Assembly (NCBI GenBank): GCA_947258755.1
Contig: CAMYJO010000020.1
Span: forward strand, 1 to 63,565
DNA: 63,565 nucleotides
Direction of reading: 5' to 3'
Source of the DNA: an uncultured Gammaproteobacteria bacterium
Lineage (GTDB): Bacteria > Pseudomonadota > Gammaproteobacteria > JAADHQ01
Position numbers and translations under genes: made by a program. This document shows positions 1-63,565 of this stretch, piece by piece; position 1 is the stretch's first letter; the number at the start of each line of letters is the position of its first letter. A model generated the notes under the pieces. It worked only from the letters and a program-made list of their open reading frames with translations. It had not been told where the DNA came from and ran no database searches.

Positions 1-88
1 TAACATCGGGTTAAATTAGAAATAAACATAAAATTATTATTTGATAATTTGCCAGCTGCATAGGGCTAAATTAACAATTTCTGAAACA
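1..88 (-). other. Left-edge fragment of a further integron cassette
   Basis: This AT-rich stretch lies beyond the attC at 89-151, where the next minus-strand cassette should begin. An ATG at 27-29 (minus strand) opens a frame that runs off the window, and another short frame from an ATG near 60 stops after 16 codons. Too little is present to identify a gene; the array probably continues to the left. Confidence 0.4.
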
Positions 89-151
89 CATAACGTTTGA
101 GTTAAAAGGCGCGACGCTTTTTCGCGTCCTTTTTGAACGACTTGTTATGCG
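89..151 (-). other. Integron attC site of cassette 1
   Basis: On the minus strand the segment begins GCATAACAAGTCGTTCAA and ends TTAACTCAAACGTTATG. This is the imperfect inverted-repeat layout of an attC recombination site: outer CATAAC/GTTATG core boxes, inner CGTTCAA/CTCAAACG-type boxes, and a central hairpin built on GGACGCG and CGCGCC. It follows the stop codon of the gene at 153-539 by one base, as expected for a cassette. Core boxes of GTTATG type also occur in Vibrio superintegron repeats. Confidence 0.8.
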
Positions 152-152
152 C

Positions 153-539
153 TTACCATGCCGGACTTTCTTTGCTGACTTCAAACTCAGCAACTGCCTG
201 CTGAATGAAAGTATTATTTTGCATTCGTATATTACCACCACCGGAAATATGAATACCTGAGCCTTGACTGCCAACCAAGCTTCGATAGTAACCTTCGGTG
301 GCCTGCCTAAATGCCTCATAATTAAATGGGCCGTTATAACCAACAGGCTTAGAAACTTCTAGGGGAGTTGTTTCAAAGTCAGAACCTACAGGCTGCTTTA
401 TATCAACATAAGCATCTTCTGTGACATTACCTTCAATATTTACGGTGAAGAATGCCCTTGAAACCATATGTTGATCATCACTTCCGTAATCCTGTGAGTC
501 CTGGATTAGTTTCTGAAAGATTACTTTTGCTTTAGCCAT
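153..539 (-). CDS. Cassette-borne hypothetical protein (128 aa)
   Basis: I do not recognise this protein. It starts MAKAKVIFQKL behind a good ribosome binding site (AAAGGAGAGAGT on the minus strand) and ends one base before an attC site, so gene plus attC make a complete gene cassette. It has no signal peptide or membrane segment. The middle is rich in Asp, Glu and Val (IEGNVTEDAYVDIKQPVG), and a glycine-rich stretch follows (SGIHISGGGNIRMQNN). The predicted product is a small soluble protein. Promoterless cassettes like this are normally read from a promoter in or near attI, here on the right. Function unknown. Confidence 0.75.
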   Translation of the reverse strand: MAKAKVIFQKLIQDSQDYGSDDQHMVSRAFFTVNIEGNVTEDAYVDIKQPVGSDFETTPLEVSKPVGYNGPFNYEAFRQATEGYYRSLVGSQGSGIHISGGGNIRMQNNTFIQQAVAEFEVSKESPAW

Positions 540-572
540 TACTCTCTCCTTTGAATGGATTTATTATTTTTG

Positions 573-675
573 CGCATAACGATTGAGTTAACGGGCTCGA
601 AAAAGCAAGCGCGAGCGCCGCTTTTGAGAGTCCGGCAGGTTTGAAAAACCTGCGTAGTTTAACGACTTGTTATGT
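573..675 (-). other. Integron attC site of cassette 2
   Basis: On the minus strand it begins CACATAACAAGTCGTTAAAC and ends TTAACTCAATCGTTATGCG. The outer boxes match those of the attC at 89-151 (CATAACAAGTCGTT), while the central part is longer and carries its own hairpin, CAGGTTTTTCAAACCTG. It sits directly after the gene at 683-1027 and before the gene at 153-539. Conserved ends with a divergent centre are diagnostic of attC sites from one array. Confidence 0.8.
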
Positions 676-682
676 GTTTTAC

Positions 683-1027
683 TCATTTTACTGACATTGC
701 TAATAATAAAATCATTACAATACCAATTGATGATATTAAACTAATGCTATCAATATATAATGATGCAATATTTTTATGTTTTGCAATAAAAATAGCTACA
801 ACAAGGCAACATGCCCCATAAACTAAAAATAATGGTGATAAAGTGTTTACTAAGTTAGATAAACTATTTTCTGCGCAATTAACTTCAATGCAAGCTACAA
901 ATTTCACAAAATAAAAAGCAACTAAAGTTGTACATGCAATTCCAGCTTGCACGGTTATATTTATTTTGCGACTAATAGAACCGCTAGGCGTTAAAAATAG
1001 TTGGCTTAATTTTTCTTTAATACTCAT
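683..1027 (-). CDS. Cassette-borne small membrane protein (114 aa)
   Basis: This is an unrecognised protein with three predicted membrane segments, roughly residues 26-46, 65-80 and 92-112, separated by short loops. The loop after the first segment contains two cysteines (CIEVNCAEN). The N-terminus MSIKEKLSQLFLTP is soluble and basic. The gene is AT-rich compared with the chromosome to its right and is bounded by attC sites on both sides (573-675 and 1041-1128), so it is a complete mobile cassette. Small membrane proteins are common cassette cargo, and no function can be assigned. Confidence 0.7.
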   Translation of the reverse strand: MSIKEKLSQLFLTPSGSISRKINITVQAGIACTTLVAFYFVKFVACIEVNCAENSLSNLVNTLSPLFLVYGACCLVVAIFIAKHKNIASLYIDSISLISSIGIVMILLLAMSVK

Positions 1028-1040
1028 TCTTTAATTTTTA

Positions 1041-1128
1041 CACATAACGTTTTAATAACCGGTAATTATTTCAGTGGACGGTTTTGGTCCACTGAAATAA
1101 TTGTCCGAGTTTATTTTATTGTTAGGCA
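1041..1128 (-). other. Integron attC site of cassette 3
   Basis: On the minus strand it begins GCCTAACAATAAAATAA and ends TTATTAAAACGTTATG, giving GCCTAAC and CGTTATG cores with matching inner boxes. The centre is a perfect 16-bp inverted repeat (AATTATTTCAGTGGAC and its complement, plus-strand 1063-1078 and 1086-1101) around a seven-base loop. The folded minus strand would be a very stable attC hairpin. Confidence 0.8.
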
Positions 1129-1129
1129 T

Positions 1130-1510
1130 TTACTTGGCAGGTTCAAGTAATAACCTTTCACAGTTTTTTAATGTGTTTTCACTAACGCTTATTTTCTTGA
1201 AAAATTGAGCAGAAACACAATTACCAAATAAATAACCCTCTTTTTTCAATTCTTTAATCTGTATCTTTTCGTCATTGTTTCCCAAGATTGTAGTTTTGTA
1301 AAAGTTATCTGCTGGGCATTTTAATGTAGCGGCCTTTACAGAATTGATACAGTCAATTTTGTTTTTACTTAAACATGCCAAGAATTCTGGCTCACATAAA
1401 TATGTAGTATATCTTTGTGTAAGGCCACTAATGAATTTATTTTTATCAGATGCAGCATAAGCTGATGTCATCAATAGTGTTAAAAATAAATAGATAATTA
1501 GTGTTCTCAT
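1130..1510 (-). CDS. Cassette-borne secreted cysteine-rich protein (126 aa)
   Basis: The N-terminus MRTLIIYLFLTLLMTSAYA is a clear Sec signal peptide with an A-Y-A cleavage site, so the product should be periplasmic or exported. The mature part has six cysteines (YLCEP, LACLS, IDCIN, LKCPA, GNCVS, KNCER), suggesting three disulfide bonds in a compact fold of about 107 residues. I do not recognise the family. This is the cassette nearest the attI-like end and would be the one best expressed from an integron promoter. The stop codon lies two bases from its attC. A toxin-like, inhibitor or surface role is possible but not shown. Confidence 0.75.
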   Translation of the reverse strand: MRTLIIYLFLTLLMTSAYAASDKNKFISGLTQRYTTYLCEPEFLACLSKNKIDCINSVKAATLKCPADNFYKTTILGNNDEKIQIKELKKEGYLFGNCVSAQFFKKISVSENTLKNCERLLLEPAK

Positions 1511-1520
1511 TCTTAAATGT

Positions 1521-1600
1521 GCCTAACAGTGTATTAGACAGAATATAAACTTATTAATAGTTTATAGATATGTAAACTTGTTTATACATTTATAAACATA
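1521..1600 (-). other. attI-like end of the cassette array
   Basis: Before the first cassette gene, the minus strand reads CTAATACACTGTTAGGCAC. It carries a single GTTAGGC core box (1521-1527) without the partner inverted box of an attC, which is how attI sites end. Just upstream are direct repeats AAGTTTACAT and AAGTTTATAT offset by 27 bp, in very AT-rich DNA that could also hold the array promoter (candidate TTTACA box). The plus-strand integrase gene expected to the right is absent. The attI call rests on one core box and on position. Confidence 0.45.
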
Positions 1601-1812
1601 AACACCCAATACTCAGGAGCATGGCTATTGATGAAATTCCAGGCACGTCTCTGTCCGTTTTTATATTCTTACAGGCTTTATAAACGAGACGCCTGATCTT
1701 GTTATAGCATTATATGTATAAATAAAGCTATAAAATAACGGGTAAAGGGGGAAATTTATAAGGATGGAATTAAATGAGAGGCAGGGAGCTTAGCCAGACC
1801 CTTCAAAAATGC
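1601..1812. other. Intergenic AT-rich junction between integron array and fbp
   Basis: There is no open reading frame of note on either strand. It contains an interrupted inverted repeat, AGGCACGTCTC at 1641-1651 and GAGACGCCT at 1685-1693. No integrase, transposase or tRNA remnant could be recognised, so how the array came to abut fbp is not visible. Confidence 0.5.
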
Positions 1813-1846
1813 AAAAAAAGCCCGGGATTGCCCGGGCTTTTTTTTA
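1813..1846. terminator. Bidirectional rho-independent terminator after fbp
   Basis: A 14-bp stem (AAAAAAAGCCCGGG and its complement) with a four-base ATTG loop carries A and T runs on both sides, so it can terminate in either direction. It lies 17 bp past the fbp stop codon and would insulate fbp from the cassette array. Confidence 0.9.
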
Positions 1847-1862
1847 TCTTTTTGCTGTCGCT

Positions 1863-2894
1863 CTATGCAGCTGACTCAGCATCATCGCGAAGATGATAGT
1901 CAATTGCACGTTGGACTTCATTGCGTGAACCAAGGATGACCGGTACACGTTGATGCAGATCACTTGGCTCGATGTCCATGATACGTTCACGGCCTGTGCT
2001 ACTCATGCCACCAGCCTGTTCGATGATCATCGACATCGGGTTGGCTTCGTACAGTAGGCGCAGTTTACCTTCCAGGCCCTTGGCCTTCATCTTACTGTCG
2101 ACCGGATACATAAAGACACCGCCGCGAGTCAGGATACGATGTACTTCTGCGACCATGGAGGCGATCCAGCGCATGTTGAAATCACGACCACGTGGGCCTT
2201 CGCTACCGGCCAGGCATTCTTCAATGTAACGTTTTAACGGTGCTTCCCAGAAACGCATATTGGATGCGTTAACGGCAAATTCCTGTGTGTCTTCCGGAAT
2301 ACTCATGGCGCCGTGCGTGAGGATGAATTCACCGATATTCTGGTCGAGGGTGAAACCATTGACGCCATTGCCGGTGGTCAGGACCATCATTGAAGACGGT
2401 CCATATAAGGCGTAACCGGCACAGACCTGTTTGCTACCAGGTTGCAGGAAGTCTTCAGCAGTTGGGTTTTCGATACCTTCCGGGCAACGCAGAATCGAAA
2501 AGATCGTACCAACCGAGACATTGACGTCGATGTTGGAAGAGCCATCCAGTGGATCAAACACCAGCAGGTATTTACCCCGTGGGTACTGGCTGGGAATCTG
2601 GTATACATCTTCCATTTCCTCAGAGGCCATGGCGGCGACATGGCCGGACCATTCATTCGACTTCAGGAAGATGTCATTACTGATGATATCCAGTTTTTTC
2701 TGGGTTTCGCCCTGGATGTTTTCACTCTCGGCACTGCCGAGGACATCGATCAAGGCGCCATGATTAACGGCATTGGAGATGACCTTGCATGCAGTAACGA
2801 CATCGTTCAAGAGAGAGGTAAAGTCACCGGTCGCATTATCGATATGGCGTTGTTCTTCGATAATAAACTGGGTGATCGTTGTTCCGTTATGCAT
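1863..2894 (-). CDS. fbp: Class I fructose-1,6-bisphosphatase
   Basis: Hydrolyses fructose-1,6-bisphosphate to fructose-6-phosphate in gluconeogenesis and, in autotrophs, in the Calvin cycle. The 343-residue length fits the class I family. Visible signatures are the metal-binding [13 protein letters not shown] near residues 115-127 and the substrate-site segment [12 protein letters not shown] near 276-287. Tyr and Lys positions of the [11 protein letters not shown] stretch are in place. ATG start behind GGAG nine bases upstream. It is a single gene with its own terminator (1813-1846). The upstream region has an interrupted palindrome (2934-2957) that may be regulatory. No lesions are seen. 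Confidence 0.95.
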
Positions 2895-2933
2895 AGTGAG
2901 CAGCTCCGCTGATTCTGTAAACTAATTAAGTAA

Positions 2934-2957
2934 TTGATATAATGGTATTTATATCAA
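2934..2957. promoter_or_regulatory. Interrupted palindrome upstream of fbp
   Basis: TTGATATA and TATATCAA are separated by eight bases in the fbp upstream region (2895-3088). The symmetry suits a dimeric regulator, but the region is AT-rich and the arms are short. The rest of this intergenic stretch shows no gene. Confidence 0.3.
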
Positions 2958-3088
2958 CCCCCTGTCATTGATATTAGCATATAATAATACACGGATATAA
3001 GCTGACAGGCAACCGTAGATGTATAGTTATATTTAACAGACTTAAGCTGGGTAGAAATTACCGAGTCGCTTCAGCACCAGGGCAGGGA

Positions 3089-3799
3089 TTAGCGGCCGCC
3101 AATCTCGAGTATCTTGGTCTCAATCCAGGCCTCGACTTCCTTGATGATTTCGCTGGAGCTCTTGCCCGCTGGATCAATGGGCTCGCCGATGGCGACGGTG
3201 ATGGTGCCCGGATGCTTGAAAAACTGGCCTTTGGGCCAGAAGTAACCGGCATTATGGGCAATGGGGATAATCTTGTGACCGCTCTTCGCGGCGAGTAAGG
3301 CACCGCCCGGACGGTATTGGGTTTTATCACCGGCCTGAGTGCGAGTCCCCTCTGGAAAAATCATGACACTGATACCATCATCGAGGCGCTTTTTTCCCTG
3401 GTCGATCAACTGCCGCAAGGCCTGTTTTCCGAGCTTGCGGTTGATCGCTATCGGATTGAGCATGGCAACGCCCCAACCGAATATGGGTATCCACAACAGT
3501 TCACGCTTTAACACCCAAACCATCGGTGGCATGAATAATTGATAGGTGATCGTTTCCCAGGTCGACTGATGTTTACTCATGAATATAACCGATTCATTCG
3601 GTATGTTGTCCATACCCTGCACTTTGTAACTCAGTCCACAGGTGACTTTTAGCCACCACAAGTTGTACAGTGGCCAACCCTTGGAGATGATGTATCGAAC
3701 TCGGAACGGAAACACGAAAGAAATGGTCAGTATCGATGTAACGACAATGGTGGATACATAAAAGCCGAGCCAGAATAGAATGGTTCTCAAGGTAGGCAT
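3089..3799 (-). CDS. plsC: 1-acyl-sn-glycerol-3-phosphate acyltransferase (PlsC family)
   Basis: Transfers an acyl group to lysophosphatidate to form phosphatidate at the inner membrane, the second acylation of glycerophospholipid synthesis. One N-terminal membrane segment (about residues 8-30) anchors the protein. The acyltransferase motif appears as KHQSTWET near residues 76-83, an HX4E variant of HX4D seen in this subfamily. FPEGTR, the glycerophosphate-binding motif, lies near residue 147. At 236 residues the length is normal. It is the last gene of the glyQ-glyS-mazG-gmhB-plsC run, six bases after gmhB, an order common in gammaproteobacteria. Confidence 0.9.
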   Translation of the reverse strand: MPTLRTILFWLGFYVSTIVVTSILTISFVFPFRVRYIISKGWPLYNLWWLKVTCGLSYKVQGMDNIPNESVIFMSKHQSTWETITYQLFMPPMVWVLKRELLWIPIFGWGVAMLNPIAINRKLGKQALRQLIDQGKKRLDDGISVMIFPEGTRTQAGDKTQYRPGGALLAAKSGHKIIPIAHNAGYFWPKGQFFKHPGTITVAIGEPIDPAGKSSSEIIKEVEAWIETKILEIGGR

Positions 3800-3805
3800 G
3801 CTAGT

Positions 3806-4339
3806 TTATTGTTCCTGTAACAAATGCTCGGTGAACGCTGCAAGGCTACTGTATACCGGCACAGCGGTTTCGGCTTCTATGTCTTCTACGGTCTCCATAG
3901 TATCCCGGATCAGCACGACTGCGGCATTGACTGCAAGCGCGGCCTGGTATTCGGCATCGGTCGAGACGACCATGGGGACGTCAGCCAGTGATTTATTCAT
4001 TCGTTGTTGCAGGTCTAGTAACAGACCCGGCCGTGGCATACGGCAATCACAATGTTCATCTTCAGCATGTGGACAGAACATGACTGCCTCTAGTTGTGCG
4101 CCTAATAACGACAGCTGCTGTTCCAATTTGTCATGGATGTCATTTAATGCCTGAATAGTTAGCAGACCAGCAGCGATGCCGGGTTGGTTGGAGACAACGA
4201 TGATACGGTAACCATGGCGATACAGTTGGGCGATGGCTTCAAGACTGTCCGGAAAGGGCAAGCATTGCTGTGCAGTTGTAATAGCGCTATCAGTACGCTG
4301 ATTGATGACGCCGTCTATAGCAAGAATGATGAGCTTCAT
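3806..4339 (-). CDS. gmhB: GmhB-family HAD protein, probably catalytically dead
   Basis: The family removes the 7-phosphate from heptose-1,7-bisphosphate in LPS core heptose synthesis. Length (177 aa), the zinc-site residues C89, H91, C97 and C99 (CPH...CDC) and the location between glyS and plsC identify the orthologue. The HAD catalytic motifs are altered. Motif I reads LAIDG rather than LDRDG, so the nucleophilic Asp is Ala7. The motif III Lys of CRKPxPG is Met101. Motif IV reads VSTDAEY rather than VGDxxxD. Motif II Ser50 (SNQPG) is kept. The reading frame is intact, so the protein is made but should not be a phosphatase. It may be a pseudoenzyme or a decaying gene. Confidence 0.85.
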   Translation of the reverse strand: MKLIILAIDGVINQRTDSAITTAQQCLPFPDSLEAIAQLYRHGYRIIVVSNQPGIAAGLLTIQALNDIHDKLEQQLSLLGAQLEAVMFCPHAEDEHCDCRMPRPGLLLDLQQRMNKSLADVPMVVSTDAEYQAALAVNAAVVLIRDTMETVEDIEAETAVPVYSSLAAFTEHLLQEQ

Positions 4340-4350
4340 AGTGCGAGGAT

Positions 4351-4695
4351 TTAATCTCTGAATTCAGAGACCCGTATCCGGCCATTGACCATTTTTGATT
4401 CACGCTTCATTATTTTGTCCATTTTATGCCAGAAGGCCTGTTGCAGATCAAAATCAGCGGAGATGGCGGTACCGAGTAGTAATATCAGCAGGTCAGCGGT
4501 CTCCTCTGCCAGGTCATCCTTACTCTTGCCCTTGGTGACACAGGCGGACATTTCGCCGAGTTCTTCTGCCATCAAGGCAATGCGATAGGTTAGTTCCTCG
4601 CCACCGGTGTTTTTAAAATCATGCTTGTCGTGGAAGGCCTGTACATAACTGAGCATGTCCTGATAGGAGTCCGGATTTAAATCACGAGTGCTCAT
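4351..4695 (-). CDS. MazG-like nucleotide pyrophosphohydrolase
   Basis: A 114-residue all-alpha protein with the MazG-type metal-binding signature: AEELGEM at about residues 43-49 and EETADLLILL at about 64-73, i.e. EExxE followed by ExxD. Such single-domain enzymes hydrolyse non-canonical or damaged NTPs or dNTPs to monophosphates. It sits between glyS (eight bases away) and gmhB (eleven bases), so is co-transcribed with the glycyl-tRNA synthetase genes. Substrate not predictable from sequence. All key acidic residues are present. Confidence 0.85.
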   Translation of the reverse strand: MSTRDLNPDSYQDMLSYVQAFHDKHDFKNTGGEELTYRIALMAEELGEMSACVTKGKSKDDLAEETADLLILLLGTAISADFDLQQAFWHKMDKIMKRESKMVNGRIRVSEFRD

Positions 4696-4703
4696 AGTCT
4701 CTC

Positions 4704-6782
4704 CTATTGTAAGCGCGACAGATCTGCAACGCGTAAAAAGTGATTGCGAAGCACGTTTAACATGGCAAGCCTGTTTGTACGCAATCCTTCATCTTCTGCC
4801 ATGACCATTATCTGATCGAAGAATGCATCAACAGGTTCACGTAGTCCGGCCAGTTCCTTCATTGCCATCTCATATTCCTGATTATTGAATAAGGGTTCGA
4901 GTAAGGGCTCAAGTTCATCAATCTTATTCGCCAGGGTTTTTTCTTCCTCATCCGCGAGAATAAATATATTCCACTTCTCTGGTAGTTCCTGATCGGATTT
5001 TTTGAGGATATTGGAAATACGTTTATTAGCGGCTGCCAGACTTTCCGCCTCAGGTAATTTACGGAATTCTGCTAATGCTTGTAGGCGCATTTCTGCATCC
5101 TGTAAGTTATCCGGCTTCAGGCACAGGACGGCATCAACTGCGTCACGTGCATAGCCTAAATTGATAAAATAGACCTTTAATCGGGCCAGTATGAAATCGT
5201 ATACCAGTGCCGATGTGTCCTCGATGTGGATGGGAACACGCTGATAGCTATAATTTTTGATTGCATTCTTGATGACCATATCAAGATCAAGCTCAAGGTC
5301 CTTCTCTATAATGATTCGCAGCACGCCCAGGGCAGCACGTCGTAATGCAAACGGGTCTTTATCGCCAGTCGGTTTGTGGCCAATAGCAAAGATGCCAACC
5401 AGGGTATCGACCTTATCCGCCAAAGAGACACAAAGCCCGGCTTCTGTAGCCGGTAGCTGGTCACCGGAAAAGCGCGGCATGTAATGTTCATCGATCGCCT
5501 GGGCAACCTCGTCATCTTCACCATCGAGTTGGGCGTAATAGCGCCCCATGATGCCTTGTAAGTCTGGAAATTCGTCAACCATGTTTGTCATCAGGTCGGC
5601 CTTGCACAAGCCGGCTGCCCGTTTTGATTTTTTCACATCCCAGCCAATACTGCTGGCGATGTAGACGGCTAATTCCGAGACGCGCTGCACCTTGTTGAAA
5701 ACACTGCCCAGCTTTTTTTGAAAAACCACGGCCTTAAGGCGTTCGTTGCGATCAAACAGTTTTATTTTTTTGTCCTGTTCCCAGAAAAATTCTGCATCGG
5801 ATAAACGTGGGCGTATGACGCGCTCATTACCTTCACGGACCTTGTCCGGGTCCTTGCTGACAATATTGCTGATGGTAATAAAGTGCGGCATCAGTTTGCC
5901 TTTAGTATCGACTACATGAAAATATTTTTGGTGGCCCTTCATCGCCGAGATCAAGGCCTCGGATGGAACGTCGAGGAAACGCGGATCAAAATCGCCGAGC
6001 ACGGCCTGCGGCCACTCAACCATTGATGTGACTTCATCCAGTAATGCCTCATCGATAACCGCCTGGCCTGATACCTTCTTGGCTATCTCCAGTACCTGAC
6101 CGCGAATGGCCTCATGTCGTGCCTCGAAGTCGGCAATAACATAGGCCTTGGATTCCAGTAGTGGTGCGTAGCTAGCCGGTTCACCTATATAAATAGTGTC
6201 CGGTGCATGAAAGCGGTGTCCGCGTGTTTCCCGACCTGTTTTGACACCGAGGATTTCGGTTTCAATGACCTCATCGCCGAACAGTAGTACGGCCCAGTGC
6301 ACCGGGCGTACAAACTGTTCACTGAGGTCTCCCCAACGCATGCGTTTCGGGATCGGTAAGGCTTCCAGGGCTTTGTGGATGATATCCGGAATCAGTGTGC
6401 TGGCTTGTTCGCCTTTTTGCTCAGAACTATAAGCCAGCCAGCTGCCCTTGTCGGTTTCGATTTTGTCGAGTTCATCAACTTCAATGCCGCAACTGCGGGC
6501 GAAACCTGTGGCCGCCTTGGTCGGACAACCTTCGTCATCAAAGGCTGCGGTGAGTGCCGGGCCGCGGCGTTCCACTTGTTTGTCTTCTTGTTTTTCCTGT
6601 AGTCCCCACACCAGTAATGCCAGCCGACGCGGTGTCGCATATTGCTGAATACCGGCATGGCTGAGCTCGGCGTTTTTGAGTCCCAAGAGGACACCATCAT
6701 GAAAGGCACGGGACAATTTTTTCAATGCCTTCGGTGGTAATTCTTCGGTACCAATTTCTATCAGGAGATCGCGCGTCGTCAT
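4704..6782 (-). CDS. glyS: Glycyl-tRNA synthetase beta subunit
   Basis: This is the tRNA-binding subunit of the bacterial alpha2beta2 glycyl-tRNA synthetase. The 692-residue length is typical, and the N-terminus is the family hallmark (DLLIEIGTEELPPKAL). The C-terminal anticodon-binding region is recognisable (VMAEDEGLRTNRLAMLN near residue 670). The start codon overlaps the glyQ stop by one base (TGATG), implying translational coupling that keeps the subunits balanced. No frameshift or missing segment is seen. Confidence 0.97.
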   Translation of the reverse strand: MTTRDLLIEIGTEELPPKALKKLSRAFHDGVLLGLKNAELSHAGIQQYATPRRLALLVWGLQEKQEDKQVERRGPALTAAFDDEGCPTKAATGFARSCGIEVDELDKIETDKGSWLAYSSEQKGEQASTLIPDIIHKALEALPIPKRMRWGDLSEQFVRPVHWAVLLFGDEVIETEILGVKTGRETRGHRFHAPDTIYIGEPASYAPLLESKAYVIADFEARHEAIRGQVLEIAKKVSGQAVIDEALLDEVTSMVEWPQAVLGDFDPRFLDVPSEALISAMKGHQKYFHVVDTKGKLMPHFITISNIVSKDPDKVREGNERVIRPRLSDAEFFWEQDKKIKLFDRNERLKAVVFQKKLGSVFNKVQRVSELAVYIASSIGWDVKKSKRAAGLCKADLMTNMVDEFPDLQGIMGRYYAQLDGEDDEVAQAIDEHYMPRFSGDQLPATEAGLCVSLADKVDTLVGIFAIGHKPTGDKDPFALRRAALGVLRIIIEKDLELDLDMVIKNAIKNYSYQRVPIHIEDTSALVYDFILARLKVYFINLGYARDAVDAVLCLKPDNLQDAEMRLQALAEFRKLPEAESLAAANKRISNILKKSDQELPEKWNIFILADEEEKTLANKIDELEPLLEPLFNNQEYEMAMKELAGLREPVDAFFDQIMVMAEDEGLRTNRLAMLNVLRNHFLRVADLSRLQ

Positions 6783-7705
6783 CAGGCGGCTCCCTCCTTG
6801 TCTTTCAGCATCGGGAAGCCCAGGGCCTCGCGGCTGTTGTAATATTTTTCTGCAACGGCACGCGACAAGGCACGTATCCGGCCGATGAAGCGGGCACGCT
6901 CGGTGACCGAGATGGCATGACGTGCATCCAGCAGGTTGAAGGTATGTGAGGCCTTCATCATCATCTCGTAGGCGGGTAAAGGAAGATCATTGTCGATCAA
7001 TTTCTGGCTTTCACTTTCGCAACTGTCAAACCAGGTAAACAGGCTATCGATATCGGCATGCTCAAAGTTGTAAGCCGACATCTCGACTTCGTTCTGATGA
7101 AACACATCACCATAGGTGACATCGCCGTCCGGGCCATGGGTCCAGACCAGGTCAAACACACTTTTTACGCCCTGCAGATACATCGCAATACGTTCCAGGC
7201 CGTAGGTGATCTCACCCGTGACCGGAGAACAATCGAGCGAGCCGACTTGTTGGAAATACGTGAACTGGGTAACTTCCATGCCGTTCAGCCACACCTCCCA
7301 ACCCAGCCCCCAAGCTCCCAGGGTCGGTGACTCCCAATTATCTTCGACAAAACGAATGTCATGCACGAGCGGGTCAATGCCAAGCATTTTCAATGAATCC
7401 AGGTACAGTTCCTGTATGTTCAGCGGTGAAGGCTTGATGACGACCTGAAACTGGTAATAGTGTTGCAAGCGATTCGGATTTTCACCATAGCGGCCGTCGG
7501 TAGGCCGTCGCGATGGTTGCACATAGGCGGCACTCCAGGGCTCTGGTCCGATCGAACGTAAAAAGGTGGCGGTATGGAAGGTACCCGCGCCGACCTCCAT
7601 ATCATAGGGTTGCAACAGAATGCAGCCCTGCTCGGCCCAGTAATTTTGTAAGGCCAGTATCAGCCCCTGAAATGTGGAGACATCGACAGATGAATCATTT
7701 GCCAT
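6782..7705 (-). CDS. glyQ: Glycyl-tRNA synthetase alpha subunit
   Basis: Catalytic class II aminoacylation subunit that charges tRNA-Gly with glycine. I place the start at the ATG at 7705 ([16 protein letters not shown]), giving 307 residues, the family's usual size; the open frame extends 74 codons further upstream without homology-like sequence. Signatures are [18 protein letters not shown] and the active-site region [20 protein letters not shown]. It is first in the glyQ-glyS-mazG-gmhB-plsC run and divergent from the gene at 7881, with promoters presumably in the 175-bp gap. Confidence 0.96.
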
Positions 7706-7880
7706 GTTAAATCCCGTTACGACTATTATATAAAGGAATGGATTATAGCCCGGCCGGTACCGGCCATTAAACAGGCATTGGACAAGTATTTGCCATTTAT
7801 TGGTAGAAATTGCCCGTTTGGTGATGATTTTCTCAAGTCGATGAGGATTTCTGTCGACAACATGGATAGAGGCGAGTGTT

Positions 7881-8450
7881 ATGGGTGTGATTCTTACAGA
7901 AAACTCGACCACGGCTTTATGGGTCAAGCTGGTCCAGAATGCCGGTGAAAGCTGCCAGCAGCCACTGGATGTGGAGCTCGAAAGCTACCTGGTGTTTATG
8001 CTCATGCGCCATCAGGGTGATATCGGCCTGGCCGATACAGTCATCGCGCCGCGATACCTGCAGGGCATGCAGGCCCAGGGCCAGTCGGGTATCCAGCAAT
8101 TACAGACCGTCGCCGATCAATGCCTACTGTATTCCGGCCTGTTTCCGCAACATGCAAGTCGTCGCCTGGTCAAGGCGCGCTATTATGTCGACCTCGGCCG
8201 TTCGGCCTATATGCTGGTGGCAGAGCGGGTGAAATCGATTTCCGCGGTGTTGTACGAAAATCTTTCCAGACAATTTGTCGACCTGATGGATATCCTGCAG
8301 GCGCTGCGTTTCAGCGCCAACACCGCTGAGCTGGACTCATTATTGTTGATTGATTATTGCCGGGAATGCGATAGCCAGTATGCACGCCGGTTGCTGCAGG
8401 AACGCTATGGGAACGCCCTTCTAACACTACCAGACAAGCATAAAAACTAA
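7881..8450 (+). CDS. Conserved hypothetical protein (189 aa)
   Basis: A soluble, mostly helical protein without signal peptide or membrane segments. ATG start with GAGG nine bases upstream. A paired-residue stretch ([19 protein letters not shown]) and [18 protein letters not shown] near residues 34-51 look conserved, but I recognise no catalytic motif. It is divergent from glyQ and ends 16 bp before the end of the convergent radical SAM gene. No function assigned. Confidence 0.7.
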
Positions 8451-8466
8451 TCCTTGATCTATTTTT

Positions 8467-9126
8467 TTAGCCGACCTGATCAAGAACACGCCGTCGGAAT
8501 TTGACCCCATAGGTATCGGCAATGTCACGACAGGCCTTGATATCTACTCCCACCAGGCCGTCGATTGCTGTCACGGTGATGTCATCGATCTGTTTTTTTG
8601 CGCTGCTGATAAAATCGAGCAATGCCGGATAAGTACCCTGTTGAGGTGGGCGGCAATGATGGTTATACACGGTTTCCGATTGCGCATTCAATGAGATGGA
8701 AATAGCATCGACTTTGCCGGCCAGCTCAGGTGTGATGTCCATGCCTTGGACCAGGTTGCCGAGTCCATCGGTATTCAGGCGTACCCATGTGCGCCCATGG
8801 ATTGCTTGTGCCACTTCCAGTAATACCGACAGGCGCATGGTCGGTTCGCCAAGGCCACAAAACACGACCTCGTGATAGCGGCCGGGATCACCAATGGCCT
8901 GTATTATATCGGCCGCCGTCGGCTCAGCAGACAACCTCAGATTGTAGCCCTGGACATCCCATTGCTTGTTAAATTTCGGGCAAAAGGAACATTTGAGCGT
9001 GCACTGGTTGGTTATGTTGACATAGCAATTGCCATGTAATTCATATGCCAGTGTATCGTTCCCTGTGGAATTACCCTTTTCGCCCTGTCCCTTGATGTGC
9101 GACGTGCTGCCCAATAGCTGCTCCAT
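8467..9126 (-). CDS. Radical SAM protein of the TatD-associated type
   Basis: The segment NCYVNITNQCTLKCSFCPK (about residues 33-51) carries the CX3CX2C motif that binds the radical SAM 4Fe-4S cluster. It is followed by FCGLGEPTMR (GxxE-type SAM contact) and VRLNTDGLGN. At about 219 residues this is a compact radical SAM domain without an added Fe-S or SPASM domain. The sequence around the cluster (FCPKFN..WDVQGYNLRL) resembles the small radical SAM proteins often linked to TatD nucleases; no tatD lies in the window. Substrate unknown. The start has no obvious Shine-Dalgarno sequence. Confidence 0.85.
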   Translation of the reverse strand: MEQLLGSTSHIKGQGEKGNSTGNDTLAYELHGNCYVNITNQCTLKCSFCPKFNKQWDVQGYNLRLSAEPTAADIIQAIGDPGRYHEVVFCGLGEPTMRLSVLLEVAQAIHGRTWVRLNTDGLGNLVQGMDITPELAGKVDAISISLNAQSETVYNHHCRPPQQGTYPALLDFISSAKKQIDDITVTAIDGLVGVDIKACRDIADTYGVKFRRRVLDQVG

Positions 9127-9730
9127 AAAACTTTTACGGAAAGTATGGTTTATACCTCTTTTTGCATGAAACAGTGATGATTTGGATCAAAATTGCTGTT
9201 ATTGGCCTTATTACAAATAAAATTACACGCCCAGATCGAAAAGAGCGAAAAGGGGTCAGCGTGGTTTCACGAATCAAGTGCAACACGCACAATGCCGTGT
9301 TGCAAATCCCTTGGCAGACTAAAATTTGAGGAACCCCGAGCACCTCGGCCGGGTGTTTACAGGACCATGAGTTGACGACAAACAGCGCCTATTTTTCATT
9401 ATAATGTCGCTATAATCCTCTAAAATACGCTAATTGCCTTTAAAGAGTCCAACTCAGCAGGATATGAAAAATATGCTGTTATATAAAGTATGTATAACTA
9501 AGATATTCGCAGTGCAGTCCGCAGATACCATGAATTAATGTATTTAATCAGTGTATTAGGATGGTATCGACACTGGGCGACGGCATCTATTAGAGAAACA
9601 CAGCGATTAAAATAAATATTAGTATTTTCTTATAAAGATTTTACTAATGCCGCCGTTACAGTAGTAATCGGAATTTAACAGCCGCTAGTCGGCTTGAGAA
9701 TCTATTTGTGTAAATTTTGTGGAGGCAGAA
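9127..9730. other. 604-bp intergenic region
   Basis: No convincing gene. A 50-codon plus-strand frame at about 9177 (MIWIKIAVIGLITNK) has no ribosome binding site. A candidate promoter zone, TTATAATGTCGCTATAAT, lies near 9400-9415. A small stem AGCCG-CTAGT-CGGCT lies near 9681. The string AAAAGGGGTCAG (about 9247) resembles part of the repeat at 13093-13116. GGAGG before 9731 belongs to the next gene. Confidence 0.5.
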
Positions 9731-10559
9731 ATGGCTTATACGGTAAAACGACCCTTTATTAATCTGGGACTGATGGTGGCACTGGCGTTGCCTGGCGTGG
9801 CATCAGCCGACTATGTGTTTACCGCCCCACCGTGAAACAGCGGAGGCAGGTCAGAAACTTTATGGGCCGTTGGCAGATCATTTGTCCGGTTTACTAAATG
9901 AGAAGGTGGTTTATCAGCATCCGGGTAACTGGCGTAAATATAAAAAAGAAATGCAGAAAGGCTCGTATGACATCGTTTTTGATGGTTCGCACTTTGCCGC
10001 CTGGCGAATGGAGAACAAACAGGCCAAAGCCGCGGTAAAATTACCAGGCGGATTAAGTTTTGTACTGGTTGCGCGCAAAGAGCTGAAACTCACCGATAAA
10101 AAGCAGCTCATTGGTAGAAAGGTATGTACATTACCATCGCCTAACCTGGGTGCCATGACCGTCTATTCTATGTATCCGAACCAGATGAGTCAGCCTGTTT
10201 TTACGTTTAATAAAGGCGGATTCAAGAAAGTAGCGAAAAAGCTGCTAGCAGGAAAATGTGATGCGGCCATTATGCGTAAATCCTTTTTTGCGAAGAAAAT
10301 GCCACAGGATCAACGCGACAAACTGAACGTGCTCGAGACCAGCAAGCCATACGTAAACCAGGGTGTGACCCTGAATGCACGTATACCTGCGGCAAAACGT
10401 AAGCTGATTATCAAGTCACTGACCAAGGGTGAGGGCAAGAATGCAGCACTGCCATTGCTCAAACGCTTCAGCGGTAAGGCCAAGGCCTTTGTCGTTGCTG
10501 ACACCAAGGAGTATGGCGAGTTAAACCTGCTGAAAAAGAACAATATGTTTGGTTGGTAA
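9731..10559 (+). pseudogene. PhnD-like periplasmic substrate-binding protein, frameshifted
   Basis: A normal start (GGAGG, then ATG at 9731) encodes a signal peptide ending LPGVASA and the mature start DYVFTAPP, then a stop at 9833. The rest of the protein continues in another frame from about 9826 (RETAEAGQKLYGPLADHL) to 10559. Together they give a PhnD-family phosphate/phosphonate-type binding protein of about 275 residues (YDIVFDGSHFAAWR, SPNLGAMTVYSMYPN, GKCDAAIMRKSFF). One net frameshift lies in GCCCCACCG at about 9826-9836. No ABC permease or ATPase is adjacent. The downstream frame could only start internally without a signal peptide, so the gene is inactive unless the shift is a sequencing error. 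Confidence 0.8.
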
Positions 10560-10579
10560 TAACCCAATCAGTGTAAAGA

Positions 10580-10606
10580 AAAGGCCCGCATCAGCGGGCC
10601 TTTTTT
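10580..10606 (+). terminator. Rho-independent terminator
   Basis: AAGGCCCGC and GCGGGCCTT pair around an ATCA loop and are followed by TTTTTT. It lies 20 bp after the PhnD-like pseudogene. Confidence 0.9.
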
Positions 10607-10750
10607 GTGGCTGTCAACACGCATAGAACTAAAGTGGAACAAACACGATGGATAGATTCAGACACCGACGCGGGGATTTGTTATTATCATCATTCATTCC
10701 CTCTCAGTTTGTGTAAACAAGGCAGACTGCATCGACATAAGGCATAACAA

Positions 10751-11884
10751 TTGGAAAAGCTGCAAGTACCACAAGGCGAATTTTATCTGGCGCGCTATCC
10801 TAAGCGTAAAAAAGAGCAGCTGCGCGCCTGGGATGCCGCCGATGAATTGGTATTGAATCATATACATGAGCAAAGCTGGTTGGATACAGAAACTCGCTTG
10901 CTGATCATCAATGACAGCTTTGGTGCACTGAGTATCGCATTGGCGGACTATACACCTGAAATGAGCAGTGATTCATACCTGGCCATACAGGGCAGCCGTG
11001 CTAATCTCAATGCCAATGGTATGGATGTATCGACAGTCAGTTTTCATAGCAGCATGGATAAACTGCAGGGTAGTTATGATCGCGTCGTGATAAAAATACC
11101 AAAGAGCCTGGCGCAGTTAGAGGTACAGTTGCATGACATCCGCCCGCATCTGCATGCCGGCAGCCAGGTCATCGCCGCCGGCATGGTCAAGACCATTCAT
11201 AAGTCGACGTTGGCGTTATTTGAAAAAATAATAGGGCCGACACATACTTCACTGGCACGCAAGAAAGCACGACTGGTGTTTTGTGAGTTTGATGCAGAGT
11301 TGAACCCAGGGGAGAATCCGTACCCCAGTGTGTACACGCTCGAAAACACAGATTATAAGATCACCAATCATGCCAGTGTCTTTTCGCGACAAGGATTGGA
11401 TATCGGTACGCGGTTTCTATTACAGCATATACCCGCTTCTACATTGCCATTGACGATTGTTGACCTCGGTTGTGGTAATGGCGTTGTTGGTTTGATAGCA
11501 GCAGAGCGGAATCCCGAGGCAGAATTAATTTTTACGGACGAATCGTATATGGCCGTGGCCTCGGCCAAAGCGACGTTTACAGCGGCTTTTGCCGAGCAAC
11601 GTCAAGCGACATTCCAAGTAGCAGACGGTCTTGAGGGTATTGATGATAACAGTGTTGATCTGATTCTAAATAATCCGCCTTTCCACCAACATAACGCCAT
11701 CGGTGATGCCGTTGCCGGACAGATGTTTAGCGCCGCGAAAAAGGCATTGAAACAAGGGGGTGAGTTGTGGATCGTCGGCAACCGCCACCTTGCCTACCAT
11801 ACAAAATTAAAACAATTGTTCGGTAACTACCAAAATATCGCCAGTAATAAAAAGTTTGTCATACTCAAGGCTATTAAGCGTTGA
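10751..11884 (+). CDS. rlmG: 23S rRNA (guanine-1835-N2)-methyltransferase
   Basis: SAM-dependent methyltransferase of the RlmG/RsmC type. It has an N-terminal degenerate methyltransferase-like domain (about residues 1-190) and a C-terminal catalytic domain. The SAM-binding motif is VDLGCGNGVVG (about 237-247), and NNPPFH (about 311) is the N2-guanine methyltransferase motif IV. The 377-residue length fits. The best start is a TTG at 10751; no in-frame ATG preserves the N-terminal domain. RlmG rather than RsmC is favoured by the NPPFH motif and length, but the two are close. Single gene downstream of a terminator. Confidence 0.85.
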   Translation: MEKLQVPQGEFYLARYPKRKKEQLRAWDAADELVLNHIHEQSWLDTETRLLIINDSFGALSIALADYTPEMSSDSYLAIQGSRANLNANGMDVSTVSFHSSMDKLQGSYDRVVIKIPKSLAQLEVQLHDIRPHLHAGSQVIAAGMVKTIHKSTLALFEKIIGPTHTSLARKKARLVFCEFDAELNPGENPYPSVYTLENTDYKITNHASVFSRQGLDIGTRFLLQHIPASTLPLTIVDLGCGNGVVGLIAAERNPEAELIFTDESYMAVASAKATFTAAFAEQRQATFQVADGLEGIDDNSVDLILNNPPFHQHNAIGDAVAGQMFSAAKKALKQGGELWIVGNRHLAYHTKLKQLFGNYQNIASNKKFVILKAIKR

Positions 11885-11967
11885 TGCCCTGTTTGTCTAT
11901 CTCTATCTGCTTAAGCTAATAGGCTATACTGAAACGCATATGGACTAACAACAAACCAGGGGTGATT

Positions 11968-12558
11968 ATGGCCGCAGATAAAAAACGTTGCGAATGGGCG
12001 GGTAGTGACCGCGACTATATCAAGTACCACGACAAGGAATGGGGCATGCCGGTCTATAATGATCGTAAATTGTTTGAGATGCTGATACTGGAAGGCGCAC
12101 AAGCGGGCCTGAGCTGGATTACGGTGCTGAAAAAACGCCCGCATTACCGCAAAGTGTTCGAGCGTTTCGACCCGAAAAAGATTGCCCTATACAACAAACG
12201 CAAGGTCAACAGCCTGCTAAAAGACCCCGGCATTATTCGTAACCGTCTCAAAGTGGAATCAACCGTAAAGAATGCGCAACTGTTTCTGGAACTCAAGGCC
12301 GAGCATGGCAAGTTCAGTAATTTTATCTGGCAGTTTGTCGATGGCCGCCCGATACAGAATAATTGGAAGCACATGAAACAGGTACCCGCTACATCCACCG
12401 AATCGGATGTTATGAGCAAGGAACTGAAACGACTTGGGTTCAAGTTTGTTGGCTCAACCATCTGTTATGCCTATATGCAGGCCGTTGGCATGGTCAACGA
12501 CCACACGACCGACTGCTTCTGTTATAACGATATCAAAGCAATGGGAGACAATAAATGA
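11968..12558 (+). CDS. tag: DNA-3-methyladenine glycosylase I
   Basis: Excises 3-methyladenine from alkylated DNA, the first step of base excision repair. The N-terminus MAADKKRCEWAGSDRDYIKYHD and the EWG motif are family hallmarks. The zinc ligands of Tag (N-terminal Cys and His, C-terminal H..C) are represented by C8, H21 and HTTDCFC near the end. I choose the ATG at 11968 (AGGGG five bases upstream) over the GTG two codons earlier; this gives 196 residues. It overlaps the next gene by ATGA. AlkD lies about 4 kb away, so two alkyl-base glycosylases are present. Confidence 0.95.
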   Translation: MAADKKRCEWAGSDRDYIKYHDKEWGMPVYNDRKLFEMLILEGAQAGLSWITVLKKRPHYRKVFERFDPKKIALYNKRKVNSLLKDPGIIRNRLKVESTVKNAQLFLELKAEHGKFSNFIWQFVDGRPIQNNWKHMKQVPATSTESDVMSKELKRLGFKFVGSTICYAYMQAVGMVNDHTTDCFCYNDIKAMGDNK

Positions 12559-13004
12559 ATGCCGCCAGTAAACCCGAAAGCTGCCAGTGGTTGATGCCGA
12601 TTTTGACCGTCAAGGATGTGAATGCAAGCCTGGACTTCTACGAAAAGGCGTTTGGATTCAAGCCAGGCCTGGCCATGCCCGATGATAATGGCACGATCGC
12701 CTATGCCGACATGCAGTACAAGGGTACACAAGTCCTGATGATGATGTATGAAGGTGCCTTTGGTAGTACATCACGTACGCCACTGAACACAGCCGTTGAA
12801 TCACCGGTGGGCCTGTATGTGTACTGCGATAATGTCGATGCATTGTATACGCAAGCCGTTAACGCACAGGCACAAGTCATCAATGCACCTGAAGACATGT
12901 TCTGGGGCGATCGCACCACCTGCATTAAAGACCCGGATGGACATACATGGACCTTTGCGACACATATTGCCGATGTCGATCTTGAGAATGATGCAAAGAA
13001 ATAA
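12555..13004 (+). CDS. VOC-superfamily protein (glyoxalase/bleomycin-resistance fold)
   Basis: A 149-residue protein with two beta-alpha-beta-beta-beta halves of the vicinal oxygen chelate fold: LMPILTVKDVNASLDFYEKAFGF at the start and a second half ending FWGDRTTCIKDPDGHTWTFATH. The pattern resembles the PhnB-like/YP_ subset of VOC proteins. It overlaps tag by four bases, so the two are co-translated. A link to alkylation or electrophile stress is suggested only by the neighbour. Substrate unknown. Confidence 0.8.
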   Translation: MNAASKPESCQWLMPILTVKDVNASLDFYEKAFGFKPGLAMPDDNGTIAYADMQYKGTQVLMMMYEGAFGSTSRTPLNTAVESPVGLYVYCDNVDALYTQAVNAQAQVINAPEDMFWGDRTTCIKDPDGHTWTFATHIADVDLENDAKK

Positions 13005-13028
13005 AATAGGTAGTCCGTTAAGGTGTAT

Positions 13029-13059
13029 CGTCATTGCGAGAGAAGCGAAGCAATCTCAT
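13029..13059. repeat. Degenerate CGTCATTGCGAG-type dispersed repeat
   Basis: CGTCATTGCGAGAGAAGCG and AAGCAATCTCAT match the core of a short repeat (CGTCATTGCGAG...GAAGCAATC) that recurs in the intergenic DNA of many unrelated bacteria. It appears once here, in the 257-bp gap between the VOC gene and the GGDEF gene. Confidence 0.6.
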
Positions 13060-13092
13060 ACTACGAAGTAGAATACTCAAAGCAGGTGGTGC

Positions 13093-13116
13093 TTTAAAGG
13101 GCTCTGACCCCTTAAA
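13093..13116. repeat. Inverted repeat TTTAAAGGG...CCCCTTAAA
   Basis: The 24-bp near-palindrome TTTAAAGGGCTCTGACCCC-TTAAA resembles AAAGGGGTCAGAGCCCTTT elements that I associate with the edges of IS200-like/REP-associated transposase genes in gammaproteobacteria. No transposase is nearby. It sits 34 bp past the other dispersed repeat (13029-13059). Confidence 0.5.
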
Positions 13117-13261
13117 TTGCCTTAAATTCTTTATTTATCAGTCACATTCATGAAATGTGACGCTGCTACTCCATGGCCTGTGAATGGGCATCCGCACTCA
13201 AGTTTATACTTATATATGCCGTTAAAATAGGTATTACTCACAACGCGTAACTCACCCATCG

Positions 13262-16149
13262 ATGTTTTTCTTTAAAAACAACTCGAGCAAGCAGGATAGC
13301 GGCCCAGGCAAAGAGGACGAGCCAAGGTCCGTGAACCGGCAACAATTCCGGAAACTCCAGCAAAAATTACTACATGCACAGTTACAGAATGAGTTATTTT
13401 TGGGCCTGGCGATTATTGTCATTACTTGTTTCATGTACTGGAATACGACGCCGACTTTCTTACTCATTGGCTGGACCTGTTCGGTCCTGATCATGTACGC
13501 CTGGCGCGCACTATTTGTTGCTGAAAAATTTTCGGACAATGATCACTTTCACGCAAGTTTATGGGGCACGCAATACATCATAGCTGTCATTCTATCAGCC
13601 TGCGCCTGGGGTTCACTTAGTTTAATCGCCTATTATTACGGCAACGACATAACACATTTGTTCACGCTGTTTGCATTGGTGGCCGTTACCTTGTCCGCCT
13701 ATACATCGATGCAGTCTTCTCCATTGACCTTCATCATATTCGCAATCATCACGTTGTCACCGAGTATCACATTAGTCATTTCAAAAGGTAATTTCAACCG
13801 CATAGCCTATGGCACAATCACTGTCTTACTGACGATGGTGTTACTATCGTCTTCAAGAAAGATGCGCAACTTGTTATCGCACTCTATTCGTCTCAGCTCG
13901 CATAACAAAGAGCTTATCCAGAAGCTTGTAACCGCAAGAGAATCAACAGAAGTGATCAATGACAAGCTGGGTAAAACAAACGATAAATTACAGGTTGAAA
14001 TTGGCGAGAGAAGAAATGCAGAAATTGTAATCAGGGAATCCAAGGAGCGCATTCAGGCTATTTTCGAAGGCATGCAGGATACGATTTACAAAGCAGATTT
14101 AGAGGGAGTTATCACCTGGATCAGTCCAGCTGCCAGAATCATGTTCGGTTATGACCCGGATGAATTAATCGGTGAACATCTGCGAATCCTATATGCTGAC
14201 CCTGAGGACTTCGAAAAACATAATCAGGCGATGAACCGGGAATTCGGGCATTTACAACACTATGAAATACAGATGCGCTATAAAGATGGCCGAGACGTGT
14301 GGGTGTCGGAGAATGCCTTCTATCGATATGATGAGCTTGGCATCATCGGGCATGAGGCGACGCTGCGAGACATCACAGAACTGAAGTTGACCAGGAATGA
14401 ATTGCAACTTGAGCAGGAACGCGCCTTTGTTACACTCGGTTCAATCGGAGATGGTGTCATTGCGCTTTCTCTGTATAGTGAAATCGAGTACATGAATGTC
14501 GTCGCAGAACAGGGCACGGGCTGGCATATTGAAGAGGCCCGAGGACTTCCATTAAAAGACGTATTCAAAATAGTTGATGAGAAAAGCCTGAAGTCGATGC
14601 CGGACCCTGCGCAATTATGCCTGGATGAAGGTGAAACGATTATGCTACCGGGTTATCTATTGCTGATGCATCGTAACTCGAACCAGCGGCTGTCAATTGA
14701 AGTTAATGCCTCGCCGATACGTAATGCTGTCGGTGAAATCATTGGTGTAGTATTGGTTTACCATGATGTTTCTGAACTGCGTAGTCTTGCGCAGATGACC
14801 TATCAGGCAAGCCATGACGCCTTGACCGACCTTATAAATCGTCGAGAATTTGAGAAGCGTGTTCATTATGCTTTTGAGAATGCACGTGACAAAGATATTC
14901 GATATGCGCTCTGTTTTCTTGACCTGGATAATTTCAAAATAGTCAACGACACCTGTGGTCATGCAGCCGGCGATGAATTACTTAAGCAATTGACTGGTAA
15001 CATACAACAAAGTATCAGGGAGGGTGATACCCTTGCCAGGCTAGGTGGGGATGAATTTGGGATACTGTTTGCGGGTTGCTCTATAGAGAAAGCTGAGAAG
15101 CTTGCGGAAAAAATGCGTGAACAGATCAGTCAATTCCGCTTTATATGGGAATCAAATTCATTTCGAGTTGGCGCCAGCATGGGACTTGTGCCTATTACAG
15201 CAGAGAGCAGCAGCATGAGTGAAATTTTGAGTGCGGCTGACTCTGCCTGTTATGTTGCGAAGGAGAACGGCCGTAATCGTGTTCATGTATATGAGCTGAA
15301 TGACACAGAACTGATGGAACAGCAAGGGCAGATGCGCTGGGTGAACCGGCTCCAGGAAGTGTTGGAAAACGACCGCTTCCGATTGTACCGATTGATCCAC
15401 AAAAAAAGAGTGAAGAAAAACTTCACGGCGAAGTATTGCTGCGTATCCGGGAAGAAAATGGCGACATAATCAGCCCGGGAAGCTTCATCCCCGCAGCAGA
15501 GCGTTATTCACTCATGCCTGCTATAGATCGGTGGGTCATCGAAAACACGCTCGCTACATTAGCCATCGATATCGATCATATCAATGAGCTTGTCGGTGTG
15601 ATCAGCATCAATCTGTCAGGACAGTCCTTGTCTGATGAACGCCTGATGCAATACCTGATCGAACAGATTATAGAATCTGGTGTGCCACCGGAAATCCTCT
15701 GCTTTGAAATTACTGAAACCGCTGTTATATCCAATCTGAGCAATGCCACGGGCCTGATTGCTGAATTACGTACAATGGGATGTGAGTTCGCACTGGATGA
15801 TTTTGGTGTGGGTTTGAGTTCATTTGGCTATCTAAAGAACCTTGCAGTTGACTACCTGAAACTGGATGGTTGCTTCATCAAAAACATGACCAAAGATAAA
15901 ATTGATCTGGCCATGGTGCAGTCTATCAATCATATCGGTCAGACCATGAATATTAAAACAATTGCTGAATATGTAGAAAACGAAGATATTCTACAGGCAC
16001 TGGCTGAACTCAAAGTCGACTATGCTCAAGGTTACCATGTTGGAAAACCTGAGTCGCTGGAAAGAACGCTATATGGAGAGCAACAGTCGCTGATCACATC
16101 GGAAGCCGATTTAGTAACTGGGCAGCTATTAAGTAAGTACCGATCATAA
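13262..16149 (+). pseudogene. GGDEF-EAL membrane protein with frameshift at the start of the EAL domain
   Basis: The 5' frame (13262-15469) encodes about six membrane segments (residues 45-200), a coiled stretch, two PAS domains (about 260-505) and a GGDEF cyclase domain. The cyclase has an intact RLGGDEF and an RxxD inhibitory site (REGD) five residues before GGDEF. The EAL phosphodiesterase continues in the -1 frame to 16149, with motifs EVLLR, INLSGQ, FEITET, LDDFGVGLSS and KLDG all present. The conserved LYxQPIVPID entry is broken: LYR is in one frame and PIVPID in the other, over the shared sequence CCGATTGTACCGATT (15380-15400). As it stands, a 735-residue cyclase without an EAL domain is made. 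An A7 run follows the junction and could allow slippage. Confidence 0.85.
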
Positions 16150-16214
16150 TAAAGCAAATTTTGTGAATATGGGCGGGCCATACTATACCCATTATTAGCC
16201 CTTGCGCTTATCAG

Positions 16215-16919
16215 TCAAATCCTTCCCTTTAAATAAGCAATCCTGCGTGGCTGGTTGAATTTTTCAATCGCGTATCTAAGCATAGTACGTGGCATCTGTT
16301 TGTAATAAAGACGCAGGAACATTTCTTCAACGTCAATATCGCGGTTACCGATTTCACGGATCATCCAGCCAACTGCCTTATGGATCAGGTCTTCCTGATC
16401 GTTTAGTAATAATTTTGAGAGTTTAAGTGCATCGGTATATTGCTCGTTTTTTATAAAATGGAAGCAGGACATGATGGCAATGCGGCGGTCCCATATACGC
16501 TCTGATTGTGCTAACTCATACAGTATGGAACGGTCCTTATCGAACAAAAAGACGCCGACAATATGCGGTGCCGAACTATCGACCAGATCCCAGTTATTGA
16601 TGTATTGCGTGTTATCCAGATAAAGATTGAAAATTTTCTCGCGTCTTGCTTCATTAGCATTAGTGAACTGGTGCACCAGGAGCAGTAAGGAAAATAATCT
16701 GATTTCATGAAATTCGGACTTAAGCAGGGACTTTATTTTTGTCAGCGAGGCGTCCTCAAATAAAGGGACTGTTTTTCTTAACACCGGGACCCGGATGCCA
16801 AGAAACTTATCACCGTATCCATATTCACCTTCGCCTGTTTTAAAAAATCGCGCGGAATGGGCAGCTATTTTGGCATTTCCCCGTTTTTTTAAATAGGCGC
16901 TGATATTTTTTTGAGCCAC
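16215..16919 (-). CDS. AlkD-like DNA alkylation repair protein
   Basis: A 234-residue HEAT-like-repeat DNA glycosylase of the AlkD family, which excises N3- and N7-alkylated purines without base flipping. Visible family features are NNWDLVDSSAPHIVG (about residues 113-127), IWDRRIAIMSCFHFI, HKAVGWMIREIGNRD and the C-terminal PRTMLRYAIEKF. The length matches Bacillus AlkD. It is a single gene, convergent with the GGDEF-EAL gene. All parts appear intact. Confidence 0.93.
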   Translation of the reverse strand: MAQKNISAYLKKRGNAKIAAHSARFFKTGEGEYGYGDKFLGIRVPVLRKTVPLFEDASLTKIKSLLKSEFHEIRLFSLLLLVHQFTNANEARREKIFNLYLDNTQYINNWDLVDSSAPHIVGVFLFDKDRSILYELAQSERIWDRRIAIMSCFHFIKNEQYTDALKLSKLLLNDQEDLIHKAVGWMIREIGNRDIDVEEMFLRLYYKQMPRTMLRYAIEKFNQPRRIAYLKGRI

Positions 16920-17002
16920 GTTTAATCCGTTATTTGTTATCTTTGAGTCTTTATTAAATCTAGATGATATTGCTCTTTATAGTGTAGTCATATTTGAGCA
17001 GC

Positions 17003-17455
17003 CTATATCCAGCGTCTGACACGGGCGCAGTATTCACTGTAATACTCGCCAAACTTGTTGCTGAGCGCATGCTCCTCAGCTCTGATATTGAGAATGCTGA
17101 GGGTATATATAAAACAAGGCACGAATAGGATGTTTAGCAGGTTACCGAGATAAATACACCAGGCAGATAAAATAAGCAGGAATCCAAGATACATGGGGTT
17201 GCGTGTATAACGATAGATGCCGGCGACAACCAGCTTGCTGGCGTTATCAGGTTTGAGCGGGTTAACCGTTGTATTGTGTGTTCGGAACAATGCGCCGCCA
17301 GCGATAATCAGAGTTAGGCCGGAGGCAGTTAGCAGTATGGCGATAATTGGCAAACTGCCATGTGTGAAATTGACGAATGGAGCTTGTGTCTTAACGACAA
17401 ACATCAACGAAGAAAAAAATAATAGTTGTAAAGCAGGCGGTATTCTTATCGGCAT
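17003..17455 (-). CDS. Isoprenylcysteine carboxyl methyltransferase-family membrane protein
   Basis: A 150-residue integral membrane protein with about four membrane segments and the signature GIYRYTRNPMYLGFLL (residues 78-93) plus RAEEHALSNKFGEYYSEY near the C-terminus. These form the SAM-binding part of ICMT/phospholipid methyltransferase-like enzymes. Bacterial members methylate varied lipids or small molecules, and the substrate is not evident. The next gene upstream on the same strand is 34 bp away, so they may be co-transcribed. Confidence 0.88.
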   Translation of the reverse strand: MPIRIPPALQLLFFSSLMFVVKTQAPFVNFTHGSLPIIAILLTASGLTLIIAGGALFRTHNTTVNPLKPDNASKLVVAGIYRYTRNPMYLGFLLILSAWCIYLGNLLNILFVPCFIYTLSILNIRAEEHALSNKFGEYYSEYCARVRRWI

Positions 17456-17489
17456 ACAAGACAGTCCTTGTAGTAATGATAGAGCATAC

Positions 17490-18002
17490 TTATCGATAAA
17501 TCGCCAGCTCAGTATTATGTCTGTCGCTATCGGGGTCGTGGATAGCGCTGACGGTTTCGATCATGCGAATATAATCCGACGGCAGTTGATGTTCACATGC
17601 ACCCTTTAGAACATGTGTTTTATACCAATGAAATGGTGATAAGGACCCATCGATATCCGTGGCATAATAGGTATTGGCCGTATAGCTATTGCCACGACTG
17701 CTGTGGACGATGACTTGTTTATGTTCATAACCGCAACCAAGCCCCTCTATGCGATCAAGCGTTTGCTTGTCGGCTGCTAGCAATTTGAACAAGACACCAA
17801 GGACAACATGACCGGCCTCGCCGGTGTGTTCAATATCACATTTCCCTGAGCCGTCTCTGCCCACTTTATGAAAACCGAGTTGATGTCCCTGCAGTCGTGC
17901 AGTATCAATAAAAGCGGCGGACGGTATTCTGCTGATTATGCGTTTAACGGACATATTCGAGCCGTAGGCAAAATATAAAATGTCGGTGCCTGCTATTTTC
18001 AT
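17490..18002 (-). CDS. Gamma-glutamylcyclotransferase-like protein
   Basis: YFAYGSNMS at residues 10-18 is the substrate-loop motif of the GGCT/AIG2 fold. The catalytic Glu of the family is likely in TLDRIEGLGCGYEH (about residue 91). At 170 residues it is like human-type GGCT, which releases 5-oxoproline from gamma-glutamyl dipeptides. Bacterial members are poorly characterised. It lies eight bases from the upstream membrane protein gene (18011) on the same strand. Confidence 0.87.
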   Translation of the reverse strand: MKIAGTDILYFAYGSNMSVKRIISRIPSAAFIDTARLQGHQLGFHKVGRDGSGKCDIEHTGEAGHVVLGVLFKLLAADKQTLDRIEGLGCGYEHKQVIVHSSRGNSYTANTYYATDIDGSLSPFHWYKTHVLKGACEHQLPSDYIRMIETVSAIHDPDSDRHNTELAIYR

Positions 18003-18010
18003 GCTGGCCT

Positions 18011-18244
18011 TCAGGATTTTCCAGGACCGGAGAGAAAGGCAATCAATGCAGCGGCTACTGTGCCGATGGCAATCACGGTAATCAACGTGACCAGGTAGTC
18101 GTTAAAGGTCTCTTTTGAAATGTTGCCAGTGACCAGCAGGATGGCTAATCCTGCGACCAACATAACGGCTATCGCAAAAGAAAATTTGAGGATGCCAGGC
18201 AGTCCGCTTTTAGAATCATTTGTTTGTTGAGAATCATCGGACAT
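18011..18244 (-). CDS. Small membrane protein (77 aa)
   Basis: I start at the ATG at 18244 (MSDDSQQTNDSKSG). The open frame extends 18 codons further but the extra residues look non-coding. Two membrane segments, about residues 19-38 and 48-70, follow a polar N-terminal tail. No family recognised. It lies between a DUF4282 gene and the GGCT-like gene on the same strand, so is probably part of a small membrane-protein operon. Confidence 0.65.
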   Translation of the reverse strand: MSDDSQQTNDSKSGLPGILKFSFAIAVMLVAGLAILLVTGNISKETFNDYLVTLITVIAIGTVAAALIAFLSGPGKS

Positions 18245-18263
18245 GTTTTTTTCCAGTGTTGAT

Positions 18264-18584
18264 TCAGGCCACCTGTTGCCAAGGGCCGCTTCGCCCACCT
18301 GGGGTATTGCCCAGATGGGGTTGGCTGTCGCTATTTATTGCGAATCTCCTGCAAGGCCTCGTCATCCTGAATAATACGATCAGGAGTTCACACCAGATGC
18401 GCGCAAAGATACTGCCGGCAACGATCAGGAAGATACCCGAGATAAAATTCATAAAGGTGGTGCCGCCAGGATTACCGAAAATTGCCCCTAGCCCCATGAA
18501 AACGGCAACGACCAGCAATAACCAGAAAACAAAGGTAATGATTTTAGGGGTTACCATTTTGTCGAAAAAAAACAGTTCTTTCAT
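18264..18584 (-). CDS. DUF4282-family membrane protein with a shifted C-terminus
   Basis: Start at MKELFFFDKMVTPKIITF (ATG at 18584, behind AAGGAGAATACG). Two membrane segments and FARIWCELLIVLFRM match DUF4282 proteins, which usually end with a short acidic tail of LQEIR type. Here the frame continues as TRPCRRFAINSDS to 18264. The -LQEIRNK tail (DDEALQEIRNK, stop at 18331-18333) is present in an alternative frame right after FRM. A small indel near 18355-18360 therefore seems to have replaced the last 11 residues with about 31 unrelated ones. The core is intact and the protein may still insert. Confidence 0.7.
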   Translation of the reverse strand: MKELFFFDKMVTPKIITFVFWLLLVVAVFMGLGAIFGNPGGTTFMNFISGIFLIVAGSIFARIWCELLIVLFRMTRPCRRFAINSDSQPHLGNTPGGRSGPWQQVA

Positions 18585-18821
18585 CGTATTCTCCTTGTTA
18601 TTGGTATGATTCAAGGCACTTTGAGATATACCACAGTCGGCATACAACCACCCTCGCCCTGCAAGCACAGTATATAACAGGAATTTCGTTGTCGGCACCC
18701 TAAACCTATATTTATGTATGGTTATAGGCTAGCGAGCAGAATGGACTTAATCGCGCTTAAATTACTCATTTAAGGGCGGTGTTTGCTATAATTGGCGCCC
18801 AGCTTTTACTCCCGGACCAAG

Positions 18822-19865
18822 ATGACAAGACAAATCAAAGCCGTATCCCTGATATCCGGCGGCCTCGACTCCTTACTGGCGACACGCGTGGTCATGGGTC
18901 AGGGTGTGCATGTGGAAGGAATCAATTTCTTTACCGGTTTCTGTGTCGAAGGCCATACCCATGCCATTCGTAAAAAAGACCGGGCGAAACCAAAACGCAA
19001 TAATGCTCTGTGGGTAGCAGAACAGTTGGGAATAAAATTACATATTATCGATGTCATTGAAGAGTATAAGGACGTTCTGATCAATCCCAAGCACGGCTAT
19101 GGCGCGAACATGAATCCCTGCCATGATTGTAAGACCTTCATGGTCAGCAAGGCGCTGGAATGGATAGAAAAGAATGATTTCGATTTCATTATCACCGGCG
19201 AAGTTGTCGGCCAGCGGCCGATGTCACAGCGCAAGGACACCATGCCGGTGATTGCACGCGAGTCGGGTGCCGGTGAGCGTTTGTTACGCCCATTGTGTGC
19301 GCAGCATCTTCCGGAAACCTTGCCGGAACAGAAAGGCTGGGTAAAGCGTGAACAATTGCATGACTTTCACGGGCGTTCACGTAAACCGCAAATGGCATTG
19401 GCAAAAGAATATGGTTTTGAGGATTATGCACAACCCGCTGGTGGTTGTTGTTTCCTGACGGATGCGAACTATTCCAAAAAACTAGTCGACCTATGGGATG
19501 CGCGCGGTAACAGGGAATATGAAATGGACGACATTATGTTGTTAAAGGTTGGACGGCATATTCGTCCGGCGCAAAATTTTAAACTGATCATCGCACGCGA
19601 AGAAGGCGAAGTTAATTTCATGCAAGGCTACCGCAACCGGTTTATTTCGATGAAAACCACCAGTCATAGCGGTCCATTGGTTTTAGTTGATGGTCAGCCC
19701 AGCGAGCAGGACCTGCAATTGGCGGCACGCATTACAGCCCGCTATAGCAAGGGTAAAGAGGCCAGTGAGGTTGAACTGGAAGTCTGCCGCCCTGTCGAAG
19801 ATGCCGTGCAAATGAAAGTGAAACCACTACCGGTTTCAGAGATGCCCGAAGCATGGTTTGTCTAA
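18822..19865 (+). CDS. PP-loop ATPase, thiouridylase-like (MnmA/ThiI type)
   Basis: SLISGGLDSLLA at residues 9-20 is the SGGxDS PP-loop that adenylates a substrate, as in tRNA thiolases. Cysteines that could carry a persulfide occur in NPCHDCKTF (CxxC) and PAGGCCFL. The C-terminal third is a different domain, typical of a MnmA-like family annotated as tRNA methyltransferase/thiouridylase in sulfur bacteria. I choose the ATG at 18822 (GGA six bases upstream) over an upstream TTG; this gives 347 residues. A TusA sulfur carrier begins 34 bp later, supporting a sulfur-transfer role. Exact substrate unproven. Confidence 0.75.
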   Translation: MTRQIKAVSLISGGLDSLLATRVVMGQGVHVEGINFFTGFCVEGHTHAIRKKDRAKPKRNNALWVAEQLGIKLHIIDVIEEYKDVLINPKHGYGANMNPCHDCKTFMVSKALEWIEKNDFDFIITGEVVGQRPMSQRKDTMPVIARESGAGERLLRPLCAQHLPETLPEQKGWVKREQLHDFHGRSRKPQMALAKEYGFEDYAQPAGGCCFLTDANYSKKLVDLWDARGNREYEMDDIMLLKVGRHIRPAQNFKLIIAREEGEVNFMQGYRNRFISMKTTSHSGPLVLVDGQPSEQDLQLAARITARYSKGKEASEVELEVCRPVEDAVQMKVKPLPVSEMPEAWFV

Positions 19866-19899
19866 GCTGTGAATACAAGAAACTTTAAAGTGAAAATGT

Positions 19900-20127
19900 A
19901 TGGCCCATTTTGAACTCGATGCCAGTGGTTTGCTTTGTCCGATGCCAGTCATCCGGACCCAGGACCGTGTCGAAGAACTCGATTCAGGCGATACTCTGGA
20001 GGTCGTGTGCTCTGACCCGGGCGCACTGAATGATGTCAGTGCATGGTGTCGTATAAACGGCCATAAACTCATCGATGCCAGGCAGGAAGACGAGCAAGTC
20101 ATCATTAAATTACAAGTTCTGCGTTAA
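19900..20127 (+). CDS. TusA-family sulfur carrier protein
   Basis: A 75-residue single-domain protein with LDASGLLCPMPVIRT, where Cys13 of the CPxP motif binds persulfide sulfur. TusA proteins relay sulfur to tRNA thiolation or, in sulfur oxidisers, to cytoplasmic sulfur oxidation. Placement directly after a PP-loop ATPase argues for delivery to that enzyme. No rhodanese, DsrE or Dsr genes are adjacent. It is followed after 14 bp by a CDF transporter, so the three probably form an operon. Confidence 0.9.
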   Translation: MAHFELDASGLLCPMPVIRTQDRVEELDSGDTLEVVCSDPGALNDVSAWCRINGHKLIDARQEDEQVIIKLQVLR

Positions 20128-20141
20128 AGCTATCTATCGAT

Positions 20142-21278
20142 ATGGAAAAAGAACAACGCTATAACGAAATTAAAAAGGTCACTCTGATCGGGTCTGTACT
20201 TGATCTTGTTCTCGGTATTGGCAAGATCCTGGCCGGCTATGCAGGCAATTCACAGGCCTTGATTGCTGACGGTGTGCATTCATTGTCAGACCTGGTCACG
20301 GATGTGTTGGTATTGTTCGCCGCCAAGCACGGCAGTCGCGCCGCCGATGAAGACCACCCCTACGGCCATGCCCGAATCGAAACCATGATGACCGTCGCCC
20401 TGGGCCTGGCACTGATTGCGGTTGCCCTGGGTCTCGGTTATGACGCCGTACGCAGGTTATTTACACCTGAACTGTTATTACATCCGGGCTGGCTGGCCCT
20501 GGTCGTTGCCGCGTTCTCGATTTTTTCCAAGGAAGCCATTTATCATTATACGATGCGCGCAGCGACCAAATTGCGCTCCAATCTGCTGCGTGCCAATGCC
20601 TGGCATAGTCGCTCGGATGCGATCTCGTCCATTATCGTTTTTATCGGTGTCCTCGGTTCGATGGCCGGCCTCACCTACCTGGATGCGATTGCGACCATAG
20701 GCGTGGTCTATATGATTGCCAAGATCGGTTGGGACCTGGCCTGGCATAGCATGCGCGAGCTCGTTGATACCGCCCTGGATGCCGAGCGCGTCAATAAAAT
20801 ACGTGAATTTATCAAGGACATAGATGGGGTCGAGGATCTGCATCTGCTAAAAACCCGACGCATGGGCGCGGATGCCCTGGTCGATGTCCATATCCAGGTC
20901 AGTTCACACCTGAGTGTGTCGGAAGGCCATCATATCAGTGAAATGGTGCGCGAGCGCCTGATTGACGAGATGGAAGAGATTGCTGATGTCATGGTGCATA
21001 TCGACCCTGAAAATGATGAGGAAGTACCATCCTGCCGCAGCCTGCCGTTACGCCGTGAGATCGAGAAAAAGCTGCGTCAGGCCTGGAAGGATATTCCCAT
21101 TGCTGAAAAAATCGAATATATTACCTTGCACTACCTGGATGGCAAGATACACATCGATCTACTGCTGCCACTGGCAGCATGCTCTGACCGGGATAGCGCC
21201 AAACAGATAAGAGATACCCTGATCACGGCCAGTCAATCGGTTCAGAATATCGGAGAAGTCAGTGTTTGCTTTCATTGA
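20142..21278 (+). CDS. Cation diffusion facilitator transporter (378 aa)
   Basis: A six-segment metal/proton antiporter of the CDF family. The transport-site residues are DGVHSLSDLVTD (D43, H46, D50, D54) in the second segment and HSRSDAISS in the fifth. After the cytoplasmic ferredoxin-like domain (about 205-290), with HIQVSSHLSVSEGHHI, there is an additional C-terminal region of about 85 residues (PLRREIEKKLRQAWKD...) that looks like a second copy of the cytoplasmic fold. The metal cannot be told from sequence; Fe, Zn, Co or Mn are possible. It shares an operon with tusA. Confidence 0.9.
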   Translation: MEKEQRYNEIKKVTLIGSVLDLVLGIGKILAGYAGNSQALIADGVHSLSDLVTDVLVLFAAKHGSRAADEDHPYGHARIETMMTVALGLALIAVALGLGYDAVRRLFTPELLLHPGWLALVVAAFSIFSKEAIYHYTMRAATKLRSNLLRANAWHSRSDAISSIIVFIGVLGSMAGLTYLDAIATIGVVYMIAKIGWDLAWHSMRELVDTALDAERVNKIREFIKDIDGVEDLHLLKTRRMGADALVDVHIQVSSHLSVSEGHHISEMVRERLIDEMEEIADVMVHIDPENDEEVPSCRSLPLRREIEKKLRQAWKDIPIAEKIEYITLHYLDGKIHIDLLLPLAACSDRDSAKQIRDTLITASQSVQNIGEVSVCFH

Positions 21279-21295
21279 TGCACCTAAAAAATGCA
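21279..21295. promoter_or_regulatory. Candidate NtrC-binding site for glnA
   Basis: TGCAC-CTAAAAA-ATGCA fits the NtrC pattern TGCAC-N7-GTGCA with one mismatch. It lies about 110 bp upstream of the sigma-54 promoter at 21389, a normal enhancer distance. A second symmetrical element, TGCAATC-GAA-AGATTGC, is at 21322-21338 and fits less well. Confidence 0.55.
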
Positions 21296-21388
21296 TAATG
21301 GATCCAGATGTTCAATAATAGTGCAATCGAAAGATTGCCTGAATAATGAAGTTTAGATAACACATTGAGTTTATAGGTTTTATTGATG

Positions 21389-21404
21389 TGGCATATTTTA
21401 TGCT
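21389..21404 (+). promoter_or_regulatory. Sigma-54 promoter of glnA
   Basis: TGGCATATTTTATGCT has the invariant GG and GC separated by ten bases, as required for RpoN holoenzyme. It lies about 95 bp before the glnA start codon, with NtrC-like sites upstream and glnLG nearby, so activation by phosphorylated NtrC under nitrogen limitation is expected. Confidence 0.8.
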
Positions 21405-21497
21405 TCAGGTTGAGCCTATTGCTTTATAGTGCCGCAACGTCCGAATTAGATGGGCGTGGCGTTTATATATTTTTTTGTAATCTTGGAGGAGTGGCGA

Positions 21498-22901
21498 ATG
21501 TCCGCAAAAGTCTTGAAAATGATAAAGGACAACGAAGTCAAATTCGTTGATCTACGATTTACTGATACCCGAGGTCAGGAACAGCATGTAACCCTGCCTG
21601 CACATGAAGTCGATGCCGGCATGTTCAAGGAAGGCAAGATGTTTGATGGTTCCAGTATCTCTGGCTGGAAAGGTATCAATGAGTCAGACATGATTCTGAT
21701 GCCGGATGCGTCGACTGCCGTGCTCGATCCGTTCTTTGATGACATGACGCTGAACTTATCTTGTGACATTCTCGAGCCCACGACCATGAAGGGTTATGAG
21801 CGTGATCCACGTTCCGTTGCCAAGCGCGCCGAGGCCTACCTGAAATCTACCAAGATTGCTGACAAGGCCTTCTTCGGACCTGAAAACGAATTTTTCGTGT
21901 TCGATGACGTACGTTATGGTGCCGACCTGTCCGGTTGTTTCGTCAAGGTCGATTCCGAAGAGGCCAGCTGGAACTCGGAAAAGGTTTATCCGGATGGCAA
22001 CATGGGTCATCGTCCTGGCCTGAAGGGCGGTTACTTCCCGGTCCCTCCTGTAGATTCCCTGCACGATATCCGTTCTGCCATGTGTCTGGCCCTGAATGAT
22101 ATGGGCGTGCACACCGAGGTACACCATCATGAGGTGGCGACAGCCGGTCAATGTGAAATCGGCGCCGGATTCGATACCCTGGTGCGTAAGGGCGATGAAG
22201 TCCAGATCCTCAAATACGTTGTCCAGAACGTTGCTCATGCCTATGGCAAGACGGCTACGTTCATGCCTAAACCAATTGTAGGTGATAACGGTAATGGTAT
22301 GCACGTACATATGTCACTGTCCAAAGGTGGCAAGAACCTGTTCACCGGTAACAAGTATGGCGGCCTGTCCGATATGGCGCTGTATTATATTGGTGGAATT
22401 ATCAAGCATGCCCAGGCGCTGAATGCCTTTGCCAATGCCTCCACCAACAGTTACAAACGCTTGGTACCCGGCTTTGAAGCACCGGTTATGCTGGCCTATT
22501 CTGCACGTAACCGCTCTGCGTCCATCCGTATACCGTTCTCCAGTCCTAAGGGACGTCGTGTCGAAGTCCGTTTTGGTGATTCAACCGCCAATCCGTACTT
22601 GTGTTTTGCCGCCTACCTGATGGCCGGCCTGGATGGAATCAAGAACAAGATCAAACCAGGTGATGCCATGGATAAGGACCTGTATGACCTGCCACCGGAA
22701 GAAGAAGCGAAGATCCCACAGGTCTGCTATTCCTTTGACCAGGCACTGGACGCGTTGGATGCCGATCGCAAGTTCCTGACCCAGGGTGGTGTGTTCACAG
22801 ACGATATGATCGATGGCTATATCGCGCTGAAGATGGAAGAAGTAACGCGTCTGCGCATGACAACTCACCCGGTTGAGTTTGATATGTACTACAGCTTGTA
22901 A
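21498..22901 (+). CDS. glnA: Glutamine synthetase type I
   Basis: Makes glutamine from glutamate, ammonia and ATP. The start at 21498 ([20 protein letters not shown]) follows a strong GGAGGAG; an upstream in-frame extension is ignored. At 467 residues it is the standard GSI-beta dodecamer subunit. Visible are [12 protein letters not shown], the ATP-site segment [26 protein letters not shown], and the adenylylation site [11 protein letters not shown] with its Tyr near residue 397, so activity should be covalently controlled by GlnE. A sigma-54 promoter precedes it and a terminator follows (22924-22953). Confidence 0.98.
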
Positions 22902-22923
22902 TCAATCATTGATCGCAATCAGT

Positions 22924-22953
22924 AAAAACGCCCCAATTTTGGGGCGTTTTTTT
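22924..22953 (+). terminator. Terminator of glnA
   Basis: AAAACGCCCCAA and TTGGGGCGTTTT form a 12-bp stem with a very short loop, followed by a T run. Confidence 0.92.
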
Positions 22954-23000
22954 TATTTATGGCTTATACTTTCAGATAAAGGTAAAGACATGGAATCCGT

Positions 23001-23549
23001 ATGAACAAAAAACGACTGCTGCTATTACTACCCCTATTCGGCTTTTGTCTGCCAGCCACGGGCGAGATCTATCGCTGGACCGATGAAAACGGTGAGGTTA
23101 TTTATTCTGACCAACCCCGTCAGGGTGCCGAAACCGTCAAGCTTCCCGGTATCACCTCTTATCGCGGCCCATCGACACCGAAAAGCAGCAGGCCAGTGAC
23201 GAGTAACGATAAAGGGAAAGCTTCCTATAACCGATACAAGACATTCAATATTGCTAGCCCGGTCAATGATTCTACCATCAGAGAGAATTCCGGGCGTGTC
23301 GATGTCAGTCTGGTTCTGGACCCACCGATGTTCGAAGGCGATAGTGTTGTCTATGAGCTCAGTGGGCAACGGTTCAAGGTTGTCGGTAGCTCACATTCCC
23401 TGAGTAATGTCGATCGCGGCACGCACACCCTAAAGGCGCACATTGTCGACTCAAAGGGCCAGCAAGTGAGCCCGGTGGTCAGTACCACATTCCACTTGAA
23501 GCGGATTTCCACGCTGAATAAATCCAAAGCCAAGCCCAAGGCACCCTAA
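23001..23549 (+). CDS. DUF4124-domain periplasmic protein
   Basis: A signal peptide (MNKKRLLLLLPLFGFCLPATG) is followed directly by the DUF4124 motif IYRWTDENGEVIYSDQP (about residues 23-39), a short beta domain common in gammaproteobacterial envelope proteins. A basic low-complexity linker leads to a second region of about 80 residues (IRENSGRVDVSLVLDPP...) resembling an Ig-like beta sandwich. Molecular function unknown. A DUF4124 gene between glnA and glnLG is a recurring arrangement in this class. No sign of nitrogen-related function in the protein itself. Confidence 0.85.
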   Translation: MNKKRLLLLLPLFGFCLPATGEIYRWTDENGEVIYSDQPRQGAETVKLPGITSYRGPSTPKSSRPVTSNDKGKASYNRYKTFNIASPVNDSTIRENSGRVDVSLVLDPPMFEGDSVVYELSGQRFKVVGSSHSLSNVDRGTHTLKAHIVDSKGQQVSPVVSTTFHLKRISTLNKSKAKPKAP

Positions 23550-23570
23550 AAAATATTCTCCAGGCTGCTC

Positions 23571-23599
23571 TGCACTACTATAGTGCATTAGTGTATAAT
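23571..23599 (+). promoter_or_regulatory. NtrC-type palindrome overlapping the glnLG promoter
   Basis: TGCACTACTATAGTGCA (23571-23587) is a perfect palindrome of TGCAC-N7-GTGCA form. A TATAAT box lies seven bases further on (23594-23599), so the palindrome covers the -35 side of a sigma-70 promoter. In enterics NtrC represses glnLp from such a site, and the same autoregulation is likely here. Confidence 0.7.
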
Positions 23600-23773
23600 A
23601 TCGTGCACATTATAGGGGCTTTAGCCCTGTTCTCGCTCGGCAGACAATAGGTCATCATCCGATAAAAACCTTATATTACTGTTTTATATGTATTTATTAT
23701 TGGCAGATCGATCTAATTGGAATTATGTTTGCCAATCCCTGTTTTGGGTTTGTTTTTTGCAAGTAGGTTTCCT

Positions 23774-24865
23774 ATGAATAGTATACCGAGCTCTACACCT
23801 ATCGATTTAATGCAAAGGCGCATCATGGAGAACATGAGTGCATCGATCATGGTACTGGACGCCGAATTTTCGGTGCGCTACATCAATCCGGCCTGCGAGA
23901 TGTTGTTTGGTATCAGCCGTAAAAAGGCCTGCGGTAAAAAATGGGAACAATTAGTGATCGATAATGAGGCCTTAACCGAGCGTATGCAGGGTGTGATTAC
24001 GCAGGGCCATCCGTTTACCGAACGCGAGTTAAAGCTGGAGGTATATGGTCATCGATTTTTAACGGTGGATTGTAGTGTGACCCCACTGTATGAGCCAGCG
24101 ACCGAACCCAGCCTGCTGGTTGAATTACAGTATATGGAACGACAGCTACAGATCAACCGTGAGGAAAACCTGATAGCGCAAAGCCACGTCGCTCGCGAGC
24201 TGGTGCGCGGGCTTGCGCACGAAGTTAAAAACCCGTTGGGTGGCCTGCGCGGCGCCGCACAGTTACTCGAACGTGAACTCGATAGCGAGGAGCTACAGGA
24301 ATACACACAGATCATTATCGCCGAGGCCGACCGCTTGCAGTCACTGGTCGACCGTATGCTCGGACCGACGGCACTGCCACATAAAGAACGAATCAATATT
24401 CATCAGGTTCTGGAAAGGGTCTATGCCTTGATCAAAGTTGAGGCCGGTAGTGATATTGAAATTGTCCGTAATTACGACCCGAGTATGCCGGAATTGATAG
24501 CCGATCCGGACCAGCTTATCCAGGCGGTATTGAACCTGGTCAGGAATGCTATCCAGGCCATGGGTACTGACGGCAGGCTCGAATTACGCACTCGCAGCAA
24601 ACGTCAATTTACCATTGGGCAACAACGCTACAAGCTGGTGGCCATGATCGAGATTATTGATAACGGTCCCGGCATACCGGCCGACAAGGTCGACAGGATA
24701 TTCCTGCCGATGATAACCGGCAAGGCGGAGGGTTCCGGGCTGGGCCTGTCGATTGCACAGTCATTGATTAACCGCCATAACGGCTTGATTGAATGCAGTA
24801 GTAAGCCGGGTAAAACTATTTTTAGAATTTTACTTCCGTTGGAGAATTTAAATGGAAACGAATGA
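23774..24865 (+). CDS. glnL: Nitrogen regulation sensor kinase NtrB
   Basis: A cytoplasmic histidine kinase/phosphatase that senses nitrogen through PII and controls NtrC. The start at 23774 (MNSIPSSTPIDLMQRRI) is preferred to an upstream TTG; 363 residues. N-terminal PAS domain (about 20-125), then the dimerisation helix with the phospho-acceptor His in RGLAHEVKNPLGGLRGAAQ (about 160-178), then an ATPase domain with LNLVRNAIQA, IIDNGPGIP and GSGLGLSIAQ. Overlaps glnG by 14 bp. Confidence 0.95.
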   Translation: MNSIPSSTPIDLMQRRIMENMSASIMVLDAEFSVRYINPACEMLFGISRKKACGKKWEQLVIDNEALTERMQGVITQGHPFTERELKLEVYGHRFLTVDCSVTPLYEPATEPSLLVELQYMERQLQINREENLIAQSHVARELVRGLAHEVKNPLGGLRGAAQLLERELDSEELQEYTQIIIAEADRLQSLVDRMLGPTALPHKERINIHQVLERVYALIKVEAGSDIEIVRNYDPSMPELIADPDQLIQAVLNLVRNAIQAMGTDGRLELRTRSKRQFTIGQQRYKLVAMIEIIDNGPGIPADKVDRIFLPMITGKAEGSGLGLSIAQSLINRHNGLIECSSKPGKTIFRILLPLENLNGNE

Positions 24866-26252
24866 TCAGATATGGGTCATAGATGATGACAGGTCGATAC
24901 GCTGGGTGCTGGAGAAGGCACTCGACAAGGCCAATATGGATGTCAGTAGCTTTGCCGATGGTAGTCGTATACTAGAAAAACTGGAAGTTGCTACACCCAA
25001 AGTCATTATCAGTGATATCCGTATGCCGGGTGTCGATGGCATTACCTTACTGGAGCGAATCAACAAACAATATCCGCAGATCCCGGTCATTATCATGACT
25101 GCACACTCGGACCTCGACAGTGCCTTGTCTGCCTACCAGGGTGGTGCCTTTGAATATCTGCCAAAACCCTTTGATATCGACGATGCTATAGATTTGATCA
25201 AACGCGCAGTGCAGCATTATGACGAGCAACAACAATCTATCGTCGTCGATGAAACAGAAAGGGAGGCCGGCATTATCGGCAAGGCACCGGCAATGCAGGA
25301 AGTTTTCAGGGCCATCGGTCGCTTGTCCAGTTCCAACATAACCGTATTGATTAATGGTGAATCCGGTACCGGTAAGGAGCTGGTGGCCAAGGCTTTGCAT
25401 ACCCATAGCCCACGGGCTCATAAACCCTTTATTGCGATTAACACGGCGGCGATACCACGTGACCTACTCGAATCAGAATTGTTCGGTCATGAAAAAGGCG
25501 CCTTTACCGGCGCGCAAAGCTCACGCAAGGGTCGTTTTGAACAGGCCGATGGCGGTACTTTGTTTCTAGATGAAATCGGTGACATGCCGGCCGAACTACA
25601 AACACGCCTGCTGCGCGTTCTTGCTGACGGTGAGTTCTATCGCGTTGGTGGCCATGTGCCGATAAAAGTCGATGTGCGTATTATCGCGGCGACACACCAG
25701 AATCTGGAAGACAGAGTCAGGAAAGGTGATTTTCGTGATGACCTGTTTCACCGTTTGAATGTTATCCGCATTCATATTCCGTCACTAAAAGACCGCCGTG
25801 AAGACATTCCATTGTTGAGTGAATTTTTTCTGAAGGATATAGCGCAGGAATTAGCAGTAGAACCAAAGCTTATCAGACCGGAAGTTTACGACTATCTGAA
25901 AACATTAGAGTGGCCTGGTAATGTGCGTCAATTGGAGAACACTTGTCGCTGGCTCACGGTGATGGCATCCGGCCGAGAAATCCATATGGAGGATCTTCCT
26001 CCTGAGCTAAACATTTCGCAGAGCGAAACATCGGTGGCTGGTGATGACTGGCAGTCGGCGTTGCGTAGCTGGGCCGATAAAACCCTCGATGGAGGTGAGA
26101 ATGATTTGCTCAGTGTGGCGACACCATCCTTTGAACGTATCTTGATAGAAACCGCGCTAAAGCATACCAGCGGCAGAAAACAGGATGCGGCCAAGTTATT
26201 GGGCTGGGGTAGGAATACGTTGACACGTAAAATTAAGGAGCTGGAGATATAG
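24852..26252 (+). CDS. glnG: Nitrogen regulator NtrC, sigma-54 activator
   Basis: Response regulator that activates sigma-54 promoters such as glnA when phosphorylated by NtrB. Receiver domain at about residues 5-120 with phospho-acceptor Asp in [15 protein letters not shown]+ domain at about 140-370 with Walker A GESGTGKE, the sigma-54-contacting loop GAFTGA, and Walker [15 protein letters not shown]-terminal Fis-type helix-turn-helix ([20 protein letters not shown]). 466 residues, normal length. Translationally coupled to glnL. Confidence 0.97.
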
Positions 26253-26327
26253 CTATTATGAGCATGTCTGGACGATTGCTTGAGGCTTAGTATTAGAAAA
26301 TATAATTAGATGGAGAATAATAAAGCC

Positions 26328-28643
26328 TCATTCTTTTTCTGTAGGGGCTAGTTTCAATAGTTCATCAACCGCATTGATTAGATCCGTGATTTGTATTGGT
26401 TTGGTCAGGTATTGTCGAAATCCTGCCGATAGACCTCTGTCAATATCACTCGGCATGGCGGCAGCACTAATGGCGATCACCGGAATTTCAGAGGTCTCCG
26501 GGGAAGCCTTTAATCGAGACATAGCTTCAAAGCCATCCATCCCGGGTAAACCGATATCGAGTAAAATAAGATCCGGACGGTTGTGTCGTGCGTGTGTCAG
26601 ACCCTCTTCCGCTGTTATGGCAGACTGGAATTTAACTTGTTTGCGCTGTAAAAGAGCAGTTTCGACCAGGCGTATATTGGCTGCATTGTCTTCAATATAC
26701 AATACTGAAAAAGGGCTGTTCAGTGGCTGAAAGGTTTGCTCACCAAACGTATCTGAAGATGATGAGGTTTGTGCTGGAGACTCACTGATAGCTAATTCTA
26801 CCCAGAATGTACTGCCAGTTTCAGGATTACTGGTGACACCTATCGTGCCTTTCATCATGTCGATCAAGCGTTTACATATTGAAAGGCCAATACCAGTACC
26901 TTCAATATCACTGTATTCAGCACCGAGTCGATTAAATGGTTCAAACAGTTTAACTTGGTCGTCAATGGAAATGCCCGGTCCGTTATCAATGACGTTAATT
27001 CGCAGAAGCTGTGAAGGCAACACCTCACAGCTGATGGTGACATCTGCTGTCCCACTATTGTATTTAATTGCATTGGAGATTAGGTTGATCAGCACTTCTT
27101 TAATGCGCGTGTGGTCAGCCCACACATGAATATCTTTACATAACCCTAGCTGTGTATTGACCTTGATGCCAGTAGATGTTGAGAGAGGTTGAAGTAATGA
27201 TATGCAGTCCGAAATTGTATTGCTTATGTTGACATCCGAAAAATGTAACTCGATATGGCCATTCTCAATGATTGACAAGTCCAGTACGTCGTTGATCAGG
27301 CTTAAAAGATGGTGACCCGCTTGCATAATTTCATGTAGATTCACAGACTGTTCAACAGTCAGGTCCTCTCCCTCAAGTAATTGACCAAAACCCAAAATGG
27401 CATTCATGGGCGTACGTAACTCATGACTCATACGGCCGATAAATTCTGTTTTCAGCTGGTCGGCATTCTCTGCTACTTCTTTGGCTCTGACTAATTCATA
27501 TGTGCGCTCAGTAACCAATGATTCAAGGTCCTTTCGTTGGACCTCAAGATCATTCTCAATGTTTTTACGTTTATTGATATTACTAAAAACGACAACCGAT
27601 CCATGTACCTTATCTTGATAATCAATGGGCGTGGTTGTGTATTCTACAAAAAAAGAACTGCCGTCAGCATGAATAAATACTTCGTTATCACAAACAAACT
27701 GTTTATTTTCATGCATGCTTTGGTAAATATTTGAATCCTTTTCCGAAATATTCTCGCCACCCTGGTAATGGGGCTGCAATAGTGAATGCATGCGCTTTCC
27801 CAGTAATTGATCGGCAGATTGATAGCCGAGCAAGGCGAGACAAGCAGGATTGGCGAAAGTGCATATCCCGTCCAGATCCACCCCGAATATACCCTCGCCG
27901 GTTGATTGTAATAGCAGATAATTTTGTTCACGACTGTCTTCCAGGGCATTTAGAGTATTTTCATAGTTATATGTGATACTTTTTATTTTTTTCAAAAAGA
28001 CTGAAATAACCCATATGCTTACCATGATAAAGGGTATAAAAATAGAGATAAACGCTATATTGACATTGTGCCGTAGATTAGTGATAGCCTGCAGTACCTC
28101 ATCTGATGCAACCTTGTGCAGCTTATTTAACTGCTGGGTCGGGACCAAGAGAGCATCTAGTGAAATTTCTAAATTCTTTAAACGGCTAGATGATACCTTC
28201 TGGCTCAATGTGGCACTGGCGAACTCTTGGCTCCTGAGTACGCTTGCAATTAATTCACTGAAATCGGGGTCATTGTACTGCTGTTGCACAGAGATAATAG
28301 CTTCAATATTTTCTTCAGCAATATCCGTCAAATCATTAACTACACTCGTCAGGTGGACATTAAAGTCTTCGCTAATCGTAGTAATCAATTTATCTTTATA
28401 ATAATTACCCTTATGCAGCTCAAGCCTGGTCGTAGCGATTGCGTCCAAAATCTCATGTGTATGAGAGATAGTAGTATTGTGATAGTTAGATAATTTTGAT
28501 TCGAGTGAGTAACTACTGAGCTGCTGCATTACGATTAACGCAATAATAATGGCGAACATGGTGACAGTATAGGCTACTAACCAGTATACTCGATTGATTA
28601 GTTTCTTACGCAGATCTGTAATATTAATTTTGTCTGATGTCAA
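26328..28643 (-). CDS. Hybrid sensor histidine kinase with PAS and receiver domains
   Basis: A membrane kinase of 771 residues. Two membrane segments (about 18-40 and 195-217) enclose a helical periplasmic sensor of about 155 residues. Then come a PAS domain (GEGIFGVDLDGICTFANPA), the HisKA helix with SHELRTPMNAILGFGQ, an ATPase domain (NLISNAIKYN, VIDNGPGIS, GTGIGLSICKRL) and a C-terminal receiver with LILLDIGLPGMDG. The start is a TTG directly abutting the stop of the PhnD-like gene. The pair looks like a ligand-binding sensor system in which the lipoprotein reports to the kinase. No output regulator is adjacent. Confidence 0.9.
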   Translation of the reverse strand: MTSDKINITDLRKKLINRVYWLVAYTVTMFAIIIALIVMQQLSSYSLESKLSNYHNTTISHTHEILDAIATTRLELHKGNYYKDKLITTISEDFNVHLTSVVNDLTDIAEENIEAIISVQQQYNDPDFSELIASVLRSQEFASATLSQKVSSSRLKNLEISLDALLVPTQQLNKLHKVASDEVLQAITNLRHNVNIAFISIFIPFIMVSIWVISVFLKKIKSITYNYENTLNALEDSREQNYLLLQSTGEGIFGVDLDGICTFANPACLALLGYQSADQLLGKRMHSLLQPHYQGGENISEKDSNIYQSMHENKQFVCDNEVFIHADGSSFFVEYTTTPIDYQDKVHGSVVVFSNINKRKNIENDLEVQRKDLESLVTERTYELVRAKEVAENADQLKTEFIGRMSHELRTPMNAILGFGQLLEGEDLTVEQSVNLHEIMQAGHHLLSLINDVLDLSIIENGHIELHFSDVNISNTISDCISLLQPLSTSTGIKVNTQLGLCKDIHVWADHTRIKEVLINLISNAIKYNSGTADVTISCEVLPSQLLRINVIDNGPGISIDDQVKLFEPFNRLGAEYSDIEGTGIGLSICKRLIDMMKGTIGVTSNPETGSTFWVELAISESPAQTSSSSDTFGEQTFQPLNSPFSVLYIEDNAANIRLVETALLQRKQVKFQSAITAEEGLTHARHNRPDLILLDIGLPGMDGFEAMSRLKASPETSEIPVIAISAAAMPSDIDRGLSAGFRQYLTKPIQITDLINAVDELLKLAPTEKE

Positions 28644-29504
28644 TTATTGTTCCTGAATGTTCATCTTGTCGATAATGGATTTCAGTTTGGTGAAATCCTT
28701 TTGACTGACAGGAGTGAAATAAGCGGCATCTAGTCTATTCAGTATGTCTTGATGCTGATGGTCAATCTGTGTCAGTCCCATAAATGCATTTCGTAGGGAC
28801 CTTTTAATGTCCTGGCTCAATGTATCCTGTGTAGCCCAGACATAATTCTGATAACCAGGTGACTCCCATATAATTTTGACTTGATCCTTGGCAATGCGCC
28901 CGCTGCCAAGCAGTTGCTTGAATATGGCCGCATTGATAACCCCGGCACCGATCTTTTTATCGCGTACAAGCGATATGGTTTCATCATGATTGTCGGAATA
29001 AATAACCTCACTGAAATATTTTTCCACATCAATATTTTGTTTTTCGAAATAATATCGTGGCATCAAGTGGCCAGAGGTTGATAATCTGGATCCGAATGCA
29101 AAGCGCATATCTTTAAGGTCTTGTAGATTATCTGCCGGGCTATCTGCAGGCACAATAATGATACTGGTAAAGTGGCTGTCTATATCGCGACTGACCAGTG
29201 GCTGAGCATTCACTTTCATCCAGGCCCGTAAATATGTATAGGCACCGAAATTGGCGAGATCGATATCATTTTGAATAAATTTTTCCAACAGATCAGCGTA
29301 TGAATCCGGGATGATCAACTCGACACGTTGACCGGTACGCTCAGCCAAATAGTTTATTAGTGGATTGTATTTTTTTACCAGTACTTCCTTGTTTTGATCA
29401 GGAAGTACTCCTATTTTGATTATTTCCGTACGACGATCCTGGAGCCCCTCTTGCGAGCAGGCGCTGAGCAAGATTAATAAAAGTAAAATCAGCCTGTTGA
29501 CCAT
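28644..29504 (-). CDS. PhnD-like lipoprotein, probable ligand sensor for the adjacent kinase
   Basis: Start at the ATG at 29504 behind AGGATA: MVNRLILLLLILLSACSQ is a lipoprotein signal with lipobox LSAC, so the mature 270-residue protein is lipid-anchored. The fold is that of the phosphate/phosphonate ABC binding proteins (PhnD family): IKIGVLPDQNKEVLVKKYNP, LANFGAYTYLRAW, FAFGSRLSTSGHLMPRYYFE, GAGVINAAIFKQL. There are no permease or ATPase genes. It is upstream of the hybrid kinase with no intervening base, so a sensing role is more likely than uptake. Ligand unknown; phosphonate, phosphite or another oxyanion are candidates. Confidence 0.85.
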   Translation of the reverse strand: MVNRLILLLLILLSACSQEGLQDRRTEIIKIGVLPDQNKEVLVKKYNPLINYLAERTGQRVELIIPDSYADLLEKFIQNDIDLANFGAYTYLRAWMKVNAQPLVSRDIDSHFTSIIIVPADSPADNLQDLKDMRFAFGSRLSTSGHLMPRYYFEKQNIDVEKYFSEVIYSDNHDETISLVRDKKIGAGVINAAIFKQLLGSGRIAKDQVKIIWESPGYQNYVWATQDTLSQDIKRSLRNAFMGLTQIDHQHQDILNRLDAAYFTPVSQKDFTKLKSIIDKMNIQEQ

Positions 29505-29866
29505 TATCCTGGACCTTTGATCTGTTATTCTTGTAAATGGTGTCTGTTGATTATTATCATTAATATAGTACACCTTATCGGCGATAAAACTAAAAACTAA
29601 GCGATAAATGGTGAGAAAATGTTATTTAATGCTGTTTATAAAAAGTCACATGTAGTGACAAACTCAGGAAGGCATCAAATCCACTATTATTGCAGGTATT
29701 TTAGGCGTGTAAGAAAAGCGCAGTTGATTACAGACATGCTGGTTGCCCAAAGCTTATGGTGTGCTATCTAACTGAACCGGTGGGCATTAAAAAACCACCA
29801 ATAGAGCGTGACGAAAGATATATTCGGTGCCTACGCATTAGCTATAGTGAGGCAAATAGTTTTTTG
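29505..29866. other. Intergenic region upstream of the PhnD-like/kinase pair
   Basis: No gene supported. It holds a short perfect palindrome, TTATCG-G-CGATAA (29575-29587), and a second copy of GCGATAAA 20 bp on (29601-29608), which are possible operators for the minus-strand PhnD-like gene. A plus-strand open frame from 29756 overlaps the VOC gene antisense and looks non-coding. Confidence 0.4.
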
Positions 29867-30157
29867 TTAAACACTTTCTTGGCTGATCAGATGAATAATA
29901 TTGTAGGGACTGGAGATCCAGAAACCCCTGAAGCCTTCAGCAAACGGTTCGATTTCATCTTTTCTCGTACATTGTTTGTTATTGAGGTATTGCGTAGCCT
30001 TTTCGAGATCATCGGTGATGATTTCTAGCCATATCTCGGCCTGGCTGGCGCTTTGTTCAAGACACAGTCTATCGCGATAAAATACGACCGTATCATCATA
30101 CTCGTGAGTCGGAAACTTGATGGCGATGTTGTTGCAAGGTAAAAATCGCGGTTTCAT
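29867..30157 (-). CDS. Short VOC-fold protein, possibly internally deleted
   Basis: MKPRFLPCNNIAIKFPTHEY and FYRDRLCLE give the first strand and helix of a glyoxalase-like half. EIWLEIITDDLEKATQYL and EGFRGFWISSPYNIIHLIS give the second half. Only 96 residues are present, and the beta-hairpin segment normally between the halves (about 20-25 residues) appears missing after LCLEQSASQ. The frame is open, so this may be an in-frame deletion or a naturally short form. No metal ligands can be assigned confidently. Confidence 0.6.
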   Translation of the reverse strand: MKPRFLPCNNIAIKFPTHEYDDTVVFYRDRLCLEQSASQAEIWLEIITDDLEKATQYLNNKQCTRKDEIEPFAEGFRGFWISSPYNIIHLISQESV

Positions 30158-30218
30158 CTAACTAGGTTTAATGTAATCGCGGTGATCCATTGCGTGCCTG
30201 CAAGCGTCGGTGGTTATT

Positions 30219-30430
30219 TTACAATCCGAACATTTCAGCATGACCCGCCAATTCACGCACGGTTGTCAGCATATGCGTAGCGGTAGTGACATCGGGGTTA
30301 TATCCACCACCACTAAATGCGTTTCATTAACGGGCATATGTACACTGACCACGCCATTGAGTCTGCGTAATGCAGCATCGATTTTGTTACGTGTGTCAGT
30401 ATCAGTAGACTTATCAATATAAATTAGATT
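30219..30430 (-). pseudogene. Remnant of a small HMA-like (heavy-metal-associated fold) protein
   Basis: On the minus strand one frame gives IYIDKSTDTDTRNKIDAALR and then LNGVVSVHMPVNETHLVVVD, then runs into a stop (TGA) after ITPMSLPLRIC. The next frame takes over at that point as DVTTATHMLTTVRELAGH and AEMFGL before a stop at 30219. Together they spell a 65-70-residue beta-alpha-beta-beta-alpha-beta protein of the HMA-like type. It is broken by about one missing base in ATAACCCCG (near 30302), and no clear start codon precedes it. It is a decayed gene. Confidence 0.6.
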
Positions 30431-30577
30431 CCGATAACTGATTGGATAATAATAAATTGCTTATTTTTAAAGTATAGTTGAGACTGTATAAAATTCAGTA
30501 AGGCGATACCAATACCACAGCCGTTAATCGTTGATAAATTCGCCGGACGCGTTAAAGTCGAGCAAATTACTAAGAGA

Positions 30578-31558
30578 TCAAGCGCCGCATGCAGGTGTGG
30601 CAGTATTCATTCGCAAGGTGCCGATAAGTTGTGACAGTTCGGTAATTTCATGGCGGTTCATATAGTTGAGTATGCCCTGGTTGATCTTGTGGCAGACCAA
30701 TGGATCATAAAACAACGCGGTGCCGATACCGATGGCCGATGCCCCGGCAATCAGGAATTCCAATGCGTCGCTTGCTGTAGTAATTCCGCCCTGGCCGATA
30801 ATCGGAATATTATGCTCGCGACAAACCTGATAGACCTGATGTACCTTCAGCAGTGCGACCGGCTTGATCGCAGGTCCGGACAGGCCACCCTGGTTATTAC
30901 CGATGACGGGTGCCCGCTCCTCGATATCGATGGCCATACCCATCAAGGTATTGATAACGGCAAAGGCATCACTACCGGCATCGATACAGCGACGCGCATT
31001 ATCGGCAATGTCGGTTTGATTGGGTGACAGTTTGGTGATCAGCGGCTTGTTGGTGACTGTGCGGCAGGCGGCGACGACACGCGCTGACATTTCCGGGTCA
31101 TTACCGAACGCAACACCCCCTTCCTTGACGTTTGGACAGGAGATATTGATCTCGATGGCATCGATTGGCGAATCATCAAACTTACGCGTGACTTCGATAT
31201 ACTCTTCAATCGTTGAGCCGGATACATTGGCTATGAAGCGGGTTTCATTAAAGTCCAGTTCCGGCAAAATGGAGTTGATCACATGATCGACACCAGGGTT
31301 TTGCAGGCCGATGGCATTGAGCATACCGTCGGGTGTTTCGTAGACACGGTGCGGTGCATTGCCCAGGCGTGCTTCACCGGTTGTGCCCTTCAAGCACACG
31401 GCACCAACATCACGGTTGCTAAATCCCTGGATACGAGTATATTCCTCACCGAAACCGACGCAGCCGGATAGCAGTACCAGCGGCGTACTGAAGGACATGC
31501 CACAAAATTCGCTGTGCAATGGTTTTTGTTTATTCTTGCTCAAAAGTCCGCCTGTCAT
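30578..31558 (-). CDS. pyrD: Dihydroorotate dehydrogenase, class 1B-like
   Basis: Oxidises dihydroorotate to orotate in pyrimidine synthesis. [16 protein letters not shown] is the catalytic-loop signature of class 1B (PyrDB), whose base is the Cys; class 2 enzymes have Ser there and an N-terminal membrane helix, absent here. FMN-binding segments are [10 protein letters not shown] and [18 protein letters not shown] start at ATG 31558 ([10 protein letters not shown], 326 aa); an upstream TTG would add 13 residues. Class 1B enzymes normally need PyrK for electron transfer to NAD, and no pyrK is in the window. A related amidohydrolase-pathway (PreA-like) role is less likely. Confidence 0.8.
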
Positions 31559-31624
31559 ATAATTGAGTTCAGTATTCAGCGTTGCATTTTCGCACAAGCA
31601 TGCGCTCGCAGCCAGGGAGTTTCG

Positions 31625-32089
31625 ATGTTTAATATTGTATTGTTTGAGCCGGAGATACCACCCAATACCGGTAATATCATACGTTTATGTGCCAATACTG
31701 GCAGTAGATTACACTTGATCAAACCGCTCGGATTTGACCTGGATGACAAGCGCCTGCGCCGGGCAGGGCTCGATTATCATGAATTTGCCAGTATCAAGCA
31801 ATATGAACATTATCAGGATTTCCTACGTCAGCAGCAACCGCACGGCCTGTATGCCTGTACGACCAAAGGTAAGCAGGACTATTCGCAGGTACAATACCAG
31901 CCAGGCGACACACTCATGTTTGGGCCAGAGACCCGCGGGCTGCCGGCTGAGTTACGTGATAGTCTCAAGCCAGAGCAGAATATTCGCATACCGATGCTGC
32001 CCGAGAGCCGAAGCCTGAACCTGTCGAATGCCGTTGCGGTCATACTCTTTGAGGCCTGGCGACAGCAGGGGTTTTCAGGCGCAGTCTAG
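31625..32089 (+). CDS. trmL: tRNA (cytidine(34)-2'-O)-methyltransferase
   Basis: SPOUT-class methyltransferase that 2'-O-methylates the wobble nucleotide of tRNA-Leu. The start [20 protein letters not shown] (ATG 31625, AGGGAG upstream) is the family N-terminus, and 154 residues is the usual length. The knotted SAM site appears as [11 protein letters not shown] and [18 protein letters not shown]. It is divergent from pyrD across a short promoter gap. Confidence 0.96.
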
Positions 32090-32158
32090 GCGCTTGTTGG
32101 CGACTATTATTAGGCCCGGATGCGTTCAACGCTCAGACCAGGGTCATGGAGAAACATC

Positions 32159-32956
32159 ATGAATATTATCGACGAACCGGAAAACAGACTGGAAAGCCTG
32201 CTGCGACTGGCTGCTACCGAGCCGGCACATCGTCCCGAGTTCAACAAGCTGTTGTTGCAGTCACCGCTGTTTGTGCTGGGCGAGGCCGAGCAGGAGGCCA
32301 ACGATGATGGGCTGGTACCGGAAGGCAGCAATCTAGGCCTGTTGCACTGGGAAAAAGAAGATGGGTCGACGGTGATCCCGGTATTCACATCATTACAGGC
32401 GATGCAGGACTCGATCGAGGCCGATGAAAGCTACCTGGAGATCCCGGCGCGGGCCTTATTTGAGATGACCCTCGGCGAAGATTTGGTGCTCAACCCGGGC
32501 TCGGAATACGGCAAGGATCTGATGCCAGCCGAGCTTGAATCCTTATTATCGGGCAGCAGCGATCATGCCGTTGAACGGGTGTTGGCGCAATCGTCTGAAA
32601 TAAGCATAGGGCAACCCGAGCACTATCCAGCCAAACTGGTCGATTCATTGACTACATTGTTCAGTAAGCATGACAATATTGCGGCCGCCTATCTGGGCCT
32701 AATCCATGACCCTGAGCATGATGAGCAACCTAATCTTATTATTGGCCTGCAAGGCGAAGGTGACTTACAGGCCGTGATCCAGGAGGCCGGTGCCGTTGCC
32801 TGGGACACCACTGATGATGAAGAGGTGGTCGATTTTATTATTATCGAAAAGGGCGATGAAGGCATTGCCGAATATTTTCTGAATGAAACCGAAGCCTTCT
32901 ACGACCGCCATTGGGGCGCCAGGATCGAGCCTTATAGCGATCCGACCAAGGTATAA
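32159..32956 (+). CDS. SseB-family protein
   Basis: A 265-residue soluble protein resembling E. coli SseB (enhanced serine sensitivity). N-terminal SseB domain with EPENRLESLLRLAATEPAHR and GSTVIPVFTSLQAMQDSIE, then a C-terminal domain ending in an acidic region (EKGDEGIAEYFLNETEAFYD). The start at 32159 has GGAG upstream and matches the family N-terminus; an upstream extension is ignored. Biochemical role unknown. It lies 70 bp after trmL. Confidence 0.88.
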   Translation: MNIIDEPENRLESLLRLAATEPAHRPEFNKLLLQSPLFVLGEAEQEANDDGLVPEGSNLGLLHWEKEDGSTVIPVFTSLQAMQDSIEADESYLEIPARALFEMTLGEDLVLNPGSEYGKDLMPAELESLLSGSSDHAVERVLAQSSEISIGQPEHYPAKLVDSLTTLFSKHDNIAAAYLGLIHDPEHDEQPNLIIGLQGEGDLQAVIQEAGAVAWDTTDDEEVVDFIIIEKGDEGIAEYFLNETEAFYDRHWGARIEPYSDPTKV

Positions 32957-33074
32957 GTTTAGCATTTATGGTGACGATAATCGTGTGCACAAGTTTGCGA
33001 TTGCAATTGCACTACAAGTTAAGATACGTACATTGGAGTGAACAGTCAGAACCAGCAGAAAACGGTACGGTTTT

Positions 33075-33692
33075 ATGAGCGCTTGTAGTGGTGACGATTG
33101 TGGACTGGAGCAATTGCAGCAAAGGCAGCGCGGCACCTTACGCGCGGTGTTATTTATTAATGTACTCATGTTTGTCATCATTGCAGTGGCCGCGCTGTAT
33201 GGTGATTCGTCGGCCTTGTTATCCGATAGCCTTGATAATTTTGGTGATGCACTGACCTACGCACTGAGTCTGTATGCCGTCAGCAGGGGTGCCGTTATCA
33301 AGGCTCGAGTAGCCTTGTTTAAAGGGATGATGATATTCCTTGGCGCCAGTGTCGTCGGCGCTCAGATCATCTATAAACTGTTTGTGCCTACTATGCCAGT
33401 GTTTGAAGTCATGGGCATATTCAGTATTGTCGGCTTGCTCGGTAACACACTGTGCCTGTATTTACTTTGGCGGCACCGTCATGAAGATGTCAATATGAGT
33501 TCGGTGTGGGAGTGCTCACGCAATGATATTGCCAGCAACCTCGCTGTGCTGGTCGCCGCCGGCGCGGTTTGGTTCACTTCCTCGGGCTGGCCAGACATAG
33601 TCATCGCAGGCTGTCTGGTGGTGTTGCTGATGCGCTCGGCACTGCGTGTAATCAAGGCGGCGAAAACGGAATTGCAGCAACATGCAGGCTAG
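33075..33692 (+). CDS. Short CDF-type cation transporter
   Basis: A 205-residue protein with about six membrane segments and the CDF transport-site pattern LLSDSLDNFGDA (D51, D54/N55, D58) in the second segment and SRNDIASN in the fifth. There is no cytoplasmic C-terminal domain, so it ends soon after the last membrane segment; such truncated CDFs form a recognised subgroup. The N-terminus CSGDDCG has two cysteines that might bind metal. Metal unknown. Confidence 0.85.
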   Translation: MSACSGDDCGLEQLQQRQRGTLRAVLFINVLMFVIIAVAALYGDSSALLSDSLDNFGDALTYALSLYAVSRGAVIKARVALFKGMMIFLGASVVGAQIIYKLFVPTMPVFEVMGIFSIVGLLGNTLCLYLLWRHRHEDVNMSSVWECSRNDIASNLAVLVAAGAVWFTSSGWPDIVIAGCLVVLLMRSALRVIKAAKTELQQHAG

Positions 33693-33923
33693 CGCATAGT
33701 ATGTATAAGTGGTGGAGCAATCTATGAGCTGGAAAAAATAACGGAATTTAGAAAATAAAAAGAAGGCTTACAACTCCGGGCTTATGCATAAGCCACTGAT
33801 AACACTGAATAATAATAATTTTATTGGGCATCTTGAGACAAATTTGTCTTGTCCGCCCTTGCTGTTGCAATATAGAATCTTGAATGATCAGCGAGATAAT
33901 GAATTTAGAGTAAACTCAATATA
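33693..33923. promoter_or_regulatory. Intergenic region with two perfect palindromes
   Basis: GGCTTATGCATAAGCC (33779-33794, 16 bp) and AGACAAATTTGTCT (33836-33849, 14 bp) are both perfectly symmetric and lie 57 bp apart, upstream of the aspartic protease gene at 33924. They may be operators; neither has a T run to suggest termination. Confidence 0.45.
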
Positions 33924-34568
33924 ATGAATATATTTCCAATCATATTGGCCGCCTTGTTGGTCATCAGTCCTGTAGTTTTGGGCGCCAATCAATTGCAACT
34001 GGTGGGCCAGTTCGGGCAACAGGCCGTGTTGTTGATCAATGGTGTCCAACGTATCGTTAAATTAAATAAAGTGTCCCCCGAAGGGATTAAATTAATACGC
34101 GTAGAGTCTGACTATGTCGTGGTACTGGATAATGGCCGCAAAAGAAAAGTCACATTTAGCACACAGCTCAATACTGATTACACAGAACGTGAAGCCAAGA
34201 AAGTCAATATATGGGCTGATAAGCGAGGTAGTTATTTTACCAGCGGAGCGATTAACGGGCAGGTGGTCGATTTTCTGGTAGACACAGGAGCAACGTCGAT
34301 TGCCATGAATGAGTTACTTGCAAGAAACCTGGGTATCGATTTTCGTTATGTAGGTGAACCTATACAAGTTTCCACAGCATCGGGTTATGCCAGGGGCTAT
34401 AGAGTCATGCTGGATTCTGTCAAGGTCGGTAGCATACAGATTAGAAATGTGGAGGCGACCGTGCTTGAGGGTGGCTTTCCCAGTAAAGTACTATTGGGCA
34501 TGTCTTTTCTGAAACATGTCAATCTTGAACGCAGTGAAAATTTAATGATTCTGGAATATAAAGAATAA
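33924..34568 (+). CDS. Retropepsin-like aspartic protease, secreted (TIGR02281-like)
   Basis: A signal peptide (MNIFPIILAALLVISPVVLG) precedes an N-terminal beta domain of about 80 residues and a single-lobed aspartic protease domain. The catalytic motif is FLVDTGATSIAMNE (about residues 115-128), and the second hydrophobic-Gly motif is VLLGMSFLKHV. Such single-lobe enzymes work as dimers. Substrate unknown, periplasmic location predicted. The DUF4124 gene begins four bases after its stop, so they are co-transcribed. Confidence 0.87.
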   Translation: MNIFPIILAALLVISPVVLGANQLQLVGQFGQQAVLLINGVQRIVKLNKVSPEGIKLIRVESDYVVVLDNGRKRKVTFSTQLNTDYTEREAKKVNIWADKRGSYFTSGAINGQVVDFLVDTGATSIAMNELLARNLGIDFRYVGEPIQVSTASGYARGYRVMLDSVKVGSIQIRNVEATVLEGGFPSKVLLGMSFLKHVNLERSENLMILEYKE

Positions 34569-34572
34569 GGCT

Positions 34573-35025
34573 ATGGACAGGAAGTACGTATTATTACTAT
34601 TTGCCTGTTTATCAGCTACGACCCATGCACAGGTTTATAAGTGGGTCGATGCCGATGGTAAAGTACATTATGGCGATCGCCCAAAGACGACAGGTGTAGA
34701 AGAAATCAAGATTAAACCTGCACCGCCTGCAGTTAGTGGACCGGACGTGACGAAAAAAAATCAACGCGACATCGATAACTGGCTTAAGGCCCGAGATGTT
34801 GAAAGAGAGCAGGATAAACGCAAACAGGCTGCGGCAAAAATAGAAAGGGACAAGCTCATGCGCAAATGCGCACACGTGAGAAATGAATTGAGAGACATGG
34901 AACGAGGTGGCGTGGTCTGGTATGACCTCGATGATACTGGTAAGCGTCGTTACTATTCCGACAAGGAAATAGCGCAGGAAATAGTCGATCTTAAAAAGAC
35001 CATCGCCGACAACTGTCCCTCCTGA
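34573..35025 (+). CDS. DUF4124-domain periplasmic protein (150 aa)
   Basis: A signal peptide (MDRKYVLLLFACLSATTHA) is followed by the DUF4124 core QVYKWVDADGKVHYGDRP and a long, highly charged helical C-terminal half (RDVEREQDKRKQAAAKIERD) likely to form a coiled coil. It is the second DUF4124 protein in the window (the other is at 23001). Function unknown. Convergent with gpsA. Confidence 0.85.
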   Translation: MDRKYVLLLFACLSATTHAQVYKWVDADGKVHYGDRPKTTGVEEIKIKPAPPAVSGPDVTKKNQRDIDNWLKARDVEREQDKRKQAAAKIERDKLMRKCAHVRNELRDMERGGVVWYDLDDTGKRRYYSDKEIAQEIVDLKKTIADNCPS

Positions 35026-35051
35026 TTCAAGCAGGCCGTTCCAGCCTGTAC

Positions 35052-36068
35052 TTACTGCTGGAATTCCGCCTTCTGCTGACGCGCAAACAAGTCATGCACG
35101 GCCTTGTGCGGATCATAGTTATTATATAAAACCTGATAGACCTGATGAGTGATCGGCATATCCACTTGCATACGTTCGGCAAGATTGTGCACTTCTTCGG
35201 TGGTCTTGATGCCTTCGACAACCTGACCGATCGAAGCCAATGCCTGTTGTTGTGACATGCCCTGTGCCAGGGCAATGCCAAAGCGCCGGTTGCGTGACTG
35301 GTCATCGGTACAGGTCAGGACCAGATCACCGAGACCGGCCAGACCCATGAAGGTCTCTGCATCGCCACCCAGTTTGATACCCAGACGCATGATCTCGGCC
35401 AGGCCGCGGGTGATCAGTGCGGCGCGCGTGTTGGCGCCAAAACCGAGGCCATCGGCAATGCCGGCGGCAATGGCGAGCACGTTCTTGGCCGAGCCGCCGA
35501 GCTCGACACCGGTGATGTCCGTGCTGGTATAGGCCCTAAAGGTTTCATTGTGCAGGGTGGCGGCGAGAGTCTGTGCAAATTCTGTATTGTTAGAGGCAAC
35601 GGTGACCGCCGTTGGCAGACCCTTGGCCACCTCTTTCGCAAAGGTCGGCCCGGATATGACCGCCAGCGGTATATCCGGGCCCAGTATTTCAGCGGCACTT
35701 TCATGCAATAATCTGGCGCGTCCGCTCTCCAATCCTTTGGTGGCCCAGGCGACACGGCTGTCCGCTTGCAGGTAAGGCTTGATTTGTTCCAGGACCAGGC
35801 CGAAGACGTGGCTGGGCACCACAATCAGTATATCCTTGCTGACCGAGATGGCTTGTTGCAGCTCGATGCAAGGTTCAAGTTTGTCCGGAAATTTGACGTT
35901 GGGTAGAAATTCTTCGTTACTGCGATCATTACACAATGCCTGCATGTGATCGGGTAGGTGACCCCACATGCTGGTGTGCACACCGTTGCGTGCTAGCAGA
36001 ATGGATAAGGCAGTACCCCAGGAACCGGCACCAATGACGGCAAGTGATTTCAGGGATGTTTCAGGCAT
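35052..36068 (-). CDS. gpsA: NAD(P)-dependent glycerol-3-phosphate dehydrogenase
   Basis: Makes sn-glycerol-3-phosphate from dihydroxyacetone phosphate for phospholipids. N-terminal Rossmann motif AVIGAGSWGTALSILLA (about residues 10-26). Substrate-site segments are ISGPTFAKEVAKGLPTAV, GSAKNVLAIAAGIADGLGFG (catalytic Lys) and GLGDLVLTCT. The 338-residue length is normal. Downstream of secB in the usual gammaproteobacterial order. Confidence 0.97.
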   Translation of the reverse strand: MPETSLKSLAVIGAGSWGTALSILLARNGVHTSMWGHLPDHMQALCNDRSNEEFLPNVKFPDKLEPCIELQQAISVSKDILIVVPSHVFGLVLEQIKPYLQADSRVAWATKGLESGRARLLHESAAEILGPDIPLAVISGPTFAKEVAKGLPTAVTVASNNTEFAQTLAATLHNETFRAYTSTDITGVELGGSAKNVLAIAAGIADGLGFGANTRAALITRGLAEIMRLGIKLGGDAETFMGLAGLGDLVLTCTDDQSRNRRFGIALAQGMSQQQALASIGQVVEGIKTTEEVHNLAERMQVDMPITHQVYQVLYNNYDPHKAVHDLFARQQKAEFQQ

Positions 36069-36094
36069 ATCATTCTGCTTACAGCGTTCGCAGG

Positions 36095-36538
36095 TTACTG
36101 CACGCTGCCTTGTTGTTCCTGCACATGTTGGGAATATAAAGATTCGAAATTAACAGGCTCAAGTAATAGCTGTGGGAAGCCACCTTTGCTAACCAGGCTG
36201 GCAACAGACTCGCGTGCATACGGAAACAATACATTAGGGCAATAGATGCCGAGCATGGGACCGAGGTTTTCATCATTGAATCCACGCAGGGTAAACACGC
36301 CAGCCTGTTGTAGTTCGACCAGGAATGCTGATTTGTCATTGGCCTTGGCGGTTACTGTAACTGACAACACGACTTCATAGACATTATCTTCAAGCACATG
36401 TGTCTCGAGGTTCAGGTTCATCTCGATCTCGGGCTGAAACTGGGTTTTGAATATCTCCGGTGAGTTCGGCGCCTCAAAGGATACGTCCTTGAGATAGATG
36501 GAATGTATGCCGAACTCCTGTTCGTTCTGATCAGTCAT
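36095..36538 (-). CDS. secB: Protein-export chaperone SecB
   Basis: A tetrameric cytosolic chaperone that keeps preproteins unfolded for SecA. Family features are the N-terminal FGIHSIYLKDVSFEAPNSP, ANDKSAFLVELQQAGVFTL, and the C-terminal LGIYCPNVLFPYAREsv-type segment followed by GGFPQLLLEPVNF. 147 residues. It lies 27 bp before gpsA. In many relatives grxC lies between the rhodanese gene and secB; here the 44-bp gap leaves no room for it. Confidence 0.96.
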   Translation of the reverse strand: MTDQNEQEFGIHSIYLKDVSFEAPNSPEIFKTQFQPEIEMNLNLETHVLEDNVYEVVLSVTVTAKANDKSAFLVELQQAGVFTLRGFNDENLGPMLGIYCPNVLFPYARESVASLVSKGGFPQLLLEPVNFESLYSQHVQEQQGSVQ

Positions 36539-36582
36539 GATGATGCTCTCTTGAAAAATTTAATAGGCAATGGGATTGGCAG

Positions 36583-37011
36583 TCAGGATTTTTTTACCAA
36601 TGGCAGTCCATCCTTGACCCACGCAACTACGCCGCCACGCAAATTATACACCTGCGTGAATTCGTTTTTGCGCAAGGTCTTGCAGACACTAGCCGAGCGT
36701 AAGCCGGAGCGACAGGAAACAATAACTGCTTTCTGTTTGTATTTCTCCAGTTTCTTTAACTGGTTCGACAACTCGGTAAAAGGCACATGAATGGAATTGA
36801 TAATTTGACCGTCGGTCATTTCCTTTGGTTCACGTACGTCGATAACGACGGCATTATTATGGTTGATCAGTTGCGTGGCATCCATGGGCGAGACGGAGCC
36901 AACGCCACTGCCGCGACTCTTGATTTCGCCGATGATCCAATAAGTCAGAAGACCCAGGAATGATAGCGATAAAAACAGATGGTTGCCGACAAATTCTGTA
37001 TATTGACTCAT
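36583..37011 (-). CDS. Membrane-anchored rhodanese-like protein (YibN type)
   Basis: A single N-terminal membrane segment (about residues 10-27) is followed by one rhodanese domain with VIDVREPKEMTDGQI and the active-site loop VSCRSGLRSA (catalytic Cys near residue 97). It probably moves sulfane sulfur or takes part in envelope redox, but YibN-type members are poorly characterised. It sits upstream of secB-gpsA as in many gammaproteobacteria. Confidence 0.9.
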   Translation of the reverse strand: MSQYTEFVGNHLFLSLSFLGLLTYWIIGEIKSRGSGVGSVSPMDATQLINHNNAVVIDVREPKEMTDGQIINSIHVPFTELSNQLKKLEKYKQKAVIVSCRSGLRSASVCKTLRKNEFTQVYNLRGGVVAWVKDGLPLVKKS

Positions 37012-37049
37012 AGTGATATATTAAATGAATTTATAGAGGATAGGGAGCG

Positions 37050-37064
37050 GGCCGTGTCACGGCC
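37050..37064. promoter_or_regulatory. GC-rich palindrome between arsR-type gene and rhodanese gene
   Basis: GGCCGTG-T-CACGGCC is a perfect inverted repeat with one central base. No T run follows on either strand, so it is more like an operator or weak attenuator than an intrinsic terminator. Confidence 0.35.
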
Positions 37065-37091
37065 GCATTCTATAGCACAAAGCAGTTAGAT

Positions 37092-37463
37092 CTAAATTGC
37101 CTGGCTACAAAAGACTTCCCGCATCATGCTAATGAGTCGCAAGGTACGCGGATCACCGACACGATAGTAAACACGGTTGGCATCTTTGCGTGAAGCGAGA
37201 ATGCCCTTGTCACGTAGTATCGCCAGATGCTGCGAGATGTTGCTTTGTGAGGTGCCCACATTTTCAACTATATCCTGGACGCTCACTTCTCTGTCACCCA
37301 AGGTACAAAGGATCTTCAGGCGTAATGGGTGCGACATGGCCTTCAGGGATCGTGAGGCGCGATCGATATCCTCATCCTGTGTGATCAGTGGTTCGTGGCT
37401 TTCAATCATATTTACCATACCATCAGAAAGTTGATCAGAACTTTTTCCTATAACTGAGTTCAT
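37092..37463 (-). CDS. ArsR-family winged-helix regulator
   Basis: A 123-residue helix-turn-helix protein. SLKAMSHPLRLKILCTLGD begins the domain, the recognition helix is VGTSQSNISQHLAILRDKG, and the wing is RKDANRVYYRVGD. The ELCVCDL-type metal box of ArsR/SmtB is absent. There is one Cys (residue 68 region, KILC) and one near the C-terminus (FCSQ), so sensing of sulfide-type species by a thiol pair is conceivable but unproven. Divergent from gpmI and upstream of the rhodanese gene, which it may regulate. Confidence 0.88.
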   Translation of the reverse strand: MNSVIGKSSDQLSDGMVNMIESHEPLITQDEDIDRASRSLKAMSHPLRLKILCTLGDREVSVQDIVENVGTSQSNISQHLAILRDKGILASRKDANRVYYRVGDPRTLRLISMMREVFCSQAI

Positions 37464-37661
37464 AGTCGTATTTAGTACTGCCTTTTATAAGTGGAACATT
37501 ATACAATAATACAGTGTTTGTAAAATCCGTGAAACAATTGATTGCGTTTATTAGACATTTATAACCAGATTAATTACAAGGACTTCGACTTGTCATCAAT
37601 ACAGGTTAGACTATGTCTAGATTGATATTTGTCATTTACACGCGAATTGTAAGAAAAAAAC

Positions 37662-39212
37662 ATGTCTATTAGACCAAGACCTATGGCCCTGATTGTCCTC
37701 GACGGTTGGGGATACAGCGAAAAAATCGAGAATAATGCGATACTTGCAGCCGATACCCCAAACTGGGACAAGCTCTGGTCGCGCTATCCCCATACTTTGA
37801 TCCGCACCTCCGGCGCAGCCGTCGGCCTGCCTGCCGACCAAATGGGTAATTCCGAGGTCGGCCACCTGAATCTGGGTTCGGGGCGGGTGGTATATCAGGA
37901 ATTTACCCGCGTCAGTCGCGCGATTCGCACCGGCTCATTCTTTACTAACGGTACATTGACCCATGCGGTCGACCATGCGGTCGAAAACAACAAGGCCGTG
38001 CATGTCCTTGGCCTGCTGTCTGCGGGTGGTGTACACAGCCATGAACAGCAGATCCATGCGATGTTGAAACTGGCCGTGGAGCGTGGTGCCGAACGCGTGT
38101 ATATGCATGCCTTCCTCGACGGCCGTGATACGCCGCCGCAAAGTGCCGATGATTCGTTACAAAAACTGGACCAGGTGTTCAATGAGCTCGGCAAAGGTCG
38201 TCTGGCCTCAATCATCGGTCGCTTCTATGCGATGGACCGTGATCATCGTTGGCCGCGCATCGAGATGGCCTATAATTTGATCGCCCATGGCGATGCCGAG
38301 TTTACCGCCGCGAGCGGTTCCGCAGGCCTGCAAATGGCCTATGAGCGTGACGAGACCGATGAGTTTGTCAAGGCAACCGCCATTGTAGCGCCAGGCGAAA
38401 AGCCGGTGACGGTCGAAGATGGCGACGTTGTCGTGTTTATGAATTATCGCTCGGACCGCGCACGCCAGATCACACGGCCGTTTATTGAGCCTGATTTTGA
38501 CAGCTTTAATACCGGTAATGCGCCGCAGCTGGGTCAGTTTGTCAGCCTGACCGAGTACAATGCCGAGTTCAAGATCCCGGTGGCCTTTCCGGCAGACAAA
38601 ATGCGCAATGTCTTTGGTGAATACTTGTCTCACCTGGGCATGCGTCAATTACGCATTGCTGAAACTGAAAAATATGCACATGTCACCTTCTTCTTCAATG
38701 GCGGTGTCGAGACGCCGTTTGAAGGTGAAGATCGTATTCTGATTAACTCACCACAGGTGCCGACCTACGATATGCAGCCAGAGATGAGCGCACCCGAACT
38801 GACCGACAAGCTCGTCGCGGCGATTCAGTCTGGTGATTACGATGTCATTATCTGTAATTATGCAAACCCGGATATGGTTGGCCATAGTGGTAATTTTGAT
38901 GCCGCAGTCAAGGCCATTGAGGCCCTGGACAACTGTATAGGACGGGTCTACGAGGCCATGCAGCATGTTGGCGGTGAAGTGATCTTTACGGCCGATCATG
39001 GCAATGCAGAAAAGATGCGCGACGAAGATACCGATCAGCCACATACCGCACATACCACTAACCTGGTGCCTTTCCTTTATATAGGACGTCAGGCGCAGAC
39101 TGCCAATAACGGTTCACTCGCCGATGTTGTGCCAAGCATGATCTATTGCATGGGTATCGATAAGCCGTCGGAAATGACGGGCCACAGCTTGCTGGAATTT
39201 GTCGAGGAATGA
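37662..39212 (+). CDS. gpmI: 2,3-bisphosphoglycerate-independent phosphoglycerate mutase
   Basis: Interconverts 3- and 2-phosphoglycerate through a phosphoserine intermediate with two manganese ions. [12 protein letters not shown] holds the first metal-binding Asp, [14 protein letters not shown] the catalytic Ser, and [11 protein letters not shown] the second metal site. 516 residues, intact. Its stop overlaps the envC start (ATGA), beginning the gpmI-envC-ctpA-deacetylase run. Confidence 0.97.
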
Positions 39213-40417
39213 TCTTGCCTGGCAAGTTTTCGGTTAGGCCGAAGCCAGGTGTCATACTAACAGCATCACTCTGCATCACCCTCTTCTTTATGCCATTGGC
39301 TATACTCGCCGAAAAACCGGTCGATGCCGATAGTCAGCGTCTTGAGCAATTACGCAAACGCATCAGTAAGCTTCGTCAGGTCCTGAAAAAGGCGCGCACT
39401 GAAAAGAGCGAGGTGCAAAACGAGCTGCAAAAACTGGAAACCTCCATTGGCCGTATGAACCGTAAATTGCGCAAATTGCGGCGCGAGACTGGCGAGCAGA
39501 AAAAGCGTCTGAATGGACTGTACAAACAACAAAAGGCATTGCGTAAGAGCTTGTCACAATTGCGTGTGCAGTTGGCCGGGCAAGTGCGATCAAGCTATAT
39601 CATGGGTCGTCAGGAACAGCTCAAGATCGTACTCAATCAGGGTGACCCATCAACCGTGCAACGCGCGCTGGTTTATTTTGATTACCTCAACCGTTCACGT
39701 TCGGAACAAATCCAGCAGGTGCTGGCGCGCTTGCAGGAATTGCAACAGCTTGAGGATATCATCAAGACTGAAAAGCAGGCACTGGATATATTAGTGAAGC
39801 GTCAATCCGAGCGTAGGACGGCCCTGAAAAAAACGCGTAATAAACGCAAGAAAATATTACGCAGCCTGTCCCGTGATATCGTTAGCAAAGACAAGCAATT
39901 AGGTAATATGCTGCAGAATGAAAAGGAATTGCAGCGCATCCTGCGCGCAGTAGAATCGCTAGGCGATATTCACGTCAGTGCGCTCGAGGCCAAACCCTTC
40001 GCCAAGCGCAAGGGCAAGCTGCGTTGGCCTGCCAGTGGTCGTATTCGTGAGAAGTTCGGCGATGTCCGGGCCGCAGGCGGCCTGCGCTGGACGGGTGTGT
40101 TGATTAGTGCCAAATCCGGCCAGGATGTACAGGCCATCGCGCGTGGCCGTGTGGCCTTTGCCGACTGGCTGCGGGGCTACGGCCTGATGGTGATTATCGA
40201 CCATGGTGATGGCTATATGAGTCTGTACGGTCATAATCAGAGTTTATTCAAGGAAATCGGTGAATGGGCCGAAGAAGGGGAGACAATAGCAACGGTTGGT
40301 AGCAGCGGCGGCAAGGCGCATAGTCAGTTGTATTTTGAACTGCGTCACAAAGGAAAGCCGGTTAACCCGGCTCGCTGGTGTCATCGAACTCGGGGCGGGA
40401 TTATCAGTCTAAAATGA
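39209..40417 (+). CDS. envC: EnvC-like murein hydrolase activator
   Basis: A periplasmic activator of cell-division amidases. A signal sequence or anchor (about residues 14-33) precedes a long coiled coil (about 40-250, rich in KLRQ heptads) and a C-terminal LytM/M23 domain. In that domain the zinc ligands are lost: the HxGxD motif reads WTGVLIS and the HxH motif reads SQLYFEL. This is typical of EnvC, which activates AmiA/AmiB without hydrolysing. Overlaps gpmI by four bases. Confidence 0.92.
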
Positions 40418-40565
40418 TAGTGTTAACAATATCATGTAGTTATTTGGTAAATATGACTAAAAAGTGAATGCTTAATGTATCGGTTTCGATGCGAGTATGC
40501 TATTTTGAAACTAGTCATTATCTAAAATCAGTCGTCAGTACGGGATATGCTGACAGGAGTACAGA

Positions 40566-41897
40566 ATGAAATTCAGGTCACAACATCTCATAGTATTAAT
40601 TAGTGGCGTCGCCGTCGGCATCATGCTGTCGATCGGTTCCGGTGCCATGGCGACCAAAGAATCGATGGATTCCGCGATTCCGCTGGAAGAACTGCGCGCC
40701 TTTACCGACGCCTATGCCCGTATCAAGAATGATTACGTCGAAGAGGTTGATGACAAGTCATTGCTGGAAAATGCTATTCGTGGCATGTTGACCGGCCTCG
40801 ACCCGCATTCGAGTTACCTCAATGCAGAAGAATTCAAGGATCTGCAAATCGGCACCAGCGGTGAGTTTGGTGGCCTCGGTATCGAGGTTGGCATGGAGTC
40901 CGGTTTCGTCAAGGTCATATCCCCAATCGATGACACGCCGGCAGAACGTGCAGGTATCCAGGCCGGCGACCTGATTATTCGTCTGGATGAAAAACCGGTC
41001 AAGGGCATGTCCCTGAATGATGCGGTTAAAGTTATGCGCGGCAAACCCGGTACGGTACTGACCCTGACCATTATCCGTGAAGGTGAAGAGAAACCGTTGA
41101 ATATCGCCATTACCCGTGCTGTTATCCAGGTCAAGAGCGTCAAGAGCAGAATGCTGGATGAACGTTTCGGCTATGTCAGGATTACCCAGTTCCAGACCCA
41201 TACCGCTGAGGCATTGGGCAAATCCATAGCCAAATTGAAAAAAGAGTCAAAGGGTACGATGAAAGGACTGGTACTTGACCTACGCAATAACCCCGGTGGT
41301 GTACTGGGTGCTTCAGTTGATGTTTCTGATGCTTTCCTGGAGAGCGGTTTGGTTGTTTATACCGAAGGCCGCGTACAGGATTCGCGCCTGCGTTTCAGTG
41401 CCAAGCCCGGTGATTTGATAGATGGTGCACCGATGGTGGTGCTGATCAACGGCGGTTCTGCCTCGGCATCCGAGATTGTATCCGGCGCCCTGCAGGATCA
41501 TCGTCGCGCTATTATCATGGGCACCAAGAGTTTTGGTAAAGGTTCGGTGCAAACTATCATGCCTGCGCGTGGCGGTAGTGCTGTTAAATTAACCACCGCA
41601 CGCTACTTTACACCTAGCGGCCGTTCAATCCAGGCCGAAGGTATCACTCCTGATATCGAAGTGGAAAAGGCGAATATCTCGCGTAAGGAAAAAAGCGCGG
41701 TTGGCCTGATAAAGGAAAAAGATCTAACCGGTCACTTAAGTAATGGTGACAACAAGAGCAAAGAGCAGAAACAAACCATCGACAAAGGAAAGAGCAAGGA
41801 CGACGGCGATGACTTGGCAACGAAGGATTATCAATTATTCGAAGCCCTGAATTTGTTAAAAGGTCTGTCTATTGCACGACAACTGAACGACAACTGA
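40566..41897 (+). CDS. ctpA: C-terminal processing peptidase (S41, CtpA/Prc type)
   Basis: A periplasmic serine protease with a Ser-Lys dyad. Signal anchor (about residues 8-28), helical region, PDZ domain (about 95-185, GGLGIEVGMESGFVKVIS) and the S41 core with NGGSASASEIVSGAL (nucleophile Ser) and GTKSFGKGSVQT (base Lys). The C-terminal tail is lysine-rich and low complexity (about 370-425). Follows envC and precedes the divergent polysaccharide deacetylase, the usual order. These proteins act on cell-wall enzymes and lipoproteins. Confidence 0.95.
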   Translation: MKFRSQHLIVLISGVAVGIMLSIGSGAMATKESMDSAIPLEELRAFTDAYARIKNDYVEEVDDKSLLENAIRGMLTGLDPHSSYLNAEEFKDLQIGTSGEFGGLGIEVGMESGFVKVISPIDDTPAERAGIQAGDLIIRLDEKPVKGMSLNDAVKVMRGKPGTVLTLTIIREGEEKPLNIAITRAVIQVKSVKSRMLDERFGYVRITQFQTHTAEALGKSIAKLKKESKGTMKGLVLDLRNNPGGVLGASVDVSDAFLESGLVVYTEGRVQDSRLRFSAKPGDLIDGAPMVVLINGGSASASEIVSGALQDHRRAIIMGTKSFGKGSVQTIMPARGGSAVKLTTARYFTPSGRSIQAEGITPDIEVEKANISRKEKSAVGLIKEKDLTGHLSNGDNKSKEQKQTIDKGKSKDDGDDLATKDYQLFEALNLLKGLSIARQLNDN

Positions 41898-41913
41898 GTA
41901 AAAAATAACAAAC

Positions 41914-42744
41914 ATGAAAAATAAAAAAATAGCAGCAGGCTATTGTAGCCTGCTGCTAGTGTTAAGTTTGTTCACAGTACCCGCAAGTGCTATGGACGAG
42001 TCCCACCCCATGCCGGTCATCGCCATTATTATCGATGATCTTGGTAGTCACAATCCCCGCCATGAAAAGATCGTCAGACTACCTGGCGCCATTGCCTGTT
42101 CATTTTTACCGATGAACAATGCGACCATTAAGTTGGCAAAACTGGCGCATAGCTATAACAAGGAAATTTTATTACACTTGCCGATGGAGTCAGTGGCCAG
42201 TAACCCGATGGGACCTGGTGGACTGACTCTGGACATGACCCAGCAGGAATTTGTCTGGGCATTACAGCAAGACCTGGAGTCCGTTCCTCATGTCAGCGGC
42301 ATCAATAACCATATGGGCAGTTTATTGACCCAGCATCCGGGCCACATGGTCTGGTTAATGGAAGAGATCAAGCGCAATGGCGAGCTGTTTTTTGTCGATA
42401 GCCGTACCACACATGCTAGTGTTGCCATGACCGTGGCCCTGGAGGAAGGTGTGCCTAGCCTGCAACGCGATATTTTTCTTGACCATGATCGCGATCTGGA
42501 GTCGGTTAGGAAACAGTTTATGAAGACCATTGCCAGGGCCAGGAAACGTGGTACTGCCCTGGCCATCGGCCACCCCTACCAAAACACGGTTACAGTGCTG
42601 GAAGAGATGTTGCCGCAACTTGATAGCATGGGCGTCAGACTGGTGCCCGTTTCCGAAATGATTCAACACAAACGTGAGAGGAGAAAAACATGGCAAGCGT
42701 ACTTGTCCCGCTCGCAGAAGGATGTGAAGAACTCGAAGCCGTAA
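41914..42744 (+). CDS. Divergent polysaccharide deacetylase family protein (YibQ type)
   Basis: A signal peptide (about residues 1-26) precedes a NodB-like barrel: VIAIIIDDLGSHNPRHEKI, ISCSFLPMNN-like strand, EILLHLPMES, GINNHMGSLLT, FFVDSRTTHAS, AIGHPYQNTV. This matches the divergent deacetylase family next to envC/ctpA in gammaproteobacteria, with unproven activity. The last 18 codons overlap the ribosome binding site and first 55 bases of the DJ-1-type gene in another frame, so the C-terminal tail KTWQAYLSRSQKD may be partly fortuitous. Confidence 0.9.
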   Translation: MKNKKIAAGYCSLLLVLSLFTVPASAMDESHPMPVIAIIIDDLGSHNPRHEKIVRLPGAIACSFLPMNNATIKLAKLAHSYNKEILLHLPMESVASNPMGPGGLTLDMTQQEFVWALQQDLESVPHVSGINNHMGSLLTQHPGHMVWLMEEIKRNGELFFVDSRTTHASVAMTVALEEGVPSLQRDIFLDHDRDLESVRKQFMKTIARARKRGTALAIGHPYQNTVTVLEEMLPQLDSMGVRLVPVSEMIQHKRERRKTWQAYLSRSQKDVKNSKP

Positions 42745-43117
42745 CCAAGAGTATGACATGTTGGTATTGCCCGGTGGTTTGCCTGGTGCCGACCATCTTG
42801 ATAATGATCCGCGCATCAGGACACTCCTGGTGACAATGGCCGGCAAGGGAAAGTTTACCGCTGCCATCTGTGCAGCCCCTAAGGTATTGGCCAATGCTGG
42901 TCTGCTTGATTTTAAACATGCGACCAGTTATCCCGGTGTCATCGATAAAATGGAAGTCGAAGGCATGCGTTATGAAGACAGTGCTGTCGTTCGCGACAAC
43001 AAAGTAATCACATCACGCGGCCCAGGTACGGCGATGGATTTCACTTTGGAACTCATTGAGATATTAATAGACAGGGAAAAACGAAATGAAGTAGAGTCTG
43101 GCTTGGTCAGGCCCTGA
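42690..43117 (+). pseudogene. DJ-1/PfpI-family protein with internal deletion
   Basis: A good start (AGGAG, ATG 42690) gives MASVLVPLAEGCEELEAVT, the family N-terminus with the conserved Glu, but the frame then changes. From about 42750 the +1-related frame continues with EYDMLVLPGGLPGADHL, FTAAICAAPKVLANAGLL (catalytic Cys elbow) and TSRGPGTAMDF to 43117. Compared with YajL-type proteins about 44 residues between EAVT and EYD are missing, so roughly 130 bp has been deleted out of frame. The gene is inactive. An internal ATG (42758) could yield a C-terminal piece only. Confidence 0.85.
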
Positions 43118-43157
43118 CTGTAATGCTTGCGCAAAGCACCGAAGCTAAGGTTATATT

Positions 43158-44147
43158 GTGAAGATTATCGAAGTTATCACCGATGCCGGACACCTGGATA
43201 CGATCAAGGGTCTCGCCGCGCAGTTTGAGCTGGTGGACTTTTGGCACAGCGCCACCGATGAAAGCGGTAGATGCAGTATGCACATGCTGGTACAGCCTGA
43301 AAATAGACAACGTGTCCTGGATTCGCTGCAGGGTATTCTGTCTGCCAGTGAGAATTCGCGCGTGCTCATGTATTCACCCGACACCATTTGGCCACTACCG
43401 CAAGTAGCACCGGAAGATGAAAAGCCCTCGAAATCGTCATCCATTACCCGTGAAGAACTTTATAAACAAATAGAACAGGGCGCCCATGTCAATGGGACTT
43501 TTATACTGTTGGTGATACTGTCCACGATCGTTGTCGCCATCGGCCTGATCGAGGACAATGTTGCCGTCGTCATAGGTGCCATGGTTATTGCCCCTTTACT
43601 GGGACCCAATCTTGCCTTGGCATTGAGTGCCGCATTGGGTGACAGGAAACTGATGACCAGGGCACTGGGTACCAATCTGGTGGGTGTCAGTATCGCGTTT
43701 GCCTTGTGCTGGCTGCTGGGTCAGGTTTGGACCGGCGCACTCGATAGCGCTGAATTATTGGCTAGGACCAGTGTCGGACTCGATGGCGTGATCCTGGCGC
43801 TGGCCTCGGGCTTAGCGGCGGCCCTGTCATTGACCACCGGTCTGTCATCGGTGCTGGTAGGGGTGATGGTGGCCGTTGCGCTATTACCACCGACTGCCAC
43901 GGCAGGGATTATGCTCGGCGCTGGTCACTATGACTTGGCTACCGGCGCCATGTTGTTACTGGCCGTTAATGTTGTTTGTGTCAACCTGTCGGCCAAGCTG
44001 GTGTTCTTATACAAGGGTGTTAGGCCACGCACCTGGATCGAGAAAAAGCAGGCACGGCAATCTTATGTGTTATTCATGATGGTTTGGATCGTAACGCTAT
44101 CGATTTTAATCGCAGTCATCTATCTGAAGCTGAAAACAGGGGCCTGA
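43158..44147 (+). CDS. DUF389/TIGR00341-type membrane protein
   Basis: A soluble N-terminal domain of about 100 residues (MKIIEVITDAGHLDTIKGLA) is followed by six or seven membrane segments with VVIGAMVIAPLLGPNLALAL and VGVMVAVALLPPTATAGI, the hallmark repeats of this family. GTG start at 43158. Function uncharacterised; a transporter or channel is presumed from the topology. It follows the broken DJ-1 gene and is not obviously linked to the next gene. Confidence 0.88.
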   Translation: MKIIEVITDAGHLDTIKGLAAQFELVDFWHSATDESGRCSMHMLVQPENRQRVLDSLQGILSASENSRVLMYSPDTIWPLPQVAPEDEKPSKSSSITREELYKQIEQGAHVNGTFILLVILSTIVVAIGLIEDNVAVVIGAMVIAPLLGPNLALALSAALGDRKLMTRALGTNLVGVSIAFALCWLLGQVWTGALDSAELLARTSVGLDGVILALASGLAAALSLTTGLSSVLVGVMVAVALLPPTATAGIMLGAGHYDLATGAMLLLAVNVVCVNLSAKLVFLYKGVRPRTWIEKKQARQSYVLFMMVWIVTLSILIAVIYLKLKTGA

Positions 44148-44237
44148 TAGCGGTGTTACATCGGTTTTTCGTGTGATACTTTTGTCAGTGCGTGCGCTAC
44201 TAGACTAAAATTGTGTCTGCGGTTTGAGTGTCGACGA

Positions 44238-45602
44238 TCACTTATCTTCAAGTTCACCTAGGCACAGGCCAACGGTTGTGTAGGCCTCACGTAATTTGAA
44301 TTGTGTTTCGGCCGAGGCCTCGCTTTTTTCGAGTGAGTCATCACAGGAACGGCAGGCATTTTTCAGTTGCCAGTGCAGCTCATTCAGCATCAAGTCTATT
44401 TCATTCAACTCGGCAATGGCCTCAGGGTCCGGCTCTTTGGCGAGCTGTTTAAGCCATCCGTGTATATCACCACCGACCAGGCCGGATTCATTCGACATGC
44501 TGAGCACATGTGTGCTGACTTTGTATAAAGAGCGACCCTTGTTGCTGGATAGCTGATCAGACATATCCATGATATTGCTATTTTGCAGCGCGTCGATGGC
44601 ATGGCTGAGTGCCTGACTGCGAACATAAAGGCTGTCGGCTCTTTGGCTGATATCGATATCGGTCGGTAGGGTCATCTTCAGGCCGGAGTACTTCAAGATA
44701 GAGCTGAGCGCCTTATAGACATCATAAAAATAGGTCTTCGCATTCATCTGTAGGTAGGGCAACAGATCGAACATATTACGGCCATGGCGCTCGAACTGTT
44801 TTGTGCGTATCGCATAGATACTGTCGGCGACGCCGACAATCTGACCGATAATGCCCAGATTGGTATCGTTCTTGTTGGCCGGGTAACCGCTACCATCGCA
44901 GCGCTCATGGTGTTCGAGTATCGCCTTGCTGACTCCTGCCGGAATATCCTTATGTTGTTCCAACAACAGCTTGCCGATAACAACATGGCTCTGGATGGCG
45001 CGCCATTCCTCAGCGGTCAAACCGCCCTTTTTGTTTAACACCTCAGGTGACAGGTGAATAAAGCCGATATCATGCAGCAGGCCGGCCAGATAGGTCTGGT
45101 GCCGGGTGTCTTTATCGAGGCCCATCTCGATGGCGATTAACAGCGATAACCAGGCGCAGAATACGGCCTTGTCGAGTTGCTCCGGCATTTGTTCATTGAT
45201 GACTGTCAGTTTTTGAATAATGACCGGGTTCAGACGCGTAAACAGAAAAGTTTTCTTGGCCATAATCTCGAATGACATTTTGTCGTGAATGGTACGACAG
45301 TCCTGATAGGTGTCGAGTTGCCCCTGCAATTTTTTAAACAGGAAAGCGTAATCGATGCTATCGGACAGTATGATACTGTTTTCGAGTGGCTGGCTAAGCT
45401 TGTGCTGGATCAGGCGTTCAGCGGTATCTTTATTGACATGGGTGCCTTTTTTGCACAGCAATACGCCTTTTTTGTTGACGATGTCCTGACTGGAGATGAC
45501 ATCCTTGGACTCATCGAGTTGGGCGAGGTGTTCTACATAATGGTCATCAACCTTGTCCAGATCGTCAAGGTCTTCGAATATGTTATCGGAGTTATCGCTC
45601 AT
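44238..45602 (-). CDS. HD-GYP domain protein, likely cyclic-di-GMP phosphodiesterase
   Basis: A 454-residue cytoplasmic protein. The HD-GYP domain (about residues 130-320) carries HQTYLAGLLHDIGFIHL, QSHVVIGKLLL and ILEHHERCDGSGYP, retaining the HD pair, the downstream His residues and GYP. The N-terminal ~125 residues are an uncharacterised regulatory region (VNKKGVLLCKKGTHVNKDTA), and the C-terminal ~120 residues are helical. It should hydrolyse c-di-GMP to GMP or pGpG. Upstream there is a hairpin GCCGCT-AGATC-AGCGGC at 45685-45701. Confidence 0.88.
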   Translation of the reverse strand: MSDNSDNIFEDLDDLDKVDDHYVEHLAQLDESKDVISSQDIVNKKGVLLCKKGTHVNKDTAERLIQHKLSQPLENSIILSDSIDYAFLFKKLQGQLDTYQDCRTIHDKMSFEIMAKKTFLFTRLNPVIIQKLTVINEQMPEQLDKAVFCAWLSLLIAIEMGLDKDTRHQTYLAGLLHDIGFIHLSPEVLNKKGGLTAEEWRAIQSHVVIGKLLLEQHKDIPAGVSKAILEHHERCDGSGYPANKNDTNLGIIGQIVGVADSIYAIRTKQFERHGRNMFDLLPYLQMNAKTYFYDVYKALSSILKYSGLKMTLPTDIDISQRADSLYVRSQALSHAIDALQNSNIMDMSDQLSSNKGRSLYKVSTHVLSMSNESGLVGGDIHGWLKQLAKEPDPEAIAELNEIDLMLNELHWQLKNACRSCDDSLEKSEASAETQFKLREAYTTVGLCLGELEDK

Positions 45603-45810
45603 TTATGTTCAGGATACCAATTGAATATTGCATATTCATTTACTGGACAGCTATCGAAATTTGATGCACATCGATCTTGCATATGCCGCTAGATCAGCGG
45701 CTAATAGTTATTAATTGTAGTAATAATAACAGGCTAACTGGAAATTGCTAATAATTATTCCTGCGCCAGAATAGTGCAAAACACAAAACAAGCGATTAAA
45801 TAAGAAAGTG

Positions 45811-46344
45811 CTAATCCCTTTTTTTAAGGCCAGATGGGTCAGTGAAGGGCTCGTACCGCACGTCAACAATATAAAATTTCTCTCGCCCCTTAGGTAAAGA
45901 CACGCGGATTTCATCATCGATGTGTTTGCGCATCAATGCCTGTGCCAGCGGCGCATCCATACTGATCCAGCCCTTTTTGGTATCGAATTCATCTGGACCG
46001 ACGATACGGTATTGATGCTCGATGCCAGACGAATCCTCGACTTTTATCCAGGCACCGAAGAATATTTGTTGTCGGTTGTCCGGAGTACGGTCGACAACCT
46101 GGAGGTGGTCCAGGCGCTTTTGCAGGTAGCGTACACGCCGGTCGATCTCACGGAGTTGTTTCTTACCATAGATGTATTCGGCATTTTCTGAGCGGTCACC
46201 CTGGGCCGCGGCCTCGGATACGGCCTGGGTTACCTTGGGCCGTTTCACCCGCCATAGGTAATCGAGTTCCTCTGACAGACGCTGAAACCCTTCAGCGGTA
46301 ATGTAATTGGAGCCTGGTTTTTGCGGCGGTCGATATCTGCCCAT
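45811..46344 (-). CDS. greB: Transcription elongation factor GreB
   Basis: Stimulates transcript cleavage by backtracked RNA polymerase. N-terminal coiled coil with YITAEGFQRLSEELDYLWR and the tip residues GDRSENAEYIYGKKQLREID (conserved Asp and Glu). C-terminal FKBP-like domain with YRIVGPDEFDTKKGWISMDAPL. The extended N-terminus MGRYRPPQKPGSN is GreB-type rather than GreA. 177 residues. Confidence 0.95.
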   Translation of the reverse strand: MGRYRPPQKPGSNYITAEGFQRLSEELDYLWRVKRPKVTQAVSEAAAQGDRSENAEYIYGKKQLREIDRRVRYLQKRLDHLQVVDRTPDNRQQIFFGAWIKVEDSSGIEHQYRIVGPDEFDTKKGWISMDAPLAQALMRKHIDDEIRVSLPKGREKFYIVDVRYEPFTDPSGLKKRD

Positions 46345-46397
46345 TGTTACAGTTTAGAATGTGCAGGCCCGTTAGCAGACAAACTAAGCATGCCAGG

Positions 46398-48056
46398 CTA
46401 ATCACGATCCGAAAACAGAGCCGACATCAATAGGCCGATGCCTATTGTTCCCAGTAGCCAGCTGCTGATCGGGGCACCCATGAGTTTATTGGTGGTGTCC
46501 GTGTCCTGCGTCATCATGATGGCCGCACTGATGATAAATGCGGCGGCACCGATAGCGGCAACGCTGCGGTAATTATTTTTATTGATGTCTTTGCGAAGCT
46601 GTTGCAGTTGCTCTGATTTGTAATTGATCTGCAGACGACCATCGACGGCCTTGCGCAGAAAGTCATGGGTCAGTGCCGGAATCTCCGGTAGCTTTTCTGA
46701 CCAGGCCGGCAGGTTGGTGCGCATTCTTTTGACGAAGGCGGCGGTACCTATCTGCTCGTGCACCCAACGCTCAAGGAAGGGCTTGGCCGTAGTCCATAGA
46801 TCCAGGTCAGGATACAGCTGCCGTCCCAGGCCCTCGATGTTCAACAAGGTTTTTTGTAACAGAACCAATTGTGGCTGGACTTCCATATTAAAGCGACGAG
46901 CGGTCTGGAACAGGCGTAACAATACCTGGCCAAATGAAATTTCCTTTAACGGACGATTGAAGTTGGGCTCACAGACAGCGCGGATCGCTGATTCAAATTC
47001 ATCCACGCGTGTATTTTCCGGTACCCACTCGGAGGCCAGGTGTAATTCGGCGACGCGACGGTAATCGCGGTTAAAGAATGCCAGCAGGTTCTCGGCCAGG
47101 TAGCGTTGATCGTCCGGGGTCAGCGTGCCGATAATACCGAAGTCAACGGCGATGTACTGGCCTTCGTCTGATACGAAAATATTGCCGGGGTGCATATCTG
47201 CGTGAAAAAAATTATGGTCGAAGACCTGAGTGTAGAAAATTTCCACACCCTGTTCCGCCAATTGTTTCATGTCGATGCCAAGCGCGCGTAATTTTTCAGT
47301 CTCGCCGATCGGCGTGCCATGTATGCGCTCCATGACAATGACATTACGTTTTGCCAGTGGCCAGTAAATTTCCGGCACATAGAGCATGTCCGAGCCTTCG
47401 AAATTGCGTCGCAGTTGTGTCGCATTGGCGGCTTCCCTGACCAGATCAAGCTCATCAAAGATGACTTTTTCGAACTCTTCGACGACTTCCAGCGGTCGCA
47501 GTCGCTTGCCATCATCCCAATACTTATTCGCTAGTCCGGCGATGTAGTACAGCAGGCCGATATCGCGACGTATGGTCTTTTCAATGCCCGGTCGTAGCAC
47601 TTTGACGACGACTTCACTGTCGTCATGCAGGGTGGCAGTGTGGACCTGAGCGATAGAAGCGGATGCGAGCGGCTCCTGATCAAAGCTGGCAAAGCAGTCC
47701 GGAATTTTTTTACCATAGGCCTTTTCAATGATTTCGATCGCTTGTTGCCCGGGAAAGGGGGCAACGCGATCTTGCAGCCTGGATAACTCTTCGGCGATAT
47801 CATCCGCTAGCAGATCACGTCGGGTCGATAGGATCTGTCCAAATTTGACGAAAATAGGTCCAAGGTCTTCCAGAGCCTGACGAATACGTTGTGCACGCGG
47901 CGCGCGCTTAAACCTGAACCAGTTCCATGGCGCCAGGTAAAACATAAAGCGCAGCGGGCGGAACAGATGGGTGGCAAAGATAATTTCGTCCAGGCCATGT
48001 CTGACGAGAATACGATTAATCGTGAATATGCGTAAAAGTTGTGATGGTCTTATCAA
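46398..48056 (-). CDS. ubiB: UbiB, ATPase of the ubiquinone biosynthesis complex
   Basis: An atypical protein kinase-like ATPase needed for aerobic ubiquinone synthesis. KxGQ motif appears as FVKFGQILSTRRDLL (about residues 50-64). An Ala-rich loop (PLASASIAQVHTA), kinase-like HADMHPGNIFV and VDFGIIGTL follow. Two C-terminal membrane helices (about 500-520 and 528-546) anchor it. It starts at a TTG overlapping the ubiJ stop (TTGA). 552 residues. Confidence 0.95.
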   Translation of the reverse strand: MIRPSQLLRIFTINRILVRHGLDEIIFATHLFRPLRFMFYLAPWNWFRFKRAPRAQRIRQALEDLGPIFVKFGQILSTRRDLLADDIAEELSRLQDRVAPFPGQQAIEIIEKAYGKKIPDCFASFDQEPLASASIAQVHTATLHDDSEVVVKVLRPGIEKTIRRDIGLLYYIAGLANKYWDDGKRLRPLEVVEEFEKVIFDELDLVREAANATQLRRNFEGSDMLYVPEIYWPLAKRNVIVMERIHGTPIGETEKLRALGIDMKQLAEQGVEIFYTQVFDHNFFHADMHPGNIFVSDEGQYIAVDFGIIGTLTPDDQRYLAENLLAFFNRDYRRVAELHLASEWVPENTRVDEFESAIRAVCEPNFNRPLKEISFGQVLLRLFQTARRFNMEVQPQLVLLQKTLLNIEGLGRQLYPDLDLWTTAKPFLERWVHEQIGTAAFVKRMRTNLPAWSEKLPEIPALTHDFLRKAVDGRLQINYKSEQLQQLRKDINKNNYRSVAAIGAAAFIISAAIMMTQDTDTTNKLMGAPISSWLLGTIGIGLLMSALFSDRD

Positions 48057-48697
48057 GGCCTGGGGTCCGTGTTGTTATTGTTTTTATTGCTAAGGATATT
48101 GTGCAGGCGTTGCATGCGCGCCTGCAAGCGCTCCATGTCATTCCTGAGAATATCTACATCGTGATTGAAGGCCTCGACTTCGTATTTTGTTGCCACCAGT
48201 TGCTTTTCTTCTTCAAGATATTCTGCCGTATCCTGTTGCAGTGAATCCTCTACTTGTTTGCCCCAACGTAGCAGGCTGCGCAAGCCGCGACCCAACTGAT
48301 GGGCGAGCACATCGCCAGTGATGTGTGACAGATGTTCTTCCCAGTCGATGTCGAGTTGTTGCAGTATCTGCTTAAATAGTTGTCCGCTTTCGGTATCACC
48401 AATGATCTCAACATCACCGGAAAATAAGGCTTGCTCGGTGTTGTTACCAAGACCCATCTTCAGCAATGAAAACGGCGCCCCGCGCAAGCGTGTGTCCGTG
48501 TCGCCATCATAATGTGACATAACGTGGACTCGTTGCGTGCCGGGAATAATGTAAAGGCTCATGTCCAGCCCGAGTATATCAATAGCAATAACTTTGCCTT
48601 GCAGACGCGCCATGTGACTCTTGCCCTCAGGGTCGAGTTCGATGTAACGGTTCAGTGAAGATTCAAGCGCTGCAGTGATTATCACGGGCAAGTTCAC
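48053..48697 (-). CDS. ubiJ: UbiJ, SCP2-domain ubiquinone assembly factor
   Basis: A 214-residue protein with an N-terminal SCP2 lipid-binding domain (about residues 1-115, LESSLNRYIELDPEGKSHM; GAPFSLLKMGLG) and a C-terminal coiled coil (EVEAFNHDVDILRNDMERLQ). It helps organise the Ubi complex around the quinone intermediates. It lies between ubiE and ubiB, the standard order. Confidence 0.92.
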   Translation of the reverse strand: MNLPVIITAALESSLNRYIELDPEGKSHMARLQGKVIAIDILGLDMSLYIIPGTQRVHVMSHYDGDTDTRLRGAPFSLLKMGLGNNTEQALFSGDVEIIGDTESGQLFKQILQQLDIDWEEHLSHITGDVLAHQLGRGLRSLLRWGKQVEDSLQQDTAEYLEEEKQLVATKYEVEAFNHDVDILRNDMERLQARMQRLHNILSNKNNNNTDPRP

Positions 48698-48731
48698 GGG
48701 AGTCGGGTCCTTTGCTTATGTTGCCACTATG

Positions 48732-49493
48732 TCAGAATTTATAACCGCGGTGCAATGCGACGATGCCGCCGCTGAGGTTATGAAAGTCACATTGTTCAAA
48801 ACCTGCATTCTCCATCATATCCTTGAGCGTGCCCTGATCGGGATGCATGCGAATAGACTCGGCCAGGTAGCGGTAGCTATCGGCGTCATTGGCCACCAAC
48901 TTACCCATGAATGGCAGGATCTTGAATGAGTAAAAATCATAGAGCGGTTTCAGGCCCGGGGTGACAGGCTTGGAGAATTCAAGTACCAGCAGACGACCGC
49001 CGGGTTTTAAAACACGGTACATGGATTTCAAGGCCAGGTCCTTGTCAGTCACATTCCTGAGACCAAAAGCAATGGTGATGCAATCAAAGCTGTTGTCCGG
49101 GAAGGGTAGAAACTGGGCGTCGGCCTGGACAAAGTCAACATTACCGAGGATGCCGTCATCGATCAGTCGCGCGCGACCGTTGTTCAGCATTGATGCGTTG
49201 ATGTCCGACAGGATGACCTGACCCTCAGGGCCGACCAGCGATGAAAATTTAGCTGTCAGATCGCCGGTGCCGCCGGCGATGTCCAGTACCGACTGCCCTT
49301 TGCGCACAGCGCTCAATTCAATGGTGTAGCGTTTCCATAGGCGGTGGATACCCAAGGACATCAGGTCATTCATCAGGTCGTATTGATCAGCGACGGAATG
49401 GAATACATCGGCGACTTTGCCGGCCTTTTCCTCTACCTTGACCTTTTGATAACCGAAATGGGTAGTTTTCTCGTCGCGTTGTTTATCTTGCAT
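48732..49493 (-). CDS. ubiE: Ubiquinone/menaquinone methyltransferase UbiE
   Basis: SAM-dependent C-methylation of the quinone ring. [20 protein letters not shown] is the family N-terminus, [16 protein letters not shown] the SAM site, and [16 protein letters not shown] and [17 protein letters not shown] the later motifs. 253 residues. First gene of ubiE-ubiJ-ubiB. Confidence 0.97.
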
Positions 49494-49666
49494 GGCTTAT
49501 ACCAGTCGCTCATGGGTTTCTAAATGGTATGGCTAACATCATGCTAGGCTGCCATCGTCGCCGTCATGATGCCTATTAAAGCATGAAGCGTACAAAAATG
49601 CAGGGATCAATGCCGGCTTTTGCCGCGCACGGATCTGCCGGCAGTACCCGAATTTGTGTCAACAGC

Positions 49667-50041
49667 TTAGTGGCTAGGCGGATTTTCGTTGCGTTTATGC
49701 CCTGCCTCTTGCAGGCGTTTAAGATAATTATTCCAGTTGTCATCCTTGTCCCGGCCTAATTTGTACAAAGTTTCCCAGGAATAGATACCGGTGTTATGAC
49801 CATCGCTGAAATGCAGGCTGACCGCGTAGTTGCCGACTGGTTCGATTTTATCGATATTGACGAATTCCTTGCCGACCTGTAGTACTTCCTCACCCGGGCC
49901 GTGGCCCTGAACCTCAGCCGAGGGCGAGAAGCAGCGGAGATATTCGCAGCTGTAATTATACGTGTTACCGTCATCAAAGGTGATTTCCAGTGTGCGCGAC
50001 ATCTGGTGCAGATTAATTTCGGTCGGCTTGGGATTGCTCAT
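49667..50041 (-). CDS. DUF971-family protein
   Basis: A 124-residue single-domain protein homologous to the N-terminal domain of gamma-butyrobetaine hydroxylase. LEITFDDGNTYNYSCEYLRCFSPSAEVQGHG and VSLHFSDGHNTGIYSWETLY are characteristic. It could bind Fe-S or metal through Cys/His, but the role is unknown. It lies 18 bp after hslU on the same strand, a frequent arrangement in beta- and gammaproteobacteria. Confidence 0.9.
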   Translation of the reverse strand: MSNPKPTEINLHQMSRTLEITFDDGNTYNYSCEYLRCFSPSAEVQGHGPGEEVLQVGKEFVNIDKIEPVGNYAVSLHFSDGHNTGIYSWETLYKLGRDKDDNWNNYLKRLQEAGHKRNENPPSH

Positions 50042-50059
50042 GCATTTATCTCCGGTTCA

Positions 50060-51397
50060 TTACAGTATGTAGCGACTCAGGTCTTCGTCCTGAGAGAGCT
50101 CGCTTAGATATTGGTTTACATAGTCTTTATCAATCTTGATGGTCTCACCACTGTGATCTGGGGCCTCGTAAGAAATGACCTCAAGCAAGCGCTCGACCAC
50201 GGTGTGCAGACGGCGCGCGCCGATATTCTCGGTGTTTTCATTGACATGCCAGGCGATCTCAGCGATACGCTTGATGGCATCATCGGTGTATTCCAGCTTA
50301 ACGCCTTCGGTCTCCATCAGTGCCGTGTATTGCTCGGTCAGTGAGGCATCCGGTTCGGTCAGGATGCGGATAAAGTCTTCAACGCTGAGGGCCTTCAGTT
50401 CCACCCTAATCGGTAAACGTCCCTGCAATTCGGGGATCAGGTCCGATGGCTTGGTCAGGTGAAAGGCACCTGAGGCGATAAATAAGATGTGATCGGTCTT
50501 GACCATGCCGTACTTGGTATTGACGGTACTACCTTCGACCAATGGCAACAGGTCGCGTTGTACGCCTTCGCGTGACACGTCCGGGCCGCCAGACTCTGAG
50601 CGCTTGGCAACCTTGTCGATCTCATCCAGAAAAACGATACCGTTTTGTTCGACACGCTCAACGGCGGTGAGCTTGAGTTCGTCCTCATTGATCATTTTCG
50701 CAGCTTCTTCGTCGATCAGTAGCTTGCGTGCATCCTGTACCTTCAGTTTACGCGTACTGGTGCGGCCGCTGGACATATTTTGCAGCATGCCCTGCAGTTG
50801 GCTGGTCATGTCCTCCATGCCCGGCGGTGCCATGATTTCCACGCCAATCGGGTTAGCTGACACCTCGATCTCGATCTCGCGCTCATCGAGCAGGCCTTCG
50901 CGTAGTTTTTTACGTAATTTCTGTCGGGTTTCGCTGTCCGCTTGCGGTGCCTCTTCTTCGCTGAAGCCAAAGGCCTGCTTCGGCATCGGCAGCAACGCAT
51001 CCAGAACCCGTTCTTCGGCTGAATCCTCGGCACGATTCTGGACCTTCTGGATCTCGACCTCACGGGTCATCTTGATCGAGAAGTCAACAAGATCGCGTAT
51101 AATCGATTCAACATCGCGACCAACATAGCCTACTTCGGTGAATTTAGTCGCCTCAATCTTGATAAACGGCGCATTCGCCAGCTTCGCCAGGCGGCGTGCA
51201 ATCTCGGTTTTACCGACCCCGGTCGGTCCGATCATCAATATATTCTTGGGTGTGATTTCGGCACGCAGCGTGGCATCCACATTCATACGTCGCCAGCGAT
51301 TGCGCAGCGCGATCGAGACGGCGCGTTTGGCCTCATGCTGGCCGATAATGTGTTTATCGAGTTCCTGAACAATCTCTCTGGGTGTCATTTCCGACAT
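50060..51397 (-). CDS. hslU: HslU, ATPase of the HslUV protease
   Basis: A hexameric AAA+ unfoldase that feeds HslV. Walker A is [15 protein letters not shown] (about residues 55-69). The central pore motif is GYVGRD, Walker B is [12 protein letters not shown], sensor II is [11 protein letters not shown], and the C-terminus LSRYIL inserts into HslV. The acidic I-domain occupies about residues 110-240. 445 residues. It is second in the heat-shock operon hslV-hslU. Confidence 0.97.
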
Positions 51398-51432
51398 GAA
51401 GGCTTACTCCTGGCGACAGCGTTAATGGATGA

Positions 51433-51978
51433 CTACGACTCGTAGTCCAACGCTTCAATGCTAAGGTTGTGATTGGTGTAAATACATATATCTCCGGCGA
51501 TCGTGAGGGCTTTTTCGACGATCGTGCGCGCATCAAGCTCGGTATTGCCCACAAGCGCACGCGCCGCAGACTGTGCGAACGGGCCACCCGAGCCAATGGC
51601 CATCAGGCTGTCCTCGGGTTCGATAACATCGCCGTTACCGGAAATGATCAGCGATGTCTTGTCGTCGGCGACCGCCAGCAGCGCCTCCAGGCGACGCAGC
51701 GCACGGTCGGTGCGCCAGTCTTTGGCCATCTCGACCGCAGCCCGGGTCAGGTTGCCGCCATGGGTTTCCAGCTTGCCTTCAAAGCGCTCAAACAAGGTGA
51801 AGGCATCGGCGGTACCACCGGCAAAGCCGGCCAGTACCTTGTCATGGTACAGGCGTCGGACTTTGCGTGCGTTACCCTTCATGACGGTATCGCCGAGGCT
51901 GACCTGGCCATCGCCACCAATAACGACCTTGCCGTTGCGACGGACGGAGAGAATGGTGGTGCCACGAAATTGTTCCAC
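51433..51978 (-). CDS. hslV: HslV, peptidase of the HslUV protease
   Basis: An N-terminal-nucleophile threonine peptidase. After processing, the catalytic Thr is the first of [21 protein letters not shown] start at GTG 51978 ([11 protein letters not shown]), eight bases after GAGG; a TTG five codons earlier is less well placed. [10 protein letters not shown] and [14 protein letters not shown] are family segments. 181 residues. A sigma-32-type promoter lies about 100 bp upstream. Confidence 0.96.
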
Positions 51979-52073
51979 TGGTTGAGTCCTCAAAAATCGG
52001 GAAGTGCGTGATTGTACACGAATTCTATGCGTTAATTGGGTAAAATTTCTATGGAAATAACCCAGCCCCGAGT

Positions 52074-52105
52074 CATTATATGGGGTCTAAATCGATTATT
52101 TCAAT
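52074..52105 (-). promoter_or_regulatory. Heat-shock (sigma-32) promoter of hslVU
   Basis: On the minus strand ATTGAAA (52105-52099) and CCCCATATAATG (52085-52074) are separated by 13 bases, matching the RpoH pattern CTTGAAA-N13-15-CCCCATAT. It is positioned correctly for hslV. Confidence 0.8.
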
Positions 52106-52244
52106 GCATGCCTGGCAAGGCGGAGGGCATGGTTTGATGCTTTGATGATGTGCGCCACTGTCGGCGCCAGTGCGCTTGCTCTGTCCATCTGATTATCGCA
52201 CACTTGATAATAGCGCAGCCCGCGCGATCAGATTGGGATCGACA

Positions 52245-52799
52245 ATGAACGTAAAACAGGATCTGGTCCGTCATTATCACTGGCTCAGGCAGTACGGACT
52301 GAACGACTCACACAGCGGTAATGCTTCAGTGCGAGATGGCGATACGGTCTGGGTAACGCCGAGCGGTTGTTGCGCAGACACGCTCGAAGAACATGAGCTG
52401 GTGGCCTGTACCATCAATGGCGAGCTTGGCGTTGGCGCTTCGCTGGACGCACCTTTGCATATCGCGGTCTATCAACTGAACCCGACGGCGCGCGCATTGT
52501 TGCACAGTCATGGCCCACACAGTGTTGCCTTAACCATGGACGGCAAGGATTTTGTACCGCTGGATTTTGAAGGGAAATACTATTTTCCACATGTACCGGT
52601 ATTAAATATTGAATTCCAGGATTACCTGGATGAATCGCCGCCACAGGTTGCGCATGCGTTGGCGCAAAATAAAATAGCGATTGTGCGCGGCCATGGCGTG
52701 TATGCACAGGCCGAGACGGTTAATCTAGCCTACAAATGGAGCTGCTCGCTGGAACTGTCGGCGCAGACGGCGTTTATCAGTAGGCAATCCGGCAGCTAG
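52245..52799 (+). CDS. Class II aldolase/adducin-family protein
   Basis: A 184-residue protein with the class II aldolase fold. HSGNASVRDGDTVWVTPSG gives the phosphate-binding loop, LLHSHGPHSVAL the first zinc His pair, and IAIVRGHGVYA the third zinc His. The start is ATG 52245 behind GGGA. Substrate not evident; relatives include fuculose-phosphate aldolase, ribulose-5-phosphate epimerase and MtnB. Divergent from hslV. Confidence 0.85.
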   Translation: MNVKQDLVRHYHWLRQYGLNDSHSGNASVRDGDTVWVTPSGCCADTLEEHELVACTINGELGVGASLDAPLHIAVYQLNPTARALLHSHGPHSVALTMDGKDFVPLDFEGKYYFPHVPVLNIEFQDYLDESPPQVAHALAQNKIAIVRGHGVYAQAETVNLAYKWSCSLELSAQTAFISRQSGS

Positions 52800-52898
52800 A
52801 GCAAAGCCTGCGCTGTGATCCCAAAGGGCTGGATCTTATCGGCAATGTGTGGCCCACGGTTTGTTGTTTTGTAGTTAAGCATGAGAGAGGTGTTCAAA

Positions 52899-53576
52899 TG
52901 GCTAGATTAAAATTCATGCTGGGTATTTTTCTGTTGATGCTTTATAGCGCAACAACATGGGCAGCATGACCATCAAGGCACTGAAGGAACGTTACCAGGA
53001 CGAAGTCAGTGCGTCGTGCCTATGCAGCCTATGCCGATCGTGCCTGCAGTGAAGGTTATCCGAATATTGCGCATTTGTTTAAATCACTGGCGGCATCGGA
53101 AGGCGTGCATGCGCGCAATTTTAAAAAAACTTCTGCAGGAATTGAAGGTTGATATTAAGTCTATCCCGATGGCGAAAGCACGTGCCGTGGGCAGTACGCG
53201 CAGTAATCTCCGGCATGCCTCAGGTGTTGAGCGCGATGAAATTGACCGCGAATACCCTGCCATTCTCAAACGTATTAAGCCTGAGAACAATGAGGAGGCG
53301 ATCCGCGAGATTACCCATGCCTGGAAGGCCGAACAACAACACCGCGACTTGATTGAAAAAATATACAATGCGGCCAAGCGCTGGTTTGGCTTGCTGGTCG
53401 GGCGTATCGAAGGTGGTGATTCGCATTATCATATCTGCGCTATATGCGGATCGACCTTAAACGAATTGCCAACAGACAAATGCCCTATCTGTGCGCAGTC
53501 AGTGGCCAACTATTCCGAAGTGACGGCATACCCGCAAGCTGCCTGTAAAGCGCCGGCGAGTGATGATGACTGGTAG
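52899..53576 (+). pseudogene. Rubrerythrin-like gene with three frame disruptions
   Basis: The pieces in order are: signal peptide MARLKFMLGIFLLMLYSATT plus WAA then TGA; MTIKALKERYQDEVSA; RRAYAAYADRACSEGYPNIA through SEGVHARNF; KKLLQELKVDIKSIP through WKAEQQHRDLIEKIYNAAKR; and a rubredoxin-like tail CAICGS...CPICAQ. The di-iron ligands (E..Y in the helices, EQQH) and CX2C pairs mark an exported rubrerythrin-type peroxide-detoxifying protein. Frame changes lie at about 52968 (GCATGACC), 53012 (GCGTCGT, probably lost CG from GCGCGTCGT) and 53120-53130 (A7, probably one extra A). Three lesions make it a pseudogene. Confidence 0.85.
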
Positions 53577-53585
53577 TGCACTTGA

Positions 53586-54008
53586 TCAGTTCGGGAATTC
53601 GCTTAGGCAACATCTGCCTGACGGGTTGCTGGTCGAGCAAGAACATACGTGCTGTCGGGTCTGCTCGATAACAAACGATTTTAGCTTTGGGTTTTCTATG
53701 GCACTTTTTCGGTCAATACCGAAACAATAGCAAACGGGCGCGCTATCAGATTGTTGTTTGACTCCCGGGATCGATCGTAAGGCGTGTTTTTCAATGCAGG
53801 AATTATCCTGTCCGAAGTAAACAACACTGCATTGTGGGTCACTACAATAATAATAAAGTTGTTCCTTGTTGTGCCACTGCCATGGTGCCTTTATATGATG
53901 CATGATCGTGATCGGTGACACCTGATTATAGGTCTTGCCATTAACAGGGCAGGTATGTTTTCCGGGATGGATGTTTTCATTTCCTGATGTCGCGCAACAA
54001 TTTGACAT
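53586..54008 (-). CDS. CopZ-type iron-sulfur metallochaperone-like protein
   Basis: A 140-residue cysteine-rich protein: CCATSGNEN and CPVNGK near the start (CPxCG-like), YYYCSDPQCSVVYFGQ in the middle, and VCYCFGIDRKSAIEN plus CSCSTSNPSGRCCLSEF at the end. The last part is the CxCF...NPxGxCCL pattern of [2Fe-2S] BFD/CopZ-N-terminal-like domains, as in Archaeoglobus CopZ. There is no HMA domain. The second Cys of the first CPxC pair is Asn (CPVNG). Possible role in metal or redox handling. Confidence 0.75.
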   Translation of the reverse strand: MSNCCATSGNENIHPGKHTCPVNGKTYNQVSPITIMHHIKAPWQWHNKEQLYYYCSDPQCSVVYFGQDNSCIEKHALRSIPGVKQQSDSAPVCYCFGIDRKSAIENPKLKSFVIEQTRQHVCSCSTSNPSGRCCLSEFPN

Positions 54009-54024
54009 GTTGTGTCACCTCATT

Positions 54025-54924
54025 TCAGCTTTTTTTCTTTGCACGTGGATGCGCGTTGTCGTACACCTGCGCCAGGTGTTGGAAGTCGAGATGGGTATAG
54101 ATCTGTGTGGTACTGATATCCGCATGCCCAAGTAGTTCCTGTACGGCACGCAGGTCACTACTGGATTCGAGCATGTGTGATGCAAATGAATGCCGTAGTT
54201 TATGCGGATGCAGATGTGAATCCAGACCTTGTTTGATGCCCCACTGGCGCAGTCGCTGCTGGATGGCGCGATGGCTCAGGCGCGTACCGCGCTGACTGAT
54301 AAACAAGGCCGTTTCATCGACAGCGACCAGAGCGGCACGTTGTTTTAGCCAGGATTGAATGGCCTGTCTGGCAAAGCGCCCGACCGGTACAATGCGTGTT
54401 TTCGAGCCCTTGCCGGTGACTCGGACGGTGGCGTCGTGCAGATCGATGTCGGTCAAGTTGAGTGAGGCCAGTTCGGCCAGACGCAGGCCGGATGAATATA
54501 ATAGTTCGAGCATGGCGCGATCGCGGCATACCAATGCGGAAGAGCCGTCGATGTCGAGCAAGTGATTGACTTGATCTGCATCCAGGGTCTTGGGCAACTG
54601 ACGTGATCTTTTCGGGGCACTGACGCCGACGGCCGGGTTTTGCTTGACGCGTTTTTCGCGCAGCAGGTAATTAAAAAAACTGCGGATACTGGATAATTCG
54701 CGTTGCAGGCTGCTGGCGGACAGGCCCTTCCTGTGGCGTTGGCTGATATAGTGGCGTAGTTGATGGCTGTCGAGTACTGACCAATCGCTAATATGTTGTG
54801 TCAGGCAGTAGTCGAGGAAGGTCTGCAGGTCGCGGCGGTAATGTTTTTGCGTCAGCGGTGACAGGCGTTTTTCAGTATCGGTGTAGTGCAGGAAGTCGTT
54901 TATCGCTGTCAGGCCGTGGTCCAT
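54025..54924 (-). CDS. xerC: Tyrosine recombinase XerC
   Basis: Chromosome-dimer resolution recombinase. Catalytic residues are visible as LYSSGLRLAEL (Arg), HKLRHSFASHML (His-x-x-Arg), LGHADISTTQIYTHL (His and the nucleophilic Tyr). N-terminal SAM-like domain with LSPLTQKHYRRDLQTFLDYC. 299 residues, downstream of DUF484 and dapF as in E. coli, so it is the housekeeping enzyme and not a phage or integron integrase. Confidence 0.95.
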   Translation of the reverse strand: MDHGLTAINDFLHYTDTEKRLSPLTQKHYRRDLQTFLDYCLTQHISDWSVLDSHQLRHYISQRHRKGLSASSLQRELSSIRSFFNYLLREKRVKQNPAVGVSAPKRSRQLPKTLDADQVNHLLDIDGSSALVCRDRAMLELLYSSGLRLAELASLNLTDIDLHDATVRVTGKGSKTRIVPVGRFARQAIQSWLKQRAALVAVDETALFISQRGTRLSHRAIQQRLRQWGIKQGLDSHLHPHKLRHSFASHMLESSSDLRAVQELLGHADISTTQIYTHLDFQHLAQVYDNAHPRAKKKS

Positions 54925-54931
54925 GACGAGA

Positions 54932-55633
54932 TTAATTCAGGTGGTGCTTGAGTGCCTGGCTAATGATTTCTGCCATCTGGTTCAGATAGATGGTGCCCAT
55001 GCTGGAATGAAAGCGATGGCCGTCATTACTGCCAATGGCAATCATGCCGATTTTTCCATGACTACCCAGCGGCAGTAAAACCGCCGACCCGACCTGTTCG
55101 GCATGTTCGCCAAACAAAATTTCGAGTTGCTGTTTTTTCAGACGTCCGCACAACGGACGGTTTGCCTTGAAAAAATTCTCAAAGTGCGCGCTCAACTGCT
55201 CATCTTTATTGATAATGCAGTTCTGGTGCTTGATGGTGTCGACGTTGTTATGACTGAACAGGTAAACCTGCACCCATTGTGCATGGAATTCCTTCTGAAA
55301 CAGTTCATGCAGCACGTCGATGATGTCATCGATATTGTGTGTTTTGAATAAGGCCAGAGTCAGACGGTGGATACGTTCGTTAAGGCGGTCATTCTCGCGC
55401 GCAACGTTGACCAGGTCCATTAATTTGGCATGCAGGTTATTGTTTTGTTCGCGTAGTCGTTCTGTCTGGTATTGCAATAGCGAGACCGCGTCACCATTGG
55501 TATGGGCAATGCGCATTTTCAGTAAGGTGTCGCCGCGCTGCATGAAAAAGTCCGGATTTTGTTCCAGATATTCAACCACATCCTTATCGCTTATTGTAAA
55601 CGAGGAATATTCAGGTTTTTTTTGTGTACTCAT
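54932..55633 (-). CDS. DUF484-family GAF-like protein
   Basis: A 233-residue protein; start at ATG 55633 ([21 protein letters not shown]). [26 protein letters not shown] is the family N-terminus, followed by a coiled coil and a GAF-like domain ([20 protein letters not shown]). It lies between dapF (overlapping by four bases) and xerC, the conserved order. Function unknown. Confidence 0.9.
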
Positions 55634-56460
55634 AATTGAATAGTTCCTTCGAACACGCTGGTGGCGGGCCCGGTCATGAAAATCGGTTGATCTATACCTT
55701 GCCAGTCTACGACAAGTTTCCCCAGCTCTAGGTGTACCACAACCAGCGGTTCCAGCCAACCCCTAGTGATACCGGAAATGACGGCAGCACAGGCGCCGCT
55801 ACCACAGGCCTGGGTTTCTCCGACGCCCCGTTCCCACACGCGCAGGCGTATGTTGCCGCGATCGATGACCTGCATAAAACCGACATTGACGCGGTTAGGG
55901 AAGCGCGGATGTCGCTCAATAATCGGCCCCAGGGTCTGTACAGGGGCCGAGTCGATATCATCAACGGCGAGCACAACATGCGGGTTCCCTACCGAAACAG
56001 CACCGACTTCATAGGACTCGCCATTGACGTCAAGGCTATAGGAAGGTGCGCGGGCAGCGGCAACGAAGGGGATATCGGCCGGTTCCAGTCTGGCCAGGCC
56101 CATATTGACGGTGACTTGACCGTCGTCCTGTAGACTCAATTCAAGATTCCCGGCATTGGTCTCGACCGGGATCACGCTTTTATCCGTCAGTCCCTGGTCC
56201 AGTACAAAGCGGGCGAAGCAGCGCGCGCCGTTTCCACATTGCTCGACCTCGCCACCATCGGCATTAAAAATACGGTAGCGAAAATCAACATTACTTGTTT
56301 GCGGGTTTTGTACCAGCAAGATCTGGTCGCAGCCAACACCAAGGCGACGATCGGCGATAAAACGGTATTGTGCGGCCGTCAGGCTGATATCCTGGTGGAT
56401 TGCGTCGATGACAACGAAGTCATTGCCGAGTCCATGCATTTTGGTGAATTTGATCTGCAT
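55630..56460 (-). CDS. dapF: Diaminopimelate epimerase
   Basis: Converts LL- to meso-diaminopimelate for lysine and peptidoglycan. The two catalytic cysteines lie in [14 protein letters not shown] (about residue 75) and [12 protein letters not shown] (about residue 219). The start [20 protein letters not shown] at ATG 56460 is chosen over a GTG five codons earlier. 276 residues. It heads dapF-DUF484-xerC and is separated from lysA by a divergently oriented OmpA gene. Confidence 0.96.
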
Positions 56461-56602
56461 CACAATATTATCCACATATTAGTGTAAAAAGCTTGTTTTT
56501 AATCTACAGTGTATTCTGTTAACTATTGATAAATCCATGGATTACAGCGACCCGCGCTGTATAATTCAACCAACTCTATTTACCCGGATAAGGAAGGCTT
56601 AC

Positions 56603-57277
56603 ATGAAGATCAAATTTTCCGCGCTGTTTTTTGCATTGATGATTGCTGTGGCCGGTTGTGCCAAGGATGAATATGGCAATACCCGTCCATTAACCGATGC
56701 CGAGAAGGGCGCGATGATCGGCGCTGCCGTGGGTGCCGGGATCGGGCTTACGCAGAAAAAGAAACACGGTAACAAGGCCGTCCTGATCGGTGCTGTCGGT
56801 GGAGGTATTGCCGGCGGACTGGTAGGCAATTACATGGATAAACAGAAAAAGGACCTGGAAAAGGTGCTTGCACCCGAAATGTCCAGTGGTGCCATTAGCC
56901 TGCAGAAGCTGGAACAGCACCGCCTGCGTATCTTAATGACCAGTAACACGGCATTCGAGGTCAATTCCACCCAGATCAATTCTGGCTTCTTCAGCACTAT
57001 GGACAAGATCGCCCAGGTATTGAACAAGTACGGCAAGACCGAATTACTGATCGTTGGTCATACAGACAGTACCGGCTCGGACCAATATAATCAGACCTTG
57101 TCAGAACAGCGTGCGCAGTCTGTTTATCAATACCTGCAGGGTCAGGGCGTCATCCATCAACGACTGAATGCCTATGGTAAGGGTGAAATGGAGCCGATCG
57201 CCAGCAATAATACCGATGCCGGTCGTCGTCAGAATCGCCGCGTCGAGATTATCGTCGTACCACTGGTTGCGGAATAA
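56603..57277 (+). CDS. OmpA-family outer-membrane lipoprotein
   Basis: Lipoprotein signal MKIKFSALFFALMIAVAGCA with the Cys at residue 19 (start ATG 56603). Then come a glycine-zipper region (about 37-80: GAMIGAAVGAGIGL, GAVGGGIAGGLVGNYMDK) that can insert in membranes, and an OmpA C-terminal peptidoglycan-binding domain with LLIVGHTDSTGSDQYNQTLS and GRRQNRRVEIIV. This is the YiaD-like architecture. It probably tethers the outer membrane to the wall. Confidence 0.9.
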   Translation: MKIKFSALFFALMIAVAGCAKDEYGNTRPLTDAEKGAMIGAAVGAGIGLTQKKKHGNKAVLIGAVGGGIAGGLVGNYMDKQKKDLEKVLAPEMSSGAISLQKLEQHRLRILMTSNTAFEVNSTQINSGFFSTMDKIAQVLNKYGKTELLIVGHTDSTGSDQYNQTLSEQRAQSVYQYLQGQGVIHQRLNAYGKGEMEPIASNNTDAGRRQNRRVEIIVVPLVAE

Positions 57278-57284
57278 GGCTTGG

Positions 57285-57306
57285 GGCGCAGCCTTCAGGC
57301 TGCGCC
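57285..57306. terminator. Convergent hairpin between ompA-like and CoA-binding genes
   Basis: GGCGCAGCC and GGCTGCGCC form a perfect nine-base-pair stem with a TTCA loop. It overlaps the stop codon of the CoA-binding gene, and there is no long T run on either side. Position between convergent genes suggests termination. Confidence 0.6.
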
Positions 57307-57723
57307 GACCAGATTGATGTAGTCGCGATAGATACAACGATCCATGACCACAAACAATCCGGCTTGCTGCGCTCTGGCAGCGGCCGCTTCATTGATGACT
57401 CCGTCCTGAAACCAGATAGCCGGGAATCCGAGTTCGATACAACTGTCGACAATGGCGTCACAATATTCCGGCGCGCGAAAGACATTGACCACATCGACGT
57501 CCTGATCAAGCTGTTCAAGACTGGCATAAGCAGGTTCGCCGAGGATCTGGTTGACGGCTGGTCTGACCGGAATAATTCGGTAGCCAAAACCCTGCATGGC
57601 ACTGGTAACCCGGTGGCTGGGACGCTTCGCTTTCGGTGATAAACCGGGCACGGCAATGCGATGGATGCGTCGCAGGAATTGCCTGATTTCATCCTCCCCC
57701 GGTGCCTGGTAACTGGCCTTCAT
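57295..57723 (-). CDS. CoA-binding domain protein (YccU type)
   Basis: A 142-residue Rossmann-fold protein. The nucleotide-binding loop is IAVPGLSPKAKRPSHRV (about residues 22-38), followed by YRIIPVRPAVNQILGEPAY and VVNVFRAPEYC. The C-terminal VVMDRCIYRDY carries the conserved Cys. Its start overlaps the stop of the upstream methyltransferase gene (ATGA). Physiological role unknown. Confidence 0.9.
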   Translation of the reverse strand: MKASYQAPGEDEIRQFLRRIHRIAVPGLSPKAKRPSHRVTSAMQGFGYRIIPVRPAVNQILGEPAYASLEQLDQDVDVVNVFRAPEYCDAIVDSCIELGFPAIWFQDGVINEAAAARAQQAGLFVVMDRCIYRDYINLVGAA

Positions 57724-58403
57724 GGGCTCACTCCGTAAACAATAAAGTGGCGGTCACTGATTTGTTTCAGTGTGCAATAGTCCATGCTGCATCGCTGTAA
57801 CTGGCCCTGGACCTCGTCAAGGCTATAGGCGGCACACAAGGAGTGGTAAAAATCCTGGCGCAGGATTTCCGCCTCATCGCTGGCATAGGTCTGCACCAGT
57901 TCGGCGGCCTGTGCCGTGGTCTCGGGCCGTAACAGGTCCATGACAAAGACCCGCGTGCCTGTTTGTGCATAGCGATTGATAGTCCCCCAGATCTGGTCCG
58001 GATCATGCAGGTGATGTAACAGGCTATTGCTGAAGATGACATCATAGTGTGTGCGCGCCAGTTCAAGCTCACTGAGTAGTGCCGTGAATAGCTGAATGCG
58101 TTGATCGAGTCCGCAGGCCTGGTTGAGCCGGGCGGCCATTGCGATCATGTTGGCAGCGCCATCGACGGCATCGATCTGGTAGTGCGGCAGGGCCCTGGCA
58201 AAACGCCGGCTGATGTCGGCCGGGCCACAGCCCAGGTCCAGTGCATAACAAAGGCTGTCGCCAGGTTCGGTACTTAATGAGTCGGCAAAGCAGTCCAGCA
58301 GCAGTTCGATAAAATAGGAGTGTGGCTGTTCGAAATCAGCGTTGGCGTAGGCCTGCACCTGCTCAGGCGTATTCATTAATTCCGCTTCGGCTATGCGATG
58401 CAT
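57720..58403 (-). CDS. Class I SAM-dependent methyltransferase
   Basis: A 227-residue enzyme with the SAM-binding motif ALDLGCGPADISRRFAR (about residues 47-63), acidic motif II IDAVDGAANM, and FSNSLLHHLHDPDQIW as motif IV. An internal ATG (MNTPEQVQAYA) is an alternative start nine codons in. It is between lysA (five bases) and the CoA-binding gene, so is part of the lptM-lysA operon. Substrate unknown. Confidence 0.85.
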   Translation of the reverse strand: MHRIAEAELMNTPEQVQAYANADFEQPHSYFIELLLDCFADSLSTEPGDSLCYALDLGCGPADISRRFARALPHYQIDAVDGAANMIAMAARLNQACGLDQRIQLFTALLSELELARTHYDVIFSNSLLHHLHDPDQIWGTINRYAQTGTRVFVMDLLRPETTAQAAELVQTYASDEAEILRQDFYHSLCAAYSLDEVQGQLQRCSMDYCTLKQISDRHFIVYGVSP

Positions 58404-58408
58404 GGCCG

Positions 58409-59656
58409 TTACGGCAACAGCGTTTCGCCGTTCATTAGCTCATCCAGGCTTTCACGCCGGCGGATCAGGTGGGCCTGGTCGCCATCCACCATGACCTCAG
58501 CAGCCCGCGGCCTGGAGTTATAGTTCGAGCTCATGCCAAAGCCATAGGCACCAGACGAGCGGATCGCGAGTAAATCGCCTTCCTCGATGGCCAGTTCACG
58601 TTCCTTGCCAAGGAAATCGCCGGTCTCGCAGATTGGCCCAACCACATCATAGACACGGCTGTTGGTGCTGCTGTTTTTGTTCACCGGTATGATTTCTTGC
58701 CAGGCCGAGTACAGCGCCGGACGCAGCAGATCATTCATGGCGGCGTCGACAATGGCAAAATGTTTGTGTTCACCAGGTTTCAAATATTCGACGCGGGTCA
58801 CCAGAATGCCGGCATTGCCGACAATTGCTCTGCCGGGTTCAATCAGAATTTCGATGTCACGATCACCCAGGTGTTGCATGATGGCCGTTGCATATTCAGC
58901 CGGATCAGGCGGCGTCTCATGTTGGTAACGTATACCCAGGCCGCCACCGATATCGAGGTGATGAATAGTGATACCCTCATCGGCAAGACGATCGATTAAT
59001 TCGAGTACGCGTGCGAGTGCATCGATGAAGGGCGCATTGTCGGTCAGTTGTGAGCCAATATGGCAATCAACACCATGCACGTCGATGTGCGCCATTGCGG
59101 CTGCCTGTCGATAAATATCGATGGCACTACTGATGTCGATACCGAACTTGTTTTCCTTCAGACCGGTAGATATGTAGGGATGGGTGTTGGCATCGACATC
59201 GGGGTTGACGCGAATCGAAATCGGCGCCGTTTTGCTGAGTCTGCCCGCGACCTGGTTCAGGCGTTCCAGTTCTGCAGTTGATTCAACATTAAAACAGCGG
59301 ATGCCGACGTCGAGGGCACGTTCCAGTTCGGCAGTGGTCTTGCCGACGCCGGAAAAAACGATCTTGTCGGCACTGCCGCCTGCTTTAAGTACACGCTCCA
59401 GCTCGCCGCCAGAGACGATGTCAAAGCCGGAACCAAGACGGGCCATGATGTTGAGTACAGCAAGGTTGGAGTTGGCCTTAACGGCATAGCAGAGCATATG
59501 CGGGTGTTGGCCAAAGGCATCATCAAAGGCATGCCAATGACGTTCGATGGTGGCGCGTGAATAGATAAAGCAAGGCGTGCCATGGGACGCGGTGATTGCG
59601 CTGACGCTGACGTCTTCGGCAAACAACTCGCTATCTCTGTAATTAAAATGATCCAT
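58409..59656 (-). CDS. lysA: Diaminopimelate decarboxylase
   Basis: PLP enzyme making lysine from meso-diaminopimelate. The PLP Lys lies in LCYAVKANSNLAVL (about residue 60). HIGSQL, GGGLGIRY, EPGRAIVGNAG and GPICETGDFLG (substrate Cys-Glu) are the other fingerprints. I start at ATG 59656 (MDHFNYRDSELFAED), giving 415 residues; the extended frame upstream overlaps lptM. The ATG overlaps the lptM stop (TAATG). Confidence 0.96.
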   Translation of the reverse strand: MDHFNYRDSELFAEDVSVSAITASHGTPCFIYSRATIERHWHAFDDAFGQHPHMLCYAVKANSNLAVLNIMARLGSGFDIVSGGELERVLKAGGSADKIVFSGVGKTTAELERALDVGIRCFNVESTAELERLNQVAGRLSKTAPISIRVNPDVDANTHPYISTGLKENKFGIDISSAIDIYRQAAAMAHIDVHGVDCHIGSQLTDNAPFIDALARVLELIDRLADEGITIHHLDIGGGLGIRYQHETPPDPAEYATAIMQHLGDRDIEILIEPGRAIVGNAGILVTRVEYLKPGEHKHFAIVDAAMNDLLRPALYSAWQEIIPVNKNSSTNSRVYDVVGPICETGDFLGKERELAIEEGDLLAIRSSGAYGFGMSSNYNSRPRAAEVMVDGDQAHLIRRRESLDELMNGETLLP

Positions 59657-59787
59657 TACTGTTGTCGTTCCTGTGTCTGTTCGGGATGCTGCAAATCGCC
59701 TTTTCTGCCGCAAGCCGACAGCATCGACGAGACTCCCAATACAATCACGACCAGGGTCAGTAGATATTTTGCCACGCAAGTCTTCAT
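59656..59787 (-). CDS. lptM: LptM (YifL)-like small lipoprotein
   Basis: A 43-residue gene. It reads MKTCVAKYLLTLVVIVLG, then VSSMLSACGRKGDLQHPEQ. The lipobox LSAC followed by GRKGDL is the hallmark of the LppL/YifL family, now called LptM, which assists maturation of the LPS transporter LptD. Its stop overlaps the lysA start by one base, giving tight coupling; the same lptM-lysA order is widespread in gammaproteobacteria. The length fits the family. Confidence 0.88.
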   Translation of the reverse strand: MKTCVAKYLLTLVVIVLGVSSMLSACGRKGDLQHPEQTQERQQ

Positions 59788-59933
59788 TGTCGTCTTCACT
59801 ATGTCGTTTATAAAATAGCATAGCAGGTCTTAAGGGCCCGCCAGCATGAGGTGTAAGCCTATTTTACCCGGGCAACATCAAATCCGCTAGATATTATTTG
59901 ATGCTGTGTGGATAGATGGTTTAGGATGACGGG

Positions 59934-61868
59934 GTGCGATTGAAGACTAATATATTTCTATGGGTTTTACTGGCCTCTATCCTGCCGCTGATAGTGCTGA
60001 CTATGGGCGCGATTGGTTATAGTGAAAAGCAATACCTGAAGGAAGTCAGTCGCGAAGTTAATGCCAGTCTGAATAATATCGTATCCGAGCTGGACCGGCG
60101 GCTGTATTACGAACGCCAGATGATCTTGTCCTTGACCAACAGTGTGTCGATGCGCCAATTCCTGCCGGCATTGAAAAGCATTACCCGTGGCGACACCCAC
60201 CAGGCCTATTTCCAGTTATCGGACCGTCTGGAAAACTTTTTATCAAGTTTTCAGGGCGTTGTACCTGGCTTTCAATTAATTCGCGTACTTGATAGTGATG
60301 GCAACACATTGATCAAGGTGCGTTTTGGTGTCGGTGTTGTTGGTACCGAAGAAGGTATAGAAAGTATGCCCTATGCCGAAGAGCAACTGGATGACGCTGA
60401 TTTTTCCCGCCAGCTGAGTGAGCTGACACTGTCTGAATTGAGTTTTATGCTGCAACCTGAAGACCGCTGGGAAGCGGATGAAGACATGCGCGGCCCGGCT
60501 TTGCTGGATGCGGCTTTTCCACTGGTCTATGAACAGCACACAGCCGGTTATCTGATGGTCAGCTTTAGCGGTGACCTGGTCGATAAAATTCTCGATGTCG
60601 TACCGCGCTTGCATAACGGCAAGTTGTTACTGGTCGAAATCAGTCCGGATGACAAGGATCGCGATGGCATGTTGCTATACGATGATGTGCAGGGCTTGAA
60701 CCTGTCTGAGGCGGCACATGCCTCGATGCAGACACGTGTGCAGGAAGGCGGAGTCTTATGGGAGAACATCCATAATAAACCCTATGGGCAGTTTGTCAGT
60801 GATGATAGCGAAACGATCACCTATTTTCATGACTACCTGCCCTATCCCAATCAGTTGACAACCTGGGTGCTGGCCGCACGTGTTGATCGGCAAACGCTGG
60901 TGGCACCTTTTAACCAGATCCGTTGGGCGATTCTGTTTTTAGTCGTCGTTGCAATAGCGATCAGTATGGTGTTGGCCAATATGGGAGCGAGGAAAATCGC
61001 AAGCCCGATCAGCGAACTGTCTTCCTATTTAAAAAGATATGCCGACGGTGATTATCGCTCACGTGTTCGTGTCGGCGGCGCACAAGAGATCCAGCAAATG
61101 GAATCTTCATTCAATTACATGGCGGACACACTGGAACATGCTCGTGAAGAACGAGATCGCGCCCATGGCATGATGTTGCAGAGTGCCAAGTTAGCCAGTA
61201 TCGGTGAAATGGCTGCCGGTATCGGTCATGAGATCAATAATCCGCTGAATAACATCATGTCATTGATCAAATTGATGAAGCGCGACCTCGGCGAACAAGA
61301 TGGCAAGTTGTTAAATGACCTGGATTCGCTGCGCGAAGAAACCTTAAGGGCCAGTACCATCGTCAAAGGAATTCTTAACTTTGCCAGGCAAGTGCCACCG
61401 CAATATACGCGCTTTAATGCCTTGGAGTGGTTGCAGGAAACCTGGCAATTGGTCAAGCAAGCAGCCAAGGAAAAACACATAGAGTGTCAGCTGATTGTTG
61501 ATCAGGAGTTGCATGTTCAGGGCGACAGAGTACAGTTACAACAGGTGCTGGTAAATTTACTCCTGAATGCAATACAAGCTAGTGGCAGGGATTCGGAGAT
61601 CATCGTTAGTATGCAAGAGCGTGACAACTATCTATATATTGATGTCGAGGACCATGGCATAGGCATTCAGAAAAATGACATAGGGCGGGTATTCGATCCA
61701 TTTTTCAGCACCAAGGAAGTGGGCGAGGGTAGTGGCCTGGGTCTGTCCATCAGTATGGGAATTGTGCAGCGACATGATGGACAGCTCAAAATTAGCAATA
61801 ATTCAGATGGCGGCGTTACCGCAACAATAATACTACCGCAAAGACATGTTGAGCGTGCGGACAAATAG
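59934..61868 (+). CDS. Membrane sensor histidine kinase of a sigma-54 two-component system
   Basis: A 644-residue kinase. Two membrane segments (about 7-29 and 326-345) flank a large periplasmic sensor of about 295 residues, probably a double-Cache fold. A HAMP linker follows (KIASPISELSSYLKRYADGD), then the phospho-acceptor helix ASIGEMAAGIGHEINNPLNN and the ATPase domain (LVNLLLNAIQAS, VEDHGIGI, GEGSGLGLSIS). GTG start at 59934. Its partner regulator starts eight bases later. Position upstream of soxY suggests that it senses a reduced sulfur compound. It resembles in layout the TspS kinase described for sox control in Acidithiobacillus caldus. Confidence 0.88.
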   Translation: MRLKTNIFLWVLLASILPLIVLTMGAIGYSEKQYLKEVSREVNASLNNIVSELDRRLYYERQMILSLTNSVSMRQFLPALKSITRGDTHQAYFQLSDRLENFLSSFQGVVPGFQLIRVLDSDGNTLIKVRFGVGVVGTEEGIESMPYAEEQLDDADFSRQLSELTLSELSFMLQPEDRWEADEDMRGPALLDAAFPLVYEQHTAGYLMVSFSGDLVDKILDVVPRLHNGKLLLVEISPDDKDRDGMLLYDDVQGLNLSEAAHASMQTRVQEGGVLWENIHNKPYGQFVSDDSETITYFHDYLPYPNQLTTWVLAARVDRQTLVAPFNQIRWAILFLVVVAIAISMVLANMGARKIASPISELSSYLKRYADGDYRSRVRVGGAQEIQQMESSFNYMADTLEHAREERDRAHGMMLQSAKLASIGEMAAGIGHEINNPLNNIMSLIKLMKRDLGEQDGKLLNDLDSLREETLRASTIVKGILNFARQVPPQYTRFNALEWLQETWQLVKQAAKEKHIECQLIVDQELHVQGDRVQLQQVLVNLLLNAIQASGRDSEIIVSMQERDNYLYIDVEDHGIGIQKNDIGRVFDPFFSTKEVGEGSGLGLSISMGIVQRHDGQLKISNNSDGGVTATIILPQRHVERADK

Positions 61869-61876
61869 GTAAGGGA

Positions 61877-63250
61877 ATGAAAGCACATCCACAAATACTC
61901 TATGTAGACGATGATCAGAAAGCCACTGAACTGATGCTGCGTTTTAGCGAGGACCAGCCTTACGGTTGCCATGTGTTTACCAATCCTGGGCAGGCCTTGG
62001 AATTTTTTATAGAGCACGGCACCGATATCGTTATTACAGATTTGCGTATGCCGCACATGACGGGTATAGAGTTGTTGACGAAAATTCGTGAACACAACAC
62101 CGATATACCGGTCATTATCACCACCGCCTACTCAACAGTAGATGATGCTATTGAGGCCTTGCGCCTTGGTGCTGCGGATTTCATCAAGAAGCCCTTCGAC
62201 ATGGATGAGTTGATGCTGTTGGTTGAGAAGACCCTGGAAACGACGTGGCTGCGCCAGGAAAACGCATTGCTTAAACAACAACTGCGTGCGGTTAACAAGG
62301 GCACGAGCATGGTCGGTGATTCTAAGGCCATGCAGTCACTGTATGAGACCATACAAAAAGTGGCCGAGATCCGCTGTAGTGTGATCATCGAAGGTGAGTC
62401 CGGCACCGGTAAAGAGCTGGCCGCGCGTGCCATCCATGAGCTTAGTCCGGAAGCTGAGCAGCCCTTTGTCGTTATCGACTGCGGCGCGCTGACCGATACC
62501 TTGTTGGAGAGTGAATTATTTGGCCACGAAAAGGGCGCCTTTACCGGTGCCAACCAGACCCACCAAGGTCTGCTCGAAGTGGCATCCGGAGGATCAGTGT
62601 TCCTCGATGAGATCTGTAATATATCCGACAACATGCAGGTCAAGTTATTACGAGTCGTACAGGAAATGCAGGTGACGCGCGTCGGTGGTGTGCATCCGAT
62701 CGATATAGATACTCGCTTTATTGTCGCCACCAACCAGAACCTGGAAAAAATGGTCGCAGAAGGCAAGTTCAGGCATGACCTGTATCACCGTTTGAATGTA
62801 ATAAAAATTATGATGCCTGCATTGCGCGAACACCTCGAAGATATCCCGCAGCTGTGTCAGCATTTCATTGACTATTTCAATCAGCGCTATCATCGCCAGG
62901 CCGAGGGATTCGATCAGGCATCACTAGCGGCAATGCGTGATTACTCCTGGCCGGGTAATATTCGTGAGTTACGCAATACCGTCGAACGTGCCATGGTGTT
63001 GGCCGATGGGCCGCAATTACAGCTGCCACCTCTGGCAGCGCAAATCGGCATTGCCGCCGATGGCGATGCCATAGACAGCGACTTGCCGACGATAGAAGAA
63101 TTAGAAAGGCGTTATTTGTTGAAGGTGCTCGATCATTTCGATGGTAATCGCGAGAAGACGGCTGCCAGCCTCGGCATCAATAAATCGACACTGTGGCGTA
63201 AACTACAACAATATCGAGGAAACAATGGTAGCCAGGATCCTGATATGTAA
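61877..63250 (+). CDS. Sigma-54-dependent response regulator
   Basis: A 457-residue NtrC-type activator. Receiver (about 5-120) with phospho-acceptor Asp in IVITDLRMPHMTG. AAA+ domain (about 145-375) with [13 protein letters not shown], the sigma-54 loop [28 protein letters not shown] and the arginine-finger region LYHRLNVIKI. Fis-type helix-turn-helix at the C-terminus (GNREKTAASLGINKSTLWRK). A near-perfect sigma-54 promoter and tandem repeats lie just downstream, in front of soxY, so that is the likely target. Confidence 0.92.
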   Translation: MKAHPQILYVDDDQKATELMLRFSEDQPYGCHVFTNPGQALEFFIEHGTDIVITDLRMPHMTGIELLTKIREHNTDIPVIITTAYSTVDDAIEALRLGAADFIKKPFDMDELMLLVEKTLETTWLRQENALLKQQLRAVNKGTSMVGDSKAMQSLYETIQKVAEIRCSVIIEGESGTGKELAARAIHELSPEAEQPFVVIDCGALTDTLLESELFGHEKGAFTGANQTHQGLLEVASGGSVFLDEICNISDNMQVKLLRVVQEMQVTRVGGVHPIDIDTRFIVATNQNLEKMVAEGKFRHDLYHRLNVIKIMMPALREHLEDIPQLCQHFIDYFNQRYHRQAEGFDQASLAAMRDYSWPGNIRELRNTVERAMVLADGPQLQLPPLAAQIGIAADGDAIDSDLPTIEELERRYLLKVLDHFDGNREKTAASLGINKSTLWRKLQQYRGNNGSQDPDM

Positions 63251-63315
63251 CGCTGTCCCAGAACATCGGTATATCATCCCCAATAATCTGTCATAAGCAC
63301 TCGCAGCTGCAGCGC

Positions 63316-63347
63316 CAATTTGCAATATTCATCGTGCAATTTGCAAT
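63316..63347 (+). promoter_or_regulatory. Tandem 11-bp repeats, candidate activator binding sites
   Basis: CAATTTGCAAT occurs at 63316-63326 and again at 63337-63347. The offset is exactly 21 bp, two turns of the helix, and each contains the TTGCAA palindrome. They end about 64 bp before the -24 element at 63411, a suitable place for a sigma-54 enhancer. Confidence 0.65.
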
Positions 63348-63410
63348 TTAGGCTTGTTGGTTTTATAGCCATAAATTCATATCTTATTGATTATAATAAA
63401 GAATAATTTA

Positions 63411-63426
63411 TGGCACAGCAATTGCC
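63411..63426 (+). promoter_or_regulatory. Sigma-54 promoter upstream of soxY
   Basis: TGGCACAGCAATTGCC matches the RpoN consensus TGGCAC-N5-TTGC with the GG and GC ten bases apart. It lies about 40 bp before the soxY start codon, in the gap after the sigma-54 activator gene. Confidence 0.88.
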
Positions 63427-63466
63427 CTGTATACAGGTACGTAGAAAACAATTGGAGGAATTGTAT

Positions 63467-63565
63467 ATGAAACGAAGAAGCCTACTTAAGGGCAGCCTGA
63501 CGGCAGGTATGGCCGGTGTGGCCGCCGCAGCCGGTCTGCTGACCCCACAAATGGTTATGGCCGCA
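63467..63565 (+). CDS. soxY: Thiosulfate-oxidation carrier protein SoxY, N-terminus only
   Basis: The window ends after 33 codons. The start follows GGAGG, and the protein begins MKRRSLLKGSLTAGMAG with a Tat signal of RRSLLKG type, then VAAAAGLLTPQMVMAA. This closely resembles SoxY precursors of gammaproteobacteria; SoxY carries sulfur substrates on a C-terminal GGCGG cysteine, not visible here. Other Tat substrates cannot be ruled out. The sigma-54 promoter and adjacent two-component genes support a regulated sulfur-oxidation operon. Confidence 0.6.
   Translation, partial: MKRRSLLKGSLTAGMAGVAAAAGLLTPQMVMAA

Follow-up and report, generated by a model that had tools for sequence, protein, structure and literature searches.

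A GmhB orthologue lacking HAD catalytic residues in a gammaproteobacterial glyQ-glyS-plsC operon, and recurrent altered copies in genomes without hldE

In HAD phosphatases, the aspartate of motif I becomes a phosphoaspartate during catalysis. One of these enzymes, GmhB, acts after the kinase step of HldE and before its nucleotidyltransferase step. The requirement for GmhB is partial even in E. coli and Klebsiella (PMC9302095). Pseudophosphatases such as STYX and MTMR13, which keep a phosphatase fold but lack a catalytic residue, have been reviewed (PMC10211241), and our literature search for GmhB pseudoenzymes or bacterial HAD pseudophosphatases found nothing relevant. Here we analyse the gmhB orthologue of an uncultured gammaproteobacterium, located in a 63,565-nucleotide window (the whole stretch of DNA studied). 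Like active GmhB (NF006506), it occupies the same place in the glyQ-glyS-gmhB-plsC operon as its intact relatives, has the same predicted fold and keeps the zinc site; unlike active GmhB, it lacks the nucleophile, the motif III Lys and the motif IV Asp, and its pathway partners are missing from the genome. STYX and MTMR13 are eukaryotic, have other folds and have active paralogues, whereas the window protein is a single-copy bacterial HAD orthologue that appears to have been inactivated in place, as has happened repeatedly in pathway-less genomes. The N-terminal histidinol-phosphatase of HisB (2fpr) belongs to the same HAD-IIIA subgroup and matches the predicted model of the window protein with a Z-score of 18.6; however, the window protein reaches only 44.9 bits against TIGR01261 (cut-off 140), and a histidinol-phosphatase would need the same catalytic residues that are lost here.

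The window gmhB reading frame lies at 3806–4339 on the minus strand, as do all features below (the sequence-only reading named no strand, and the plus-strand frame across this interval is riddled with stops). It begins with ATG and encodes 177 amino acids, without the internal stop or frameshift that would mark a pseudogene. The product is a GmhB homologue that matches PDB entries 4pnh and 3l8h (E about 1e-32; 37% identity with 3l8h over 177 aligned residues) and scores 149.5 bits against NCBIfam NF006506, below the curated cut-off of 178. The sequence-only reading had described a motif I of LAIDG with the nucleophile Asp replaced by Ala, a Met in place of the motif III Lys, an unrecognisable motif IV, and a preserved zinc Cys/His site and frame, all of which we observed. 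Codon 7 (4319–4321) is GCT (Ala), leaving D9 alone of the motif I DxD, and codon 101 (4037–4039) is ATG (Met). In the alignment to relatives, residues 124–131 (3947–3970) read VVSTDAEY where motif IV has VGDSLRDL, so that VVSTDAE stands for VGDSLRD and the motif IV Asp is Ser (S126), while the zinc site, C89-P-H91 and C97-x-C99 (4043–4075), is intact. Changes beyond those described earlier are R8I, D15R, S16T, K21T, S53P, R57A, G125V and D130E; among these, residues 15–17 (4289–4297) read RTD where most intact enzymes have DSD, a segment that is changed in most altered copies, and codon 53 (4181–4183) encodes Pro instead of the conserved Ser of TNQSG, as in several other altered lineages. Without D7 no phosphoaspartate would form, and the protein is thus predicted to have no phosphatase activity. 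Lacking the conserved catalytic motifs, the sequence falls under the published definition of a pseudophosphatase (PMC10211241).

Our sample of the window genus consists of four genomes, namely the window genome (G000) and the congeners G001, G002 and G003. Alignment with these close relatives, a check that the sequence-only reading had proposed, showed that G001 GmhB is intact (LDRDG, CRKPKPG, VGDSLRDL), G003 carries D7G, G002 carries D7G and K101I, and the window genome has lost all three motifs (D7A, K101M, D126S). Because two of the three congeners also lack D7, with Gly in both, a sequencing error is ruled out as the source of its loss. In a tree of glyS and plsC, the window genome and G002 are sisters, G003 branches next and G001 lies outside, so the simplest history for the genus is a single loss of the nucleophile followed by stepwise erosion.

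In the same genomes, HldE (TIGR02198), HldD (over cut-off) and GmhA were found in G001 and in none of the other three, and Glyco_transf_9, the heptosyltransferase family, gave a strong match in G001, one weaker match in G002 and none in G000 and G003; for pathway genes beyond hldE, the search covered the window genus and a few comparison genomes. The LPS locus of G001 comprises a Glyco_transf_9 gene, msbA, an lpxL-like gene, a methyltransferase gene, hldE, hldD, waaA and a second lpxL-like gene, with msbA and lpxL named from a reading of the translations. The syntenic locus in G000 and G002 has msbA, lpxL-like, waaA and lpxL-like genes and lacks hldE-hldD. Since G000 is listed as 100% complete, incompleteness is an unlikely cause of these absences. 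As hldE-hldD are gone from the locus, and gmhA, hldE and hldD occur only in the congener with intact GmhB, the likely answer is that the ADP-heptose pathway is absent from the window genome.

Without HldE, heptose-bisphosphate should be absent as well, leaving nothing for another phosphatase to act on. Of the three options the sequence-only reading had offered, dephosphorylation elsewhere, LPS without heptose or a new role, the first is thus unsupported. The second is favoured, since a genome of listed full completeness has no gmhA, no hldE, no hldD above its cut-off and no gene of the heptosyltransferase family. The third may hold, with indirect support from residual purifying selection and repeated retention. 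The search of that genome which the reading had suggested returned no second gmhB and no gmhA, hldE or heptosyltransferase gene; waaA is present in all four congeneric genomes, so the Kdo step is kept. The window gmhB is the sole full-length GmhB-like match in its genome; two weak partial matches (L002, L003), which by eye are phosphoglycolate-phosphatase-like HADs with DxD present, were rejected as second copies. We consider it very likely that both the activity and the pathway have disappeared.

Among 80 glyS loci surveyed in named genomes, 60 showed gmhB. Besides G002 (L034), catalytic residues are altered at five of these loci: L055 of the isolate Thiohalobacter thiocyanaticus Hrh1 (D9A, K101P), L074 (D7Q, K101T), L094 (D7E, D126N), L107 (D7N) and L113 (D7E, D126H). 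None of these five genomes has hldE over cut-off, and hldE is present in 53 of the 63 genomes checked that have intact GmhB. The glyS and plsC tree contains a second, nested series, with L096 (no hldE, intact GmhB), L107, and then the heavily altered L074 and L094; because L096, sister to the other three, combines an intact site with the absence of hldE, this series suggests that pathway loss preceded residue loss. Catalytically intact GmhB without hldE was likewise seen in G007, G036, G053, L071 and L102, where there may be another GmhB substrate, a recent pathway loss or an assembly gap.

A census of 369 gammaproteobacterial genomes gave a GmhB-like match in 308 and hldE in 260, with 66 genomes having the former without the latter. 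From genomes lacking hldE we examined 53 GmhB copies (three from the window genus and two further sets of 27 and 23) and scored catalytic loss as the absence of D7, D9, K101 or D126. Such loss affects 14 of these 53 copies versus none of 42 from hldE-plus genomes (Fisher p 1.9e-4, a value that takes no account of relatedness, the genomes not being independent points). The hldE-plus copies were chosen as best matches to an altered-copy profile or as nearest relatives, which does not bias the comparison towards the outcome obtained. Most hldE-minus copies (39/53) are catalytically intact. The 14 altered copies span eight GTDB families (f1, f60, f80, f111, f127, f153, f154 and f176), and since f1, f127, f153 and f154 also have intact members, there were probably at least four independent origins. 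Three more hldE-minus copies (L195, L198, L204) look altered too, align less surely and were left out of the counts. Most of the genomes are MAGs without culture, and assembly gaps may account for a few of the hldE absences; their effect would be to blur the association, not to produce it. In the hldE-minus copies L018, L170 (family f51), L166, L178 and L184, the catalytic residues are kept and the conserved D15-S16-D17 is changed (variants WRP, NNT, DLQ and DIG), which may mark the onset of this process or reflect a new substrate.

The predicted model of the window protein has a mean pLDDT of 92.3, an AlphaFold confidence that leans on the alignment, and it superposes on 3l8h with a Z-score of 28.5 and an rmsd of 1.4 Å over all 177 residues, a high-confidence prediction of the GmhB fold. 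Of the 32 zinc-ligand positions in eight altered copies, 31 retain the ligand. In the mildest altered copies (L034, L006, L107), the losses each time include residues 7, 15, 16, 53 and 57, all within motifs I and II or adjacent to them, positions that are expected to line the substrate pocket. The S53P change in TNQSG was seen in the window genus, G192 (L164), family f111 (L193, L194, L196), L107 and L094. The reverse of the window case occurs in Candidatus Competibacteraceae and relatives (L076, L080, L084, L085, L092, L093, L095, L104, L108), where catalytic residues are intact and zinc ligands are replaced (C-D-N-Y/F). Two hldE-minus copies, L192 (G256) and L191 (G205), keep D7, D9, K101 and D126 with zinc ligands A-Y-S-A and C-C-C-C, respectively.

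Taken as a whole, the best explanation, to which we assign a probability of roughly 0.55, is that the window gene encodes a dead GmhB that was born of pathway loss and kept for a non-catalytic role. An ancestor within the genus would have lost the ADP-heptose pathway (gmhA, hldE, hldD, heptosyltransferase), and GmhB would thereby have lost its substrate; substrate-pocket and catalytic residues would then have eroded stepwise, without loss of the reading frame, the zinc site or the fold. The folded protein would still be produced because it binds a partner or ligand in a role linked to the glyQS-gmhB-plsC operon. For this last element, a folded protein still made for a non-catalytic role, we see an even chance. 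We prefer it because many unrelated copies still show amino acid constraint, a zinc site and full length.

Slow decay comes close behind as the main rival, in which GmhB would be a plain relic, useless after pathway loss, whose frame and fold persist because misfolded or truncated products are costly in a translationally coupled operon, or because the loss is too recent. Strong acceleration of the altered copies fits such decay: the gmhB branch of the window genome measures 0.87 against 0.11 for glyS and plsC, about eight times longer, and corresponding values elsewhere are 1.82 against 0.29 and 0.45–0.62 against 0.10. On the window genome branch, a branch model gave an omega of 0.44 with omega = 1 not rejected (p 0.36). 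Given this omega and the long branch, constraint is relaxed and in the window species may have nearly vanished except on the frame, so that decay may be under way there at present. Also in keeping with a relic, the most eroded copies lose many conserved sites, spread widely, and pooled losses at core catalytic positions (31/80) do not differ significantly from those at other conserved positions (90/296; p 0.18), with residues 15–17, 53 and 57 counted among the latter though lost as well.

Pairwise comparisons argue the other way. Omega for gmhB is 0.177 between the window genome and G002 (glyS 0.100, plsC 0.041) and 0.090 between L074 and L094, with synonymous sites close to saturation; two intact-enzyme pairs at similar distance gave 0.046 and 0.049. 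Setting omega to 1 worsened the fit by 24 and 33 lnL units for the two altered pairs, respectively, so dN/dS of 0.09–0.18 between altered pairs is relaxed but far from neutral. In a neutral simulation at the glyS-calibrated distance, each lineage gained about six stops and amino acid identity came to 14%, compared with the zero stops and 50% identity seen. We preferred the pairwise fits and the simulation because some branch lengths ran to saturation in a multi-branch codon model, where two M0 fits differed by 2.5 lnL, probably owing to branch bounds. All 52 hldE-minus census copies checked for length are full length (173–199 amino acids), and together with the nearly complete retention of zinc ligands this speaks against a relic, which we consider doubtful, if clearly the strongest of the alternatives.

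The gene order of the window operon is glyQ-glyS-mazG-gmhB-plsC. The gene for the alpha subunit of glycyl-tRNA synthetase, glyQ, probably starts with ATG and lies at 6782–7708, and glyS (the beta subunit, used as species-tree marker) at 4704–6782; a MazG-domain frame (PF03819, 28.9 bits) follows at 4351–4695, and a plsC-like 1-acylglycerol-3-phosphate acyltransferase gene (PF01553, 68.6 bits) at 3089–3799. As a comparison of the window with L055, L113, L041, L042 and L160 showed, some lineages have the MazG-domain gene separating glyS from gmhB and others lack it; in the window genus it is conserved better than gmhB. The sequence-only proposal of a pseudoenzyme in its native operon is supported, the loss of catalysis being deduced from the residues. 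With 11 nt upstream of gmhB and 6 nt between it and plsC, and with every altered copy whose flanks were checked adjoining plsC and most adjoining glyS too, the frame might be kept purely as a translational bridge from glyS or mazG to plsC while the protein itself is idle. However, plsC comes directly after glyS or mazG in L035, L042 and L078, so such a bridge is dispensable and this reading is improbable, the more so as a bridge needs neither amino acid constraint nor zinc ligands. Least probable by a little is a different enzymatic activity through a rebuilt site, with migrated catalytic residues (known in other pseudoenzymes; PMC10211241) or non-phosphoaspartate chemistry: D9 is kept in the window genome and most altered copies and changes at 15–17, 53 (S53P) and 57 recur in unrelated lineages, but the D7 replacements (A, G, N, Q, E) are chemically unlike one another, the window protein has lost motifs III and IV too, and the alignment of altered copies showed no new residue common to them.

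Returning to the non-catalytic role, we tentatively extend it to the family: GmhB of the glyQS-gmhB-plsC operon could have a second, catalysis-independent function that outlived its heptose role in several gammaproteobacterial families, perhaps at least eight, each time independently. The genomes provide a replicated natural series, from pathway and intact enzyme, through pathway lost with enzyme intact and nucleophile lost, to the whole site lost, showing how an enzyme can turn into a pseudoenzyme in place with no duplicated gene involved. In genomes with altered copies, gmhB would be wrongly labelled by automatic annotation as a heptose-bisphosphatase, and whether GmhB has a hidden role in the glyQS-plsC operon becomes testable. 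If this reading is true, selection keeps a folded GmhB where the pathway has been lost and leaves the active site free to vary.
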